Of a stretch of 64,000 nt of DNA, positions 1-64,000 are shown piece by piece. Made by a program: the position numbers and the translations under genes. Position 1 is the first letter of the stretch; every line of letters begins with the position of its first letter. Under the pieces are notes generated by a model, which worked only from the letters and a program-made list of their open reading frames with translations, had not been told where the DNA came from and searched no databases. The stretch is from positions 1,488,001-1,552,000 of the forward strand of contig NZ_SWDE01000001.1 in NCBI RefSeq assembly GCF_013337185.1, in the 5' to 3' direction. The stretch comes from Serratia proteamaculans. GTDB taxonomy: Bacteria > Pseudomonadota > Gammaproteobacteria > Enterobacterales > Enterobacteriaceae.

Positions 1-565
1 GGCTGGAAAGTTCCATTTGCGCCTGGCGTTTGGCATTTTGTTGCAGGGTAAGATTAATATCGCGAACGTTGATCTGTTCGTTATTGGCGCGTTGCCAAAT
101 CAGCAGGCTATCCACCACCCGCAGATTATCGATGTCAAATTTCCAGGGCGTATCTACCGGCTCTTCGGAGTGGCTCGCAGGCGCGATAGGCGCATCCGGT
201 TGATTTTGTTCTTCACTTTCAGGAGTCAGGCGGATCACGGCGTTTTTCAGCATCACCTGTTTCACAAACAGTTGATGCGACAACAACGGCAGCAGTTTGA
301 CATCAAGGCGCATATTATCTGCGCTGATCACCGGTGCTTTGGCTCCGGGCGCAGTCAAGGTCATGCGACCGGCCAGAATGCTGAGCTGCGGCCAGATATG
401 CCAGCGCAAATCGCCATCCAGCGTCAGATGATAACCACTCTTTTTCTCGACTTTCGTGACCATGTAGGCACGAAAATCATTCGGATTTACCAACAGTACC
501 AGCGCAGACATCCCCGCCAGCAACACCACCAGCAAAATCACCAAAGTCGTCAGTAATCTTCTCAT
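1..565 (-). CDS. asmA: AsmA family outer-membrane assembly protein, N-terminal part (cut by window edge)
   Basis: The minus-strand frame opens at 565 and runs off the left edge, giving about 188 residues. The start MRRLLTTLVILLVVLL is a signal-anchor helix followed by an AsmA-type beta-rich region (NPNDFRAYM, then LDGDLRWHIWPQLSI), as expected for AsmA, an inner-membrane-anchored periplasmic protein linked to outer-membrane lipid and protein homeostasis. It lies just downstream of dcd on the same strand, the same asmA-dcd-udk order as in E. coli. The gap to dcd is 44 bases, so co-transcription is likely. Only the N-terminal third or less is visible, so nothing can be said about the C-terminal domain. 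Confidence 0.9.
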   Translation of the reverse strand, partial: MRRLLTTLVILLVVLLAGMSALVLLVNPNDFRAYMVTKVEKKSGYHLTLDGDLRWHIWPQLSILAGRMTLTAPGAKAPVISADNMRLDVKLLPLLSHQLFVKQVMLKNAVIRLTPESEEQNQPDAPIAPASHSEEPVDTPWKFDIDNLRVVDSLLIWQRANNEQINVRDINLTLQQNAKRQAQMELSS

Positions 566-609
566 GCCATCCTCTTGTCAGCGCCACACCGACCGTGCTT
601 CCAGCGCTG

Positions 610-1191
610 TTAATCCTTGTCGATTCGACTGGCTACTGCGCCCTGCTGATCGCGGTATTTTGCATCCTGGCGGCTATTATAAGGACGTGCCGCAGGCCCG
701 GACAGCGGTTCAAAACTCAGTGCGCCGATCAGCATGCCCGGACGCAATGCCAGTGGCAGCTTACCTGAATTATAGAACTCCAGGACAATTCGGCCCTGCC
801 AGCCTGGATCGATACGGTGCGCGGTAACATGAACCATCAGGCCCAGACGCGCCAGGGAAGAACGCCCGTCCAGCCAACCCACCAAATCGTTTGGCAGCGT
901 GACCGACTCCAGCGTGACCGCCAGCGCCAATTCCCCCGGATGCAGGAAGAAAGCCTCTCCTTCCGGCAGAACAATTTCATCACTCATCACGCGATCCAAC
1001 GCGGCACTGACTTCATCTTTCGGCCCGCTAAGGTCGATAAAGGCAGCGGTATGGCCACGAAAAACGCGGAACTGATTGCCTAAACGGACATCCACTGTGG
1101 CCCCGTTAATACGCTCAATCGGCGGACGCGGCGAAATCACCAGTTTTTCGCAATCCAGCCAGGCTTCTATATCACGGTCGCACAGTCTCAT
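610..1191 (-). CDS. dcd: dCTP deaminase
   Basis: Converts dCTP to dUTP plus ammonia, the main source of dUMP for thymidylate synthesis in enterobacteria. The protein is 193 residues, the usual family length. The family core [19 protein letters not shown] is present, with catalytic Glu138 in VLEFYN and the [10 protein letters not shown] nucleotide-binding segment at about 108-117. It lies between udk and asmA on the same strand; the 126-base gap to udk contains a stem-loop. The C-terminus is a charged tail, as usual for the E. coli type. No internal defect is seen. Confidence 0.97.
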
Positions 1192-1281
1192 TTATTCATC
1201 TCCATCAAGGCGTGTCACTAAAACAAAAATTGCCACACAACGGGCAAAAGGTCTACGCCGCGGCGTAAATAGTTGCCCGTC

Positions 1282-1306
1282 GGCCGGAAACACGGGGTTT
1301 CCGGCC
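1282..1306 (-). other. Stem-loop between udk and dcd
   Basis: A perfect 10-bp stem (GGCCGGAAAC / GTTTCCGGCC) closes a 5-base loop just downstream of the udk stop. There is no T-tract on the minus strand, so it looks more like an intra-operon attenuating or mRNA-stabilising hairpin than a full intrinsic terminator. A second small palindrome (TACGCCGCGGCGTA) sits at 1253-1266. Confidence 0.5.
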
Positions 1307-1317
1307 ATTGGATAGCA

Positions 1318-1959
1318 TTACTCGAAGAACTGGCTGATTTTGGCTTTCAGAATATCGATCGCAATGCGGTTTTTACCCCCGCGCGGGACGATAATATCGG
1401 CGTATTGTTTGGAAGGATCGATAAACTGCAGGAACATCGGACGGACGGTTTTCTGGTATTGCGCCATTACCGAATCCATCGAACGGCCACGTTCATTCAC
1501 ATCACGCTTCATACGGCGCATCAGGCAAATATCCAGCGGCGTATCAACGAAGATCGAGAAGTTCATTTCCTGACGCAGACGGATATCCGTCAACAGCAGG
1601 ATCCCCTCAAGAATAATCACCTTTTTCGGTTCCAGGTGAATGGTCTCTTTCTTACGCGTGTGCTCGGTGTAACTGTACAAGGGTAACTCTATCGCCTTGC
1701 CTGATTTCAGCATTTGCAGATGCTGAAACAGCAGGTTGTGGTCCATGGCGCTCGGGTGGTCATAGTTTGTCTTGACCCTTTCTTCCATGGTCAAGTGAGT
1801 CTGGTCTTTGTAGTAACTGTCTTCAGGAATAACGCCGATATGTTCATCGCCAACCTGATCGCGAAGTTCACGATACAACGTACTGGCGATAAGGCTTTTT
1901 CCGGAGGCAGATGCGCCAGCTATACCAATAATGACGCACTGATGCGGCTTGTCAGTCAT
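1318..1959 (-). CDS. udk: Uridine/cytidine kinase
   Basis: Phosphorylates uridine and cytidine to UMP and CMP in pyrimidine salvage. The protein is 213 residues, identical in length to the E. coli enzyme. The Walker A loop is GASASGKS at residues 15-22. The uridine kinase signatures [17 protein letters not shown] and the lid region [13 protein letters not shown] are intact. It heads a minus-strand set udk-dcd-asmA, the conserved enterobacterial order. The upstream 200 bases to the divergent PAP2 gene would hold both promoters. Confidence 0.97.
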
Positions 1960-2204
1960 AAAATTGAAGACCTGATTTCGTAGTGTGAAGGGGGGGAACT
2001 AAAACGCGTCAATTATAGGGAGTTAGCGGCCATAGCGCCAGCCTATATTACCGCCGCCAGGCCGCTATATCGGGTTATTTCGTCGGATTGGTCTGCCACG
2101 ATTTTCAGATGATTGCTTCTAGGGCTATCGGGCATGCCGGGGTAAACTCGGTGACTTGATGATAATCCTGACAATTGGGATGCCTTATTTCACCGGAGAC
2201 CGAC

Positions 2205-2834
2205 GTGCTGGACTGGTATTTTCTGACATTTTTTGGCGACAGTATGTTGTTACTGCCGTGCTCATTGATTCTCTTTGTCGTATTAGTCGTGCCACCAGCC
2301 ACCCGAACCGCAGGTTGGCAATGGGCGCTGATTTTCGGCGGTGCCGGCGGCGTGGTATGTGCCTCCAAACTGGCCTTTATGGGCTGGGGCATCGGCATTG
2401 AAAGCTATGACTTTACCGGCTTTAGCGGTCACTCTGCGCTGGCGGCCAGTATCTGGCCGGTGTTCCTCTGGACGCTGACCGGGCGTTTTTCACATGCGGT
2501 GCGCAGTATGGCGCTGGTGGCCGGTTTGGTATTGCCCCTCACTATCGGGTTATCGCGGCTGGCCATTCAGGTGCATTCGCCTTCGGAAGTAGTGAGCGGA
2601 TTAGTGTTGGGTTATCTGGCCAGCACGCTGTTCCTGTGGTTACAGCGTGGCAAACCGCGTCCGCAGCTTTCCTGGTTACGGATCATCTGCGCATTGGCTT
2701 TACCGCTCGCCCTGATGGGCAACCGGCAGCCGGCACCGACGCAGGGCCTGTTGGAACATATTGCCACCGCCCTAGCGCATATCGAACGCCCTTATACCCG
2801 AGCTGATCTGCACAAACACCTTACGACCCCCTAA
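2205..2834 (+). CDS. PAP2-family membrane phosphatase
   Basis: A 209-residue polytopic membrane protein of the type 2 phosphatidic acid phosphatase superfamily. Two of the three PAP2 signature blocks are clear: FSGHSA around residue 80 and SRLAIQVHSPSEV around residue 125, which supply the catalytic His and Arg residues. Likely substrates are lipid phosphates or pyrophosphates such as undecaprenyl-PP, but the sequence does not decide this. The start is chosen at the GTG at 2205 because GGAG lies 6 bases upstream; an in-frame ATG at 2175 has no such site. The tail after the last helix (from QPAPTQGLLEH) is soluble. It is convergent with mrp across a shared terminator. Confidence 0.8.
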   Translation: MLDWYFLTFFGDSMLLLPCSLILFVVLVVPPATRTAGWQWALIFGGAGGVVCASKLAFMGWGIGIESYDFTGFSGHSALAASIWPVFLWTLTGRFSHAVRSMALVAGLVLPLTIGLSRLAIQVHSPSEVVSGLVLGYLASTLFLWLQRGKPRPQLSWLRIICALALPLALMGNRQPAPTQGLLEHIATALAHIERPYTRADLHKHLTTP

Positions 2835-2836
2835 AC

Positions 2837-2866
2837 AAAACCCCGGCACATGTCCGGGGTTGTTTT
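2837..2866. terminator. Bidirectional terminator between the PAP2 gene and mrp
   Basis: ACCCCGG-CACATGT-CCGGGGT forms a strong stem flanked by an A-run on the left and T-rich sequence on the right, so it can end transcripts from both the plus-strand phosphatase gene and the minus-strand mrp. Confidence 0.75.
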
Positions 2867-2885
2867 CTGGCAGGCGTTAAGTGAA

Positions 2886-3998
2886 TTACAAGGCGCGGAA
2901 AGAGATTTCCGTCGGAATAGCTTCACCCTGCCAATACATCTGCGCGGCAACGCGACCGGCAAGCTGGCGATACAGCTCGGCAAATTCGCTGTCCGGGCGG
3001 CTTATCACCGTCGGCTCGCCACGATCCAAATCTTCGCGCAGTGAAATATGCAGCGGCAATTGCCCCAGCAGGCGGCTATGGTACTTCTTCACCAGCTTCT
3101 CCGCCCCACCGGTACCGAAAATGGGCTCGTGGTGTCCGCAGTTGCTGCAAATATGCACACTCATATTTTCCACGATGCCCAGTACCGGCACATGAACCTT
3201 CTCAAACATCACAATGCCCTTGGCGGCATCGAGCAACGCGATATCCTGCGGCGTGGTGACCACCAATGCTCCGGTAACCGGAATGTTTTGCGACAGCGTC
3301 AACTGAATATCACCGGTACCCGGTGGCATATCCAGCACCAGATAGTCCAGATCCGGCCACAAGGTATCCTGCAACAATTGCATTAACGCCTTGCTGGCCA
3401 TCGGACCGCGCCACACCATGGCATTATCGTCGGTCACCAGATAGCCAATAGAGTTGGTTGCCAAACCGTGCGCCAGGATCGGTGCCATATGTTGCCCATC
3501 CGGCGAGGTTGGACGCTCGTTCTCGGTGCCCAGCATATTCGGGATCGACGGGCCATAAATGTCGGCGTCCAGAATACCGACCTTGGCCCCTTCCGCAGCC
3601 AGCGCTAACGCCAGGTTAACCGCCGTGGTGGATTTCCCCACCCCGCCCTTACCGGAACTGATGGCGATGATATTACGCACCCCCTTGATACCGGCCTGAT
3701 CGTTGGCGCGTTTCAGAGTAGTAATGTCGTGCTTCAGTTTCCAGTCGATCGCTTCAGCACCGGTCACGCGCAGCAATTCTGCACTGACGCTGTCTTTCAG
3801 CACCTCAAAACCGCTCTGCCAGGCGAATGGCATGATCAGTTCAATGTGCAGCACATGATCCAACAACGCGCAGTGGTGAATTGCCTTCAGCGCGGTCAGG
3901 TTGTTTTTTAACGTCGGGTGTTCAAAGGCGGCCAGTACACCGGTCACCAGGGCACGCAGAACTTCGGGGTTGGTCTGCTCGGGGGATTTTGTGCTCAT
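2886..3998 (-). CDS. mrp: Iron-sulfur cluster carrier ATPase Mrp/ApbC
   Basis: A P-loop ATPase that carries or inserts Fe-S clusters into apoproteins. An N-terminal MIP18/DUF59-like domain (about 1-95) precedes the ParA/MinD-like NTPase with a deviant Walker A, GKGGVGKS at 116-123. The C-terminal half holds the CSNCG CxxC motif that bridges a cluster between subunits. The start at 3998 (MSTKSPEQTN) gives 370 residues, the usual length, and has AAGGAG just upstream; a longer frame to 4067 exists but lacks this support. It is divergent from metG with 160 bases between the two starts, as in E. coli. Confidence 0.95.
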   Translation of the reverse strand: MSTKSPEQTNPEVLRALVTGVLAAFEHPTLKNNLTALKAIHHCALLDHVLHIELIMPFAWQSGFEVLKDSVSAELLRVTGAEAIDWKLKHDITTLKRANDQAGIKGVRNIIAISSGKGGVGKSTTAVNLALALAAEGAKVGILDADIYGPSIPNMLGTENERPTSPDGQHMAPILAHGLATNSIGYLVTDDNAMVWRGPMASKALMQLLQDTLWPDLDYLVLDMPPGTGDIQLTLSQNIPVTGALVVTTPQDIALLDAAKGIVMFEKVHVPVLGIVENMSVHICSNCGHHEPIFGTGGAEKLVKKYHSRLLGQLPLHISLREDLDRGEPTVISRPDSEFAELYRQLAGRVAAQMYWQGEAIPTEISFRAL

Positions 3999-4158
3999 CC
4001 CGGCTCCTTGATTTTGAATGGATAGCTTCCCGCTAAGCATATCAGAACTGCAGGCCGGTCGGCGCATGTCTGTATAAAGAAACCGCCCTAGCCGTGGCGG
4101 GCGCGATCGGGTAACATCAAAGACCCTTTTTATTCATTACAGAAACCAAGTTCTCACT

Positions 4159-6186
4159 ATGCCTCAAGTCGCGAAAAAATTATTGGTGACGTGCGCGCTG
4201 CCGTACGCAAATGGTTCCATCCATCTCGGCCACATGCTCGAGCACATCCAGGCAGACATCTGGGTTCGTTACCAACGAATGCGCGGCAACGAGGTTCATT
4301 TCATCTGCGCGGACGACGCGCACGGCACGCCGATCATGCTGAAAGCTCAGCAGTTGGGCATCAAGCCGGAAGAAATGATTGCGGAAATGAGCCAGGAGCA
4401 CCAACAGGATTTCGCCGGTTTTGGCATCAGCTATGATAACTATCATTCAACCCATAGCGATGAGAACCGTGAGCTGTCGAACCTGATTTACGGCCGCCTG
4501 AAAGAAAACGGTTTCATCAAGAACCGCACCATTTCTCAGCTGTACGACCCGGAAAAAGGCATGTTCCTGCCTGACCGCTTCGTCAAAGGCACCTGCCCGA
4601 AATGCAAATCGCCGGATCAATACGGCGATAACTGCGAAGTTTGTGGCGCAACCTACAGCCCGACCGAACTGATCGATCCGAAATCCGTGGTTTCCGGTGC
4701 AACGCCGGTGCTGCGTGATTCCGAGCACTTCTTCTTTGATCTGCCGTCGTTCAGCGAAATGTTGCAGGCCTGGACCCGTTCCGGCGCGCTGCAAGAGCAG
4801 GTAGCGAACAAGATGCAGGAATGGTTTGAGTCCGGTCTGCAACAGTGGGATATCTCCCGCGATGCGCCGTATTTCGGCTTTGAAATCCCGGATGCCCCAG
4901 GCAAATACTTCTACGTCTGGCTGGATGCGCCAATCGGCTACATGGGTTCATTCAAAAACCTGTGCGACAAGCGCGGCGATCTGGACTTTGACGAGTTCTG
5001 GCGCAAGGACTCCACCACCGAGCTGTATCACTTTATCGGCAAGGACATCGTTTATTTCCACAGCCTGTTCTGGCCGGCCATGCTGGAAGGCAGTAACTTC
5101 CGCAAACCGACCAACCTGTTCGTACATGGCTACGTGACGGTAAACGGCGCCAAGATGTCCAAGTCTCGCGGCACCTTTATCAAGGCCGGTACCTATCTGC
5201 AACACCTGGATGCCGACTGCCTGCGTTACTACTACGCCGCCAAGCTGTCTTCACGCATTGACGATATCGACCTGAATCTGGAAGATTTCGTGCAGCGGGT
5301 GAACGCCGACATCGTGAACAAGGTGGTTAACCTGGCTTCGCGCAACGCCGGCTTTATCAGCAAGCGTTTTGGGGGGCAACTGGCCGACAAGCTGGCCGAC
5401 CCGGCGCTGTACCAAACCTTCGTTGATGCGGCACAAAGCATCGCCGAAGCCTATGCCAGCCGTGAGTCCGGTCGCGCAATCCGCGAAATCATGGCGCTGG
5501 CCGATCTGGCAAACCGCTATGTGGATGAGCAGGCGCCGTGGGTAGTGGCCAAACAGGAAGGCCGCGATGCGGATTTGCAAGCTATTTGCTCAATGGGTAT
5601 CAACCTGTTCCGCGTACTGATGACTTACCTGAAACCGGTAATGCCGTCACTGACTGAACGCACCGAAGCCTTCCTTAATTGTGAGCTGAGCTGGGACAGC
5701 ATCCCGCAGCCGTTGCTGGGCCATCAGGTTAATACATTCAAAGCCCTGTTCAACCGTATCGATCTGGACAAGGTAAATGAGATGGTCAGCGCTTCGAAAG
5801 AAGATATGGTAGCGGCGAAAGTGGTCACCGGCCCACTGGCTGAGGATCCGATTCAGGACACCATCACCTTTGACGATTTCGCCAAGGTTGATATGCGTAT
5901 TGCCCTGATCAAGAGCGCCGATTTTGTCGAAGGTTCGGACAAGCTGTTGAAGCTGCAGTTGGATCTGGGTGGCGAAATGCGCCAGATCTTCTCCGGTATT
6001 CGTTCCGCTTACCCGGATCCAAAAACGCTGGAAGGCCGTCTGACCATCATGGTTGCCAACCTTGCGCCACGCAAAATGCGCTTCGGTATCTCCGAAGGCA
6101 TGGTGATGGCTGCCGGCCCGGGCGGAAAAGAAATCTTCCTGCTTAGCCCGGACAGCGGTGCACAGCCAGGGATGCAGGTGAAGTAA
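4159..6186 (+). CDS. metG: Methionyl-tRNA synthetase
   Basis: Charges tRNA-Met with methionine. The 675-residue protein has the class I HIGH motif as HLGH at 22-25, KMSKS at 332-336, and a zinc knuckle [17 protein letters not shown] between them near residue 145. A C-terminal EMAPII-like tRNA-binding and dimerisation domain begins near [10 protein letters not shown] (about 573) and runs to the end. Length and domain order match the E. coli homodimeric enzyme. An intrinsic terminator follows directly. Confidence 0.98.
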
Positions 6187-6205
6187 CACCCGCTACCACG
6201 GTCAT

Positions 6206-6232
6206 AAGGGTCGAGCTTGCTCGGCCCTTTTT
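6206..6232 (+). terminator. metG intrinsic terminator
   Basis: AAGGG-CGAGC stem with TTG loop region pairing to GCTCG-CCCTT, followed by TTTTTATTT, 20 bases after the metG stop. Confidence 0.8.
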
Positions 6233-6384
6233 ATTTGATCCCCCAAAGTACCTGCTCCAGCCCCTTCCCAAGAGAATCCTTTCGGTTCCAATGCTCCGAC
6301 ATTAAAGTAGACGTCCAGAAGGAAAGACTGCTATAAATAGCCACTTACCGGGATAGTTCTCACCTGCTTTCGGAGCCAATAATA

Positions 6385-7455
6385 ATGAAAACCCTAAAGA
6401 CCCCGCTGCTGGCCATTGGCCTGCTGACCACTCTGCCGTTGTTTGCCGCAGAAATCCCTGCGCCGGTGCCCACCGCCATCGCTCAACATCAGGGTCCGAT
6501 TCGCATTGCGGTGATCCGCAATCTGGGCTCCGACGACAACACCACTCAGTTTCTGGCCGGCACCCTCCAGGAAGGCCGTAAACTGGGTTTTAAGGTGGAT
6601 ACCTTCCTCAGCAACGGTGACGACGCACGCTTTCAGGATTTCGTGAATCAGGCCATCAGCCAGAAGTATGACGGCATTATTCTCTCGCAGGGCCGCGCGC
6701 CCTATTCCACCGATCTGGTCAAACGCATTACGGCGGCGGGTATTGCCGTATCCGCCTTTGATACCGACATCAGCGGCAGCATCCCCGGCGTGACCGTTTC
6801 ACAGCAGGATGACGCCTCGCTGGCCAATGAGTCTTTCGGTCAGTTAATCAAGGATTTCAACGGCAAGGCCAATATCATCAAACTCTGGGTGGCCGGTTTC
6901 CCGCCGATGGAACGCCGCCAGGCCGCTTATCAACAGTTACTGAAACAGAACCCTGGCATTCACGAGCTGGAATCAATTGGTGCGGTGTCATCCGACGTAC
7001 AGGGTGATACCGCCAACAAGGTCGGCGCCGTACTGGCCAAATATCCGAAAGGCAAGATCGACGCCATTTGGGGCACCTGGGATGCCTTCAGTCAGGGTGC
7101 CTACAAGGCGTTGAAAGAGAATGGCCGTACCGAGATCAAACTGTACAGCATCGACATCTCTAATCAGGATTTGCAGCTGATGCGCGAAGCCAACAGCCCG
7201 TGGAAAGTCAGCGTGGCGGTGGACACCAAACTGATCGGCGCAATCAACCTGCGTCTGGTGGCGAACAAAATTGCCGGGGAACCGACGCCGGCAACCTACG
7301 AATTTAAAGCCGCCGCTATTCCACAGGCACTGCTGGTCAGCCAGCCGGGGCCGGTCAACGTCGCCGGCCTGGCCAAAATCATCCCGGGCTGGGGCAGCAG
7401 CGACGCGTTCATTCAGCCCTGGTTCGCCACGCTGCAGGCTAAAACGGGCAAATAA
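6385..7455 (+). CDS. Periplasmic sugar-type ABC substrate-binding protein (orphan)
   Basis: A 356-residue exported protein of the ribose/galactose-binding (type I periplasmic binding protein) family. Residues 1-21 form a signal peptide ending LPLFAA. Binding-protein motifs include IRIAVIRNLGSDDNT, AISQKYDGIILSQG and AVSAFDTDISG, then a hinge and second lobe with GTWDAFSQGAYKALKENG. The ligand is unknown. GGAG lies 9 bases before the ATG. No ABC permease or ATPase gene is next to it; the only neighbour downstream is an MFS transporter 102 bases away. It could serve a distant transporter, a chemoreceptor or a sensor kinase. Confidence 0.8.
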   Translation: MKTLKTPLLAIGLLTTLPLFAAEIPAPVPTAIAQHQGPIRIAVIRNLGSDDNTTQFLAGTLQEGRKLGFKVDTFLSNGDDARFQDFVNQAISQKYDGIILSQGRAPYSTDLVKRITAAGIAVSAFDTDISGSIPGVTVSQQDDASLANESFGQLIKDFNGKANIIKLWVAGFPPMERRQAAYQQLLKQNPGIHELESIGAVSSDVQGDTANKVGAVLAKYPKGKIDAIWGTWDAFSQGAYKALKENGRTEIKLYSIDISNQDLQLMREANSPWKVSVAVDTKLIGAINLRLVANKIAGEPTPATYEFKAAAIPQALLVSQPGPVNVAGLAKIIPGWGSSDAFIQPWFATLQAKTGK

Positions 7456-7557
7456 TTTAAATCCTGCATATACTCAGGCAGATTATAGGGGCGGATATCT
7501 TCGCCCCCTACGGTTACCCACACCAAATTAATCACCGCATGCATAAACAGGTCTGAC

Positions 7558-8781
7558 ATGAAGGGATTCCCACCGCTGATCAACACCTTGCTGGCCAGCT
7601 CGCTGGTATTGACCATTGGGCGTGGCGTCACGCTGCCGTTCATTACCATCTATCTCACCGGGCATTTCCATCTGCTGCCGAAAAGCGTCGGTATCATTTT
7701 GGGCATCAGCCTGATGATCGGTATTTTCGCCAGTCTGTATGGCGGTTACCTGGTCGACAAGTTCAACAAAAACACCTTGATCCTGACGGCCATTTTGCTG
7801 TTCGCCCTGAGTTTTTTCGCTATTCCGTGGATCCCGCGTCCGGGCGGCATCATCGTGGTATTGGCTATTCTGCATACCGCCTATTCGGTGCTGGGCATCA
7901 CCATCAAAGCCTGTTTTGCCGACTGGCTACCGGTTGCACAGCGTATCAAAGCCTTTTCAATTAACTACACGCTGGTGAACGTCGGCTGGGCGGTGGGCTC
8001 ATCACTGGGGGTAATGGTGGCAGGGCTGAACCCATTGTTACCCTTCTACCTTTCCGGCGGATTGGCTTTATTCACCGTGACAGCGTTGAGTTTTAGCCTG
8101 CACCGGCAACGTCCCACACCGCCAGCGGCGACTGATGTCATGCCGTCTGCACCACCCAATTTCCGCCAAACGCTGACCATTCTGCGAAGCGACCACCGGC
8201 TGATTTATTTTACCCTCGGCAGTACGCTGGGCGCGGTGGTATTCGGGCAGTTCACCGGTTATTTGTCGCAATACCTGATACTGGTTTCCAACGCCGAGTT
8301 TGCCTACCAGGTCATAGGTGCGGTGATGATTGTTAATGCCTGCATCGTCATCGCCCTGCAGTATTTACTGAGCCGAGGTATGCGGCAGGAAAACATGCTG
8401 CGCTGGCTGGCGCTGGGCACCGTGTTTTTCATTTTGGGGCTGATCGGTTTTAGCCTGGCCGGGCAATCACTCTGGCTGTGGGCCATCGCTATGGCGATAT
8501 TTACCCTGGGGGAAATTATCGTGATCCCGGTGGAGTATATGTTTATCGACTTTATCGCCCCACAGCATCTGAAAGGCAGTTACTACGGTGTGCAAAACCT
8601 CAGCGCTCTGGGCGGTGCCATCAACCCGGTGCTGTGCGGTTTTATACTCAGCTATGCCGCGCCGCAAATGATGTTTGTGATGTTGATTGCTGCCGCATTG
8701 TTCAGCCTGCTATTCTTTTTCCTCGGTCATCGCCTGGCGCAAAAGCAGCAATACCGCGCAGGCATCATCAGTACAAAATGA
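7558..8781 (+). CDS. MFS transporter, YdeE-like
   Basis: A 407-residue, 12-helix major facilitator. The N-terminus (LLASSLVLTIGRGVTLPFITIYL, quoted in part: SSLVLTIGRG) and the block RIKAFSINYTLVNVGWAVG resemble E. coli YdeE, a drug/dipeptide efflux member of the DHA1 group. The loop 2-3 signature appears as GGYLVDKFNKN. The substrate cannot be read from the sequence. It follows the orphan binding protein on the same strand; whether the two share a transcript or a ligand is inference only. Confidence 0.75.
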   Translation: MKGFPPLINTLLASSLVLTIGRGVTLPFITIYLTGHFHLLPKSVGIILGISLMIGIFASLYGGYLVDKFNKNTLILTAILLFALSFFAIPWIPRPGGIIVVLAILHTAYSVLGITIKACFADWLPVAQRIKAFSINYTLVNVGWAVGSSLGVMVAGLNPLLPFYLSGGLALFTVTALSFSLHRQRPTPPAATDVMPSAPPNFRQTLTILRSDHRLIYFTLGSTLGAVVFGQFTGYLSQYLILVSNAEFAYQVIGAVMIVNACIVIALQYLLSRGMRQENMLRWLALGTVFFILGLIGFSLAGQSLWLWAIAMAIFTLGEIIVIPVEYMFIDFIAPQHLKGSYYGVQNLSALGGAINPVLCGFILSYAAPQMMFVMLIAAALFSLLFFFLGHRLAQKQQYRAGIISTK

Positions 8782-8917
8782 GGGCGCACCGGGCTTAACT
8801 ACGGCTGTCAACCTGCCTGGCAGGCATGATAGCCATAGAGAGAATTCATGGTGTGATTTGTGGCGAAGGTCACAGTTTAATTGTATGATGAATGCATCGG
8901 TTAAACGGGATTAAGTT

Positions 8918-9325
8918 ATGACCAAGCTATTCACTCTGTGCTGGAAATACCTGAGGGCAATCGTCCTTATCTACCTTTGCTTATTTGCCGGCAATGCCAT
9001 CGCGGCGCTCTTGCCGATCGCCATTCCCGGCAGCATTATCGGCATGCTGTTGCTGTTCGCCCTGCTCTCCACGCAAATTATGCCGGCCAAGTGGGTCAAA
9101 CCCGGCTGTCATCTGCTGATCCGCTATATGGTGCTGTTGTTTGTGCCCATCGGCGTTGGCGTAATGAAATACTATGACCAGATCCTCGATCACCTCGGCC
9201 CGCTGGTGGTTTCCTGCATTATCAGTACCCTGATGGTGCTGGTGGTGGTGGGCTATACCTCGCATTATTTCCACCGGGAGCGTCGCATCGTCGGCAAACC
9301 GGATGCCGCGGAGGGTGAGAAATGA
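8918..9325 (+). CDS. yohJ: CidA/LrgA-family holin-like membrane protein YohJ
   Basis: A 135-residue protein with four predicted membrane helices, starting with [19 protein letters not shown] and containing the LrgA-family block [15 protein letters not shown]. CidA/LrgA proteins are compared with holins and are linked to export of small metabolites or control of murein hydrolases. Its stop overlaps the start of yohK by four bases (ATGA), so the two are translationally coupled. The yohJ-yohK-cdd order is conserved with E. coli. Confidence 0.92.
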
Positions 9326-10017
9326 TCCATGAAATTTGGTGGTCATTGCCACTGACGCTGGCAGTCTACTTTGCCGCACGCAAGCTGGCACAGTGGCTGA
9401 ACATGCCGCTGCTGAACCCGCTGCTGGTCTCGATGGCGGTGATCATTCCCCTGCTGTTACTGACCGGCATCCCCTATGAACGCTATTTTCAGGGCAGCAA
9501 AATCCTCAATGACTTATTGCAGCCCGCCGTCGTCGCGCTGGCCTACCCGCTGTATGAACAGCTGCACCAGATCCGCGCCCGTTGGAAATCCATTATCGCC
9601 GTCTGCTTTATCGGCAGTATGACGGCCATGATCAGCGGCGGTGCCATCGCTTTATGGATGGGTGCCACGCCGGAAATCGCCGCATCCATTATGCCCAAAT
9701 CGGTCACAACCCCTATCGCCATGGCAGTGGCGGAATCGCTCGGCGGCATCCCGGCAATCAGCGCCGTCTGCGTAATCTTCGTCGGTATTCTCGGCGCAGT
9801 ATTCGGGCATACATTGTTTAAACTATTGAAAATCACCACTCGCTCGGCGCGGGGACTGGCCATGGGTACTGCATCTCATGCGCTGGGCACGGCTCGTTGC
9901 GCGGAAATGGACTATCAGGAGGGGGCTTTCGGCTCTTTGGCGCTGGTGATCTGCGGGATCATTACCTCGCTGCTGGCCCCTTTCCTGTTCCCGGTACTCC
10001 TGCATCTGTTCAGTTAG
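9322..10017 (+). CDS. yohK: CidB/LrgB-family membrane protein YohK
   Basis: A 231-residue polytopic protein of the LrgB/CidB family. The diagnostic segments are [15 protein letters not shown]-like (here [17 protein letters not shown]), [20 protein letters not shown] and the C-terminal [12 protein letters not shown]. It pairs with YohJ, overlapping it by four bases, and lies 137 bases ahead of cdd. In related bacteria such pairs have been linked to pyruvate or other small-molecule traffic; this is family knowledge and not shown here. Confidence 0.92.
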
Positions 10018-10080
10018 AACGGTTAAAACTTGCGATATATCTCGCAATTATGCTTTTCATTGCATTGATTTCATCAATAA

Positions 10081-10123
10081 AGAGATTTGCATCACACTTT
10101 ATTCACGCAAGGCTGCCTAGAAT
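10081..10123 (+). promoter_or_regulatory. cdd promoter with class II CRP site
   Basis: A CRP-like site AGAGA-TTTGCA-TCACA at 10081-10096 has one perfect half. A TAGAAT -10 box sits at 10118-10123. A start site near 10130 would place the CRP centre at -41.5, the class II position. This agrees with the known CRP control of cdd in E. coli. Start and factor use are inferred. Confidence 0.6.
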
Positions 10124-10154
10124 GTTATCCCGTTAACCAGTAGAGAGAGTTTCT

Positions 10155-11039
10155 ATGCACCCGCGTTTTCAAACCGCTTTTGGCGAACTGCCCGCCACCT
10201 TGCAATCCGCCCTGCAGTCTTATATTGATGCGCCTGATTTCCCGGCCATGCTCAAGGCGGAACAAGTGGACGCGATCAAGCAGCGCTGTGGGCTGGATGA
10301 TGATGCTCTGGCATTCGCTCTGCTGCCACTGGCGGCGGCCTGCTCGTTAGCGCCAATCTCACAATTTTATGTCGGCGCCATTGCCCGTGGGCAGAGCGGC
10401 AATCTGTATTTTGGTGCCAATATGGAGTTCAGCGGCGCCCCGATGCAACAAACCATTCATGCGGAACAGTGTGCGGTGACCCACGCCTGGCTGCGCGGTG
10501 AACCCGCTCTGGCCTCCATCACCGTTAACTACACGCCTTGTGGCCATTGCCGTCAGTTTATGAACGAACTCAATAGCGGCACCAACCTGAAAATTCGTCT
10601 GCCCGGCCGTGAACCGGCAACGCTTGGTGATTACCTGCCGGACTCCTTCGGCCCGAAAGACCTGGATATCACCACGCTGTTAATGGACCAGGTCGACCAT
10701 GGTTTCCAACTGGCGCTGACGGACGAACTGGAAAAAGCAGCGCTGGCCGCCGCCAATCAGAGCCATGCACCCTACAGCAACGCCCACAGCGGCGTCGCAC
10801 TGGAGGCTGAAGACGGCACAATCTACACTGGCCGTTATGCGGAAAACGCCGCCTTCAACCCAAGTCTGCCACCCTTGCAGGCCGCGCTGATTCTGATGAA
10901 TGTTTCCGGCGACGACTGTCAGAAAGTGAAACGCGCAGTGCTGGCTGAGCCAGAAAGCGCCATCCTTACCCAATGGGATGCTACCCGTGCCACGCTGGCT
11001 GCCCTGGGCTGCCAAAATGTCAGCCGTATTACTTTCTGA
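10155..11039 (+). CDS. cdd: Cytidine deaminase
   Basis: Deaminates cytidine and deoxycytidine to uridine and deoxyuridine in pyrimidine salvage. The protein is 294 residues, the length of the dimeric E. coli type with a duplicated fold. The zinc site is complete: His102 and Glu104 in HAEQC, and Cys129/Cys132 in PCGHC. The second half repeats the fold without the metal ligands (from [15 protein letters not shown]). AGAGAG lies ahead of the ATG. It is expressed from a likely CRP-controlled promoter immediately upstream. Confidence 0.97.
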
Positions 11040-11248
11040 TCCTGACCCTGGCGGTGCCGCCCGGCACCGCTGTTAACAGCCTCGCCAGCCGATTACAATG
11101 GCATTCACGTCTTAAAACACTTTCTTTAGTTAAATTAGGATTTGATCGTCGATAATTACGCCAATTTACCTCATGATCCGATAACAATTGCTGTACATAT
11201 TTCGCCGATCTTTTAGGATCACCCTTATAAAGTTATCCGATACGTTGA

Positions 11249-12958
<1,710 letters not shown>

Positions 12959-12977
12959 TTTGCACAAGCAAGTTGAT

Positions 12978-13003
12978 AAAGTCCGGCTCGCCGGACTTTT
13001 TTT
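12978..13003 (+). terminator. maeA intrinsic terminator
   Basis: AAAGTCCGGC-TC-GCCGGACTTT followed by a run of Ts, 19 bases after the maeA stop. Confidence 0.85.
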
Positions 13004-13118
13004 ATGGCCGAAAACGCCTAAAAATGCGGCGCAATGCGTGCCAGAACGGGGACAAGCTTGCTTCAAGTAGTCAGGTAAAGTAGCCTTGAGCCATCTTTTT
13101 TGGCCACGGTGCGCGTAA

Positions 13119-13871
<753 letters not shown>

Positions 13872-13892
13872 CTTCCCCTCAATAAAAACAAG

Positions 13893-13921
13893 AACGGCCA
13901 GCATTTGCTGGCCGTTTTTTT
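13893..13921. terminator. Bidirectional terminator between sanA and mglC
   Basis: AACGGCCAGC-ATTT-GCTGGCCGTT with a T-run on the right and an A-rich flank on the left, between two convergent genes. Confidence 0.85.
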
Positions 13922-13931
13922 GCAGAGACTT

Positions 13932-14942
13932 TTACTTCTTCTTGGCGTACTTCAGTGAATCCAATGCCACCGCGAAGATAATAATCCCGCCCTTGATGAT
14001 GTACTGCCAGTAAGGGTTCACACCAATGTAGGTCAGGCCGTAGTTGATAACGGTGAAGATGATCACCCCGGTCACCACTCCCAATACCGTACCGACCCCA
14101 CCGGCAAAGGACACCCCACCGACCACGCAGGCGGCAATGGCATCCAATTCATACATAAAGCCGAGGTTGTTGGTGGCACTGCCGATACGCCCCGCTTCCA
14201 GCAAACCGCCAAACGCATAGAACACGCCAGACAGCGCATAAATCATGATCAGGTTCAGCGGCACGTTCACGCCGGAAACCTTTGCTGCCTCAGGGTTGCC
14301 ACCGATGGCGAAGATGTTTTTGCCGAAGCGGGTTTTATTCCACAGGATCCAGACAAAAATAATCGCAATGATGGCGTAGAAGGTAATGTACGACAGCTTA
14401 AAGTCGCCAAAGCGCAGGAACCCCTGAGCAAAGGTGGAGAACTTGGGATCAAACCCCGCCACTGGTGATGCGCCGACGGAATCGTAATACAGCGAGTTAA
14501 TGCCGTACACGATGATCATGGTACCCAACGTGGTAATAAACGGCGTCACATTGAGATAGGCAATGATCAGACCGTTCACCAGGCCGATCACCGCGCCTAC
14601 GGCACACACCAGCAGGATCACCAGTGGAATCGACCAGGTTTCCATATGCGGAAACACCTTGTTGACGTTATCCATCGACTGCAACAGAGTCGCAGCGATC
14701 ACCGCCGCCAACCCCACCTGGCGGCCGGCGGACAGGTCAGTCCCCTGGGTAACAATCAGCCCTGCCACGCCCAGTGCAATAATAATGCGCACAGAAGACT
14801 GAGTCAGAATGTTGCTCAGGTTCATTAAGCTGAGGAAAGTCGGATCCTGGATAATAATAATTGCCAGCAGCACCAGCAACACCACGTAAATGCCACCTTC
14901 CTTGAAATAGGTGAACAAAGTTTTCTTATTCAGCGCGTTCAT
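13932..14942 (-). CDS. mglC: Galactose/methyl-galactoside ABC transporter permease
   Basis: The 336-residue membrane subunit of the high-affinity galactose importer, the same length as in E. coli. It has about ten hydrophobic helices and the BPD-type permease motifs of the ribose/galactose class, including AGRQVGLAAVIAATLLQ and AIGGNPEAAKVSGVNV. It is the last gene of mglBAC, 11 bases after mglA. The MglC dimer forms the pore energised by MglA. Confidence 0.97.
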   Translation of the reverse strand: MNALNKKTLFTYFKEGGIYVVLLVLLAIIIIQDPTFLSLMNLSNILTQSSVRIIIALGVAGLIVTQGTDLSAGRQVGLAAVIAATLLQSMDNVNKVFPHMETWSIPLVILLVCAVGAVIGLVNGLIIAYLNVTPFITTLGTMIIVYGINSLYYDSVGASPVAGFDPKFSTFAQGFLRFGDFKLSYITFYAIIAIIFVWILWNKTRFGKNIFAIGGNPEAAKVSGVNVPLNLIMIYALSGVFYAFGGLLEAGRIGSATNNLGFMYELDAIAACVVGGVSFAGGVGTVLGVVTGVIIFTVINYGLTYIGVNPYWQYIIKGGIIIFAVALDSLKYAKKK

Positions 14943-14953
14943 AATTCTGATCC

Positions 14954-16462
14954 TTAAAGGTGCAGGGATGCGAGACGTAAAATTTCATTTTGCGAGGTCT
15001 GTTTGGTGTTAACGATGCCCGCAACCTGACCATTACTCATCACCAATATTCTGTCGGTAATTCCCAAAAGCTCCGGCATTTCAGACGAGACAATAATGAT
15101 CCCCTTGCCCTTCTTCGCCAGCTCGGTCATCAACTGATAAATTTCGAATTTGGCGCCAACGTCAATACCGCGCGTCGGTTCATCCAGCATCAATATCTCC
15201 GGCTGGGTCAGCAGCCAACGGCCGATAATCACCTTCTGCTGGTTACCGCCGGACAGCGAGCCGATGTTGGTATGATGACCCGGAGTCTTGACCCGCATGG
15301 CATCGATCACCCATTGGGTGTCGCTCTTCATGCGGGCATTATCCAGCAGGCCAATTTTGTTTTTATAGTTACGGATATTGGAGATCAGCGAGTTAAAACC
15401 GACATCCAGATAGGCGTAAATCCCGGTGGAACGGCGCTCTTCCGTCACCAGGGCAAAACCGTGGTTAATCGCTTCATTGGCGCTGTGGTTGTTGATGGCC
15501 TTACCGTGCAGCTTGATGGTGCCCGCAATTTTTTCGCGGATGCCGAACAGGGTTTCCACGATATCGGTGCGCTTGGCGCCCACCAGCCCGGCAATACCGA
15601 GGATCTCCCCCTGATGCAGGTCGAAAGAGACGTCACGAATCGAAGGCTGACGCATTGAGGTCAGGCCCTTCACCTCCAGGATCACCTCGCCCGGCGTATT
15701 TTGCCTGTCGGGGAAACGCTGGCTGAGCGAACGCCCCACCATCATCGAAATAATCTTGTCCATGTCCAGCCCTTCCAGCGGCTGGGTGGCAATCCACTGG
15801 CCGTCGCGCAGGATGGTTATTTCATCGCACAACTGGAAAATCTCTTCCATTTTGTGCGAGATATAGACGATGCCGCAGCCGCGCTCTTTCAGCTTACGGA
15901 TAATGGTGAACAGATGATTCACCTCTTTTTCCGTCAGCGAGGAGGTTGGCTCATCCATAATCACAATCTTGGCGTCGTAGGAGAAAGCCTTGGCAATTTC
16001 GATCATCTGCATCTGCGATACCGATAACGTGCCCACTTTATCGCGTGGGTTGATATCAATATCCAGCTCGTCGAATATCGCCTGGGTGTCCTTCAACATT
16101 TTGTCCTGATCGACAAACATGCCTTTGGTCGGGTAACGCCCGAGCCACATGTTATCCATCACGGTACGCTGCAACACCAGGTTCAATTCCTGATGCACCA
16201 TTGAAACGCCATGTTCCAGCGCCTCTTTGGAGCTTTTGAAATCAATTTCCTGGCCCTGAAAAATAATACTGCCGGCATCTTTTTTATAAATGCCGAACAG
16301 GCATTTTAATAATGTCGATTTCCCCGCGCCGTTCTCCCCCATTAATGCATGAATGGAGTGCGGACGAACGCGCAGATTCACATTATCCAATGCCTTGACG
16401 CCGGGAAATGACTTACTGATATCGGTCATTTCCAGCAGAAATTCACGTGGGCTGTCGGCCAT
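14954..16462 (-). CDS. mglA: Galactose/methyl-galactoside ABC transporter ATP-binding protein
   Basis: A 502-residue fused double ATPase. The N-terminal cassette has Walker [10 protein letters not shown], signature [14 protein letters not shown] and Walker [12 protein letters not shown]. The C-terminal cassette has a degenerate Walker A (GLVGAKRTD) but a clear [15 protein letters not shown] signature and [14 protein letters not shown], the asymmetric arrangement typical of MglA/RbsA/AraG. It is separated from mglB by 313 bases containing a strong stem-loop and an ERIC element. Confidence 0.97.
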
Positions 16463-16775
16463 AAGTACACCTGGCTAGTATACCCGTCGCCTTTCAAGTC
16501 ACAGCGTTGTTACCTGCTTTACAAGACCCATCCGTGAGTCTTGCCCCTTCGGGGCCGCTGCAAGCAGCGTTCAAATCTGTTCCCGACAGATTTGTCGCTC
16601 ACCCCAGTTACTTACCTGAGTAAGCGCCTGGGCCGAGCGAGCTGGCCGCCTAGCTGTAACTTGAAATTCATAGGGTATGGACTTGATATTAATATAAATG
16701 CCCCACCTGCGGCGTTCCTGGTGTTGGCGCTGTTCAGCGCACCGCAAGCGGGGTCATTGTGTATTATCTCAAAAC
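16463..16775 (-). other. Structured mglB-mglA spacer
   Basis: This 313-base intra-operon spacer contains no gene. From mglB onward it holds a long GC-rich stem-loop (16701-16753, CCCC to GGGG ends) and then a 199-base ERIC element (16480-16678). In E. coli the abundant MglB relative to MglA/MglC is attributed to differential mRNA stability; such structure would serve the same purpose here, by inference. Confidence 0.7.
16480..16678 (-). repeat. ERIC element with internal insertion (copy 1, mglB-mglA)
   Basis: Ends ATACCCGTC and ATAGGGTAT, with the central ERIC core CTCACCCCAGTTACTTAC followed by GTAAGCGCCTGG. It is 199 bases against 125 for the other two copies in this window. The extra sequence (about 16516-16595) is a string of four small hairpins: CAAGAC/GTCTTG, GCCCC/GGGGC, CGCTGC/GCAGCG and AAATCTGT/ACAGATTT. 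It has the same orientation as the other two copies relative to the surrounding minus-strand operon. Confidence 0.9.
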
Positions 16776-17768
16776 TTACTTGATAAACTGAGACAGGTTG
16801 TCTTTATCTACGCCAACGTAAGCAATGCGCACCACTTTATTTTCAATCTTATATTGGGTGCCGTCGGCGGCCGGTTTGCCCGCTGCCAGGTTTTTCGCCA
16901 GTTCAAAAGTGGCTTTGGCCTGATTGTCGGCATCGTTCAGTACTGTCCCTGCCATCGCACCAGATTTCACCATCGCCAGCGCTTCTGGCAACGCATCCAC
17001 ACCGAATACCGGAATGCTGGATTTGTTGTGCGCTTTCAGCGCTTCAACCGCGCCCATTGCCATCGCATCGTTGTTGGCAATCACCACTTCGATTTTGTTG
17101 GCATTCGGGCCGGACAGCCAGGCATCCATCTTGTCTTTGGCCTGGGCGGTGTCCCACATCGCGGTATCCATCTGCAATGCCTGCGTCTTGATTCCGTCGT
17201 CGTTCAGCGTTTTAGTCACGTAGGTGGTACGCGCTTCAGCATCCGGGTGGCCTGGCTCACCTTTGAGCAACACATACTGAATCTGACCGTCTTTGTTCAG
17301 ATCCCAGTTCGGGTTAGCCTTCCAGTGCTTCTCGATCAGTTTCCCCTGGATCACGCCGGATTCCTTGGAGTCGGTCCCCACGTAATAGGCTTTGTCATAG
17401 CTGTCCAGCGCTTTGCGGGAAGGCTCTTTGTTGTAGAACACAATCGGAATATCGTTTGCGCGTGCCTTATCAATCACCACCGGGGCAGCAGCCGGGTCAA
17501 CCAGGTTGATCGCCAGTGCTTTAACGCCCTTGGCTATCAACACGTCAATCTGATCGTTTTGTTTGGATTGGTCATTCTGCGAGTCATTCATCAGCAGGGT
17601 GACGTCCGGAGAGGCCTTGGCGTCTTTCTCGATTGCCTTGCGTACCACCGACATAAAGTTGTCGTCATATTTATAAATTGTGACGCCAATACGGGTATCT
17701 GCATGTGCTGCGGCGCCAAACATCATGGCTGCGGCCGTCGCGGCCAGGGTGAAAACCTTCTTATTCAT
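16776..17768 (-). CDS. mglB: Galactose/glucose-binding periplasmic protein
   Basis: The 330-residue binding protein that delivers galactose, glucose or methyl-galactoside to MglAC and also serves Trg-type chemotaxis. Residues 1-23 form a signal peptide ending in AAHA (mature start DTRIGVTIY). The calcium-binding loop DLNKDGQIQ (about 156) and sugar-binding lobes ([29 protein letters not shown]) are intact. GGAGA lies 8 bases before the ATG. It is the first gene of the mgl operon and has a CRP/Gal-operator promoter upstream. Confidence 0.97.
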
Positions 17769-17951
17769 TGTGTGTCTCCGGTTTATGTAGGGTCTTGCTC
17801 GGTGTTAGGCCAAAGGTAACCGGTGGCGGGTGCACAACCGGGCCTGGCAGTTTCCCTGTCATCCGTGAATCATGTTATTCCTGAAAAGTGTGGTGCCAGC
17901 GCGAGGTAAAGAACAGCAGCGGCAAGTGCCTTTGCGCTGGAAAACGACTAG

Positions 17952-18012
17952 AGCATAGACGGCGTGATGTTAATAATCTGTGAATTTTCTCACAGATTGA
18001 AAACGGTTACAC
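17952..18012 (-). promoter_or_regulatory. mglB promoter: CRP site and Gal operator
   Basis: A perfect CRP palindrome TGTGA-ATTTTC-TCACA occupies 17979-17994. On the minus strand a TATGCT -10 box lies at 17957-17952, giving a start near 17945 and a CRP centre at -41.5. A GalR/GalS operator (plus strand TTGAAAACGGTTACAC, 17997-18012) is centred near -59.5. This matches the known E. coli mgl control by CRP and GalS/GalR. Confidence 0.8.
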
Positions 18013-18024
18013 AAGATTAAATGT

Positions 18025-19065
18025 TCAGAGAGTGACCGCTGCCTCAATTTGCCACGGAGCCACGGAATGGCGGCGTACCAGGGTAGGCATGAACAAATGG
18101 CGGTCCTGTGGCTCCAGCCGGCCTGCCGCCCCCAGCAGGGCCAACTCGGTAGCCAGCGTCGCCATGGTGACAATGGGATAGCGCACCGTGGTGAGTTTGG
18201 GGCTGGTATAGCGTGCAATGGGGATATCGTCGAACCCCACCAGCGAGAAATTTTGCGGTACTGTGATAGCGTTTTCTTTCAGCACCGCCATGGCACCGGC
18301 GGCCATGGCGTCGTTGTAGGCAAACACCGCACTCAAATGCAGGTTACGCCCGAGCAGCTCGACCATTGCCGCTTCCCCACCCTGCAGATCCGGCGAACCA
18401 TAGGCGCGCCAATTGTCCGGCGTAATCAGCCCAGCCGCAGCCATCGCCTGCGTATAGCCCTGCTGGCGCAGCGGCCCGTCTTCGATCGGGTGGTTGGAGC
18501 CCAGATAGCCAATGCGCTGATGCCCCTGCGACAACAGCAAACGCATTGCCATCTCCGCGCCGCTGACGTTGTCCAACCCGACGCAGCGGTGCTCATAACC
18601 GGCAATGATGCGGTTGATCAACACCATGCCCGGCACCTGATCGAGGAAAGTCATCAATTCGGCATCACACAGCGCTTTAGCATGCACAATCAAGGCATTA
18701 CAGCGCTGGCGAATCAGCACTTCGATGGCGTGACGCTCTTTATCCGCCTGATGATAACTGTTGCCGATCAACAAATATTTGTGGTGTTGCTGCGCTACGG
18801 TGTCTACCGCTTTCACCAGCGCGCCAAAGAAGGGATCGGAGACGTCCATCACCACCACCCCGAGAGTATCGCTGCTCTGAGTGGCCAGTGCCTGCGCATT
18901 GGCGTTCGGCCGATAACCGAGTTCAGCCACCGCCTTAAGCACCTGTTCACGCGTCTCTTTACTGGTCAGGGCGCTGTGGTTCAGCACGCGGGAAACGGTC
19001 GCCACGGACACGCCCGCACGCTTCGCCACGTCACGAATGGTGGTTGGATGAACAGAGGAGGCCAT
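18025..19065 (-). CDS. galS: LacI-family galactose repressor GalS
   Basis: A 346-residue LacI-type regulator (mgl isorepressor). The N-terminal HTH is [20 protein letters not shown] (residues 8-27), followed by the hinge [10 protein letters not shown] and a periplasmic-binding-protein-like effector domain. The block [19 protein letters not shown] and the C-terminal [12 protein letters not shown] closely resemble E. coli GalS. It lies just upstream of mglB on the same strand. AGGA sits 6 bases before the ATG. Its own promoter carries a Gal operator, consistent with autoregulation. Confidence 0.94.
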
Positions 19066-19102
19066 GAAAAATCCTGAGGTCGGGGTAGTTGACAGTGGCG
19101 CT

Positions 19103-19165
19103 ATCCTACCCCGTTTGTCATCCTCCTCTGCGTGAATCCCGTCACAGGAAAGAAAACGTTTACAT
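19103..19165 (-). promoter_or_regulatory. galS promoter: CRP site and Gal operator
   Basis: A CRP-like site CGTGA-ATCCCG-TCACA (19131-19146, 9 of 10 key bases) and a Gal operator (AAGAAAACGTTTACAT, 19150-19165) repeat the mgl promoter layout. A TAGGAT -10 candidate at 19108-19103 (minus strand) would give a start near 19097, CRP at about -41.5 and the operator near -60.5. Confidence 0.7.
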
Positions 19166-19194
19166 ACATTTTTTTAACCTACCTGCGCCAGATC

Positions 19195-20376
19195 TCAATT
19201 CACTCCCTTGGGCTCCGTGTTGCCGGCGGCCAGAGTGGTCAGTTTGCGCCATAGCCACTCCACCGGCCCCTGGGCGAAGTAACGCAACCACAGGTTAGAA
19301 AACAATAGGTTAGCCAACCAAACCAGCGGCACAAACGCCAGCAGTTGCAGGCGATCGAACTGTTGATACAGGCCAAAGCGATAGAACAGCGTGGTACAGA
19401 TCAGCGTTTGCAGCAGGTAATTGCTCAGCGCCATGCGCCCGACCTGCGTCAACCAATGCCCAATGCGCAGCCGCGACAGCGTTGGCCAGAAACCGTAGCA
19501 CAGTGCCAGATAGCCCATGGCCTGCAGCGGAGCGCCCAGTTCGCGCGGCACCTGCAATAAAAAGCCGCTCCAGCGGTAGTCCCAGTGAAGATGCCACTGC
19601 AACGCCACCGCCGGCAGTTGGATCAGTAATGAAAGCGGTATCAGCCAGGCGGCCTGACGGCGATAGTACCCCGGCGAATAAGTGCCACGCAGCCAACCGC
19701 TGCGCATCAGTCCGGCACCAAACAGCATCAGCCCCGCCAACTCCCAACCGTATTGCGCGCCAATCGCCAACAGGCTGGACGAGAGCAGATCGGTACGGCT
19801 ACGCCAGGCCTCCATGCCGCCCTGCAGCTTCCAGAATTTTTCATACTGCAGTTCCGCTACGCCGGGCTGCCAGAAACCGCCCGGCTCTCCGTGCGAGATA
19901 AAGCCCAGTAACAGCAGCACCCCGACTCCGATCAGGTACAGCACCACGCCTGTTTTCAATAGCTGATAGGTTTCTTTGGCATCGCGGATCATCCGCCAGC
20001 ACACCAGCCCGATAAGGCCGTAAGCCAGCAGGATATCGCCGTCCCAAAGGAAAATGGCATGCGCCAAACCAAACAGTACCAACCACGACAGCCGCGCACG
20101 TATCCAGCCCTTGCCGCGGCGCAGCAGCATCTGCAGACCGGCACCAAACAATAAGGCAAACATCGCCAGAAACTTGGCCTGAGCGAAAATATCCAGCAGC
20201 GCCCAGGTCCCGGCATCACGCGATGACGGCAGCCCCAGATAGGCAGGATTCAGGTAGGCCGCCTTCGGCAGGCCAAAGGCGCTGATATTCAGCAGCAGAA
20301 TGCCAAGGATGGCGATACCGCGCACACAGTCCAGAGTGGCGATGCGCGGCAGCGGTGTGGTCGAAGGGTTGCTCAT
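19195..20376 (-). CDS. yeiB: DUF418 family membrane protein YeiB
   Basis: A 393-residue polytopic inner-membrane protein. The N-terminal LDCVRGIAILGILLLNISAF is the hallmark of the DUF418/DUF405 acyltransferase-3-like family, and the C-terminal WLRYFAQGPVEWLWRKLT is the DUF418 signature. Its function is unknown; related proteins are proposed to transfer acyl groups or act in transport. It follows folE by about 70 bases on the same strand and precedes galS, the conserved E. coli order folE-yeiB-galS-mgl. Confidence 0.92.
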   Translation of the reverse strand: MSNPSTTPLPRIATLDCVRGIAILGILLLNISAFGLPKAAYLNPAYLGLPSSRDAGTWALLDIFAQAKFLAMFALLFGAGLQMLLRRGKGWIRARLSWLVLFGLAHAIFLWDGDILLAYGLIGLVCWRMIRDAKETYQLLKTGVVLYLIGVGVLLLLGFISHGEPGGFWQPGVAELQYEKFWKLQGGMEAWRSRTDLLSSSLLAIGAQYGWELAGLMLFGAGLMRSGWLRGTYSPGYYRRQAAWLIPLSLLIQLPAVALQWHLHWDYRWSGFLLQVPRELGAPLQAMGYLALCYGFWPTLSRLRIGHWLTQVGRMALSNYLLQTLICTTLFYRFGLYQQFDRLQLLAFVPLVWLANLLFSNLWLRYFAQGPVEWLWRKLTTLAAGNTEPKGVN

Positions 20377-20446
20377 TATTTTATCGCTGTATTCCGGCCA
20401 TTAAAAAGGCGCCCGCAGGCGCCTGTTCTTATTCTTTAAACCCACA

Positions 20447-21109
20447 TCACCCGTGATGTCGCACCGCACGCAGGAATTCCTGACGGGTGTTCTGGCTGGA
20501 CTTGAACAGCCCACCCAGCGAGGTGGTGGTGGTGGCGCTGGTCGCGTCGCGGATACCGCGCGCCTTAACACAATAATGGACCGCATCAATCGATACTGCC
20601 ACGTTATTAGTACCCAGCAGGGTTTGCAATGCCACCAGGATCTGCTGAGTCAGACGCTCCTGCACCTGTGGGCGCTGGGAGAAGAATTGCACGATACGGT
20701 TGATTTTCGACAGGCCGATCACCGCATCTTTCGGAATATAGGCCACGGTCGCTTTGCCGTCGATAGTCACGAAATGGTGTTCACAGGTGCTGGTCAGGGT
20801 AATGTCGCGCACCGTCACCATTTCATCTACCTTCATCTTGTTTTCGATGACGGTAATTTTTGGGAAATTCGCGTAGTCCAGGCCGGAGAAAATTTCATCG
20901 ACATACATCTTGGCAATGCGATGCGGGGTTTCCGCCAGGCTATCGTCGGACAGATCGAGATTAAGCAGCTGCATGATTTCCGTCATGTGCTCTTTAATAC
21001 GGCGCTTGCGCGTCTCGCGATCCAGCACTTCACCACGCAACGGGGTTTCCAGGCCACGCTCTTCGAGCGCCGCATGAACCAGAACAGCTTCTTTACTTAA
21101 TGATGTCAT
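20447..21109 (-). CDS. folE: GTP cyclohydrolase I
   Basis: Converts GTP to dihydroneopterin triphosphate, the first step of folate synthesis. The start at 21109 ([10 protein letters not shown]) gives 220 residues, the family length, and has GGAGA ahead; a longer frame to 21226 is not supported. Zinc ligands Cys109 and His112 in CEHHF and Cys180 in VHYC are present, as is the [20 protein letters not shown] active-site segment (part quoted: [14 protein letters not shown]). It is the first gene of the folE-yeiB unit. Confidence 0.97.
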
Positions 21110-21356
21110 TTCATCTCTCCAACGGACCTGAACTCGCCAATCCGGCTGCTTTACCGAGCAGACTGGTGAATTGCATACTCTCCTGACAGCAGAGGTTTCC
21201 GTCATTGGCAACGTGAACCCGGTCAAGATTTTGACCCCACTCTAGATGAGAGTGAGGGGATTATCCAGCGATTGTGCTTCATCAGCAGGTGAAATATTCG
21301 CATTTAGCACAATCAGGCCCGCTGCGGCTATTCCACGTTTTTTGTACGGAATTTAA

Positions 21357-22514
21357 TCACAACGCCGTCGGTTTTCGTGCCAGCTCACGCGTCGGGGTAT
21401 TCACCACCAACAGACCGGCAACGATCAGCGCCACCACGGCGACATATAACGCCGGTTCCAGCCGATGGGTCAAGGCGGTGGACAGCGCCGACAGCGTCGG
21501 GCCGACCAACTGACCAATCGCATAACCGGTGGTCAGCAGTCCCGCCATGTAACGCGCATGATTGGGTGCCAGCTCCCTGCCGTGCTGAATAGACAGTTGC
21601 ACCACGCTGAGGAAGCCACCGCCGGTCAACAATGCCCCCAACGCCAGTCCGGCGACCCCCGGCACGATTTCCGCACTCAAGACCCCCAGCGCCTGTACCC
21701 ACAGAGTCATGGCCAGACGCGTTTGGGTGGTCAGCTTGTGACGGGTCAGGATACCGATAACAATACCCAGCACCGCGGCCCCACCGAAGATCGGCCAGAC
21801 AAATTGCGCGAACACGCTACCGGGAAAGCGCGCGGCGGCCATTTGCGACAGAAAGGTGGCCGGCAGAATATAGCCAAAGCCCGCCAGGCTGTAGCTCCAT
21901 ACCAGCCGCTTTAGCGCCGGAGTCAACAGCAGAGGCTCCGGTGCCACATCAGGACGATGCAATTCACCGGCCTTCGGCAGGTTAATGCTGATTGCGCCAA
22001 TCAACACCAGTGCCAACACGCCGTACACCAGCCAGGCCTGAGACGCCGTCAGCGCCAGGCTGTGAATGCCAACCGCCAGCATGCCGCTGATAAAAATCCC
22101 GGCACCCGGCCCGGCGAAGACCGCCGCACTGAGCGCCGGGCGGCCATAGTGAGCCAGTCGTTCATTAGTCCAGGCCGCCACCAACACCATCGCCCAGCCG
22201 CTGGCCCAGCCAATCAGGAAACGCACGGCGCCGTGCCACCATTCGCCCTGCACCCAGGCCGAAAGCAAGGTCAATATTACCGCTCCCCACACGCCCAGCC
22301 ACAGCCGACGTTCAACATGTCGGTTGGCGCGCATCGCATCAAAGGCGCCGCACAGATAACCCAGGTAGTTAATGGCAGCCACCAGCCCGGCTCCGGTCAG
22401 GGTAAACTGGTGCTCGGCAATCATCAGCGGCACCTGTGGGGTAAAGGCGAAGCGACCAATTCCCATGGCTACGATCAATGCAATAAAGCCACTTAGGGCA
22501 ATTCTTAAGGCCAT
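21357..22514 (-). CDS. YbfB/YjiJ-family MFS transporter
   Basis: A 385-residue, 12-helix MFS protein starting MALRIALSGFIALIVAMGIG; GRFAFTPQVPLM and INYLGYLCGAFDA are typical of the YbfB/YjiJ family. The frame extends upstream to 22721, but that part is hydrophilic at first, overlaps the divergent LysR gene and would precede the natural membrane start, so 22514 is preferred. The adjacent divergent LysR gene is the likely regulator. Substrate unknown. Confidence 0.85.
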   Translation of the reverse strand: MALRIALSGFIALIVAMGIGRFAFTPQVPLMIAEHQFTLTGAGLVAAINYLGYLCGAFDAMRANRHVERRLWLGVWGAVILTLLSAWVQGEWWHGAVRFLIGWASGWAMVLVAAWTNERLAHYGRPALSAAVFAGPGAGIFISGMLAVGIHSLALTASQAWLVYGVLALVLIGAISINLPKAGELHRPDVAPEPLLLTPALKRLVWSYSLAGFGYILPATFLSQMAAARFPGSVFAQFVWPIFGGAAVLGIVIGILTRHKLTTQTRLAMTLWVQALGVLSAEIVPGVAGLALGALLTGGGFLSVVQLSIQHGRELAPNHARYMAGLLTTGYAIGQLVGPTLSALSTALTHRLEPALYVAVVALIVAGLLVVNTPTRELARKPTAL

Positions 22515-22620
22515 GTAGAGTATCCAGACTGTTAAAAGAAAGTTGCCAGTATCATGCCGCAGTATTACACTCACAAAAACTGAATAATACTCATCAAGTT
22601 CATCACGAAAAGAGAAGATA

Positions 22621-24692
<2,072 letters not shown>

Positions 24693-24706
24693 GCCAGGAG
24701 GCAGAG

Positions 24707-25549
24707 ATGACCTTGTCATTAGAACTTCTCGAAGAGCACCGTATGTTCGGCGGCTGGCAACAGCGTTATCGCCATGCGGCGCAGAGCCTGAATTGCAACA
24801 TGACTTTCAGCATCTATCTGCCGCCCCCGCGCGATGATAACCCGCCGCCAGTGCTGTACTGGCTGTCGGGGCTGACCTGCAATGATGAAAACTTCACGCT
24901 GAAGGCCGGCGCGCAGCGTATTGCCGCCGAGCTGGGGTTGGTGCTGGTGATGGCCGATACCAGCCCGCGCGGTGACGATGTGCCCAATGATGAAGGCTAT
25001 GACCTGGGCCAGGGTGCCGGTTTCTATTTGAACGCCACCCAGGCGCCGTGGGACAAGCACTTTCGCATGTACGACTACATCAGCGATGAATTACCGGCGT
25101 TGATCAATCAGCATTTCAGCGTCAGCGATCGCCAGTCGATCTTCGGTCACTCAATGGGCGGTCACGGCGCACTGGTGATGGCGTTGCGTAATCCGCAGCG
25201 TTTCCGTTCGGTGTCGGCATTTGCGCCCATCGTTAACCCCTGCCAGGTGCCATGGGGGCGTAAAGCCTTCGCCGCCTATTTGGGTAACGACGAAAGCCAG
25301 TGGCTGCAGTATGACAGCTGCCACCTGCTGGCGAGCGGTGCAGAAAAAATACCGGTGCTGGTGGATCAGGGTGATGACGATCAGTTCCTGGCGGATCAAC
25401 TGCAACCGGCGAAGCTGGCCGAGCTGGCGCGCCAGCGCGACTGGCCGCTGACCCTGCGCATCCAACCGGGTTACGACCACAGCTACTTCACCATCGCCAG
25501 CTTTATCGAAGACCACCTGCGCTTCCACGCCGAACATCTGTTCCGTTGA
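24707..25549 (+). CDS. fghA: S-formylglutathione hydrolase
   Basis: Hydrolyses S-formylglutathione to formate and glutathione, completing the pathway begun by FrmA. The 280-residue esterase-D-type alpha/beta hydrolase has nucleophile Ser149 in GHSMGG, an oxyanion region [11 protein letters not shown], and the C-terminal [13 protein letters not shown] carrying the catalytic His. AGGAGG precedes the ATG. The last seven codons (HAEHLFR) and stop lie in a 27-base sequence that recurs 712 bases downstream, marking the left edge of the ccd cassette. Confidence 0.96.
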
Positions 25550-25552
25550 TCG
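25526..25552 (+). repeat. Direct repeat, left copy (3' end of fghA)
   Basis: A 27-base sequence starting CACGCCGAACATCTG and covering the last codons and stop of fghA. It matches 26238-26264 at 26 of 27 positions. The pair brackets the ccdAB cassette in the manner of attachment-site duplications at gene 3' ends. Confidence 0.85.
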
Positions 25553-25554
25553 AA

Positions 25555-25583
25555 AAATCCGGGCGGTTACCCCGTCCGGATTT
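25555..25583. terminator. Terminator after fghA, inside the repeat-flanked cassette
   Basis: AAATCCGGGCGG pairs with CCGTCCGGATTT (one G-T pair) around a short loop. It can serve fghA on the plus strand and the ccdB remnant on the minus strand. Confidence 0.6.
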
Positions 25584-25585
25584 AA

Positions 25586-25898
25586 TCAGATACCGTCGAG
25601 AAGAAAATCTATTGCGGCTTTAACCTCGGTCCGGTATTGGGAAGCAACGCAAAATTCAGCGCCCAGGGCACGAACGGGAATACTGGCCATCTCATGAGTC
25701 ATAATGGCGTACTCGTTGTCATCCACCAGTCTGCCTACAGGGATCAAACGTTCCGTGAGTGTTACCCGGGAACTTTTCAATGGGTAATAAGGGGATCACG
25801 ACACGACGATTTAATTGCCCGATGATATCGCTTGTCACATCAAGCAGCAGCGGGTAAACAACACCTTTTCCTGTATTTGCATCTACCGTAAATTACAT
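25586..25898 (-). pseudogene. ccdB: Broken ccdB-type gyrase toxin gene
   Basis: Two minus-strand frames together spell a CcdB protein. The first reads M, stop, FTVDANTGKGVVYPLLLDVT... through IGQLNRRVVIPLLPIEK. After a frame change near 25760-25780 it continues VTLTERLIPVGRLVDDNEYAIMTHEMASIP and ends EVKAAIDFLLDGI, the CcdB C-terminus (shown here in parts). Two lesions are visible: codon 2 is TAA where Gln (CAA) is usual, and the span of 313 bases is one more than a multiple of three, consistent with a one-base insertion. The start lies two bases after the ccdA stop, the normal operon layout. Functional CcdB would poison DNA gyrase; this copy should be dead. Confidence 0.85.
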
Positions 25899-25900
25899 CG

Positions 25901-26137
25901 CTAAAACGACCTGTTTTCGTCGCTGAAACAGCCATGTTCATCATGAAAACGATTCAGTGTCTCAATAGCTTCCCGATTATTTTCCTTCCATTTCCTCATC
26001 TCATGCTGACGCAACTCGGCATCCAAAGCAGCGTTCAGCGTGGCGCTGAGGTTAATACCCGACTCTCGTGCGCGGCTCAGCAAGCTGCGTTCCATCGTCA
26101 TGGTAACGCTTTGCGTCGTTCGTTGTTTTACTGGCAT
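25901..26137 (-). CDS. ccdA: CcdA-type antitoxin
   Basis: A 78-residue antitoxin of the CcdA family. The N-terminal half (QRTTQSVTMTMERSLLSRAR) is the ribbon-helix-helix DNA-binding part. The C-terminal half, RKWKENNREAIETLNRF then DEHGCFSDENRSF, matches the toxin-binding tail of F-plasmid CcdA (compare SFADENRDW). AGGCGG lies upstream of the ATG. It appears intact while its partner toxin gene is broken. The cassette is bracketed by direct repeats, suggesting acquisition as a unit. Confidence 0.85.
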   Translation of the reverse strand: MPVKQRTTQSVTMTMERSLLSRARESGINLSATLNAALDAELRQHEMRKWKENNREAIETLNRFHDEHGCFSDENRSF

Positions 26138-26237
26138 CAGTACCGCCTACCCTAGCTTTCGTGCAAGCAACACGGCTTATTGCACGGGTAATAACACCAA
26201 GGAACAGTGTAAGCCCATTCAAATATGCACCACAGGT

Positions 26238-26264
26238 CACGCCGAACATCTGTTCCGGTGATCG
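26238..26264 (+). repeat. Direct repeat, right copy
   Basis: Matches 25526-25552 at 26 of 27 bases; it again encodes HAEHLFR and a TGA in the fghA frame. A strong terminator hairpin follows 6 bases later, as would be expected if this were the original downstream flank of fghA. Confidence 0.85.
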
Positions 26265-26269
26265 GTCCT

Positions 26270-26308
26270 AACCGCTTGCGATGGTCAGTATCGCAAGCGG
26301 TTATTCTT
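26270..26308 (+). terminator. Strong hairpin after the right direct repeat
   Basis: AACCGCTTGCGA pairs perfectly with TCGCAAGCGGTT around a 9-base loop, followed by ATTCTT. It is likely the ancestral fghA terminator, now displaced by the cassette. Confidence 0.7.
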
Positions 26309-26325
26309 CCCGATAACACCGTCAG

Positions 26326-26520
26326 TTAACGCTCTCGCCCTGTAAACCAATAATAAACATCTTCAAACCAGGTTAATAAGGCTTTGGTGCCGATCACTGT
26401 TATCACCGCTATTGTGACATCCACATAGCTATTACAGGGCTTCATAATTAGCAGTGATGAATACTCGATTAAAGAAAATGAAATAAATACCCACAGGGCT
26501 ACAATAATGCAGTTTTTCAT
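26326..26520 (-). CDS. Small two-helix membrane protein, unknown function
   Basis: A 64-residue frame starting MKNCIIVALWVFISFSLIEY, with a second hydrophobic stretch VDVTIAVITVIGTKALLTW and a charged end (TGRER). GGAT lies about 6 bases ahead of the ATG. It lies in AT-rich sequence between the ccd cassette and gsiD, with base use unlike the flanking operons. It may be a real small membrane protein or an accidental frame; no family is recognised. Confidence 0.4.
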   Translation of the reverse strand: MKNCIIVALWVFISFSLIEYSSLLIMKPCNSYVDVTIAVITVIGTKALLTWFEDVYYWFTGRER

Positions 26521-26734
26521 TTACACATCCATGTAAAAATCATAAAAACACTAAGAAAAGCAAGGTAACACCACCCCATGAGAAATAAAATAAAAATAAC
26601 CATTGATTATAGTGATATGACTAAAACAACAATTGAATTAACGTATCCGGTTGAATTACCGAATACGTTGAAATGTCACAGTTAATTAAAAGATTAATGC
26701 CCGATATATTAACTGCTATTAATTTAACTTTATT

Positions 26735-27643
26735 CTAGCCCTTTAATTTCGGATCCAGCGCGTCACGCAGCCCGTCGCCCAGCAGGTTGAACGCCAGCAC
26801 GGTGATAAATATTGCCAGGCTGGGGAAAATGGCCACGTGCGGTGCCATTACCATATCCGCCCGTGCCTCATTAAGCATCGCGCCCCACTCCGGCGTGGGT
26901 GGCTGCGCGCCCAGGCCGAGGAATGACAGGCTGGCGGCGGTAATGATCGAGGTGCCGATACGCATAGTAAAATACACCACAATCGACGAAATCGTCCCCG
27001 GCAGTATATGTCGCAAGATAATGTTCCAGTCGGAGGCCCCAATGCTGCGCGCCGACTCGATATAGGTCAGGTGCTTCAATACCAGCGTATTGCCGCGCAC
27101 CAGCCGGGCAAACGCCGGAATGCTGAAAATGGCCACTGCGATGATCACGTTGGATATACCGCTGCCCATAATCGCCACCACACCGATCGCCAGCAAAATG
27201 CCTGGGAAGGCAAACAGCACGTCACAGATACGCATGGTAATGCGATCCCACCAGCCCTCGTAATAGCCGGCCAGCAGCCCCAGCAGTGTGCCGATCAGCC
27301 CGCCGACCAGCACCGAGAACACCCCGGCAGCCAGCGAAATACGGGCGCCCATCAGAATACGGCTGAAAATATCTCGCCCAAGGGAATCTACCCCCAGCCA
27401 GTGCACCAGCGAAGGGCCTTCGTTCAGGCGGTCATAATCAAAGTAGTTTTCCGCGTCAAACGGCACCAGGTAAGGTGCCAATAGCGCGGCGACCACCAGC
27501 AACAGCACCAACAGCCCGGCCACCAGCGCCACGCGTTGTTGGCGGAAGCGCCGCCAGAACTCATGCCACGGCGTGCGCACCGCGTTAGGGTTAATCGTCG
27601 GCATCGCCTTCATTGCGGCGTTGCGTCGCCAATGCTTAATCAT
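26735..27643 (-). CDS. gsiD: Glutathione ABC transporter permease GsiD
   Basis: A 302-residue permease of the dipeptide/glutathione importer class (DppC/GsiD type). The N-terminus [15 protein letters not shown], the block [15 protein letters not shown] and the EAA loop [19 protein letters not shown] are diagnostic. The C-terminus [18 protein letters not shown] matches E. coli GsiD. It is the last gene of the gsiABCD operon, 9 bases after gsiC. It forms the membrane pore with GsiC for glutathione uptake. Confidence 0.96.
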
Positions 27644-27652
27644 CCAGCGTCC

Positions 27653-28573
27653 TCATTTGTAGCGTATCGCCGGGTTAATTGCCGCATACAGCAGATCCAC
27701 CAACAGGTTAATCAGAATAAACTCCAGCGAGAACAGCAAAACCTCGGCCTGGATCACCGGATAGTCGCGCATCTCCACCGAGTCGACCAGCAGCCTGCCC
27801 AGCCCTGGCCAGTTGAATACCTTTTCCACCACGATCGAGCCGCCGAGCAAAAAGCCGAACTGCAGCCCCATCATGGTGACCACCGGGATCATCGCATTAC
27901 GCAGGCCATGCTTTACCACCACCAGGGTTTCCGGCACGCCCTTGGCACGCGCGGTGCGCATATAATCTTCCTGCAGCACCTCAACGAACGAAGCGCGGGT
28001 AAAACGCGCCATGACTGCCGCCACCGCCGCCCCCAGCGTGATGGAGGGCAAAATATAATGCCGCCAGCTGTCGGCTCCCACCGTCGGCAGCCAGCCCAGA
28101 TTGACCGAGAACACCTGCATCAGCAGCATACCCAGCGCAAAAGCGGGGAATGAGATGCCGGAGACCGCCAGCGCCATGCCAATGCGATCCGGCCAACGGT
28201 TGCGCCAAACGGCAGACAGCATACCGATGCCCATCCCAAAGAATGTCGCCCATAACATGCTGGTCAGCGTCAGCCACAGGGTCGGCAGAAAGCGCGAGCT
28301 AATCTCTTCGCTTACCGGCCGTTTGGAGACCATCGAGGTGCCAAAATCCCCCTGTAGCGCATTGACAAAAAAGTGTACGAATTGCTGCGGCAGCGGCCTG
28401 TCGAGCCCCAGATCCTTACGCACCAGTTGCACCACCGCTTCGTCGGCCTCCGGCCCCGCCGCCAGCCGCGCCGGATCGCCAGGCAGCAGATGGACAAACA
28501 GAAACACCAGCACCGCGACAATCAGCAGCGTCGGGATCAGGCCCAGCAGCCGTTTCAGAAAATAATTAAGCAT
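27653..28573 (-). CDS. gsiC: Glutathione ABC transporter permease GsiC
   Basis: A 306-residue DppB-type permease with the N-terminal [19 protein letters not shown] helix, the large periplasmic loop [16 protein letters not shown] and the EAA loop [19 protein letters not shown]. It overlaps no neighbour, sits between gsiB and gsiD, and is the usual length. It partners GsiD in the pore. Confidence 0.96.
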
Positions 28574-28623
28574 CTCGGGTGAGTCCCCTCACCCCGCCCT
28601 CAGTGAGAGCGGGGATTGGCGCC

Positions 28624-30162
28624 TTATTTAAGGTCAGCGTTATCAAAGTTGAACGAGGTATCCGGCATCACATAGAAACCGCTCAGCTGCTTGTTATTGG
28701 CCGACAGCAGCCGTTCGGTCGCCAGGAAGATCCACGGCGCATCGGCCCAGATACGATCCTGTGCGTCCTTATACAACTTCTGCTTTTCGGCGCGATCGGT
28801 GGTCGCCAGCGCGCCGGTCAGATCCTTGTCCACCTGCGGGTTACTGTAGAACGCGGTGTTGAACTGCTTGGGAGGTGCTGCCTGAGTAGAGAACAGCGGC
28901 GACAGCGCCCAGTCCGCCTCGCCGGTCGACGCGGACCAGCCGGTATAGAACATACGCACGCCGGTGTCTTTCACTCCAACGCTTTCTACCTGTGCCGCAC
29001 GCTGACCGGCGTCCATCGCGGTCAGCGTCACTTTCACCCCAACCTGCGCCAACTGCTGCTGGGCAAACTGCAGCACTTTCTGCGCGGTACTGTGGTTATG
29101 GGACGACCACAAAGTGGTAGTGAAACCGTTCGGATAACCGGCTTCTTTCAGCAATTCGCGCGCTTTGGCCGGATCGTATGGCCAGGGCTTATAACGGGTG
29201 GCGAAGTCAATCGCCGGCGGCACCGGGCCTTCCGCCGGTACTGCGTAGCCGGAGAACGCTACCTTGATCAGCGCATCCTTGTTGATGGCATAGTTCAGCG
29301 CCTGGCGTACTTTCAGGTTATCAAACGGCTTCTGGGTGACATTCAGGCTGATATAGCGTTGCAGAATCGACGGCGCGGCCACCAGGTCAAGCTTGGCATT
29401 GCCTTCCAGCACCTTGGCCTGCTCATATGGGATCGGGAAGGCAAAAGTGGCCTCGCCGGTCTGCAGCATCGCTGCACGGGTATTGTTATCGACGATCGGG
29501 CGCCAGGTGATGCTGTCGAGCTTCGGTAGCCCCGGCTTCCAGTAGCCGTCAAATTTCTTCACCTTGACGAAATCGGTCTGGTTCCAGGTCACGAACTGGT
29601 AAGGGCCGGTACCGACCGGATGGAAACCAATCTCTTTGCCGTACTGCTTCAGCGCCGCCGGGGAAATGATCACCGCCGCCGGGTGCGCCAGATTGTTAAT
29701 AAACGCCGAGAATGGCGCTTTCAGCACGATTTTCACCGTTGTGGCATCCACTACGTCGGTTTTATCGATCATCTTGAACAGGTTGTAGCGCTTGAGGTGG
29801 TTGTCCGGGTTGCTGGCGCGATCCAGGTTCACCTTCACCGCTTCGGCGTTAAAATCGGTGCCGTCATGGAATTTCACCCCCGGATGCAGTTTGACGGTGT
29901 AAGTCAGGCCATCCGGACTTACCTCATAGCTGTCTGCCAGCACGTTCACCAGCTTCATGTCCTTATCGAAACCGAACAGGCCCTGATAGAAGGATTTGGC
30001 CACGGCCTGCGACAGCGTGTCGTTGGCATCATAGGGGTCAAGCGTGGTGAAGTTGGACGCGACGGCGATCACCGCATCTTTCGCCGCCCAGGCCGGGCCT
30101 GCGCCCATTGCCGCCAACAGCACGACGGCCGCCAATGCCTTACGTTTGAATGTGTGCTTCAT
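28624..30162 (-). CDS. gsiB: Glutathione-binding periplasmic protein GsiB
   Basis: A 512-residue SBP family 5 protein, the same length as E. coli GsiB. The start at 30162 ([20 protein letters not shown]) gives a clean signal peptide cut after PAWA; AGGAG lies about 10 bases ahead. A longer frame to 30186 would touch the gsiA stop and lacks a signal. Family motifs include [19 protein letters not shown] and [14 protein letters not shown]. It captures glutathione for GsiACD. Confidence 0.96.
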
Positions 30163-30185
30163 GGTGCTTGCATCTCCTGAGGTCA

Positions 30186-32063
30186 TTAAAAGGCACCGGC
30201 GATCGGATGACGGGCAACAAAGTGCCCGGGGCCAACCTGCACCAGCGGTGCGGTAACGGGTTCATCACCCAGCGAGCGGATCGGGCTGGGAATTTCATCG
30301 ACCAGCAGCGGCTGGCGCTTATGCGCATGGGCCGGATCGGCCACCGGCACGGCCGCCATCAGCTTGCGGGTGTAGGCATGCTGCGGATTGTCAAACACGG
30401 CGCGGCGCGGGCCAATTTCGACAATCTGCCCGAGGTACATCACCGCAACGCGATGACTGATGCGCTCCACCACCGCCATATCATGGGAAATAAACAGAAA
30501 GGCAATGCCAAACTCCCGCTGTAAATCGAGCAGCAGATTGACGATTTGCGCCTGAATCGACACGTCGAGCGCCGACACTGATTCGTCGGCAATCACCACT
30601 TTAGGATTGAGCGCCAGGGCGCGCGCAATGCAGATCCGCTGCCGCTGGCCGCCGGAGAACTCATGCGGATAGCGGTGTGCGTGTTCCGGTTTCAGGCCGA
30701 CACGCTCCAGCAGCCACGCCACCCGCTCTTGCGCCGCCTTGCCGCGCGCCACGTTATGCACCAGCAAGGGTTCCATAATCGAAAAACCGACGGTCAGGCG
30801 CGGATCGAGCGAAGCGTAAGGATCCTGGAAGATAAACTGAATATCCCGCCGCAGATGCTGCAACGCCGGGCCTTTCAACTGATTAATCTGGCGACCGTCA
30901 AAGGTGATGGTACCGCGCTGGCTGTCCACCAGCCTCAGCAAGGAACGACCCGTGGTGGACTTGCCACAGCCGGATTCCCCCACCAGCCCCAGCGTTTCGC
31001 CGGGGTAGAGGTCAAAACTGACGTTTTCCACCGCGTGCACCTGGCGGGTAACCCGGTTGAGGATGCCGCTGCGCAGATCAAAGCGCGTAACCAGATTCTC
31101 CACCCGCAGGATCGGTGCCGCACCGGGCGGTACGGTATCCTGTGGGCCGCCATTGTCCGCCCCGTTCGGCAACGGAAATTTGGCCGGAAAATCTTGTTGT
31201 GCCATCGAACCCAGCTTCGGCACCGCAGCCAACAAGGCCTGGGTATAGGGCTGTTGCGGGGCGGCAAACAGCTCACGCACCGGCCCCTGCTCCACCCGTT
31301 CCCCCTGGCGCATTACCAATACCCGGTCTGCAATTTCCGCCACCACGCCCATGTCGTGGGTGATGAAAATCACCCCCATCTGCATTTCCTGCTGCAGCAC
31401 GCGGATGAGCTGGAGGATCTGCGCCTGAATGGTGACGTCCAATGCGGTTGTGGGTTCGTCGGCAATCAATAATGCCGGCTTGCAAGACAGCGCCATGGCG
31501 ATCATCACTCGCTGGCGCATGCCGCCAGAAAGCTGATGCGGATAGCGGTTAAGCACGTCTTTGGCTTCGGGAATACGCACCAGATCGAGCATCTGCAAAG
31601 CGGCCTGTTTGGCGGCCCGATGGTCCATTGCCTGATGCAGGCGCAAGGATTCGGCAATCTGCTCGCCCACCGGAAACACCGGGTTCAGCGAGGTCATCGG
31701 CTCCTGAAAGATCATCGCCATATCGGCACCGCGCACCCTGCGTAGCGTGCCCGAATGTGCGCGAGCCAAATCGAGCAGCTCACCGTTTCGCCGACGCAAT
31801 GGCATGCTGCCGCTGACGATGTTGCCACCGCCCTGTTCGACCAGCCGCATCAATGCCAGCGAGGTAACGGACTTGCCCGAGCCGGATTCACCGACGATCG
31901 CCAGCGTTTCACCGCGATCAACATCAAATGACAGGTTACGTACCGCATCCAGAGTGTCGCCCTGTTGATGAAACTGAATGCTGAGATCGCGCACCGACAG
32001 TACGCGCTGCGGCGGTAGCCACAACCCCGACTCGGCCGTGGGCGGCATTAAGGTCTCGGTCAT
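30186..32063 (-). CDS. gsiA: Glutathione ABC transporter ATP-binding protein GsiA
   Basis: A 625-residue fused double ATPase of the oligopeptide class. Cassette 1 has [15 protein letters not shown], signature [15 protein letters not shown] and [12 protein letters not shown]. Cassette 2 has [15 protein letters not shown], signature [15 protein letters not shown] and [12 protein letters not shown] (Ser in place of the usual Pro-Thr pair, as seen in GsiA relatives). AGGAGG sits 6 bases before the ATG at 32063, which rules out the longer frame into the ERIC repeat. It is the first gsi gene after iaaA. Confidence 0.96.
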
Positions 32064-32090
32064 GTACCCTCCTGGTGAACGGTTAGCGAT

Positions 32091-32215
32091 ATACCCGTCA
32101 TCTCTCAAGTTGCAGCGTTGTTATCTGCGCTCGCTCACCCCAGTTACTTACTAAAGTAAGCGCCTGGGGATGAGCGAGCTGGCCGCCTAGCTGCAACTTG
32201 AAAGCTATAGGGTAT
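32091..32215 (-). repeat. ERIC element (copy 2, iaaA-gsiA)
   Basis: A 125-base ERIC bounded by ATACCCGTCA and TATAGGGTAT, with core CTCACCCCAGTTACTTAC. It fills most of the iaaA-gsiA spacer. Its inner 11 bases overlap the end of iaaA: the last two codons and stop of iaaA are made of repeat sequence. Confidence 0.92.
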
Positions 32216-33152
32216 AAATCCCTACGGACGGCGCATCGCCGACATAACCAAAACCGCGGTACATCCCTTCACTGTTAAACGGCAGCGCCACGTTGCCCTG
32301 ACTGTCGATGGCAATCATGCCGCCGCTGCCGCCCATCGCCAGCAGTTTTTCCATGACCACCCGGTCGGTGGCCTGCTGCAGGCTGAGACCGGCGTATTCC
32401 ATCAGCGCGGAAACGTCATAGGCCGACACGCCACGCATGAATATTTCGCCGGTACCGGTGCTGGACACCGCCACGGTGGCATTGTTGGCATAACAACCGG
32501 CGCCGATGATCGGGGTATCCCCCACCCGACCGGCCTGTTTGTTGGTCATGCCACCGGTCGAGGTCGCCGCCGCCAAATTGCCCAAAGCATCCAGCGCCAC
32601 CGCGCCGACGGTACCGAACTTCCTGTCGGGATCGATCGGCTCAGCGCCATCGTGATCGAGCAATACTCGGCCCTGCTCCGCCTGGGCGCGGTGCAGTTGG
32701 TCAAAACGTTGTTGGGTAAAGAAGAAATCGGGGGCAACCATTTCCAGCCCATGGGCGGCGGCGAACTTCTCCGCCCCCTCACCGGCGAACAGCACATGCT
32801 GGCTATTTTCCAGCACCGCGCGTGCGGCCAGTATCGGGTTGCGTATCCGGCTGACGCCCGCTACCGCACCGGCATCACAGGTGCGCCCGTCCATCACGCA
32901 GGCGTCCAGCTCATGGGTACCCTGATGAGTAAACACCGAGCCTTTGCCGGCATTAAACAACGGGCACTCCTCCAGCAAGCGCACGGCTTCGGTCACCGCA
33001 TCCAATGCATTGCCGCCCTGGGCCAGGATCTGCTGACCTGCGGCAACAATGCCGGATAACGCCTGGATATACTCCTGTTCCTTTTCCGCACTCAGCGCCG
33101 AGCGGGTAATTGCGCCCGCGCCGCCATGAATGGCAATCACTGGTTTGCTCAT
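32205..33152 (-). CDS. iaaA: Isoaspartyl peptidase / plant-type asparaginase
   Basis: A 315-residue Ntn hydrolase that cleaves isoaspartyl dipeptides and asparagine. Autocleavage is expected before Thr181 in FGTVGAVALD, which becomes the N-terminal nucleophile of the beta subunit. SIHGGAGAI-like start (AIHGGAGAITRSAL) and TSTGGMTNKQAGRVGDTP are family hallmarks. It is the first gene of iaaA-gsiABCD as in E. coli. Its 3' end (TL and stop) lies inside an ERIC element, so the C-terminus may have been trimmed or replaced by the repeat; it is slightly shorter than the E. coli protein. Confidence 0.95.
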   Translation of the reverse strand: MSKPVIAIHGGAGAITRSALSAEKEQEYIQALSGIVAAGQQILAQGGNALDAVTEAVRLLEECPLFNAGKGSVFTHQGTHELDACVMDGRTCDAGAVAGVSRIRNPILAARAVLENSQHVLFAGEGAEKFAAAHGLEMVAPDFFFTQQRFDQLHRAQAEQGRVLLDHDGAEPIDPDRKFGTVGAVALDALGNLAAATSTGGMTNKQAGRVGDTPIIGAGCYANNATVAVSSTGTGEIFMRGVSAYDVSALMEYAGLSLQQATDRVVMEKLLAMGGSGGMIAIDSQGNVALPFNSEGMYRGFGYVGDAPSVGIYTL

Positions 33153-33497
33153 AGGCCTGACACCCTGTGTTAATCCCGCACCGTTCCCGGGCTGGTAATT
33201 AATTATTTTTTCTTTTCCCGACTATATTTAGCCCTGCATTCTATGTAAAGCATTAAGTCAACGCTCAGCATTCAGCGTAGTCCGCTTAGATTATTTCGCA
33301 CATTGAAATAGCTTAATGGAATAAAAACAGCAAGTTATAACAGTGCAAGAAAGCCATAAATAACGGTTGGGATTTTTGGTAAAAGCAGCGAGGAGATAGA
33401 CAACTATTATCCTGAGAAATAACCGATAGCTCTGAATATTTAACCGTCACAGGTTCAACCTGCTGTTTTTTAGCAGGCTGAACGCAGATGATAATAT
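33153..33497. other. Gene-free spacer upstream of iaaA
   Basis: This 345-base AT-rich stretch has no credible gene. It should hold the iaaA-gsi promoter on the minus strand. Near its right end, GTTCAACCTGCT and AGCAGGCTGAAC (33453-33464 and 33472-33483) form an imperfect hairpin just after the DUF924 gene. I see no clear operator. Confidence 0.5.
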
Positions 33498-34037
33498 TTA
33501 GAAACCGGAACCCGGCAGCAACAGAAATGCCTCTTCTTCCGGGGTTGAGACGCGGCCTAATATCGCATTACGGTGCGGGTAGCGGCCAAAACGGTCAATA
33601 ATGGCCTTATGCCGCAGTTCGAACTCCAACTGGTCACCATTATCCAACTCGGTATACAACGCCAGCGCCTGCTGATGGATCAGCGCCGATTCCGAGTGCA
33701 TAAACGGCAAATAGAGAAAACCCCGTTGTTCCTTGCTGAGTTGCTCACATTGCCCGCTGCGGATCGCTTCTTGTGCCAACACCAGCGCCATGCAATCGCT
33801 GGCAAATGAACGCGGCGTGCCACGGAACAGGTTGCGGCTGAACTGGTCGAGCACAATCACCTCCGCCAGACGCCCCTCAATGGTTTCTCGCCAGTGCGCC
33901 AACTCCCCGGCGGCGGCGGCCTGCCAGATCTGGCCAAAGCGCGTATGCAGCAGGCGATCGAAATCATCATCCTTTTTGAACCACAAAGCCGGTTCGATCT
34001 CGTCAAACCAAAAGTCTAATACCTGTCTGTGCATCAC
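33498..34037 (-). CDS. DUF924 family protein
   Basis: A 179-residue cytosolic protein. The block [20 protein letters not shown], and then [20 protein letters not shown], is the DUF924 signature; [11 protein letters not shown] and the C-terminal [11 protein letters not shown] follow as usual. The fold is alpha-helical (TPR-like) and its biochemical role is unknown. It is divergent from moeA with 91 bases between the starts. Confidence 0.88.
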
Positions 34038-34128
34038 TGCCTCCTGTTGTTTACATCAGCATAGCATCCTTCATAATACCCCCACATTGCCGCTATTTAT
34101 CGCGCACCCTGATTACGGAGTTCCCCCG

Positions 34129-35367
34129 ATGGATCATTGCCATACTTCCGATCTCATTTCCCTGGAGCAGGCACTGGAGAAGATGCTCAGCCAGCTCTCC
34201 CCCCTGCAGCAGACCGAATCCATTGCCCTGACCGCCGCCGCAGGCCGCATTACCGCCGCCCCGGTCATTTCGCCGATTGACGTACCGCCGTTTGCCAATT
34301 CGGCTATGGACGGTTATGCCGTGCGCCTGGCGGATTTGCAAGCCAACGCGCCGTTGCCGGTGGCGGGCAAAGCCTTTGCCGGTGCGCCGTTTGATGGCGA
34401 CTGGCCGGCCAATACCTGCGTACGCATTATGACCGGCGCTCCTGTCCCTGTAGGCGCCGAAGCGGTGATCATGCAGGAACAGGCCGAGGTAAGTGATGCA
34501 GGCGTGCGCTTTACGGCCGAAGTACAAGCCGGGCAAAATATTCGTCTGGCAGGGGAAGATATTCGCCAGGGCGCAGGCGTGTTGCCCGCAGGCGTCAGGC
34601 TGGGTGCCGCGCAATTGCCGCTGCTGGCCTCGCTCGGCGTGGCCGAAGTCCAGGTGATGCGCAAACTGAAAGTCGCGGTGTTCTCTACCGGCGACGAGTT
34701 ACAACCGGTCGGCCAGCCGTTACAGGCAGGGCAAATCTACGATACCAATCGCTTTGCGGTGCGCCTGATGCTGGAACAGTTGGGCTGCGAGGTGATAGAC
34801 CTGGGCATTATCCGCGACAATCAAGAAGCGCTGCGCGCCGCTTTCGAGCAGGCGGACAGTCAGGCCGACGTGGTGATCAGCAGCGGTGGCGTTTCGGTCG
34901 GTGAAGCCGACTACACCAAGCAGATGCTCGATGAACTGGGTGAAGTCAGCTTCTGGAAGCTGGCAATCAAACCGGGTAAGCCCTTTGCCTTCGGCAAACT
35001 GAAACACGCCTGGTTCTGCGGTCTGCCGGGCAACCCGGTTTCTGCCGCCCTGACCTTCTACCAGTTGGTGCAGCCGTTACTGGCAAAACTGGCCGGTCAC
35101 AGCGACTGGCAGTTGCCACCGCGTCTGCAAGCACGCGCCTTGACGCCGTTGAAGAAAGCGCCGGGCCGTCTCGACTTCCAGCGCGGGGTATTTAGCAGTA
35201 ATGCCCAGGGCGAGTTGGAAGTCAGCAGCACCGGTCATCAGGGCTCGCACGTGTTCAGTTCATTCAGCCAGGGTAACTGTTTTATCGTACTGGAGCGCGA
35301 TCGCGGCTCGGTGGCGGTGGGTGAAAAAGTGGAAATTGAACCCTTTAACGCCCTGCTGAGGAGCTAA
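34129..35367 (+). CDS. moeA: Molybdopterin molybdenumtransferase MoeA
   Basis: Inserts molybdenum into adenylylated molybdopterin in Moco synthesis. The start at 34129 ([16 protein letters not shown]) gives 412 residues, the usual length, with GGAG 8 bases ahead; a frame reaching back to 33733 overlaps the divergent DUF924 gene and is not used. Signatures: [27 protein letters not shown], the MPT-binding [12 protein letters not shown] and GLPGNPVSA. It overlaps nothing and is 2 bases from moeB, indicating an operon. Confidence 0.97.
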
Positions 35368-35369
35368 GC

Positions 35370-36125
35370 ATGCTGCCGGAATTAACCGATGCCGAAGCAT
35401 TGCGCTATAACCGCCAGATTATCCTGCGCGGTTTCGACTTCGACGGTCAGGAAAAGCTGAAAGCCGCACGGGTGCTGATTGTCGGCCTGGGCGGTTTGGG
35501 TTGCGCCGCCGCGCCCTATTTGGCTGCGGCAGGGGTGGGTCATCTGACGCTGGTTGATTTCGACACCGTTTCGCTCTCCAACCTGCAACGCCAGATCCTG
35601 CACCGCGACGCACGCATTGGCATGGCGAAGGTTGATTCGGCGCGTACCGAGCTGAGCGCCATCAATCCGCATATCCATATTGATGCCGTTGACGGACAAC
35701 TGGACGATGAACAGATGGCGGCACAGATTGCCGCCAACGATCTGGTGCTGGACTGTACCGACAACGTGGCCACACGCGATCGGCTCAATCGCCTGTGCCA
35801 TGCGCAGCGCAAACCACTGGTGTCCGGCGCGGCGATCCGTATGGAAGGGCAACTGAGCGTCTTCACCTACCAGGCCGACGAACCTTGCTACCGCTGCCTG
35901 AGCCGGTTATTCGGCGACAACGCCCTGACCTGCGTCGAGGCCGGTGTGATGGCACCGCTGGTGGGCACCATCGGCACTCTGCAGGCTATCGAGGCCATCA
36001 AACTGTTGACGCAATACGGCCAGCCGCTCACCGGCAAACTGCTGATGTTTGATGCGATGACCATGCAGTTCCGTGAGATGAAACTGCCGAAGGATCCGCT
36101 GTGCGAGGTATGTGGCGGGGAATAG
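35370..36125 (+). CDS. moeB: Molybdopterin-synthase adenylyltransferase MoeB
   Basis: Adenylates the C-terminus of MoaD during molybdopterin synthesis. The 251-residue E1-like enzyme has the nucleotide loop GLGGLGCAAAPYLAAAGVG, the DFDTVSLSNLQRQ segment with the active-site Arg, and two CxxC zinc pairs (CYRC, CEVC). It starts 2 bases after the moeA stop. Confidence 0.97.
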   Translation: MLPELTDAEALRYNRQIILRGFDFDGQEKLKAARVLIVGLGGLGCAAAPYLAAAGVGHLTLVDFDTVSLSNLQRQILHRDARIGMAKVDSARTELSAINPHIHIDAVDGQLDDEQMAAQIAANDLVLDCTDNVATRDRLNRLCHAQRKPLVSGAAIRMEGQLSVFTYQADEPCYRCLSRLFGDNALTCVEAGVMAPLVGTIGTLQAIEAIKLLTQYGQPLTGKLLMFDAMTMQFREMKLPKDPLCEVCGGE

Positions 36126-36131
36126 CAGACA

Positions 36132-36161
36132 CAAAAAAGGCGGGAATATTCGCTCCCGCCC
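36132..36161 (-). terminator. ybiT terminator (shared with moeB)
   Basis: GGCGGGA-ATATTCGC-TCCCGCC stem. On the minus strand it is followed by TTTTTT, so it ends ybiT transcripts; on the plus strand the tail CTCTATAT is weaker but could end moeAB. Confidence 0.75.
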
Positions 36162-36180
36162 TCTATATCACTGGCTATCT

Positions 36181-36210
36181 TGCAGGCGCCGCATGCAGCG
36201 CCCCTACCGG
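36181..36210 (-). repeat. REP-like palindromic unit (half element)
   Basis: Reads on the minus strand as CCGGTAGGGGCGCTGCATGC followed by GGCGCCTGCA. Eighteen bases (GGTAGGGGCGCTGCATGC) are identical to 49893-49910. The unit makes a small hairpin between the ybiT stop and its terminator. Confidence 0.6.
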
Positions 36211-36214
36211 ATAG

Positions 36215-37807
36215 TTAGACGATGCCCTGGCTACGCAGATAGTCTTCGTAGTTGCCGGTAAAGTCGATCACCTTGGTCGGTGTCATTTCCAGTACGCGGG
36301 TCGCCAACGAGCTGACGAACTCACGGTCGTGGGAAACGAAGATCAGGGTGCCTTCGTACATTTCCAACGCCATGTTCAGCGACTCGATGGATTCCATATC
36401 CAGGTGGTTGGTCGGTTCATCCATAATCAGGATGTTAGGACGCTGCATCATCAGCTTGCCGAACAACATGCGGCCCTTCTCCCCCCCCGACAACACCTTC
36501 ACTTTCTTCTTGATGTCGTCCTGGCTGAACAGTAAACGGCCCAGCACGCTGCGAACTGCCTGCTCGTCGTCTTTTTCCTGCTTCCACTGGCTCATCCAGT
36601 CGAATACCGTCAGGGTGTCATCGAACTCGTATTCGTGATCCTGCGCGTAGTAACCGATCTTCGCGTTTTCAGACCATTTCACGCTGCCGCTGTCCGGTTG
36701 TGCATCGCCAACCAGGGTTTTCAGCAGGGTAGACTTACCAACACCGTTCGGGCCCAGCACCGCCACTTTCTCGCCCACTTCAACCATCAGGTTGAGCTTG
36801 CTGAACAGGGGACCGTTGTCGAAGCCTTTGGTCAGTGCTTCCACTTCCAGTGCGTTACGGAACAGTTTTTTGTCCTGATCGAAACGGATGAACGGGTTCT
36901 GACGGCTTGAAGCCTTCACTTCTTCCAGCTGGATTTTGTCGATCTGGCGGGCACGTGAAGTCGCCTGTTTGGATTTGGAGGCGTTGGCGCTGAAGCGGCT
37001 GACGAACGACTGCAGTTCGTTAATTTGTGCCTTCTTCTTGGCGTTATCCGCCATCAGACGTTCACGCGATTGCGTAGCCGCCGTCATGTATTCATCGTAG
37101 TTACCCGGATACACGCGCAGTTCGCCGTAGTCCAGATCCGCCATGTGAGTACACACCATGTTCAGGAAGTGACGGTCGTGCGAAATGATAACCATAGTGC
37201 TGTTACGCTCGTTCAGCACCTGCTCCAGCCAGCGAATGGTATCGATGTCCAGGTTGTTGGTGGGTTCGTCGAGCAGCAGGATTTCCGGATCGGAGAACAG
37301 TGCCTGCGCCAGCAACACGCGCAGTTTGAAGCCCGGCGCGATTTCGCTCATCGGGCCATAGTGCTGTTCAACCGGGATGCCAACACCGAGCAGCAGCTCG
37401 CCGGCACGCGCTTCGGCGGTGTAACCGTCCATTTCGCCGTAAGCCACTTCCAGATCGGCCACTTTATAGCCGTCTTCTTCGCTCATTTCGGCCATAGCGT
37501 AAATACGGTCACGCTCTTCTTTCACTGCCCACAGTTCATGGTGGCCCATGATAACGGTGTCCAGCACGCTGTATTGCTCAAAAGCAAACTGATCCTGACG
37601 CAGTTTACCCAGACGCTCGTTCGGATCGAGGAACACGTTGCCGCCGCTCGGGACCAGATCGCCGCCCAGGATTTTCATAAAGGTGGATTTGCCGCAGCCG
37701 TTGGCTCCGATCAAACCATAGCGGTTACCGCCACCAAATTTTACAGAGATGTTTTCAAACAGCGGCTTACTGCCAAACTGCATAGTAATGTTGTTAGTGC
37801 TTAACAC
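36215..37807 (-). CDS. ybiT: ABC-F ATPase YbiT
   Basis: A 530-residue soluble ABC-F protein with no membrane part, acting on the ribosome. Cassette 1: Walker [13 protein letters not shown], signature [10 protein letters not shown] region ([13 protein letters not shown]), [14 protein letters not shown]. Cassette 2: [12 protein letters not shown], signature [29 protein letters not shown]. Between them lies the charged P-site tRNA-interaction linker (about 240-310, [20 protein letters not shown] in part). YbiT-type proteins tune translation on specific stalling sequences in E. coli. It is the E. coli length. Confidence 0.95.
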
Positions 37808-37998
37808 AGCGCTCGCTCTTCATATCATTAGGAATGTGATTTGGCGCGCATTATGCCATAACGGGGATAAGAGATCGCGGGAAGTTTTGGTGACAATTTG
37901 AGCAATGGTGCGGTGGCAGAAAAAGCCAGACAGTGCGCGGTGTCTTGAGGCCGGAGGCAGTAAATCCCCTCCGGCGGATTGAGGGGGAATGAATACGC

Positions 37999-38415
37999 TC
38001 ACCAGCAGCCATGTTTTAAGATATTGAAATAAACCTCTTTAAACTTTTCTGACCTTAAAACATCCCCTTTCAATACCGAAACCTGTTTATCCCACTCTTG
38101 GGTAAAATCGGCTTCGCCGTCGTTGTTATTCAGCTTTTTTAAGCCACAGGCGGCATAAAGTTTCGCTTCTGGCGTGGCCTGCGGATTTTTGGCAATACGC
38201 AAGAAAATGGCTCCCGCATCCTGATAGGTTAGGATTTTTATTAACTCGGTTTCGCCTACGCTGCCGATACCAACAAACCCATTCATTCCCAAAGAGAAAT
38301 TGTTAACCCTGGATAAAACATTTTCTGTCTCTTCACTGCTTTGTTCAGCGGTGTAAGCGTTGAGGGAACAGAAAGAAACAACAAGCAAAGTCACAACGCG
38401 AAAAATCATTTTCAT
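37999..38415 (-). CDS. Exported protein of unknown function
   Basis: A 138-residue protein with a signal peptide (MKMIFRVVTLLVVSFCSLNA, cut likely after YTA). The start at 38415 has GGGAGA 6 bases ahead and is preferred over an upstream in-frame start at 38433. The mature part is mixed alpha/beta, with a central LYAACGLKKLNN that resembles a short helical repeat around a Cys, and a second Cys near the C-terminus (HGCW) that could pair with it. No family is recognised. It lies 24 bases after cynR on the same strand but looks unrelated. Confidence 0.65.
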   Translation of the reverse strand: MKMIFRVVTLLVVSFCSLNAYTAEQSSEETENVLSRVNNFSLGMNGFVGIGSVGETELIKILTYQDAGAIFLRIAKNPQATPEAKLYAACGLKKLNNNDGEADFTQEWDKQVSVLKGDVLRSEKFKEVYFNILKHGCW

Positions 38416-38439
38416 CAAAGTCTCCCTATTCAACCGGTT

Positions 38440-39342
38440 TTATACCGGGTTGGAATGTGCCGACATCAAATCCTGCTGATGTAAAACCGCTACAAACGCC
38501 TGCGATGCCGCGCTGCGGTAAGCGCTTTTACGTTGCAGTAATACCGCCCGACGCGCCGGCAGAGCGGCGACAAGTGGTACCGATCGCAACTGCGGATCCG
38601 CCTGGGCAATCGCCGCCGGTAGAATGGTGGCAAGCTGACCACGGCGCACAATCTCGAGGATAGCACCAATCGCATTAGCCTCTACCGCCACCAGTGGGCA
38701 GATGCTCTGCTGGCGACAATAACCGTCGATGAACTGACGGGTAGCAAAATCTTCGCTCAGCAAAGCCAGGGGTTGCCGCTCAAGCTCCGCCGCCGTCAAA
38801 GGGTGTTGCCGTTGGGCCAAAAGATGGTCGGCGCCAACCACCATATTCAACGATTCACTAAACAGGTCTGTGGCCTCAATGTCTACCGACTGCGCCTGGC
38901 CGAAAGCAATGCCCAAATCCAACCGGTCCTCTGCCAGCAACGCCTCTATTCTGTCCTGCGTCATTTCTTGAATACTCAGCGATATGCCCGGATAACGCCG
39001 ATAAAAGGCATCGATAACCGGGCCAACCAGATAGGCGCTAAAGGTCGGCGTCATTGCCAACCTCAGATTGCCACGCTCCAGCGTCGCCACGTCATGGATC
39101 GCCCGCGCTCCTTCATCCAGATCCTGCAACGCCAGGCGGGCATAGCGCATCCAGGCCGCACCGGCATCGGTCAGACGCACGGTACGGCCACTGCGATCCA
39201 ACAACGGCGTACCCAGCGTTTCCTCCAGCTGTTTGATTTGCTGTGACAGCGTGGGCTGCGAGACGTGCAGCACTTCGGCAGCGCGGGTGAAATTGCCCTG
39301 CTCGGCAACGGCCAGAAAATAACGAATATGTCGCAACAGCAT
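38440..39342 (-). CDS. cynR: LysR-family regulator of the cyn operon
   Basis: A 300-residue LTTR starting MLLRHIRYFLAVAEQGNFTR with a classical HTH (AAEVLHVSQPTLSQQIKQLE). Sequence and position, divergent from cynTS with 114 bases between starts, support CynR, the cyanate-responsive activator. The start at 39342 is preferred over the upstream 39378 because CynR proteins begin with this helix. The operator should lie in 39343-39456. Confidence 0.9.
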   Translation of the reverse strand: MLLRHIRYFLAVAEQGNFTRAAEVLHVSQPTLSQQIKQLEETLGTPLLDRSGRTVRLTDAGAAWMRYARLALQDLDEGARAIHDVATLERGNLRLAMTPTFSAYLVGPVIDAFYRRYPGISLSIQEMTQDRIEALLAEDRLDLGIAFGQAQSVDIEATDLFSESLNMVVGADHLLAQRQHPLTAAELERQPLALLSEDFATRQFIDGYCRQQSICPLVAVEANAIGAILEIVRRGQLATILPAAIAQADPQLRSVPLVAALPARRAVLLQRKSAYRSAASQAFVAVLHQQDLMSAHSNPV

Positions 39343-39456
39343 AGTGCCCCTACTATTAGTAATTCCTATGGTAATCATTATAAATGGGTCTTAGACCCTA
39401 TAGCCAGAGCGGCGCAAGATACTTCCATCGCTTAACAGCACCCAGATGGAGACAGT

Positions 39457-40110
39457 ATGAAAGAGGTTATTGAAGGTTTCTTGAAGTTCCAGCGCGAGGC
39501 GTTTGTCGAACGCACGGCACTGTTCCAGCGGCTGGCGACCCAGCAGAGCCCGCGCACCCTGTTTATCTCCTGTTCCGACAGCCGCCTGGTGCCGGAACTG
39601 ATTACCCAGCGCGAACCGGGCGACCTGTTCGTGATCCGTAATGCCGGCAATATCGTGCCTTCGTTCGGCCCGGAACCCGGTGGGGTCTCCGCCTCGGTGG
39701 AATATGCCGTCGCCGCGCTCGGGGTGGAAGATATCGTGATCTGCGGGCATTCCGACTGTGGCGCAATGACCGCCATCGCCACCTGCCAGTGTCTGGAACA
39801 TATGCCGACCGTGGCTAACTGGCTGCGTTATGCCGACTCCGCCAAGGCAGTCAATCAGGCTTATCAGCATGCCTCCGAAAACGAGAAAGTCAGTTCGATG
39901 GTGCGTGAGAACGTCATCGCCCAGTTGAACAATATCAAAACCCACCCGTCGGTGGCTTTGGCGCTTGAACAAGGGCGGTTGAAGCTGCACGGTTGGGTAT
40001 ATGACATCGCCAGCGGCGGCATTGAAGCGCTGGATGGCGAAACCCGCCGTTTTATTCCGCTGGCCACGAATCCTGAAGTCACGGCAACTCCTGCCGTAGC
40101 ACGCTTTTAA
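39457..40110 (+). CDS. cynT: Beta-class carbonic anhydrase CynT
   Basis: Rehydrates CO2 released by cyanase to bicarbonate, the co-substrate of cyanate breakdown. The 217-residue enzyme has the zinc ligands Cys39 (FISCSDSRL), His98 and Cys101 ([10 protein letters not shown]). GGAG lies upstream of the ATG. It is 21 bases ahead of cynS and divergent from cynR. Confidence 0.96.
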
Positions 40111-40131
40111 TTTCATTATTAAGGAAACAAT

Positions 40132-40602
40132 ATGACTCAGTCACTGCACTACTCATCCCCGCGCGAAACCCTGACCGACACCATTATGATGGCCAAGATC
40201 CGCAAAAACCTGACCTTCGAAGCGATTAACCAGGGCACCGGCCTGAGCCTGGCGTTCGTCACCGCCGCCCTGCTGGGCCAGCATCCGCTGCCGGAACAGG
40301 CCGCCCGCGTGGTAGCTGAGAAGTTGGATCTGGATGAAGACGCCATTCGCCTGCTGCAAACCATTCCGCTGCGCGGCAGCATCCCCGGCGGCGTACCGAC
40401 CGACCCGACCATTTATCGCTTCTACGAAATGGTACAGATCTACGGCTCCACGCTGAAAGCCCTGGTGCATGAGCAGTTTGGCGACGGCATTATCAGCGCG
40501 ATTAACTTCAAACTGGATATCAAAAAAGTGCCGGATCCAGACGGTGGCGAGCGCGCGGTCATCACCCTCGACGGTAAATATCTGCCGACCAAGCCTTTCT
40601 AG
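40132..40602 (+). CDS. cynS: Cyanate hydratase (cyanase)
   Basis: Breaks down cyanate with bicarbonate to ammonia and CO2. The 156-residue decameric enzyme keeps the catalytic triad Arg96, Glu99 and Ser122 at the E. coli numbering (RFYEM and IISAINFK). AAGGAA precedes the ATG. The transport partner cynX is not next to it; the following gene is on the opposite strand. Confidence 0.97.
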
Positions 40603-40658
40603 TCTCCCCGCAGTTTGAGCCTCAGTACCAAGCTCTGATAGCCCGTGTAAAAGCGGGC

Positions 40659-41006
40659 TTAACCCGCGTGATAGCCGCGGCTGTCCTGCGGCACCTGCTC
40701 CCGCTGATCCAGCCCATAGTCGCGCACCACCTCCGCCACCCGCAGGCGGTACTGCGCCAACACGCCATGGCGGCCACGCTTCTGGGCGGCGCGGTGCTGC
40801 TCGATATTGCGCCACTGCTGTACTGCCGCTTCATCACGCCAAAAAGACAGTGACAGCAGCCGCTGCGGATCGGCCAGGCTTTGGAAGCGTTCAATCGAAA
40901 TAAACCCGTCAATCTCTGCCAACAGGGGTTTCAATTCGGCCGCCAACTCAAGATAGGTTTCGCGCTGGCCGTCGGCGGCCTGCAATTCAAAAATTACCGC
41001 AATCAT
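40659..41006 (-). CDS. ABM-domain (antibiotic biosynthesis monooxygenase) protein
   Basis: A 115-residue dimeric alpha-beta barrel protein. The core MIAVIFELQAADGQRETYLE, then FISIERFQSLADPQRLLSLS and FWRDEAAVQQWR, is the ABM/quinol monooxygenase signature. Some members oxidise phenolic or quinone substrates without cofactors, others act in haem handling. Its ATG overlaps the P450 stop (ATGA) and AGGAG lies 7 bases ahead, so it is translationally coupled to the P450 and likely acts on the same or a linked substrate. Confidence 0.85.
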   Translation of the reverse strand: MIAVIFELQAADGQRETYLELAAELKPLLAEIDGFISIERFQSLADPQRLLSLSFWRDEAAVQQWRNIEQHRAAQKRGRHGVLAQYRLRVAEVVRDYGLDQREQVPQDSRGYHAG

Positions 41007-42070
41007 AGTGAGCTCCTGTCAGAGATAAATTCGGGCACCCGTGCATTTTGCGAAACCCGCCAACGGGCGTTGTGCAGCAGTTGCAGATCAATACCCAATG
41101 CCGATAAATGCTGAATGCCGCACCGCGCAATAATTCTCGCCCAATCCGCCCCCGGGCAGCGATGTACACCCTCACCAAAAGCAAAACTTTCGGCCCCCGT
41201 ACACAACAACACCAAAACGCTCTGCCCAGCCAATATCGGGTATCCCGCCACCTGCGTATCTCGTAGCGCAAAACGGCGGGTATTCTGAATCGAGGGCGTC
41301 TCAGACAAGACTTTATCAATCAGTTGCGGCGCATTTCCCGCATGGTTGCGCATCAGCAGCAAAGCCTGGCCGATTAAGCCGGCAGTGCCCTCACACGCCT
41401 GAAACATCAAGCCAATGGCATTGGCCATTGCTACCTGACGATCAAGACCTTGCATCGCGCATAAATGCTGCAAACTCAGCCATAACGGGCCACTACAACC
41501 CTCAATACGTGCCGTTAAACGCCCCACGGCCAGGATCCCTTTTTCCACCTGCTGCTCACTACCACCTGGCGCAATGCAACGGGAAAAATCCAGAATATCA
41601 TCGATTAATTCTGACCACTCATCCGCAGGAACACCCAGCAGTGAAGCGATAACGCACACCGGCAGAGCATAGTTAAAACGGGTGATCTGATTTGCGTCAG
41701 GCGGTACCAAAGGCATCAATTCTTGCGCTACAGTCAATGCGGTGTTCTCGATCCGCGCCGCATCAAAAGCAGCTAACGTCTGCAGGACAGCCGCTTTGAG
41801 TTTGAGATGTTGTTCACCATCCTGCATACGTACCAGAGCACCGAAAATAGGCTGTGCAGGCGTATTCAACAACGCAGCAGGAATAGGTTCATGTGCTGGG
41901 CGCACCTCAAAATCGCTACTGTGCAAAATCTCACGGACTGCCGCCGGGGAGGCCGCGACCCAACTCTGCAAACTCGGCTGAAATGCCATCGGCATCATCT
42001 GCATATAGTCAGCGAGTGGATCTTCAGAAGTAACGGCAGCAAGAGCACGGGAATAGGGACAAACCGTCAT
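41003..42070 (-). CDS. Compact, atypical cytochrome P450
   Basis: A 355-residue soluble P450-like protein. The haem-thiolate loop FAFGEGVHRCPG is clear with Cys305 as ligand, and the I-helix has ACEGTAG with Thr229. Between them, however, only 76 residues separate Thr229 and Cys305, against 105 in P450cam (Thr252-Cys357). The K-helix ExxR motif is not recognisable (VLSETPSIQNTRRFA), and the NRDP/meander region is missing: VLVLLCTGAES runs straight into FAFGEG. GGAGA lies 6 bases before the ATG. It is coupled to the ABM gene and divergent from an ArsR-like regulator. Substrate unknown; haem binding and activity are uncertain. Confidence 0.8.
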   Translation of the reverse strand: MTVCPYSRALAAVTSEDPLADYMQMMPMAFQPSLQSWVAASPAAVREILHSSDFEVRPAHEPIPAALLNTPAQPIFGALVRMQDGEQHLKLKAAVLQTLAAFDAARIENTALTVAQELMPLVPPDANQITRFNYALPVCVIASLLGVPADEWSELIDDILDFSRCIAPGGSEQQVEKGILAVGRLTARIEGCSGPLWLSLQHLCAMQGLDRQVAMANAIGLMFQACEGTAGLIGQALLLMRNHAGNAPQLIDKVLSETPSIQNTRRFALRDTQVAGYPILAGQSVLVLLCTGAESFAFGEGVHRCPGADWARIIARCGIQHLSALGIDLQLLHNARWRVSQNARVPEFISDRSSL

Positions 42071-42128
42071 GATGTTCTCCGTTGAACTGGACCAGTGTGA
42101 AAATCCATCCTAACGCTGGCCCTGCAGT

Positions 42129-42154
42129 CATACTTCGTCTAATCTCGAAGTATG
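42129..42154. promoter_or_regulatory. Palindromic operator over the ArsR-like start codon
   Basis: CATACTTCG and CGAAGTATG form a perfect inverted repeat with an 8-base spacer. The right arm ends in the ATG of the ArsR-like gene at 42152-42154, and the site lies 59 bases upstream of the divergent P450 start. It is a strong candidate for self-binding by the regulator, blocking both its own translation start region and the P450 promoter. Confidence 0.7.
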
Positions 42155-42835
42155 GATAACATCGATATTGAAGATCTCCTTACCGCGCTGACCGCCGCCA
42201 TTGCCGACCGTACGCGGGCACGCATGCTGTGCCTGCTGATGGATGGCCGCGCCTATACCGCCACCGAATTGAGCGCGGCGGTGGACGTCGCCGCCTCGAC
42301 CGCCAGCGGGCATCTGGCGCGCCTGCAAGAACAGCGGTTGATCGTCTGCGTCAAACAAGGGCGCTATCGCTATTTCCGCCTGACCGGCCCGGCGGTGGCT
42401 ACCGCGCTGGAAACGCTGATGGCGCTGGCCGGTGTCGAAACGCCGGTGGTGAAAAGCACTACTCCGACTTCCCTGCAATTCGCCCGCACCTGTTACGACC
42501 ATATGGCCGGAGAAATCGCGGTAAAACTGCATGACCGCCTGCACCAGCTTGCCTGGCTGGAAGGCGAAGAAGACTACCTGTTGACTCAAGCGGGCCACAC
42601 CGCGTTAACCCGGTTAGGCATCGACTGCTCTGCGGCACGTTCACGGCGGCGTTTCGCCTGCGGCTGTCTGGACTGGAGCGAACGCAAGGCCCACCTTGGC
42701 GGCGCACTGGGTGCGGCTGTGCTCAATACTTTTATCGATCGCGGTTGGCTCAGGCGCCAGCTTGAAAGCCGTGAGCTACAACTCACCGCCGCCGGTAAAA
42801 AAGCGCTGACAGCACATTTTGGTCTCACGCTTTAA
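42152..42835 (+). CDS. ArsR-like winged-helix regulator
   Basis: A 227-residue protein with an N-terminal winged HTH (TRARMLCLLMDGRAYTATEL, then ASTASGHLARLQEQRLI) and a wing CVKQGRYRYFRL. A longer C-terminal domain with CGCLDW and WLRRQL segments follows, more than in simple ArsR sensors. It is divergent from the P450-ABM pair, with 81 bases between starts that contain a 26-base palindrome. The signal it senses is unknown. The two cysteines in CGC could be a sensing site; this is inference. Confidence 0.82.
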   Translation: MDNIDIEDLLTALTAAIADRTRARMLCLLMDGRAYTATELSAAVDVAASTASGHLARLQEQRLIVCVKQGRYRYFRLTGPAVATALETLMALAGVETPVVKSTTPTSLQFARTCYDHMAGEIAVKLHDRLHQLAWLEGEEDYLLTQAGHTALTRLGIDCSAARSRRRFACGCLDWSERKAHLGGALGAAVLNTFIDRGWLRRQLESRELQLTAAGKKALTAHFGLTL

Positions 42836-42898
42836 CCCTGCGCCGCGTTAGCTTTGCTGCAATACTCAATAGGCAAACCGTCAACCCGAGGACTCGTC

Positions 42899-43606
42899 AT
42901 GCTCGACCAAACCCAATTCCCGATCGTCAAACGCTGGCCCGCGCAGCACCCGGAAAGACTGCAACTTTACTCATTGCCTACGCCCAACGGGGTCAAGGTC
43001 TCCATCATGCTGGAAGAAATCGGTCTGGCTTATGAGCCGCACCTGATCGATATCGGCAACAACGAAACCTGGACGCCCGAGTTTCTGTCGCTAAACCCAA
43101 ACGGCAAGATCCCCTCGATCATCGATCCTAACGGCCCGGATGGTAAGCCGCTGGCGCTGTTTGAATCCGGCGCTATCCTGCTGTACCTGGCGGAAAAAAG
43201 CGGCAAGTTCCTGCCGCAGGATCCCGCTCTGCGCTACGAAACCATCCAGTGGGTGTTTTTCCAGATGGCGGCGGTAGGCCCGATGTTCGGTCAGCTCGGC
43301 TTCTTCCATAAATTCGCCGGTCGCGAATATGAGGATAAACGCCCGCTGGAACGCTATAAAAATGAATCCAAGCGCCTGCTCGGCGTGCTGGAAACCCGGC
43401 TTGAAGGCCGTGACTGGATCATGGGCCAGGATTACAGCATCGCCGACATTTCATTGCTGGGCTGGGTCCGTAACCTGATTGGCTTTTACGAAGCCCGTGA
43501 GTTGGTCGAGTTCGATAGCTTCCCGCTGGTAGGACAATGGCTGGAGCGCGGTCTGGCCCGTCCGGCAGTACAACGCGGCCTGAATATTCCCGCCCGCAGC
43601 GAATAA
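42899..43606 (+). CDS. Glutathione S-transferase, YfcG/YghU type
   Basis: A 235-residue GST. The start at 42899 (MLDQTQFPIVKRW) has GAGG 8 bases ahead. The thioredoxin-like domain contains LPTPNGVKVSIMLEE and NPNGKIPSIIDP, and the glutathione-binding LFESGAILLYLAEK with Glu-Ser. The helical domain begins near residue 110. YfcG/YghU members act as disulfide-bond reductases with glutathione and use Asn/Thr, not Tyr/Ser, near the N-terminus; the TPNG motif fits. It follows the ArsR-like gene by 63 bases. Confidence 0.88.
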   Translation: MLDQTQFPIVKRWPAQHPERLQLYSLPTPNGVKVSIMLEEIGLAYEPHLIDIGNNETWTPEFLSLNPNGKIPSIIDPNGPDGKPLALFESGAILLYLAEKSGKFLPQDPALRYETIQWVFFQMAAVGPMFGQLGFFHKFAGREYEDKRPLERYKNESKRLLGVLETRLEGRDWIMGQDYSIADISLLGWVRNLIGFYEARELVEFDSFPLVGQWLERGLARPAVQRGLNIPARSE

Positions 43607-43617
43607 TGGATCGCCTG

Positions 43618-43645
43618 GGATAGCCACTCGGCTATCCTTTTTCTT
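43618..43645 (+). terminator. Terminator after the GST gene
   Basis: GGATAGCC-ACTC-GGCTATCC followed by TTTTTCTTT, 11 bases after the GST stop. Confidence 0.85.
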
Positions 43646-43656
43646 TCCCCCATTTA

Positions 43657-43675
43657 CCGTCATAAAACTGTCATA
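43657..43675 (+). promoter_or_regulatory. Pho box upstream of phoA
   Basis: CCGTCATAAAACTGTCATA matches the PhoB-binding Pho box (two CTGTCATA-like repeats in tandem) at all but one position. It lies 75 bases before the phoA start. phoA is therefore expected to be induced by phosphate starvation through PhoBR. Confidence 0.85.
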
Positions 43676-43749
43676 CCTCTGCACTACCCTCCTTCGTAAC
43701 AAATTGATGCCAATTATAATTTTGTATTTCGACAAGGAGCTTTCCCCCT

Positions 43750-45177
43750 ATGCAGCAGTCCCTTTCCCTGATCGCCGGTGCCGTGTTATCCGCCTTGCTC
43801 TGTTCCGCCGCCTTCGCCGATGAAACCCCGGTCAATACCGCCAGCCTTTACGAACGTGCGGCACGCGGCAACATCGTGGAACCCGGTGGCGCCCGCCGTC
43901 TGAGTGGCGATCAAACTGCCGCGTTGAAGGCTTCGCTGTCTGACAAAACGGTCAAAAACGTGATTTTGCTGATCGGTGATGGCATGGGCGATTCGGAAAT
44001 CACCTCGGCACGCAACTACGCCGAAGGTGCGGGCGGCTATTTTAAAGGTATCGATGCCCTGCCGCTGACCGGTCAATACACCCATTACTCGCTGGACAAG
44101 AAAACCCACAAACCGAATTACGTCACCGACTCCGCCGCTTCGGCGACCGCCTGGTCAAGCGGTGTAAAAACCTATAACGGCGCACTGGGTGTGGACGTCA
44201 ACGGCAAAGACCAGCCGACGCTGCTGGAAATCGCCAAGACCGCGGGTAAAGCCACCGGCAATGTGTCCACTGCCGAGCTGCAGGACGCCACACCGGCGGC
44301 ACAAATTTCCCATGTCACCTCACGTAAATGTTACGGCCCGGAAGAAACCAGCGAAAAATGCGCCACCCACGCGCTGGAAAATGGCGGCCATGGATCCATC
44401 AGCGAGCAGTTGCTGAAGGCTCGCGCCGACGTCACGCTCGGCGGTGGGGCAAAATCCTTTAATCAGCTGGCAAAAAGCGGCGAATGGCAGGGAAAATCAC
44501 TAAAAGAACAGGCGGCCGCTCTGGGCTATCAGTGGGTTGAAAACCTTGATGCCCTGAACGCCGTCAGCGTAGCCAACCAGCAGAAACCGCTGCTCGGGCT
44601 GTTTGCTGCCGGCAATATGCCGGTTCGCTGGCTGGGGCCGAAAGCCACTTATCACGGCAATATCGACCAGCCGGCGGTGACCTGCGAGAATAATCCGGCA
44701 CGCACTGCGGATATCCCGACGCTGGCAGCCATGACTGAAAAAGCCATCGACCTGCTGAAAACCAATCAAAACGGTTTCTTCCTGCAGATTGAAGGCGCGT
44801 CGATCGACAAACAGGATCATGCTGCCAACCCGTGCGGCCAGTTTGGCGAGACCGTGGATTTGGATGAAGCGGTACAGAAAGCCTTGGCATTCGCCCGCGC
44901 GGATGGCAACACCCTGGTGATCGTCACCGCAGACCACGCCCACTCCAGCCAGATTATCGCCACCGACGCCAAGGCCCCAGGCCTGACGCAAACGCTGACC
45001 ACCAAAGATGGCGCGCCGATGACCATCAGCTACGGCAATTCAGAAGAAGATTCGCAAGGGCACACGGGTACTCAATTGCGGGTCGCGGCTTACGGCCCCC
45101 ATGCTGCCAACGTGGTTGGCCTGACCGATCAAACGGATCTGTTCTATACCCTGCGCGACGCCATGGCGATTAAGTAA
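43750..45177 (+). CDS. phoA: Periplasmic alkaline phosphatase
   Basis: A 475-residue exported phosphomonoesterase. The signal peptide is residues 1-23 (cut after AAFA). The nucleophile is Ser128 (precursor numbering) in [10 protein letters not shown]; metal-binding segments [28 protein letters not shown] and [11 protein letters not shown] are complete. It is controlled by a near-perfect Pho box upstream. An intrinsic terminator follows. Confidence 0.97.
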
Positions 45178-45195
45178 GCTAATAATCGGAGACCC

Positions 45196-45240
45196 AAACG
45201 CTGTTCATCGCCTGGAGTGCAGGGATGAATAGCGTTTTTA
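45196..45240 (+). terminator. phoA terminator
   Basis: AAACGCT-TTCATC pairs with GATGAA-AGCGTTT around a 12-base loop, followed by T residues. Confidence 0.7.
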
Positions 45241-45304
45241 CCCTTTATAAACAACAGGCAACTGTTATATTGAAGAACACTTTCGCTTTCGAGAAGGACT
45301 CTTC

Positions 45305-45688
45305 ATGGCGTTATTCCGCTTGGTTATACTCATCAGTTCGCTGTTTGTTGCAGCTTCCCCCCTGGCCGCTTCGCCGATACAATTCCGTCTTGATTCTGCC
45401 TGTGATTTCAGTCAGTTAAGTATCAAGCTTAAAGACTCGCTTAATCCCGGCTTCGTGCAGCTAAACGTCGAACTGCAACCGCAGGCAGCACAACGGCTGG
45501 CGGCAATCACTACCAGCGACAACTTCGGCAAAACATTCATCACAGTGATCAACGGTATTCAGGTAAATAGCGCCACGCTACGCAGTGAGTTAAAGGTTAC
45601 TGCGCTTAGCATTTCGACCGATGGCCCAACCGCACAAAAGCTGTTTCCCAGCCTGTTGAAAAACCAGTGTGAGCCGACCAAAAAATAA
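45305..45688 (+). CDS. Small exported protein with a SecD-head-like segment
   Basis: A 127-residue protein with a signal peptide ([18 protein letters not shown]). The mature part, FVQLNVELQPQAAQRLAAIT then FGKTFITVINGIQVNSATLR, resembles the P1-head/SecDF_P1 subdomain of SecD, which has a similar block of residues before a Gly-rich turn. No membrane helices follow, so it is not a translocase subunit. Function unknown; the likeness is by eye. The next gene starts 8 bases after its stop. Confidence 0.6.
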   Translation: MALFRLVILISSLFVAASPLAASPIQFRLDSACDFSQLSIKLKDSLNPGFVQLNVELQPQAAQRLAAITTSDNFGKTFITVINGIQVNSATLRSELKVTALSISTDGPTAQKLFPSLLKNQCEPTKK

Positions 45689-45698
45689 GGATCTGCTT

Positions 45699-46256
45699 TT
45701 GAATTTGATAACCCTGCCCTTGACCACCGAACGTCTGCAACTGCGCCAGTTTACGCCTGCCGATCTCGAAGCTTATGCGGATTATCATCGCTTGCCGGAG
45801 GTCTATCGTTATCTGTACGCCCCCACACCGGACGATGCGCAGTTGGCCTCCCTGTTTACCCAGGCGATGGCTTCGCGCTTCAGTGAGGACGGCGACATTC
45901 TTTATTGTGCCGTTACCTTGAAAGATAGCGGGAAACTGATCGGTGAAGTGTTGCTGAAACTGGCCAACGGCGCAGCATTGCAAGGGGAGATTGGCTACAT
46001 TTTCAACCCGGCTTATTCAGGAAAAGGCTATGCCGCGGAAGCCGTAAAATCGGTACTGGATCGCGGGTTTGCCGAATCGGGTTTTCATCGCATATTTGCC
46101 CGCCTTGATGCCGCCAATCAGGGTTCGATTGGCGTGGTCGAACGTCTGGGTATGCGTAAAGAGGCGCACCTGCGGCAAAACGATCGTTTCAACGGCGAAT
46201 GGGGCGACGAATTGATTTATGCCCTGCTGAATGAAGAGTGGCGTCAGGCACGCTAA
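45699..46256 (+). CDS. GNAT-family N-acetyltransferase (RimJ/RimL type)
   Basis: A 185-residue acetyltransferase. TTERLQLRQFTPADLEAYAD is the RimJ-like N-terminus, and the acetyl-CoA loop lies in GEIGYIFNPAYSGKGYAAEA. RIFARLDAANQGSIGVVERLGM completes the family signature (part quoted: ARLDAANQGSIGVVERLGM). The start is taken as TTG at 45699 because AAGGA lies 8 bases ahead; an in-frame GTG at 45669 would overlap the preceding gene by 20 bases. The substrate may be a ribosomal-protein N-terminus or a small amine. Confidence 0.82.
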   Translation: MNLITLPLTTERLQLRQFTPADLEAYADYHRLPEVYRYLYAPTPDDAQLASLFTQAMASRFSEDGDILYCAVTLKDSGKLIGEVLLKLANGAALQGEIGYIFNPAYSGKGYAAEAVKSVLDRGFAESGFHRIFARLDAANQGSIGVVERLGMRKEAHLRQNDRFNGEWGDELIYALLNEEWRQAR

Positions 46257-46267
46257 CCAGAGACCTT

Positions 46268-46894
46268 TTAACTATCCGCCAGCATCTTGGCCGCCATTTG
46301 CTTATAACTCGCTACCAAATCGCGGCCCTCATCAGGATCGGTACTCACCGCCAGTCGCATCGTCGCCTCCCCCAAATGCATCAACAGGAAAGCGGCATTT
46401 TCCACCGCCGCCGGGTCTGACTGCGGTCGTAACCGGCGTATTGTCGCTGCCAGCAATGCACCGTTCAACCGGCTTTCCGCCACTTCTTCTTCACGCAGCG
46501 TTTTGTTGGCCTGAGTCGCCGCCCAGATATCCCGCATCACCGGCTCAGCCATAAACAAGGCGTAATATTCGTCAATCAGGCAGTTAAAAGCCTCGATCAA
46601 CTGCGGTAACGTCTGGACCTGAATCAAGCCTTGCTCGATGCATTCACGCGCCTCCTGGTTATAACGTTGCGCCAGCACACGCACGATAGCGCTTTTATCC
46701 GGGAAGTACTGGTACAGCGCGCCAATCGAAATGCCGGCATTTTGCGCCACTTCGCTCATCCGCATCACGTCACTGCCCTGTTGGGCTATCAGCGCAGTTG
46801 CGCAGTCCAGGATCAGCTCCACCTTCTCACGGCTACGCGTCTGGCTGGGTTTACGCCGCAGGGCGGCAATATTTTTTTGCTTATCATTCATCAT
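46268..46894 (-). CDS. TetR-family regulator
   Basis: A 208-residue TetR protein. The N-terminal HTH spans about 20-65: ILDCATALIAQQGSDVMRMS, then EVAQNAGISIGALYQYFPDK. AGGA lies about 8 bases ahead of the ATG at 46894. It is divergent from an NmrA-like reductase gene with 93 bases between starts, so it most likely represses that gene. Confidence 0.88.
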   Translation of the reverse strand: MMNDKQKNIAALRRKPSQTRSREKVELILDCATALIAQQGSDVMRMSEVAQNAGISIGALYQYFPDKSAIVRVLAQRYNQEARECIEQGLIQVQTLPQLIEAFNCLIDEYYALFMAEPVMRDIWAATQANKTLREEEVAESRLNGALLAATIRRLRPQSDPAAVENAAFLLMHLGEATMRLAVSTDPDEGRDLVASYKQMAAKMLADS

Positions 46895-46920
46895 GCATCG
46901 TCCTTTGAACAAAAACCGCC

Positions 46921-46949
46921 TTGACAATAATACGAGGGTTTATCATATT
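46921..46949 (+). promoter_or_regulatory. Strong sigma-70 promoter for the NmrA-like gene
   Basis: TTGACA at 46921-46926 and CATATT at 46944-46949 with exact 17-base spacing. A start near 46956 would make the ATG at 46958 leaderless, which favours the downstream ATG at 46988. Confidence 0.65.
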
Positions 46950-46987
46950 TACAAAACATGAGTAACACTCACATTTTGAGCGACACT

Positions 46988-47827
46988 ATGAACAGCAACG
47001 AAAAGGATTCACCCATTCTGGTTTTAGGCGCTACGGGAAAAACCGGTAGCCGTGTGGCAGCACGTTTGCAACAGCGGGGCATACCGGTGCGTGCCGGGCA
47101 TCGTAGTGCCGCCATCCCTTTCGACTGGCAGGACAGCACCACCTGGCAATCCGCCTTGCAGGATGTGGAAAAACTTTATCTCAGCTTTCAACCCGACCTG
47201 GCAGTTCCGGGCGCAACCGAAATCGTTGAACGCTTTTGCCGGCAGGCGGTAACTGGCGGCGTGCAAAAAATAGTGTTGCTCAGTGGGCGCGGCGAAGACG
47301 AGGCCCGTCAGGCGGAAGAAGTGGTTGAACGCAGTGGGGCGGACTGGACGATATTGCGAGCCAGTTGGTTTATGCAAAACTTCAGCGAGAGTTTTATTCT
47401 TGATGAATTACTAAACGGCGCAGTCTATTTACCACCGGGCGAGATCCCCGAACCTTTTATTGATGCGGAAGATATTGCCGATGTTGCGGTTGCCGCCCTC
47501 ACCCAACCCGGCCACAGCAATACGCATTATGAATTGACCGGCCCGCGTCTGATGACCTTTGAACAGGCGATTGGCGAGATTGCCGCCGCCGCTGGGCGTG
47601 AGATCCACTATCAGCAGGTGCCGGTGGCAGATTACGTTGGATACCTGCGCGAAGCGCAACTGCCGGCAGAAATGGTCACGCTGCTTGAGTATCTGTTCAG
47701 CACGGTGCTGGACGGACGCAACGCGTCATTGACCGATGATGTCCAGCGTAGCCTTGGGCGTGCACCGCGCGATTTCAGCACTTACATCGCCGACACCCTT
47801 CCCAGCGGAGTTTGGCAAGCGCGTTAA
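46988..47827 (+). CDS. NmrA-like NAD(P)H-binding oxidoreductase
   Basis: A 279-residue Rossmann-fold protein of the atypical SDR (NmrA/TMR-like) group. The dinucleotide loop is LVLGATGKTGSRVA near residue 10. The block SGADWTILRASWFMQNFSES, and the C-terminal part with YADV-like helix PVADYVGYLREAQ, fit quinone oxidoreductase-2/NmrA relatives that sense or use NADPH. An in-frame ATG at 46958 exists but falls at the predicted transcript start. It is likely controlled by the divergent TetR protein. Confidence 0.85.
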   Translation: MNSNEKDSPILVLGATGKTGSRVAARLQQRGIPVRAGHRSAAIPFDWQDSTTWQSALQDVEKLYLSFQPDLAVPGATEIVERFCRQAVTGGVQKIVLLSGRGEDEARQAEEVVERSGADWTILRASWFMQNFSESFILDELLNGAVYLPPGEIPEPFIDAEDIADVAVAALTQPGHSNTHYELTGPRLMTFEQAIGEIAAAAGREIHYQQVPVADYVGYLREAQLPAEMVTLLEYLFSTVLDGRNASLTDDVQRSLGRAPRDFSTYIADTLPSGVWQAR

Positions 47828-48260
47828 CCGGTTAATGGTCGCCCTGCACGGCGGCCATTTTCTTTTTGTTACCGAGGGCATTTGCAATTGTTCTATAAAT
47901 ATTGTGTGATAGCTGAATATCGTTTAAATCCGCGGCAATTAAACCCTGTAAATATAGCGGTTATATTTAAATAGAAATAACAAATGAATTATTCCTGCCT
48001 TTAATCCGCTTTTTTTAATTACAAAAGTAGTTTTTAACAATATTGCAAACAATAATATCCCCTCAGTAACCAGAGTTGAACAATCTGTCCCCAGGCAGCC
48101 TGTAATAATCCACTTTTCGTTAAAAAAATGATTAACAAAAAGACATTATCACTGCAATCCGGTTTTGCCGGGCGGGTTGATTTCACTTATTTCCAGGGTA
48201 GCTCCCGATAAATTCTTTCACCTGCAATGAGTAGAATTTACACACAAGAGATTTGAATTA
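47828..48260. other. AT-rich spacer upstream of mqo
   Basis: Apart from the terminator at its left end, this 433-base stretch has no credible gene or RNA that I can recognise. It should contain the mqo promoter. The sequence is rich in A/T runs around 47880-48060; no clear operator stands out. Confidence 0.5.
47834..47868 (+). terminator. Terminator after the NmrA-like gene
   Basis: AATGGTCGCC pairs with GGCGGCCATT (one G-T pair) around CTGCAC, followed by TTCTTTTTG. Confidence 0.75.
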
Positions 48261-49838
48261 ATGAGAAAATTACTCGTCCTGATTTTCTGTCTGAACCTGT
48301 TTGGCGTCACGCAACAGGCCGCAGCAGAAGAGAATAAGACCGTTGATGTGGTTCTGATCGGCGGCGGCATCATGAGCGCCACTTTGGGGACTTACCTGCA
48401 TGAGCTGGAGCCAAACTGGTCCATCGACATGTATGAGCGCATGAATGGCGTTGCGGAAGAAAGCTCCAACGGCTGGAATAACGCCGGTACCGGCCACTCC
48501 GCCTTCGCCGAAATGAACTACACCCCAGAAAAAAAAGACGGCAGCATTGATATCAGCAAAGCCGTGGTGGTGAACGAGTCTTTTGAAATCTCTCGTCAAT
48601 TCTGGTCTTATCAGGTTAAAAATAACGTCCTGAAAGATCCAAAATCCTTTATCAACAGCGTGCCGCACATGAGCTTTGTCTGGGGTGACGATAACGTCAA
48701 CTTCCTGCGCAAACGCTATGCAGCGCTGCAGCACAGCACCCTGTTCCGTGGTATGGAGTACTCAGAGGACGCCAACCAGATTAAACAGTGGGCACCGCTG
48801 GTCATGGACGGTCGCGATCCTAAGCAAAAAATTGCCGCCACCCGCATGCCGCTGGGCACCGACGTCAACTTTGGCGTGATCACCCACCAACTGGTGGATA
48901 CGCTGACCAAAAATCCAAACTTCAAGCTGAACCTGAGCCATGAAGTACGCGATATCAAACGCAACGACGACAATACCTGGCGTGTAACCGTGGCCGATCT
49001 GAACCGTGACGGCAAAGAAACCACCGTTAACGCCAAGTTCGTGTTTATCGGCGCGGGCGGTGCTTCTCTGACGCTGCTGCAAAAAACCGGTATTCCTGAA
49101 GCCGAAGGCTACGGTGCCTTCCCGGTCGGCGGTCAGTTCCTGGTGACCACCAACCCGGAAATTGCCAACCAGCATCTGGCCAAGGTTTATGGTCTGGCCA
49201 GCGTAGGCTCGCCACCGATGTCGGTTCCGCACCTGGATACCCGCATGCTGGATGGCAAACGCGTCCTGCTGTTCGGGCCGTTCGCTACCTTCTCCGGCAA
49301 GTTCCTGAAAAACGGTTCACTGTTCGATCTGCTGCATTCCCTGAGCACCTCTAACCTGATGCCAATGACTCACGTCGGTCTGGATAACTTCGACCTGGTG
49401 AAATACCTGGTGGGTCAGTTGATGATGAACGACGACGACCGTTTCGCCGCGCTGAAAGAGTATTTCCCTGAAGCCAAACAAGCTGACTGGAAGCTGTGGA
49501 CTGCCGGTCAACGCGTGCAAATCATCAAGAAAGACGATGACAAAGGTGGCCTGCTGCAGTTCGGTACTGAAGTGGTCAGCGCTAAAGACGGCAGCATTGC
49601 CGCCCTGCTGGGTGCATCACCGGGCGCCTCTACTGCCGCACCGATCATGCTGCACCTGATGGAAACCGTGTTCAAAGATAAAGTGGCGACGCCGGAATGG
49701 CAGAGCAAGCTGAAAGAGATCATTCCGTCCTACGGCCACAAGCTGAACGGCGATATTGAAATGACCAACAAGATCCGTGGCTACACCAGCAGCGTGTTGC
49801 AGTTGGACTATATCGAAGTGAAGCCGGAAACCAACTGA
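48261..49838 (+). CDS. mqo: Malate:quinone oxidoreductase
   Basis: A 525-residue FAD enzyme that oxidises malate to oxaloacetate and passes electrons to quinones. The N-terminal hydrophobic stretch [19 protein letters not shown] resembles a signal, as in E. coli Mqo, and precedes the FAD loop [12 protein letters not shown]. Conserved blocks [28 protein letters not shown] and [16 protein letters not shown] are intact. It is a single-gene unit. Confidence 0.96.
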
Positions 49839-49892
49839 TAGCCGTTTCCCTCCTCGCTTTAAGGCCGATGACAAAGAGCTTTGTTGTTTAGT

Positions 49893-49967
49893 GGTAGGGG
49901 CGCTGCATGCTGCGCCCTATAGCATAAGCAATGGGTTAAATCGGGTCGAACATGTTCGACCCCTACC
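49893..49967. repeat. Two-hairpin REP-like element
   Basis: Ends GGTAGGGGCG and CGACCCCTACC form terminal inverted repeats. Inside are GGGCGC-TGCATGCT-GCGCCC and a perfect palindrome GGGTCGAACATGTTCGACCC (49943-49962). The left unit shares 18 identical bases with 36191-36208 on the opposite strand. Confidence 0.7.
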
Positions 49968-50001
49968 GGTTCAGCCCTTGTGCGGGTTTGTCATCAGTCT
50001 G

Positions 50002-50027
50002 AAGGCCGCCTCGTGCGGCCTTTTTCA
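50002..50027 (+). terminator. Terminator (probably mqo)
   Basis: AAGGCCGC-CTCGT-GCGGCCTT followed by TTTTC. It lies 163 bases past mqo, beyond the REP-like element. Confidence 0.7.
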
Positions 50028-50180
50028 TTTCTCCGCGACGGTAAGAGCACTTTTAGCCACCTTTAGCACCATAGTTAACACTTGCGTAACCCAGTGCCGC
50101 AGCCTATTATCAAAGAACAAGCTTGGATAATTACTCTTACCTACACTGACCTGAATGTCGTACTGCGGGAGAACTCAAAC

Positions 50181-50639
50181 ATGGATCGCGTCAATATCAT
50201 TCACGATTTGCTGGACTGGATTGAAAATCATCTGGATCAACCCTTGCTGTTAGACAACGTGGCCGCCAAGTCAGGCTACTCCAAATGGCACTTGCAAAGG
50301 ATGTTCCGCAGCACCACCGGCCACGCGCTGGGCAGCTATATCCGCGAGCGTCGTCTGTCGCAGGCGGCACAGGCGCTGCGTTCAAGCCCTCGCCCTATTC
50401 TCGATATCGCCCTGCAGTTCCATTTTGATTCCCAACCGTCATTTTCGCGCGCGTTTAAAAAACAGTTCGGCAAAACGCCGGCGGTATATCGCCGTACTAC
50501 GCGCTGGGATGTCGCAGAAATGCGCCCACAGGCTATCGAGCCGCTGAACGGACATCGTCACGAGTCGCCGGGGATGAATCTATGGTATGCAGGTAAGTGT
50601 CTGGACGGGGTCTGCACCAACTGGGTTGGTCAGCACTGA
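50181..50639 (+). CDS. MarA/SoxS-like AraC-family regulator
   Basis: A 152-residue protein consisting of two HTH units with no separate sensor domain: NVAAKSGYSKWHLQRMFRST and IALQFHFDSQPSFSRAFKKQ, followed by the AraC signature KTPAVYRR. It starts at 50181 with GGAG about 10 bases ahead. After the DNA-binding part it has a tail of about 40 residues ending in CLDGVCTNWVGQH. MarA, SoxS and Rob activate multidrug and stress genes; the same role is inferred here. It is convergent with the fimbrial operon. Confidence 0.85.
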   Translation: MDRVNIIHDLLDWIENHLDQPLLLDNVAAKSGYSKWHLQRMFRSTTGHALGSYIRERRLSQAAQALRSSPRPILDIALQFHFDSQPSFSRAFKKQFGKTPAVYRRTTRWDVAEMRPQAIEPLNGHRHESPGMNLWYAGKCLDGVCTNWVGQH

Positions 50640-50643
50640 GCAT

Positions 50644-50684
50644 AAAAAAGGGGGTTCAGCCTGGATGGCTGAACCCCCTTTTTT
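50644..50684. terminator. Bidirectional terminator between the AraC gene and the fimbrial operon
   Basis: AAAAAAGGGGGTTCAGCC pairs with GGCTGAACCCCCTTTTTT around a short loop, with A-run and T-run on the two sides. Confidence 0.9.
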
Positions 50685-50696
50685 ACTTAAAGACAT

Positions 50697-51743
50697 TTAC
50701 TTAAAAGTGACGTCTATATTCGCCGAAGCGTTGAACGGCCCCACTCTCGGGTTGGTGTTCAGCCACTTCAGGCTGGCCAAAAAGTTCTTTTCAACGACGG
50801 TGCCGTTGACCAGACCCAAGTCCACCGGGCTGTTCATCATGATCGGTGTATTGGGCGTTGTCGCCTGAGACAACACGATACCAAAACCGCTGTCGCTGGT
50901 CGGCAGAATTACACTGTTGTCCTGCACCGGATAAGTAGAGCTGAAGCTGGCCTGCAAGGTTTCGCCCTTGCAATCCTGACCGGTAGTAGGATCAGACATG
51001 TTGGCCGAAACGGAGAATGGCACCTGCTTTTCGATCTTGCCGGCCACGGCATTCTGACGTGGAATAGTACCAAAGTTCACGGTTGAACCGTTGTTGGCCA
51101 CCACGTTGATTTTCGGGTTGCAGGAAATAAACTGAATATTGCCCAGCCCGGAAATATAGGCGTTAAAGTTGCTGTTAGGCGTACCGTTCAAGCCACCCAC
51201 ACCATCCACCTGGAATACCGAATAGGCGTTGCTATCGTTTATTTTACCACCTGGTGGCGGTGCTTTTCCGGTAGCCTTGATATAAATGGCATAGGAAACC
51301 GTTACGGTCAAAGATTTGGCCGGGGGACGGCAGCTATTACCGGAAGGACGACATTCTGTACCCGGGCCAACATCTTGTTTGGCACCTTTAGTGGGTTTGA
51401 TATCCACACTGTTGTAGGTCACGCCCACTTCAATCGAGTTATGGATCTGACTCATACGCGATTGCGGGTCCCAGTACAGGAAAGCATGCTCCCCTCTAGG
51501 GTTATTCCAGTCATCCACGCACTGGAAGACGGAAGTAAAGGGTTTTGAGCGCCACAGCAACGCCCCCGCAGCAGTATTGGCCGTTGATACTTTGATCACC
51601 TTATCCAACACGATGTCCTGGCGGATACTGCCATTTTGCTTACATGACAGCGCATAGCTGCTCTGCGAGAACGCCCCCAATGTGACCAACAGTCCTGCTG
51701 CCAGCCCGAGGTTTTTATGTTTTAACAAAGAAGACATATTCAT
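50697..51743 (-). CDS. Fimbrial tip adhesin-like subunit
   Basis: A 348-residue exported protein (signal peptide GLAAGLLVTLGAFSQSSYA). It is much longer than the major subunit. The N-terminal part has several cysteines (QCVDDWNNPRGEH, CRPSGNSCRPP) and would be the receptor-binding domain; the C-terminal part ending NTNPRVGPFNASANIDVTFK resembles a pilin domain with the donor-strand-accepting beta zipper. Starts at 51743 (MNM) or 51737 (second Met, AGGA 6 bases ahead) are both possible. It is the last gene of the fimbrial operon. Confidence 0.82.
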   Translation of the reverse strand: MNMSSLLKHKNLGLAAGLLVTLGAFSQSSYALSCKQNGSIRQDIVLDKVIKVSTANTAAGALLWRSKPFTSVFQCVDDWNNPRGEHAFLYWDPQSRMSQIHNSIEVGVTYNSVDIKPTKGAKQDVGPGTECRPSGNSCRPPAKSLTVTVSYAIYIKATGKAPPPGGKINDSNAYSVFQVDGVGGLNGTPNSNFNAYISGLGNIQFISCNPKINVVANNGSTVNFGTIPRQNAVAGKIEKQVPFSVSANMSDPTTGQDCKGETLQASFSSTYPVQDNSVILPTSDSGFGIVLSQATTPNTPIMMNSPVDLGLVNGTVVEKNFLASLKWLNTNPRVGPFNASANIDVTFK

Positions 51744-51748
51744 TCCTT

Positions 51749-54364
51749 TTACGGTTTTCCGCAGGTCAGCGAAAGTTCCTGATAACCCATCAACTGTTCG
51801 GTCGCTGATTTCAGTTCCGGCACTACCAGCGAACAACTTTCGCCGGCATCGCTGCCCCATTTGACCAGCAGGCGATCCCCTGCGGATGCACCGGAGATAT
51901 AAATATCCCCGTTGGTACCCACGGTACCGTTGTTCTTGCCATCAGCGCTGAATACGTTAGCGCCGATCGGTGGCACACCGCCGTCCAACATTTTGCTGTG
52001 TACCAACAGACTTTGACCGGTGTGTGTTTCAAATTTCACGCGGGTGATGGCACCGTAAGTTGGTACCACATCACGGGCTGCCATTGGGATATCCAGGCCA
52101 TTACCGATATCTTCAGTGCGTAACGCCACGCGGTTGTGACGGTATGGCGATGCGGAAGTCATCACGGCGTAACCAAAGCGGTCGATAGCCACACCCGGCT
52201 GGTTTTCCAGGCGGACACCCTTGGCATCTTTGGCCTCGACCAGCACAAAGGTATTTTGCAGCGGTTGCGTCAGAGTCACACCACCGGAATGCGCCACGAT
52301 ACCGCCTGATACACCCAATGAAGACTGTTGGTAATCATTGCTGTAGCTGTAACCGGCATTGACCGTCCCCATACTGCCCTGATAACCCACGTTAGCCGAG
52401 CTGGTTTGACCGGAGTAACGATCGTGCCCACTTTGCACCGCGTAATTGAGGCGGTTATCATCCAGTGCCGTGCCGCTCAGACCAGCGCTGTAAGTGTTGC
52501 CGCTCTGCTTGCTATGGCCGGCATTGAAGCTGGCCGTCATATCAGACGAATCCCGGCTGAAGAAGCTGAACGGAATCGACACGCTCAAGTTAACGCTGCG
52601 ATCCTTGTAACCGTAGTTACTGCGGCTGTCCTGATAGAACACGCCGTAGCTGATATTCTTGTAACTGCTGTTGAAACCGCTCTGTACGGTACGATCCTGA
52701 CCGGATCCGCCCCAATACGACTGGTTGCTGATATTGGTGTACAGCGTTGAGTTACCGGCGATACGTTGGTTGATCGACAGCTCTACGCGTTGGCGTTTAT
52801 TGTTGAACTTGCTGGTGTAATAAGTCCGACGACGCGATTCCGCCCAATCGGGAACACCGAGGTTACGATCGTTTTCATCGTAGTAATCGTTGCGGTAGTA
52901 ACCGTCTTCATAGCGATCGCGTTCCGCAACCGCATCCGAGAAATCGTAATAGCCAGAGGTTGAATAACGGTAACCGGCGATCTGGAATTCGGTGCCCCAG
53001 TCGCTGAGCGACTTGGAGTACAGGAAGCGGAAGCTCTCACCCTGCTTGTCATCACCGTTGACCAGGTTGGTATCGGAATAGGACATATCAAAAGAAACCG
53101 CGCCCCAGGAACCCAGGTTTTTCCCCAATCCCAACACCGCCGAGCGGTAGTTCTCTGCAACCAGCAAACCGCCGTATGGCGTAATGTCATACGCCATCCC
53201 GTGGGACAAAGTACCTTGCATGAATTTCGGCTGATAACGGGTGGTACCGTCGTGATATTTACCGGCGGTCATCTGGTAGTCCCAGATCCCTTCACGCAGC
53301 ATATTTGGCACTGAGGAGAACGGCACCACGAAAGTGGTTCTCGAACCGTTGGCCTCGATCACCGAGACGTTCAGGTTACCACTCAAGGTACTCGGGAAAA
53401 TATCCGTCAGCGCAAACGGACCCGGTGGCACGTTGGTGCTATAAATGGTGTAACCGTTCTGGCGGATCTCTACGCGAGCATTGGTCGAAGCTACGCCGCG
53501 TACCACAGGAGCATAGCCGCGCTGGCTTTCCGGCAACATATCGTTGGCACTGGAAATCTGCACGCCGCGGAACTGGATGCTGTCGAACACATTGTTATTG
53601 GTATTGGTCTGGCCAATCACCATACGGCTGCGCAGGGAAACAATATCGGTTTCCGCCCAGCTGGAGATCGCATTCCAGTGAGTGCCCGCTCCTGACTGCT
53701 GGTTAAGCGTCGAGTTATTACGCAAACGCCAGTTACCGACGTTGATACCGTTATTCAGACTCAGGAAGTAATAGTCTGAGGTTTTATCGTTGGCGTTGTT
53801 GCTGTAGTTATTATGATTGCCGCTGAAGTTATAGTTGACGAAGCCGGCGTTAATACCGCGATCGTAAACCTTAGGCGAGATGGAGCCCTGTGGGCGCGGC
53901 ACCAGGAAAACCTGCGGTACTTCCAGGTCCATGCGCTGGATAGCCGCGTCATAGCTCAGTTTTGCACCGGAGATCTGCTGTGACAGTGCATAACACTGCG
54001 CAGCACCTTCTGTTTTCATATCACCCGGCAGTTTAACGCCGTAGTCCTGGTAATCTTGTGCGCTCAGGCACGGCGATACCGGTGCATCTTTGCTGTCTTT
54101 TTTAAATTCGATATCGCGGTGATCGACACGTTGACCGTTGAGGTAAATATCAAACGGATATTTACCTGGCAAAATATCGTCACCACTGGATAACGCAGCC
54201 ACCTGGGCAATGTTGTCATCGCCATGAATGAAAGAGGTGTTGAACTGCTCCTCCGCCATGGCCATGTGAGAGAATGAAAATGGCACCGCAGAAAAATAAA
54301 TTACACCATTAATCAGCCTGACCAAACGTTTTGGCGTGGGGGTTGTTATTCTTGTATGTGCCAT
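51749..54364 (-). CDS. Fimbrial outer-membrane usher
   Basis: An 871-residue FimD/PapC-family usher. After the leader comes an N-terminal chaperone-binding domain (FNTSFIHGDDNIAQVAALSS then LPGKYPFDIYLNGQRVD). A 24-stranded pore with a plug domain around VIEANGSRTTFVVPFSSVPN follows, then C-terminal domains ending MGYQELSLTCGKP. The stop is 6 bases from the adhesin start and the gene begins 28 bases after the chaperone gene. Length is normal for the family. Confidence 0.95.
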   Translation of the reverse strand: MAHTRITTPTPKRLVRLINGVIYFSAVPFSFSHMAMAEEQFNTSFIHGDDNIAQVAALSSGDDILPGKYPFDIYLNGQRVDHRDIEFKKDSKDAPVSPCLSAQDYQDYGVKLPGDMKTEGAAQCYALSQQISGAKLSYDAAIQRMDLEVPQVFLVPRPQGSISPKVYDRGINAGFVNYNFSGNHNNYSNNANDKTSDYYFLSLNNGINVGNWRLRNNSTLNQQSGAGTHWNAISSWAETDIVSLRSRMVIGQTNTNNNVFDSIQFRGVQISSANDMLPESQRGYAPVVRGVASTNARVEIRQNGYTIYSTNVPPGPFALTDIFPSTLSGNLNVSVIEANGSRTTFVVPFSSVPNMLREGIWDYQMTAGKYHDGTTRYQPKFMQGTLSHGMAYDITPYGGLLVAENYRSAVLGLGKNLGSWGAVSFDMSYSDTNLVNGDDKQGESFRFLYSKSLSDWGTEFQIAGYRYSTSGYYDFSDAVAERDRYEDGYYRNDYYDENDRNLGVPDWAESRRRTYYTSKFNNKRQRVELSINQRIAGNSTLYTNISNQSYWGGSGQDRTVQSGFNSSYKNISYGVFYQDSRSNYGYKDRSVNLSVSIPFSFFSRDSSDMTASFNAGHSKQSGNTYSAGLSGTALDDNRLNYAVQSGHDRYSGQTSSANVGYQGSMGTVNAGYSYSNDYQQSSLGVSGGIVAHSGGVTLTQPLQNTFVLVEAKDAKGVRLENQPGVAIDRFGYAVMTSASPYRHNRVALRTEDIGNGLDIPMAARDVVPTYGAITRVKFETHTGQSLLVHSKMLDGGVPPIGANVFSADGKNNGTVGTNGDIYISGASAGDRLLVKWGSDAGESCSLVVPELKSATEQLMGYQELSLTCGKP

Positions 54365-54391
54365 TTTTGTTCATTCCTTGAAGGGCTTAAA

Positions 54392-55075
54392 TCAATTTAA
54401 TGCAACGTTCTTAATCTCGGTGTGGCCGCCGTAATCGTTGATATAAGTGAACGACATATTGTTAGCCGACTGCGCGCCCTGTGGCAGAGCAATCTTCAGG
54501 CTATCTTGCGGTTTCACCATGTCGGCATTCACTTTCCAGCTCTTGCCACCGCTTTTCAGCGTCAGTATGCCCAACGTCACATGCAGTGGGCCGTTGTTGC
54601 TGACCACCAGATTGCTCCCCTGACGCTGCCATTTAAGAGCCTCAGCTTGCTGCTGCAAATTGGTCTTCAGAGCTTCAGGACGGTAAAACAGTTTGATGCG
54701 GGTACGGATCGCCACCTGCAGCACGTTGTCCTGCTTAGGTGTTGGCGGAATTTCCTGTACGTTAACCCAGAGCAGACTTTCTCTGTCCTGCGGTAAACCG
54801 CTGCCGGAATAGATAAAACGCAAAATCGCGTCTTTTTTGGCAGCCAATTTTAAAATAGGTGGTGTGACCACGATCGGTAAATTCTTTGGCATCTGGCTTG
54901 CGTCACCAGTATCCAGCCAGGTTTGCACCATATAGGTGTCATCGCTGTCATTGCTGATTGAGAGCGATGCGGATTTACTTCCGCTATTATAAATTACGCG
55001 CGTTGAATCAACTTGAATGCCGGCAAAAGCATTAACAGAGAATGCGAATAAAATACAAGAAAGCACTTTTTTCAT
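54392..55075 (-). CDS. Periplasmic fimbrial chaperone
   Basis: A 227-residue PapD/FimC-family chaperone. Signal peptide 1-18 (cut after AFA), then GIQVDSTRVIYNSGSKSASLSI with the conserved Arg, and WVNVQEIPP. The IKLFYRP motif and a short F1-G1 loop (LQVAIRTRIKLFYRP) place it in the short-loop (FGS) class, typical of rod-like pili. Two immunoglobulin-like domains meet near residue 135. It is the second gene of the operon. Confidence 0.95.
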   Translation of the reverse strand: MKKVLSCILFAFSVNAFAGIQVDSTRVIYNSGSKSASLSISNDSDDTYMVQTWLDTGDASQMPKNLPIVVTPPILKLAAKKDAILRFIYSGSGLPQDRESLLWVNVQEIPPTPKQDNVLQVAIRTRIKLFYRPEALKTNLQQQAEALKWQRQGSNLVVSNNGPLHVTLGILTLKSGGKSWKVNADMVKPQDSLKIALPQGAQSANNMSFTYINDYGGHTEIKNVALN

Positions 55076-55146
55076 CGGAATATCTCAACTCTCAAAATTT
55101 AGCCGTCCGTGGCCAATAGCTCTATCTATCCTGCCAGCGAATTAAA

Positions 55147-55674
55147 TTATTTGTATTCGATGGTAAAGGTAGCGTTAGAGTTTGCCTGACCCGCAGTTAC
55201 TGCATTCTGGTAAGATTTATAACGTGCACGCAGGTTGAAAGTTGCAGAACCTGGGTTATCGCCATCAGAAGCTACAGCAACGGTAGCTGGAGTAGCAACT
55301 TCCTGAGAGATTGGCAGAGTTGAACCGTTGTTATCCAGAATTTCAACGCCAACGCCATTAGCGCCGCCAGTTACAGCCAACAGCTCTGGGTGACCGGCAG
55401 GGGTGTTGCCGTCAAAGCGCAGGGTGTAATTACCTGGTTCACATTTCTCCAGGCTAATATCGAAAGCTTTAGCACCGCTGGTAGAACCAGAAGTTGGGAA
55501 TGCGCTGGTAGGATATTTACCCAGGTAAACTTCTTTATTCTGGTCTTTATCAACTACTTGACAAGTAGACTGTACGATTTCACCGGTAAATTTCACGTTA
55601 CCGCTTGCAGCAGTAGCGTTATAAGCAGTAGCAGACAATACCAGCGCGGCCAAAGGCAATAATACTTTTTTCAT
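55147..55674 (-). CDS. Major fimbrial subunit (pilin)
   Basis: A 175-residue exported pilin of the FimA/MrpA type. Signal peptide MKKVLLPLAALVLSATAYNA, then VKFTGEIVQSTCQVVDKDQ with the first Cys and a second Cys about 40 residues on (SLEKCEPGNYTLRF). The C-terminus SNATFTIEYK ends with the usual penultimate Tyr. The start at 55674 has GGAG ahead; upstream in-frame ATGs (to 55749) lack a leader. The operon order is pilin, chaperone, usher, adhesin. The stop is 71 bases from the chaperone start. Confidence 0.93.
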   Translation of the reverse strand: MKKVLLPLAALVLSATAYNATAASGNVKFTGEIVQSTCQVVDKDQNKEVYLGKYPTSAFPTSGSTSGAKAFDISLEKCEPGNYTLRFDGNTPAGHPELLAVTGGANGVGVEILDNNGSTLPISQEVATPATVAVASDGDNPGSATFNLRARYKSYQNAVTAGQANSNATFTIEYK

Positions 55675-56189
55675 TTCCAGCTCCATAGAAAAACAATAAA
55701 ATAATCGATTCAGTGACAGATGAATATATACCGACCCGGCACTGAGCATACACTCAGCGATAGCACTCCTTGCTTAAAAGGAATGTTGCCTCGATGAACC
55801 CATTGCCGGACGAAATATAGACTAAGCGTATTCTTATTGTTAAATCGTTTAAAACATTCATAAGCCCCCTCTTGATAGGAATAAACTATCAACAAATACC
55901 TATCGATCGATGTTGACGATTCAATCGAATAGGAATAATCTGTGTTTGGGAAAGTCATGCAGTTGGACATTTTGCCTTAAGGCCTGATTAACAGCACATT
56001 ATTCCGTATATTTACATTTTGTTACCTTTTGAGCGATTTGGAATTCGAGACAAATTGCACGTTTAACGGTCTGTAAGCGGCATCACTCATCCTGACGGTA
56101 TCAAATAAGATTATTACCCATAAATATACACATTTTATTTTATTATCGTTATAAAACAGATAGTTATATATCAATCAAGGGATTGAGGA
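55675..56189. other. Fimbrial/EAL divergent control region
   Basis: This 515-base AT-rich region has no gene and must hold both the pilin and EAL promoters. Two direct repeats ATAGGAATAA lie at 55875-55884 and 55929-55938, about five helical turns apart, with CCTATCGA at 55898-55905 and its near-complement TCGAATAGG at 55925-55933. They may bind a regulator. No inverted-repeat pair or nearby recombinase suggests a phase switch. Confidence 0.5.
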
Positions 56190-56906
56190 ATGCACAGTTC
56201 TTTTAGAGAGCAAAATAACGGAATTAATTATGTTTTCCAGCCAATGTTCGCAAAATCCGGACAATTGCTGGCCGTTGAGTGCCTGTCGCGATTCACTTTT
56301 AATAGTGGATATGCACATTTCTCTCCTGAGCAGTTCTTTCGTTCCGCCGATAGCGCCACCCGGATTGCGATTCTGTTAGAGCAGGTCAGTCTGATAGAAA
56401 AATATAACCACTGGTTTCGTGATAATCAGGTTATAGCCACATTAAATGTGGACGACCATTCTCTGAGGTCCCTGGCTAATAGTCATTTTGCAGAAAGAAT
56501 TAGTGCCACTCGCTGTATTCATTTTGAAATCAGCGAGAACTCAACCCGATTGGTAAAGGATCGCGTCCACGGCGATCCCTCTCTAAAGAGTTATTCATTT
56601 TGGCTCGATGATTTTGGTTCTGGCTATGCGGGTTTTTCCGCGTTGTATAACAGCCAATTTCGCTTCGTTAAATTGGACCGTTTTTTACTATGGGACTTTA
56701 TGAAAAAGTCCGGCGGTGAAGGTTTAATGCGCGCTTTATTGCGCTTTTTTCACCTTAATCATTACAAGGTGATTATCGAAGGAGTAGAAACTCCCGAACA
56801 TAAAAAATGGCTGGACGAAATGCCATATTACGCACTGCAGGGAAAGCTGTGGAAGGAATCCGACATCAAGGATTTGAATTCGCTTCTTACAGCTGAATAC
56901 TTTTAA
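56190..56906 (+). CDS. EAL-domain c-di-GMP phosphodiesterase
   Basis: A 238-residue stand-alone EAL protein with no sensor domain. The EAL motif reads ECL (Glu30). The other metal and catalytic residues appear present: Asn86 (LNVDD), Glu113 (HFEIS), Asp140-Asp141 (DDFG), Lys161 (KLD), Glu197 and Glu200 (EGVET), Gln217 (LQGKLW). It should hydrolyse c-di-GMP. Size and position beside a fimbrial operon recall Klebsiella MrkJ. It is divergent from the pilin gene and 22 bases ahead of a LuxR-type gene. Confidence 0.88.
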   Translation: MHSSFREQNNGINYVFQPMFAKSGQLLAVECLSRFTFNSGYAHFSPEQFFRSADSATRIAILLEQVSLIEKYNHWFRDNQVIATLNVDDHSLRSLANSHFAERISATRCIHFEISENSTRLVKDRVHGDPSLKSYSFWLDDFGSGYAGFSALYNSQFRFVKLDRFLLWDFMKKSGGEGLMRALLRFFHLNHYKVIIEGVETPEHKKWLDEMPYYALQGKLWKESDIKDLNSLLTAEYF

Positions 56907-56928
56907 CTCATTATGGGTGTTTGCCATT

Positions 56929-57519
56929 ATGTCTAAAAACAATGTCCTTGTTATTAGTGAGTGTAAGTACAGCTATGTCGGCCTTTCGGTATTACTGAAA
57001 AAACATTACGGCAAGTACGATATCAGACTGTTTTCGGACTTTATGCACGGTGGCGCCAAGGCGGAGAAAATAATCAAGCACGATATCGCGCTGATTTTCA
57101 CCTCCCAGAATCTGGAACAAAGCGTCAATGTCATTGAAAGCCTGGTGTCTTCGCATCAGCAATACAACTCAAAAACACGCCTGCTGGTGTTTTATGACGA
57201 TGAGCGCGTAGTGAAACTGTTGTCGATTCTGGGCATTTCCGTTGAGCTGGTCTCTACCCGTATCCCACTTTATTCACTGCAGGAAAAAATACAAACCCTG
57301 TTGGAAAGCAAAGAACCCGGCGGGATAAAAATGCAGAAAACCCGGGAGCTCAGCCCAGCGGAAAGTGACGTTATTTTCAACCTGCTGCGTGGAGACAGCC
57401 TGCTGCACATTGCCCAAAAGCGCGGCACTCATCCCAAAACCATTTTCTCGCAAAAATACAGTGCGATGAAAAAACTGCGTTTGCGCAGCATGAGTACCAT
57501 CTTCGTCGCCAGTAAGTGA
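56929..57519 (+). CDS. LuxR-type HTH regulator
   Basis: A 196-residue regulator. Residues 1-120 have a receiver-like fold without the phosphorylation Asp in its usual place (LVISECKYSYVGLSVLLKK, ALIFTSQNLEQSV, TRLLVFYDD). The C-terminal LuxR HTH is ELSPAESDVIFNLLRGDSLL, then HIAQKRGTHPKTIFSQKYSA. It resembles fimbrial regulators such as MrkI or FimW by layout. The ATG at 56929 is preferred to a GTG at 56917; neither has a strong ribosome site, so translation may depend on the EAL gene upstream. A hairpin (57524-57545) follows. Confidence 0.82.
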   Translation: MSKNNVLVISECKYSYVGLSVLLKKHYGKYDIRLFSDFMHGGAKAEKIIKHDIALIFTSQNLEQSVNVIESLVSSHQQYNSKTRLLVFYDDERVVKLLSILGISVELVSTRIPLYSLQEKIQTLLESKEPGGIKMQKTRELSPAESDVIFNLLRGDSLLHIAQKRGTHPKTIFSQKYSAMKKLRLRSMSTIFVASK

Positions 57520-57523
57520 TCCT

Positions 57524-57545
57524 TCAGGCCGCCCTGGCGGCCTGA
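57524..57545 (+). terminator. Hairpin after the LuxR-type gene
   Basis: TCAGGCCGCC-CT-GGCGGCCTGA, 5 bases after the stop. There is no T-tract, so termination strength is uncertain. Confidence 0.5.
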
Positions 57546-57691
57546 CGCCACGTAGCCACGTTAAATTAATGTAACAAGGAACGATAAAGCAGTAACAGTC
57601 ACATAACACTCCTGCCCATTGGTTAAGATCCCGCCACGGAGTTTTTCCGTGAGTCATGTCGTCTGGATTAAAAAAAACATCAGGAGATGTT

Positions 57692-59314
57692 ATGAAGTCA
57701 TCCTTATTCAGCCGTTATACCTGTCTTGTGTTGAGTCTCTTGCTGACGCTGGTGTCATTAGCGCTATTGGCGCATCGGCCATGGTTTTGGCTGCCAACGG
57801 TCATCTTTGGTAGTCTGAGCGCATTGGGTATTTACGATCTGACCCAACAGCGCCACGCCATCTGCCGCAACTACCCGATCATTGGCCGCCTGCGCTTCTT
57901 CTTCGAATTTATCCGCCCGGAAATCCGCCAGTATTTATTGGAAGAAGATAACGCGCAGATCCCATTCTCCCGTACCCAACGCACGCTGGTCTATCGGCGC
58001 GCTAAAAACGAGATGGGTGACAAACCCTTCGGCACCCAATTGGACGTGTATCAAACCGGCTATGAATGCATCGGCCATTCCATGTGCCCGGTAGCGGTAT
58101 CCGATCCGACCAGCTTCCGCGTGGCGATCGGCGGCCCCGGCTGCAGCCAGCCCTACTCCGCTTCTATCTTCAATATCTCCGCCATGAGTTTCGGTGCGCT
58201 GTCGGCCAATGCCATTCGTGCCCTCAATCTGGGCGCGGCCAAGGGGAATTTCTATCATGACACCGGTGAAGGCAGTATCAGTCGCTATCACCGTGAGAAC
58301 GGCGGCGATCTGGTGTGGGAACTGGGCAGCGGCTACTTTGGTTGCCGCACGGACGATGGCCATTTTGATCCGCAGCGCTTTGCCGAGCAGGCTAAAAACC
58401 CGCAGGTCAAAATGATTGAAATCAAACTCAGTCAGGGCGCCAAGCCGGGCCATGGCGGCATTCTGCCGGCGAAAAAAGTGGATGCGGAAATTGCCGCGAC
58501 GCGCGGTGTACCAGAAGGCGTCGACTGTATTTCACCGGCCTCACACAGTGCCTTTAGCACCCCGGTGGAAATGATGCACTTCATCCAGCAGTTGCGCGAG
58601 CTGTCTGGCGGCAAACCCGTAGGCTTCAAGCTGTGTATCGGTCATCCCTGGGAGTTTGTCGCCATCGCCAAAGCTATGTTGCAAACTCAAATATTGCCGG
58701 ACTTTATCGTGGTGGACGGTAAAGAAGGCGGCACCGGGGCGGCTCCGCTTGAGTTGTCCAACTATATGGGCATGCCACTGCGCGAAGGGCTGCTGTTCGT
58801 GCATAACACGCTGGTTGGCTGTGGATTGCGTGACCAAATCAAAATCGGTGCCAGCGGCAAGATTATCAGCGCCTTCGACATCGCCAGCGTATTGGTACTG
58901 GGAGCCGATTGGGTGAATTCAGCGCGCGGCTTTATGTTCGCCGTAGGCTGCATTCAATCGCAAAGTTGCCACACCAACCACTGCCCGACCGGCGTCGCCA
59001 CCCAGGATCCGCTACGGCAGAAAGCGCTGGTGGTACCCAACAAGGCGGAGCGCGTTTACCATTTTCACCAGAACACGGTAAAAGCGCTGGCGGAAATGTT
59101 GGCGGCAGCCGGGGTCAGCCGTCCGGAGCAACTGACTTCACACCATATGCTGCGCCGCATTACCTCGACGGAAATCAAGGTCTATGCCGACATCTATTAC
59201 TACCTGAAACCTGGTGCATTGTTGCAAAAAGAGATTGAGAGCGATTTCTATGCGCGCATGTGGCGCATGGCGACACCAAACAGTTTCGATCAGGCGATCG
59301 CCCTGCCGGTTTAA
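57692..59314 (+). CDS. Membrane-anchored glutamate-synthase-like FMN oxidoreductase
   Basis: A 540-residue protein. Two hydrophobic helices at the N-terminus (TCLVLSLLLTLVSLALLA and FWLPTVIFGSLSALG) precede a GltB-type FMN/synthase domain from about 80 to the end, with MSFGALSANAIRALNLGA, GAKPGHGGILPAKKV and VVDGKEGGTGAAPLE. Three cysteines at 420, 426 and 431 (CIQSQSCHTNHC) match the 3Fe-4S site of glutamate synthase. AGGAG lies 6 bases before the ATG at 57692. There is no amidotransferase domain and no small subunit nearby, so the electron donor and substrate are unknown. Confidence 0.85.
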   Translation: MKSSLFSRYTCLVLSLLLTLVSLALLAHRPWFWLPTVIFGSLSALGIYDLTQQRHAICRNYPIIGRLRFFFEFIRPEIRQYLLEEDNAQIPFSRTQRTLVYRRAKNEMGDKPFGTQLDVYQTGYECIGHSMCPVAVSDPTSFRVAIGGPGCSQPYSASIFNISAMSFGALSANAIRALNLGAAKGNFYHDTGEGSISRYHRENGGDLVWELGSGYFGCRTDDGHFDPQRFAEQAKNPQVKMIEIKLSQGAKPGHGGILPAKKVDAEIAATRGVPEGVDCISPASHSAFSTPVEMMHFIQQLRELSGGKPVGFKLCIGHPWEFVAIAKAMLQTQILPDFIVVDGKEGGTGAAPLELSNYMGMPLREGLLFVHNTLVGCGLRDQIKIGASGKIISAFDIASVLVLGADWVNSARGFMFAVGCIQSQSCHTNHCPTGVATQDPLRQKALVVPNKAERVYHFHQNTVKALAEMLAAAGVSRPEQLTSHHMLRRITSTEIKVYADIYYYLKPGALLQKEIESDFYARMWRMATPNSFDQAIALPV

Positions 59315-59408
59315 GCGGTGGATTGTCCCCTCGCCTCAGGGAAGGACTTTGGAGAGGGGGTTGCTTGCTACAGCAGCCCTCCCCCTTAACGGCGAGAGAA
59401 CATGTGGG

Positions 59409-61076
59409 TTACTGCTTACGCGCCGGGGCGTCACCGGCCACGTAATATTCGGCGGTGCTGCGCGGCAGCGGCGTGCGCTGGCGGATCCGGTCGGCGATTT
59501 TCTCGGCGATCATGATGGTGGTGGCATTCAGATTACCGGTAATGATCAACGGCATAATTGACGCATCCACCACCCGCAACCCTTCTATGCCGTGCACCCG
59601 GCCCTGCCCATCCACCACCGCCATTTCGTCTTCGCCCATTTTGCATGAGCAGGAAGGATGGAAGGCGGTTTCGGCATGTTCACGCACAAAAGCGTCCAAC
59701 TGTTCGTCGGTCTGCACTTCCGGCCCCGGACTGATTTCGCGACCGCGGTACTCATCGAGCGCCGGCTGCGCCATGATTTCACGCGTGATACGGATAGCAT
59801 CGCGGAACTCCTGCCAGTCCTGCTCGGTCGCCATATAGTTGAACAAGATACTCGGGTGCTGACGCGGATCTTTGGATTTGACCTGCACCCGGCCGCGGCT
59901 CGGGGAGCGCATCGAACCGACATGCGCCTGGAAACCGTGCTCTTTCACCGCATTACTGCCGTTGTAGTTAATCGCTACCGGCAGGAAATGATACTGAATG
60001 TTCGGCCAGGCGAACTCTTCACGGCTGCGGATAAAACCACCGGCTTCAAACTGATTGCTGGCACCAATACCGCTGCCGTTAAACAGCCACTCCGCACCGA
60101 TTTTCGGTTGGTTAAACCATTGCAACGCCGGGTACAACGACACCGGTTTTTTACAGGCGTACTGCAGGTACATTTCCAGATGGTCTTGCAGGTTCTCACC
60201 CACCCCCGGCAGTTCGTGCACCAAATCAATATCCAGACGGTTCAGCAAGGCCGCCGGCCCCACGCCGGAGCGCTGCAGGATCTGTGGCGAGGCGATCGCC
60301 CCGGCGCACAGCAGCACTTCCCGACGCGCACGAGCACTGGTGATTTCCTTTGCCTCCCCCTGCAAGTAGTCAACGCCCACGGCACGTTTGCCCTCGAAAC
60401 GGATGCGGTCGGTCAGCGCGTGGGTCACAATCTTCAAATTAGGGCGAGATCGTGCCTGATCCAGATAACCGCGAGCGGTGCTGGCACGGCGGCCTTTCGG
60501 CGTTACGGTGCGATCCATCGGGCCGAAGCCTTCCTGCTGGTAGCCGTTCAGATCTTCGGTACGTGGGTAGCCCGCCTGAACGCCAGCCTCCACCATCGCG
60601 TGGAATAATTCGTTGTTACCGGCTTTCGGCGTGGTAACGCTGACCGGGCCATCGCCGCCGTGAAAATCGTTCGGCCCGATATCGCGAGTTTCCGCCTTGC
60701 GGAAATACGGCAGACAATCCAGGTAACTCCAGTCTTCCAGACCCGGTGCCTTTGCCCAATTATCGAAATCCATCGCGTTGCCGCGGATGTAGCACATGCC
60801 GTTTATCAGCGACGAACCACCCAGGCCCTTACCACGGCCACATTCCATGCGGCGATTATTCATGTGCGGCTCAGGGTCGGTTTCATAGGCCCAGTTGTAA
60901 CGGCGGCCCTGCAGCGGGAAGGCCAACGCCGCCGGCATCTGAGTGCGAAAATCCATCCGATAGTCCGGGCCGCCGGCTTCCAGCAGCAGCACGCTGACGT
61001 CAGCGTCTTCGGTTAAGCGGGTGGCTAATACGTTACCGGCCGAGCCGGCCCCGATGATAATGTAATCGTATTCCAT
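59409..61076 (-). CDS. betA: Choline dehydrogenase
   Basis: A 555-residue membrane-associated GMC-family flavoenzyme that oxidises choline to betaine aldehyde. The start at 61076 opens with the FAD loop [19 protein letters not shown]; an in-frame extension to 61145 is ERIC sequence and is rejected. GMC signatures [20 protein letters not shown] and [16 protein letters not shown] are present, and the active-site His region [10 protein letters not shown] near the C-terminus. It is the last gene of betIBA and is separated from betB by an ERIC element. Confidence 0.96.
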
Positions 61077-61088
61077 CGATATCTCCTT

Positions 61089-61213
61089 ATCCCCTTCGTC
61101 TTTCAAGCCACAGCGTTGTTGGCTGCATGCGCTCACCCCAGTCACTTACTTAAGTAAGCTCCTGGGGACTCCCGCACTTGCCGCCTAGCTGTGACTTGAA
61201 ATCCATTGGGTAT
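61089..61213 (-). repeat. ERIC element (copy 3, betB-betA)
   Basis: A 125-base ERIC with the best core of the three: CTCACCCCAGTCACTTACTT followed by AAGTAAGCTCCTGGGG, matching the ERIC1R and ERIC2 primer sites. It fills most of the 197-base betB-betA spacer and has the same orientation as copies 1 and 2. Confidence 0.95.
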
Positions 61214-61273
61214 ATATTTTTATGATTAATAGATTAGGATGCCCGGACAAGCATTTAATCGATAATGGGGTGT

Positions 61274-62746
61274 TTAAAAGATGGAAATATATTCGCCCAG
61301 CTCGACCTGAATCGACTTAATTTGGGTGTAGTGTTCCAGCGTACCGAGGCCATTCTCGCGGCCAACGCCGGACTGCTTGTAACCGCCGACCGGCATTTCT
61401 GCCGCCGATTCACCCCAGGTATTAATCCAGCAAATGCCGGCTTCCAGTTGATGGATAACCCGGTGGGCACGCGTCAGATCATTAGTGACCACTCCGGCGG
61501 CCAGACCAAAGGTGGTATCGTTGGCACGGCGCACCACTTCTTCTTCACTTTGATAGCTGAGGATGCTCATCACCGGCCCGAAGATCTCTTCACGCACAAT
61601 TTCCATCTCGTCACGGCAATCGGTAAACACCGTCGGGGCCACATAAGCGCCCTTGGCAAATTCACCCTCAGTGACACGCTCACCACCGCACAGCAGACGC
61701 GCGCCGCTGTTCTTGCCGCTTTCGATAAAGCGCAGCACCGACTCCATATGCGCAAAACTGACCAACGGGCCAAAGTTGGTTTGCGGATCGGTAGGGTCTC
61801 CCAGACGGATGCGTTTAACACGTTCAAGGATTTTCGCCTCAAATTGCGCCTGCAACGCTGCGGGAACAAATACGCGGGTGCCGTTGGTACACACCTGGCC
61901 GGAGCTGTAGAAGTTGGCCATCATGGCGATATCAGCGGCGCGATCCAAATCAGCGTCGTCAAAGATAATCAGCGGCGATTTCCCACCCAGTTCCATAGTG
62001 ACTTCTTTCAGCGTCGAGCCGGAGGCGTTAGCCATCACTTTCTTGCCGGTTTTCACCCCGCCGGTGAACGATACCTTGGCGATGCCAGGGTGATCGGTCA
62101 GGTACTGGCCCACTTCTGCGCCGCTGCCGGTGACCACGTTGAATACGCCGTCCGGCAGGCCGGCTTCGGTGTAGATCTCCGCCAGCTTCAGCGCCGTCAA
62201 AGAAGTTACTTCACTGGGTTTGAAGATCATGGCGTTACCTGCCGCCAGTGCAGGAGCCGACTTCCATAAGGCGATTTGAATCGGGTAGTTCCAAGCGCCG
62301 ATACCGGCCACCACACCCAGGGGTTCGCGGCGGGTATAAACAAAGGAGCTATCGCGCAGCGGGATCTGCTGCCCCTCGATGGATGGGATCAGGCCGGCGT
62401 AATACTCCAGCACGTCAGCACCGGTGACAATATCTACCGCCGTGGTTTCCGACATCGCCTTGCCGGTATCCAGCGTTTCCAGCACGGCCAGTTCGTCGTT
62501 ACGTTCGCGCAGGATATCCACTGCACGACGTAAAATGCGAGAACGCGCCATTGCCGTCATCGCCGCCCACACCTTTTGTCCGCTGGCTGCGCTGGCCACC
62601 GCACGGTTGACGTCTTCAGCGCTGGCGGACTGGATTTCGGCAAGCACTTCGCCGTTTGCCGGGTTCACTGCGTTGAAGGTTTTTCCATCGGTACTGTCTA
62701 CATAGGCGCCATTAATATAGAGCTTCTGTAAGCCAAAACGGGACAT
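61274..62746 (-). CDS. betB: Betaine aldehyde dehydrogenase
   Basis: Oxidises betaine aldehyde to glycine betaine, the compatible solute. The 490-residue protein has nucleophile Cys286 in [12 protein letters not shown], general base Glu252 in MELGGKSP, and NAD-binding [20 protein letters not shown] and [10 protein letters not shown]. Length equals the E. coli enzyme. It lies between betI (20 bases upstream) and betA. Confidence 0.97.
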
Positions 62747-62766
62747 AGGTTCTCCTTGGGTTGTCC

Positions 62767-63363
62767 TCAGGGTGGCGTGTGCCCCCGGAGTTGAAACGTA
62801 ATGTAATCGGTAGTGAGCGCTATCGCCTGCGCCTGGTTAAATGCCGCACCGCGCAACGCGCTGCGCAACCACAGACCGTCGATCAACGCCGCCAGCCCTT
62901 TGGCCGCCAGCCTCGCCTGCGTCTGCGGCAGTACCCGGCTAAATTCGGCGCACAGGTTGGAATACAGACGACGACCATTCACCTGCTGCAGCCGGTTCAA
63001 CTGCGGTTGATGCAGACTGCTGGCCCAAAAGGCCAGCCAGGTTTTCATCGCCGCACTGTTGATCTGGCTGTCGTCAAAGTTGCCGGCGACGATCGCCTGC
63101 AGCCGTGATGCCGGGCTATGGTCGCTCAGCGCCTGTAACCTTAGCTTCACCGCCTCGCCCAGATGGCTAATCAAATAGCGCATCGTGGCTTCCAGCAGGC
63201 CATTCTTATCCTTGAAATAGTGGCTGATGATGCCGTTGGAAACCCCCGCCCGACGCGCTATCTGCGCAATGGTGGCATCGTGCATTCCAACTTCATTGAC
63301 CGCGGCCAGCGTGGCATCTATCAACTGCTGCCTTCTGATCGGCTGCATTCCTACCTTTGGCAT
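62767..63363 (-). CDS. betI: TetR-family repressor BetI
   Basis: A 198-residue choline-responsive repressor of the bet genes. The N-terminus [20 protein letters not shown] and HTH ([20 protein letters not shown]) are typical. It leads the minus-strand betIBA operon and is divergent from betT. A perfect palindrome at 63471-63484 is its likely operator. Confidence 0.95.
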
Positions 63364-63777
63364 AATTCGACTCTCACAAAACCGATTTCGGCCTCATCTC
63401 AGCGGCGGGATTTCACCGTCTTTCCACCTGCTGAACTTGGTCTTCATGGCCACTATTAAACTTTTTTTTGATTGAACGTTCAATAAAAATTGCATATATT
63501 TTATTGCCGATTGGTTACAAATATGTATTTTTCGGTTGTGGAACTGGCTGATTTTTGTGAGGTATTTAACGAATCTGACCAAAATCAGTGTCTGTAAGCG
63601 GTTCCCACCACGAGGCGATTTTCCGCTTCGTTAACAAGCAAAGCGGCAATCTTTGGCAAGCAGAATAGCGATTGCCGCGGCGTTTTTATCCGCACTGTTT
63701 CCGGACAACACCTGTGTGTCGTTCAGGCTGGTGTGTGGGCACGATTTTACTCAGTTGTTAAAAAACAGAGGAAGACG
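63364..63777. other. betI-betT divergent control region
   Basis: This 414-base gene-free region should contain both bet promoters. It holds the palindrome at 63471-63484 and, further right, GCGGCAATC / GATTGCCGC (63643-63651 and 63670-63678), an inverted repeat with an 18-base loop. No other gene or RNA is recognised. Confidence 0.55.
63471..63484. promoter_or_regulatory. Likely BetI operator
   Basis: ATTGAACGTTCAAT is a perfect 14-base palindrome; the symmetry extends imperfectly outward as TTGATTGAACGTTCAATAAA. BetI binds between betT and betI in E. coli; assignment of this particular site is inference. Confidence 0.65.
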
Positions 63778-64000
63778 ATGACAACACGCGAAACCTCCTC
63801 AAAACCGCAAAAGGATGGCCTTAATCCTGTGGTTTTCTTTACCTCGGCAGGGCTGATTTTGGCCTTCTCGCTGATGACCATCTTTTTTACCGATTTCTCC
63901 GGGCGATGGATCACCCGCACCCTGAATTGGGTTTCAACCACCTTTGGCTGGTACTACCTGCTGGCCGCCACCCTGTACATTGTATTTGTGGTGTTTATCG
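63778..64000 (+). CDS. betT: High-affinity choline transporter, N-terminal part (cut by window edge)
   Basis: The plus-strand frame from 63778 runs off the right edge, giving about 74 residues. NPVVFFTSAGLILAFSLMTI is the first helix and the block WVSTTFGWYYLLAATLYIVF the second, both typical of BCCT-family transporters. GAGG lies ahead of the ATG. Its position, divergent from betIBA, identifies BetT, the proton-coupled choline importer that feeds BetA and BetB. Confidence 0.9.
   Translation, partial: MTTRETSSKPQKDGLNPVVFFTSAGLILAFSLMTIFFTDFSGRWITRTLNWVSTTFGWYYLLAATLYIVFVVFI

Follow-up and report, generated by a model that had tools for sequence, protein, structure and literature searches.

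A stop-free cytochrome P450 relative of Serratia proteamaculans with the haem cysteine and without ExxR or meander, encoded beside ABM and ArsR genes

The stretch of DNA analysed here, hereafter the window, comprises 64,000 nucleotides of Serratia proteamaculans (contig NZ_SWDE01000001.1). It contains a gene for a short cytochrome P450 homologue, overlapped at its 3' end by a gene for an ABM-domain protein and flanked on the other side by a divergent gene for a regulator of the ArsR family (Table 1). The original prediction had described the P450 gene as open, provided with a good ribosome site and overlapping the ABM gene by four bases, and all of this was found: the start codon occupies 42068-42070, a GGAG at 42077-42080 of the minus strand lies 6 bases from it (counted by eye), and the P450 stop shares 41003-41006 with the ABM start. 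The GC content of the P450 gene is 0.535, against 0.61-0.62 for the ABM and ArsR neighbours. LysR, carbonic anhydrase and cyanase genes, a cyn-like set, are present at 38440-40602, the cyanase gene being tail to tail with the ABM gene.

Table 1. Features of the P450-ABM-ArsR locus, in window coordinates
Feature	Position	Strand	Basis or remark
Short P450 homologue, 355 aa	41003..42070	(-)	ATG start, no internal stop
Haem-ligand Cys305	41156..41158	(-)	Invariant: 119/119 loci, 114/114 distinct proteins
Missing-meander site (NRDP...FxxxR), residues 292-296	41183..41197	(-)	Alignments, model comparison
Gln262-Asn-Thr-Arg-Arg-Phe267	41270..41287	(-)	Arg266 aligned with Arg of TARVA in BioI
K-helix slot of ExxR: Lys253-Val-Leu-Ser256 (KVLS)	41303..41314	(-)	Alignment
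I-helix Gly228-Thr229	41384..41389	(-)	228 is the oxygen-activating-Thr position
ABM-domain protein, 115 aa	40659..41006	(-)	PF03992, 70.3 bits (gathering cut-off 23.1)
Divergent ArsR-family regulator, 227 aa	42152..42835	(+)	PF01022, 35.3 bits (cut-off 22)
Perfect inverted repeat CATACTTCG-N8-CGAAGTATG	42129..42154	.	Second arm overlaps ArsR start codon

The ArsR protein also matches NF033788 (55.7 bits, cut-off 55) and carries a conserved C-terminal motif, RRRFACxCLDWSER. The inverted repeat has 9-bp arms and an 8-bp spacer, and it is likely the ArsR operator. In the 12 Serratia loci shown it is perfect in nine, among them loci with and loci lacking the P450, has one mismatch in two and is absent from L023; in the 13 loci shown from other genera it occurs with one mismatch in Chitinimonas (L024) and Variovorax (L030) and is absent from the remaining 11. 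A looser TTCG...CGAA upstream of ArsR was seen in 83 of 116 loci; it was counted without a shuffled control and is not relied on. A sigma-70 scan of 40560-42300 found no promoter. Two other functions were considered and rejected: a haem-degrading ABM of the HmuQ type, since the partner scores 18 against 130 bits on NF053649, and anti-phage defence, since PADLOC gave no match to the P450 or the ABM protein at E <= 0.1; the 13 PADLOC families that match the ArsR protein are read as reflecting its common helix-turn-helix.

The haem loop of the P450, FAFGEGVHRCPG, contains Cys305 and conforms to the FxxGxxxCxG pattern of canonical P450s. The cysteine and the interval of 76 residues between Thr229 and Cys305, both pointed out in the original prediction, are borne out by the sequence; in P450cam the same interval spans 105 residues, a length also found in 10 of the 15 full-meander relatives aligned. 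With Pfam p450 (PF00067) the protein reaches 14.7 bits, below the gathering cut-off of 22.8, so that annotation by this model misses it; indeed, the whole window genome holds no PF00067 match above cut-off, and family-based annotation would therefore label it P450-free.

The K-helix slot of ExxR is occupied by KVLS. The motif is thus absent, as had been claimed, while the SETPSIQNTRR-like sequence proposed as its replacement is not what fills the slot: the ETPSIQNTRR segment directly follows it. Between PIQ and the cysteine there are 45 residues, against 64 in full-meander relatives; the 19 missing residues agree with the earlier view that the NRDP and meander segment is gone. About 10 more are missing from the J/J-K part, which has 31 residues against a median of 41. 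A frameshift concealing the meander was rejected: each of the ten copies found in the genus is short, with 44-45 residues between PIQ and the cysteine, and they align in this stretch with at most one gap. Arg266, in the segment after the slot, corresponds to an arginine to which a role at a haem propionate is presumably due. In the I helix, Thr229 is present, as predicted; the position of the oxygen-activating threonine is, however, one residue earlier. This position was found by aligning solved P450s through a full-length relative, L044, whose GHETT pairs with AYEAT in the alignments with BioI and a vitamin D hydroxylase. Among the 114 distinct family proteins residue 228 is Ala in 106, Gly in six, the window protein included, and Ser in two.

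The structure prediction suggested as a check returned a P450 fold from which the J helix, the K' helix and the meander are missing. AlphaFold models of the window protein and of L044 have mean pLDDT values of 90.9 and 92.2, respectively. In the former the K helix spans residues 247-257 and a strand at 284-287 leads nearly straight into the Cys loop; in the latter J (253-261), K (265-276) and K' (308-311) are followed by a 27-residue coil preceding that loop, the helix letters being the analysts' own assignment. The best matches of the window model in VIA-align are StaP (2z3u; Z 34.8, rmsd 3.3, 348 aligned) and CalO2 (Z 34.5, rmsd 2.8, 344 aligned), which are tied, as are all rows no more than one Z unit apart; L044 gave StaP (Z 43.1), CYP109E1 (42.7) and CalO2 (42.4). 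On the predicted model, the window protein keeps the P450 fold.

Relatives were collected from 33 contig loci, from plasmids (5 retrieved of 49 records with a match), from a relatives search and from 78 of 392 genomes sampled from the family of a Rugamonas genome, 48 loci being retrieved from these 78 profile matches. Repeat loci and loci retrieved through ABM were excluded beforehand, and the resulting 119 loci gave 114 distinct proteins after five identical ones were dropped. Four of the 78 matches carry one internal stop; three were kept, each with a frame that stays open for 329-386 aa and includes the cysteine, and the fourth repeats L038. The 33 contig relatives were chosen by two patterns, one of them P[SP]IQNTRRF, so that the conservation of that motif is biased there; in the 78 relatives found by profile, Q262 and F267 vary and N-T-R-R is constant.

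The proposed search for homologues with the same deletion found the meander shortened in 67 of the 114 proteins. The other 47 have exactly 64 residues between PIQ and the cysteine and all carry ExxR; the short ones have 42-62, that is, a meander shorter by 2-22 residues. With K-helix residues read by counting back a fixed number of positions from NTRR without gaps, 13 short proteins have both Glu and Arg, five only Glu, 25 only Arg and 24 neither, and so one or both are lost in 54 of the 67; loss of ExxR was seen only together with a shortened meander. When the 49 columns with at least 93% conservation among the full-meander proteins were scanned, those most relaxed in the short proteins were a meander Arg (kept in 8/67), a meander Asp (17/67), the ExxR Glu (18/67) and the ExxR Arg (38/67), the next column being kept in 42/67. 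Conversely, Arg57, Pro58, Pro64, Phe76, Arg81, Met82, Gly85, Asn217, Gly220, Gln224, Ala230, Gly231, Asn263, Thr264, Arg265, Arg266, His303, Cys305, Gly307, Asn342 and Arg344 are present in all 67. One full-length relative, L017 on the Streptomyces plasmid NZ_CP108163.1, lies near genes for an iron-containing redox enzyme, an acyl-CoA dehydrogenase, saccharopine dehydrogenases and a SidA/IucD/PvdA monooxygenase; this neighbourhood looks like a biosynthetic cluster.

The ABM gene is the conserved gene downstream of the P450. In 96 of the 114 cases it follows on the same strand, and in 68 of the 96 the two genes overlap by four bases; the complete arrangement ArsR<>P450>ABM occurs in 83. Some retrieved stretches are short and the three counts are lower bounds. 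The coupling to ABM claimed in the original prediction is supported, and the synteny with ArsR that it proposed to look for is conserved. No ABM gene lies in the retrieved locus of six of the 67 short members. Five short P450s (L038, L041, L043, L045 and L103) have neither an ABM gene nor an ArsR of the window type adjoining them; four of these are in named Rugamonas or Duganella, and in genome G476 the ABM gene is on a separate contig, adjoining ArsR. ABM genes with no P450 next to them are found in other loci too: at L185 (1498-2921) it is preceded by a gene for a NIPSNAP protein (PF07978, 75.7 bits), with ArsR divergent, and the NIPSNAP protein may be an alternative partner taking the position of the P450. 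Among the open-access papers listed, no report of an ArsR-P450-ABM cassette was found, and none of the papers listed for ABM, 10 of 87, concerned ABM together with ArsR.

The order in which the motifs were lost was examined on a tree of the 114 proteins, from whose alignment the K-helix and meander columns had been left out; in this tree bootstrap values are not fully settled and several long branches are flagged. The meander state changes eight times, and at least five of these changes are forced by well-supported branches. Retention of ExxR is concentrated in one clade, L137-L167, with 17 short rows of 46-62 residues; 12 of them keep the motif, the remaining five having EVSQ, EVSL, EVSQ, DVSQ and DVSL in its place. 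Among the 50 short rows outside this clade only L115 keeps it. The presence of intact ExxR in all full-meander proteins and in some trimmed ones suggests that trimming came first and decay of ExxR later. A full-length row, L141, is nested among the short rows of L137-L167, which could reflect repeated independent trimming, a regained meander or a wrong placement of this row. When pairs were corrected for relatedness (n=5), ExxR changed in the same direction as the meander in 3.3 on average and in the opposite direction never (sign test, median p 0.25): the direction is clear, the events are too few for significance, and the link read from these sequences is suggestive. The naive Fisher value for meander against ExxR (p 2e-20) ignores kinship and is not relied on.

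Within the genus, the P450 was found in 10 of 30 genomes, the nine copies other than that of the window being 52-83% identical to it and none of the ten containing a stop; the nearest named relatives are from Serratia proteamaculans, S. quinivorans and S. grimesii (77-83% identity). The ABM gene is present in 25 of the 30, its best copy being 86-99% identical, and 15 of these 25 genomes (among L053-L076) are without the P450. In 14 of the 15 a whole or near-whole ArsR gene adjoins ABM, L053 having a fragment of ArsR only. Matches of 16-66 residues to the C-terminal part of the P450 lie close before the ABM start in eight of them; individually they are weak, four having E >= 0.006 and one 0.43. 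ABM and ArsR are thus kept where the P450 is gone, which points to ABM with ArsR as the core of the unit and to the P450 as an accessory that was lost. In wider samples, the P450 was found at E <= 1e-40 in one of 369 genomes of a gammaproteobacterial sample, that of the window itself, and at E <= 1e-60 in two of 251 genomes of Chloroflexota, both already among the known relatives.

This distribution bears on the possibility that the protein is a non-catalytic scaffold derived from a P450, which would support or activate ABM as EryCII and DesVIII do for glycosyltransferases, its haem being structural or absent. The frequent overlap with the ABM gene and the precedent of EryCII (PMC3391682, in excerpt) speak for it, as does the best NCBIfam match, TIGR04515, a model of P450-derived glycosyltransferase activators; the score is, however, 45 bits against a curated cut-off of 343, and that model describes proteins in which the haem cysteine is absent, while Cys305 is present here. 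Moreover, proteins of the EryCII type lost the cysteine and kept J, K, K' and L, according to the excerpt of PMC3391682, whereas here the cysteine is found in 114 of 114 proteins, and 15 genomes of the genus keep ABM though they have no P450. A scaffold is therefore considered unlikely.

Estimates of selection were obtained for 12 pairs. The dN/dS of the P450 is 0.126-0.269, with dS saturated (>1.5) in three pairs; in the close pairs with unsaturated dS it is likewise well under 1. ArsR gave 0.084-0.236 and ABM 0.014-0.140, apart from a single ABM pair with hardly any changes, at 0.559; in 11 of the 12 pairs the P450 has a higher value than ABM, and in 10 a higher value than ArsR. The claim that the gene is unlikely to be simple debris is upheld by these values and by the ten stop-free copies. 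A pseudogene or a deletion in this copy alone, named in advance as the outcome that would count against the claim, was rejected: full-length homologues do exist, but the shortening is common to all eleven copies seen in the Serratia clade and recurs outside it. A slower decay, in which a once-useful P450 under relaxed selection is stripped of parts and then deleted, with ArsR and ABM retained, could account for the missing P450 with its remnants, for the repeated changes of meander length, for a dN/dS above that of ABM and for the low GC content of the window gene. Against this stand the lack of stops in the genus copies, the dN/dS well under 1 also in close unsaturated pairs and the invariance of the core residues in all short members, and slow decay is judged quite improbable.

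An even chance is given to the reading that the protein is a haem-binding P450 relative maintained by selection, and that it serves an ABM unit under ArsR control as an accessory with which the unit can dispense. The original prediction had raised a different role for the haem, or an unusual oxidation by the pair, as possibilities; the residues conserved in the haem loop and the core favour haem-thiolate binding of the ordinary kind, the changes lying on the structural and redox side. The conserved polar residues presumably fall in pocket-lining regions of the P450, where alignment places them. Taken at the level of sequence, the invariant haem loop, the propionate-type arginine and the polar residues speak for a haem-thiolate protein that would act on one kind of substrate, perhaps a toxic small electrophile or a phenolic, which ABM might process further. 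ArsR, probably acting on the palindrome, would induce P450 and ABM jointly.

It may also be supposed that the protein is an ordinary ferredoxin-dependent monooxygenase for which the meander is simply dispensable. Its modelled P450 fold (Z about 35), the conserved cysteine and an acid (Glu or Asp) at position 227 in 67 of 67 short members agree with this, and the genome has 12 Fer2 matches, that is, two-iron ferredoxin genes, with which dependence on a partner is still possible. None of these matches lies within the window, however, the model lacks J helix, K' helix and meander, and Ala, Gly or Ser stands at the oxygen-activating position in 114 of 114 proteins, a feature that P450eryF shares; this supposition is considered rather unlikely.

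In the favoured reading, the loss also touches the redox side. The J/J' region and the insertion after the meander are described as sites of reductase interaction (PMC3224734, in excerpt). As the lost pieces also form this redox-partner face, docking of a ferredoxin is probably no longer needed. In the same excerpt, P450s that need no redox partner are described as mostly having a very long insertion in the meander rather than a short one, a trend that disfavours reading the shortening as partner-independence. For the haem-binding accessory, peroxide may replace the electrons of ferredoxin; alternatively, a haem-thiolate reaction other than monooxygenation may take place, or the P450 may draw both stability and assistance from the ABM protein, the start codon of which overlaps the P450 stop.

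As to the missing parts, Glu and Arg of ExxR and the meander Arg may form one interlocked module, so that trimming of the meander would release ExxR from selection; the released residues are taken to be the Glu-Arg-Arg network linking K helix and meander. In agreement, ExxR is said to stabilise the meander, and both are held to stabilise the P450 core (PMC3990721, in excerpt). A broader possibility, tentative and on balance doubtful, is that the lock between ExxR and meander and the redox face made of J helix and meander constitute a removable module, which would have been deleted repeatedly and independently with the haem and substrate residues spared; its deletion would follow once the oxidant or the electrons cease to come from a docked ferredoxin and are provided by peroxide or by way of the coupled ABM protein instead. 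If this were true, active P450s would be among the proteins discarded by current motif filters.

The family provides a natural series in which the meander is full, trimmed or absent and ExxR intact, half or lost on a constant haem core, and hence a natural test of the purpose of the module, be it folding, haem capture or electron transfer. In most P450s, mutation of the Cys, Glu or Arg gives inactive, misfolded protein (PMC3990721, in excerpt). Surveys that require both ExxR and CXG relegate proteins with one motif to pseudo-P450s or fragments (PMC6408508 and PMC7369989, both in excerpt), a practice that matters for the annotation of this family.

Among known systems, the window P450 has fold and haem loop in common with bacterial P450s such as BioI, CalO2, StaP and CYP107-like enzymes, L044 matching CalO2 at 2.1e-32 and BioI at 7e-32 by sequence; differently from them, it has no ExxR, J helix, K' helix or meander. 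Like P450eryF (CYP107A1), most family members have Ala at the position of the oxygen-activating Thr. The native residue of P450eryF is A245, the mutants A245T and A245S being named in titles among the structural matches, and that enzyme has a full meander. For the ABM partner, the closest solved relative is YqjZ (2go8, E 2.5e-8), of ABM fold and deposited as a hypothetical protein. A departure from ExxR is already known from CYP157, of which the members named in PMC3599690 (in excerpt) keep Glu and have Trp for Arg; KVLS does not fit that pattern, as compared by description, and the present family, unlike CYP157, loses Glu most often and has a shortened meander. Among the open-access papers listed, in which those on P450s dealt mostly with eukaryotic enzymes, no report of meander loss with the cysteine retained was found; relatives devoid of the cysteine are already known, EryCII being an example (PMC3391682, in excerpt). 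EryCII and DesVIII (TIGR04515) are similar to the window protein in that a P450-derived protein is encoded beside its partner. The excerpt of PMC3391682 describes for the EryCII type a lost Cys with I, J, K, K' and L kept; the window family, with its Cys kept, its J, K' and meander lost and ABM as partner, is the mirror image of that type.
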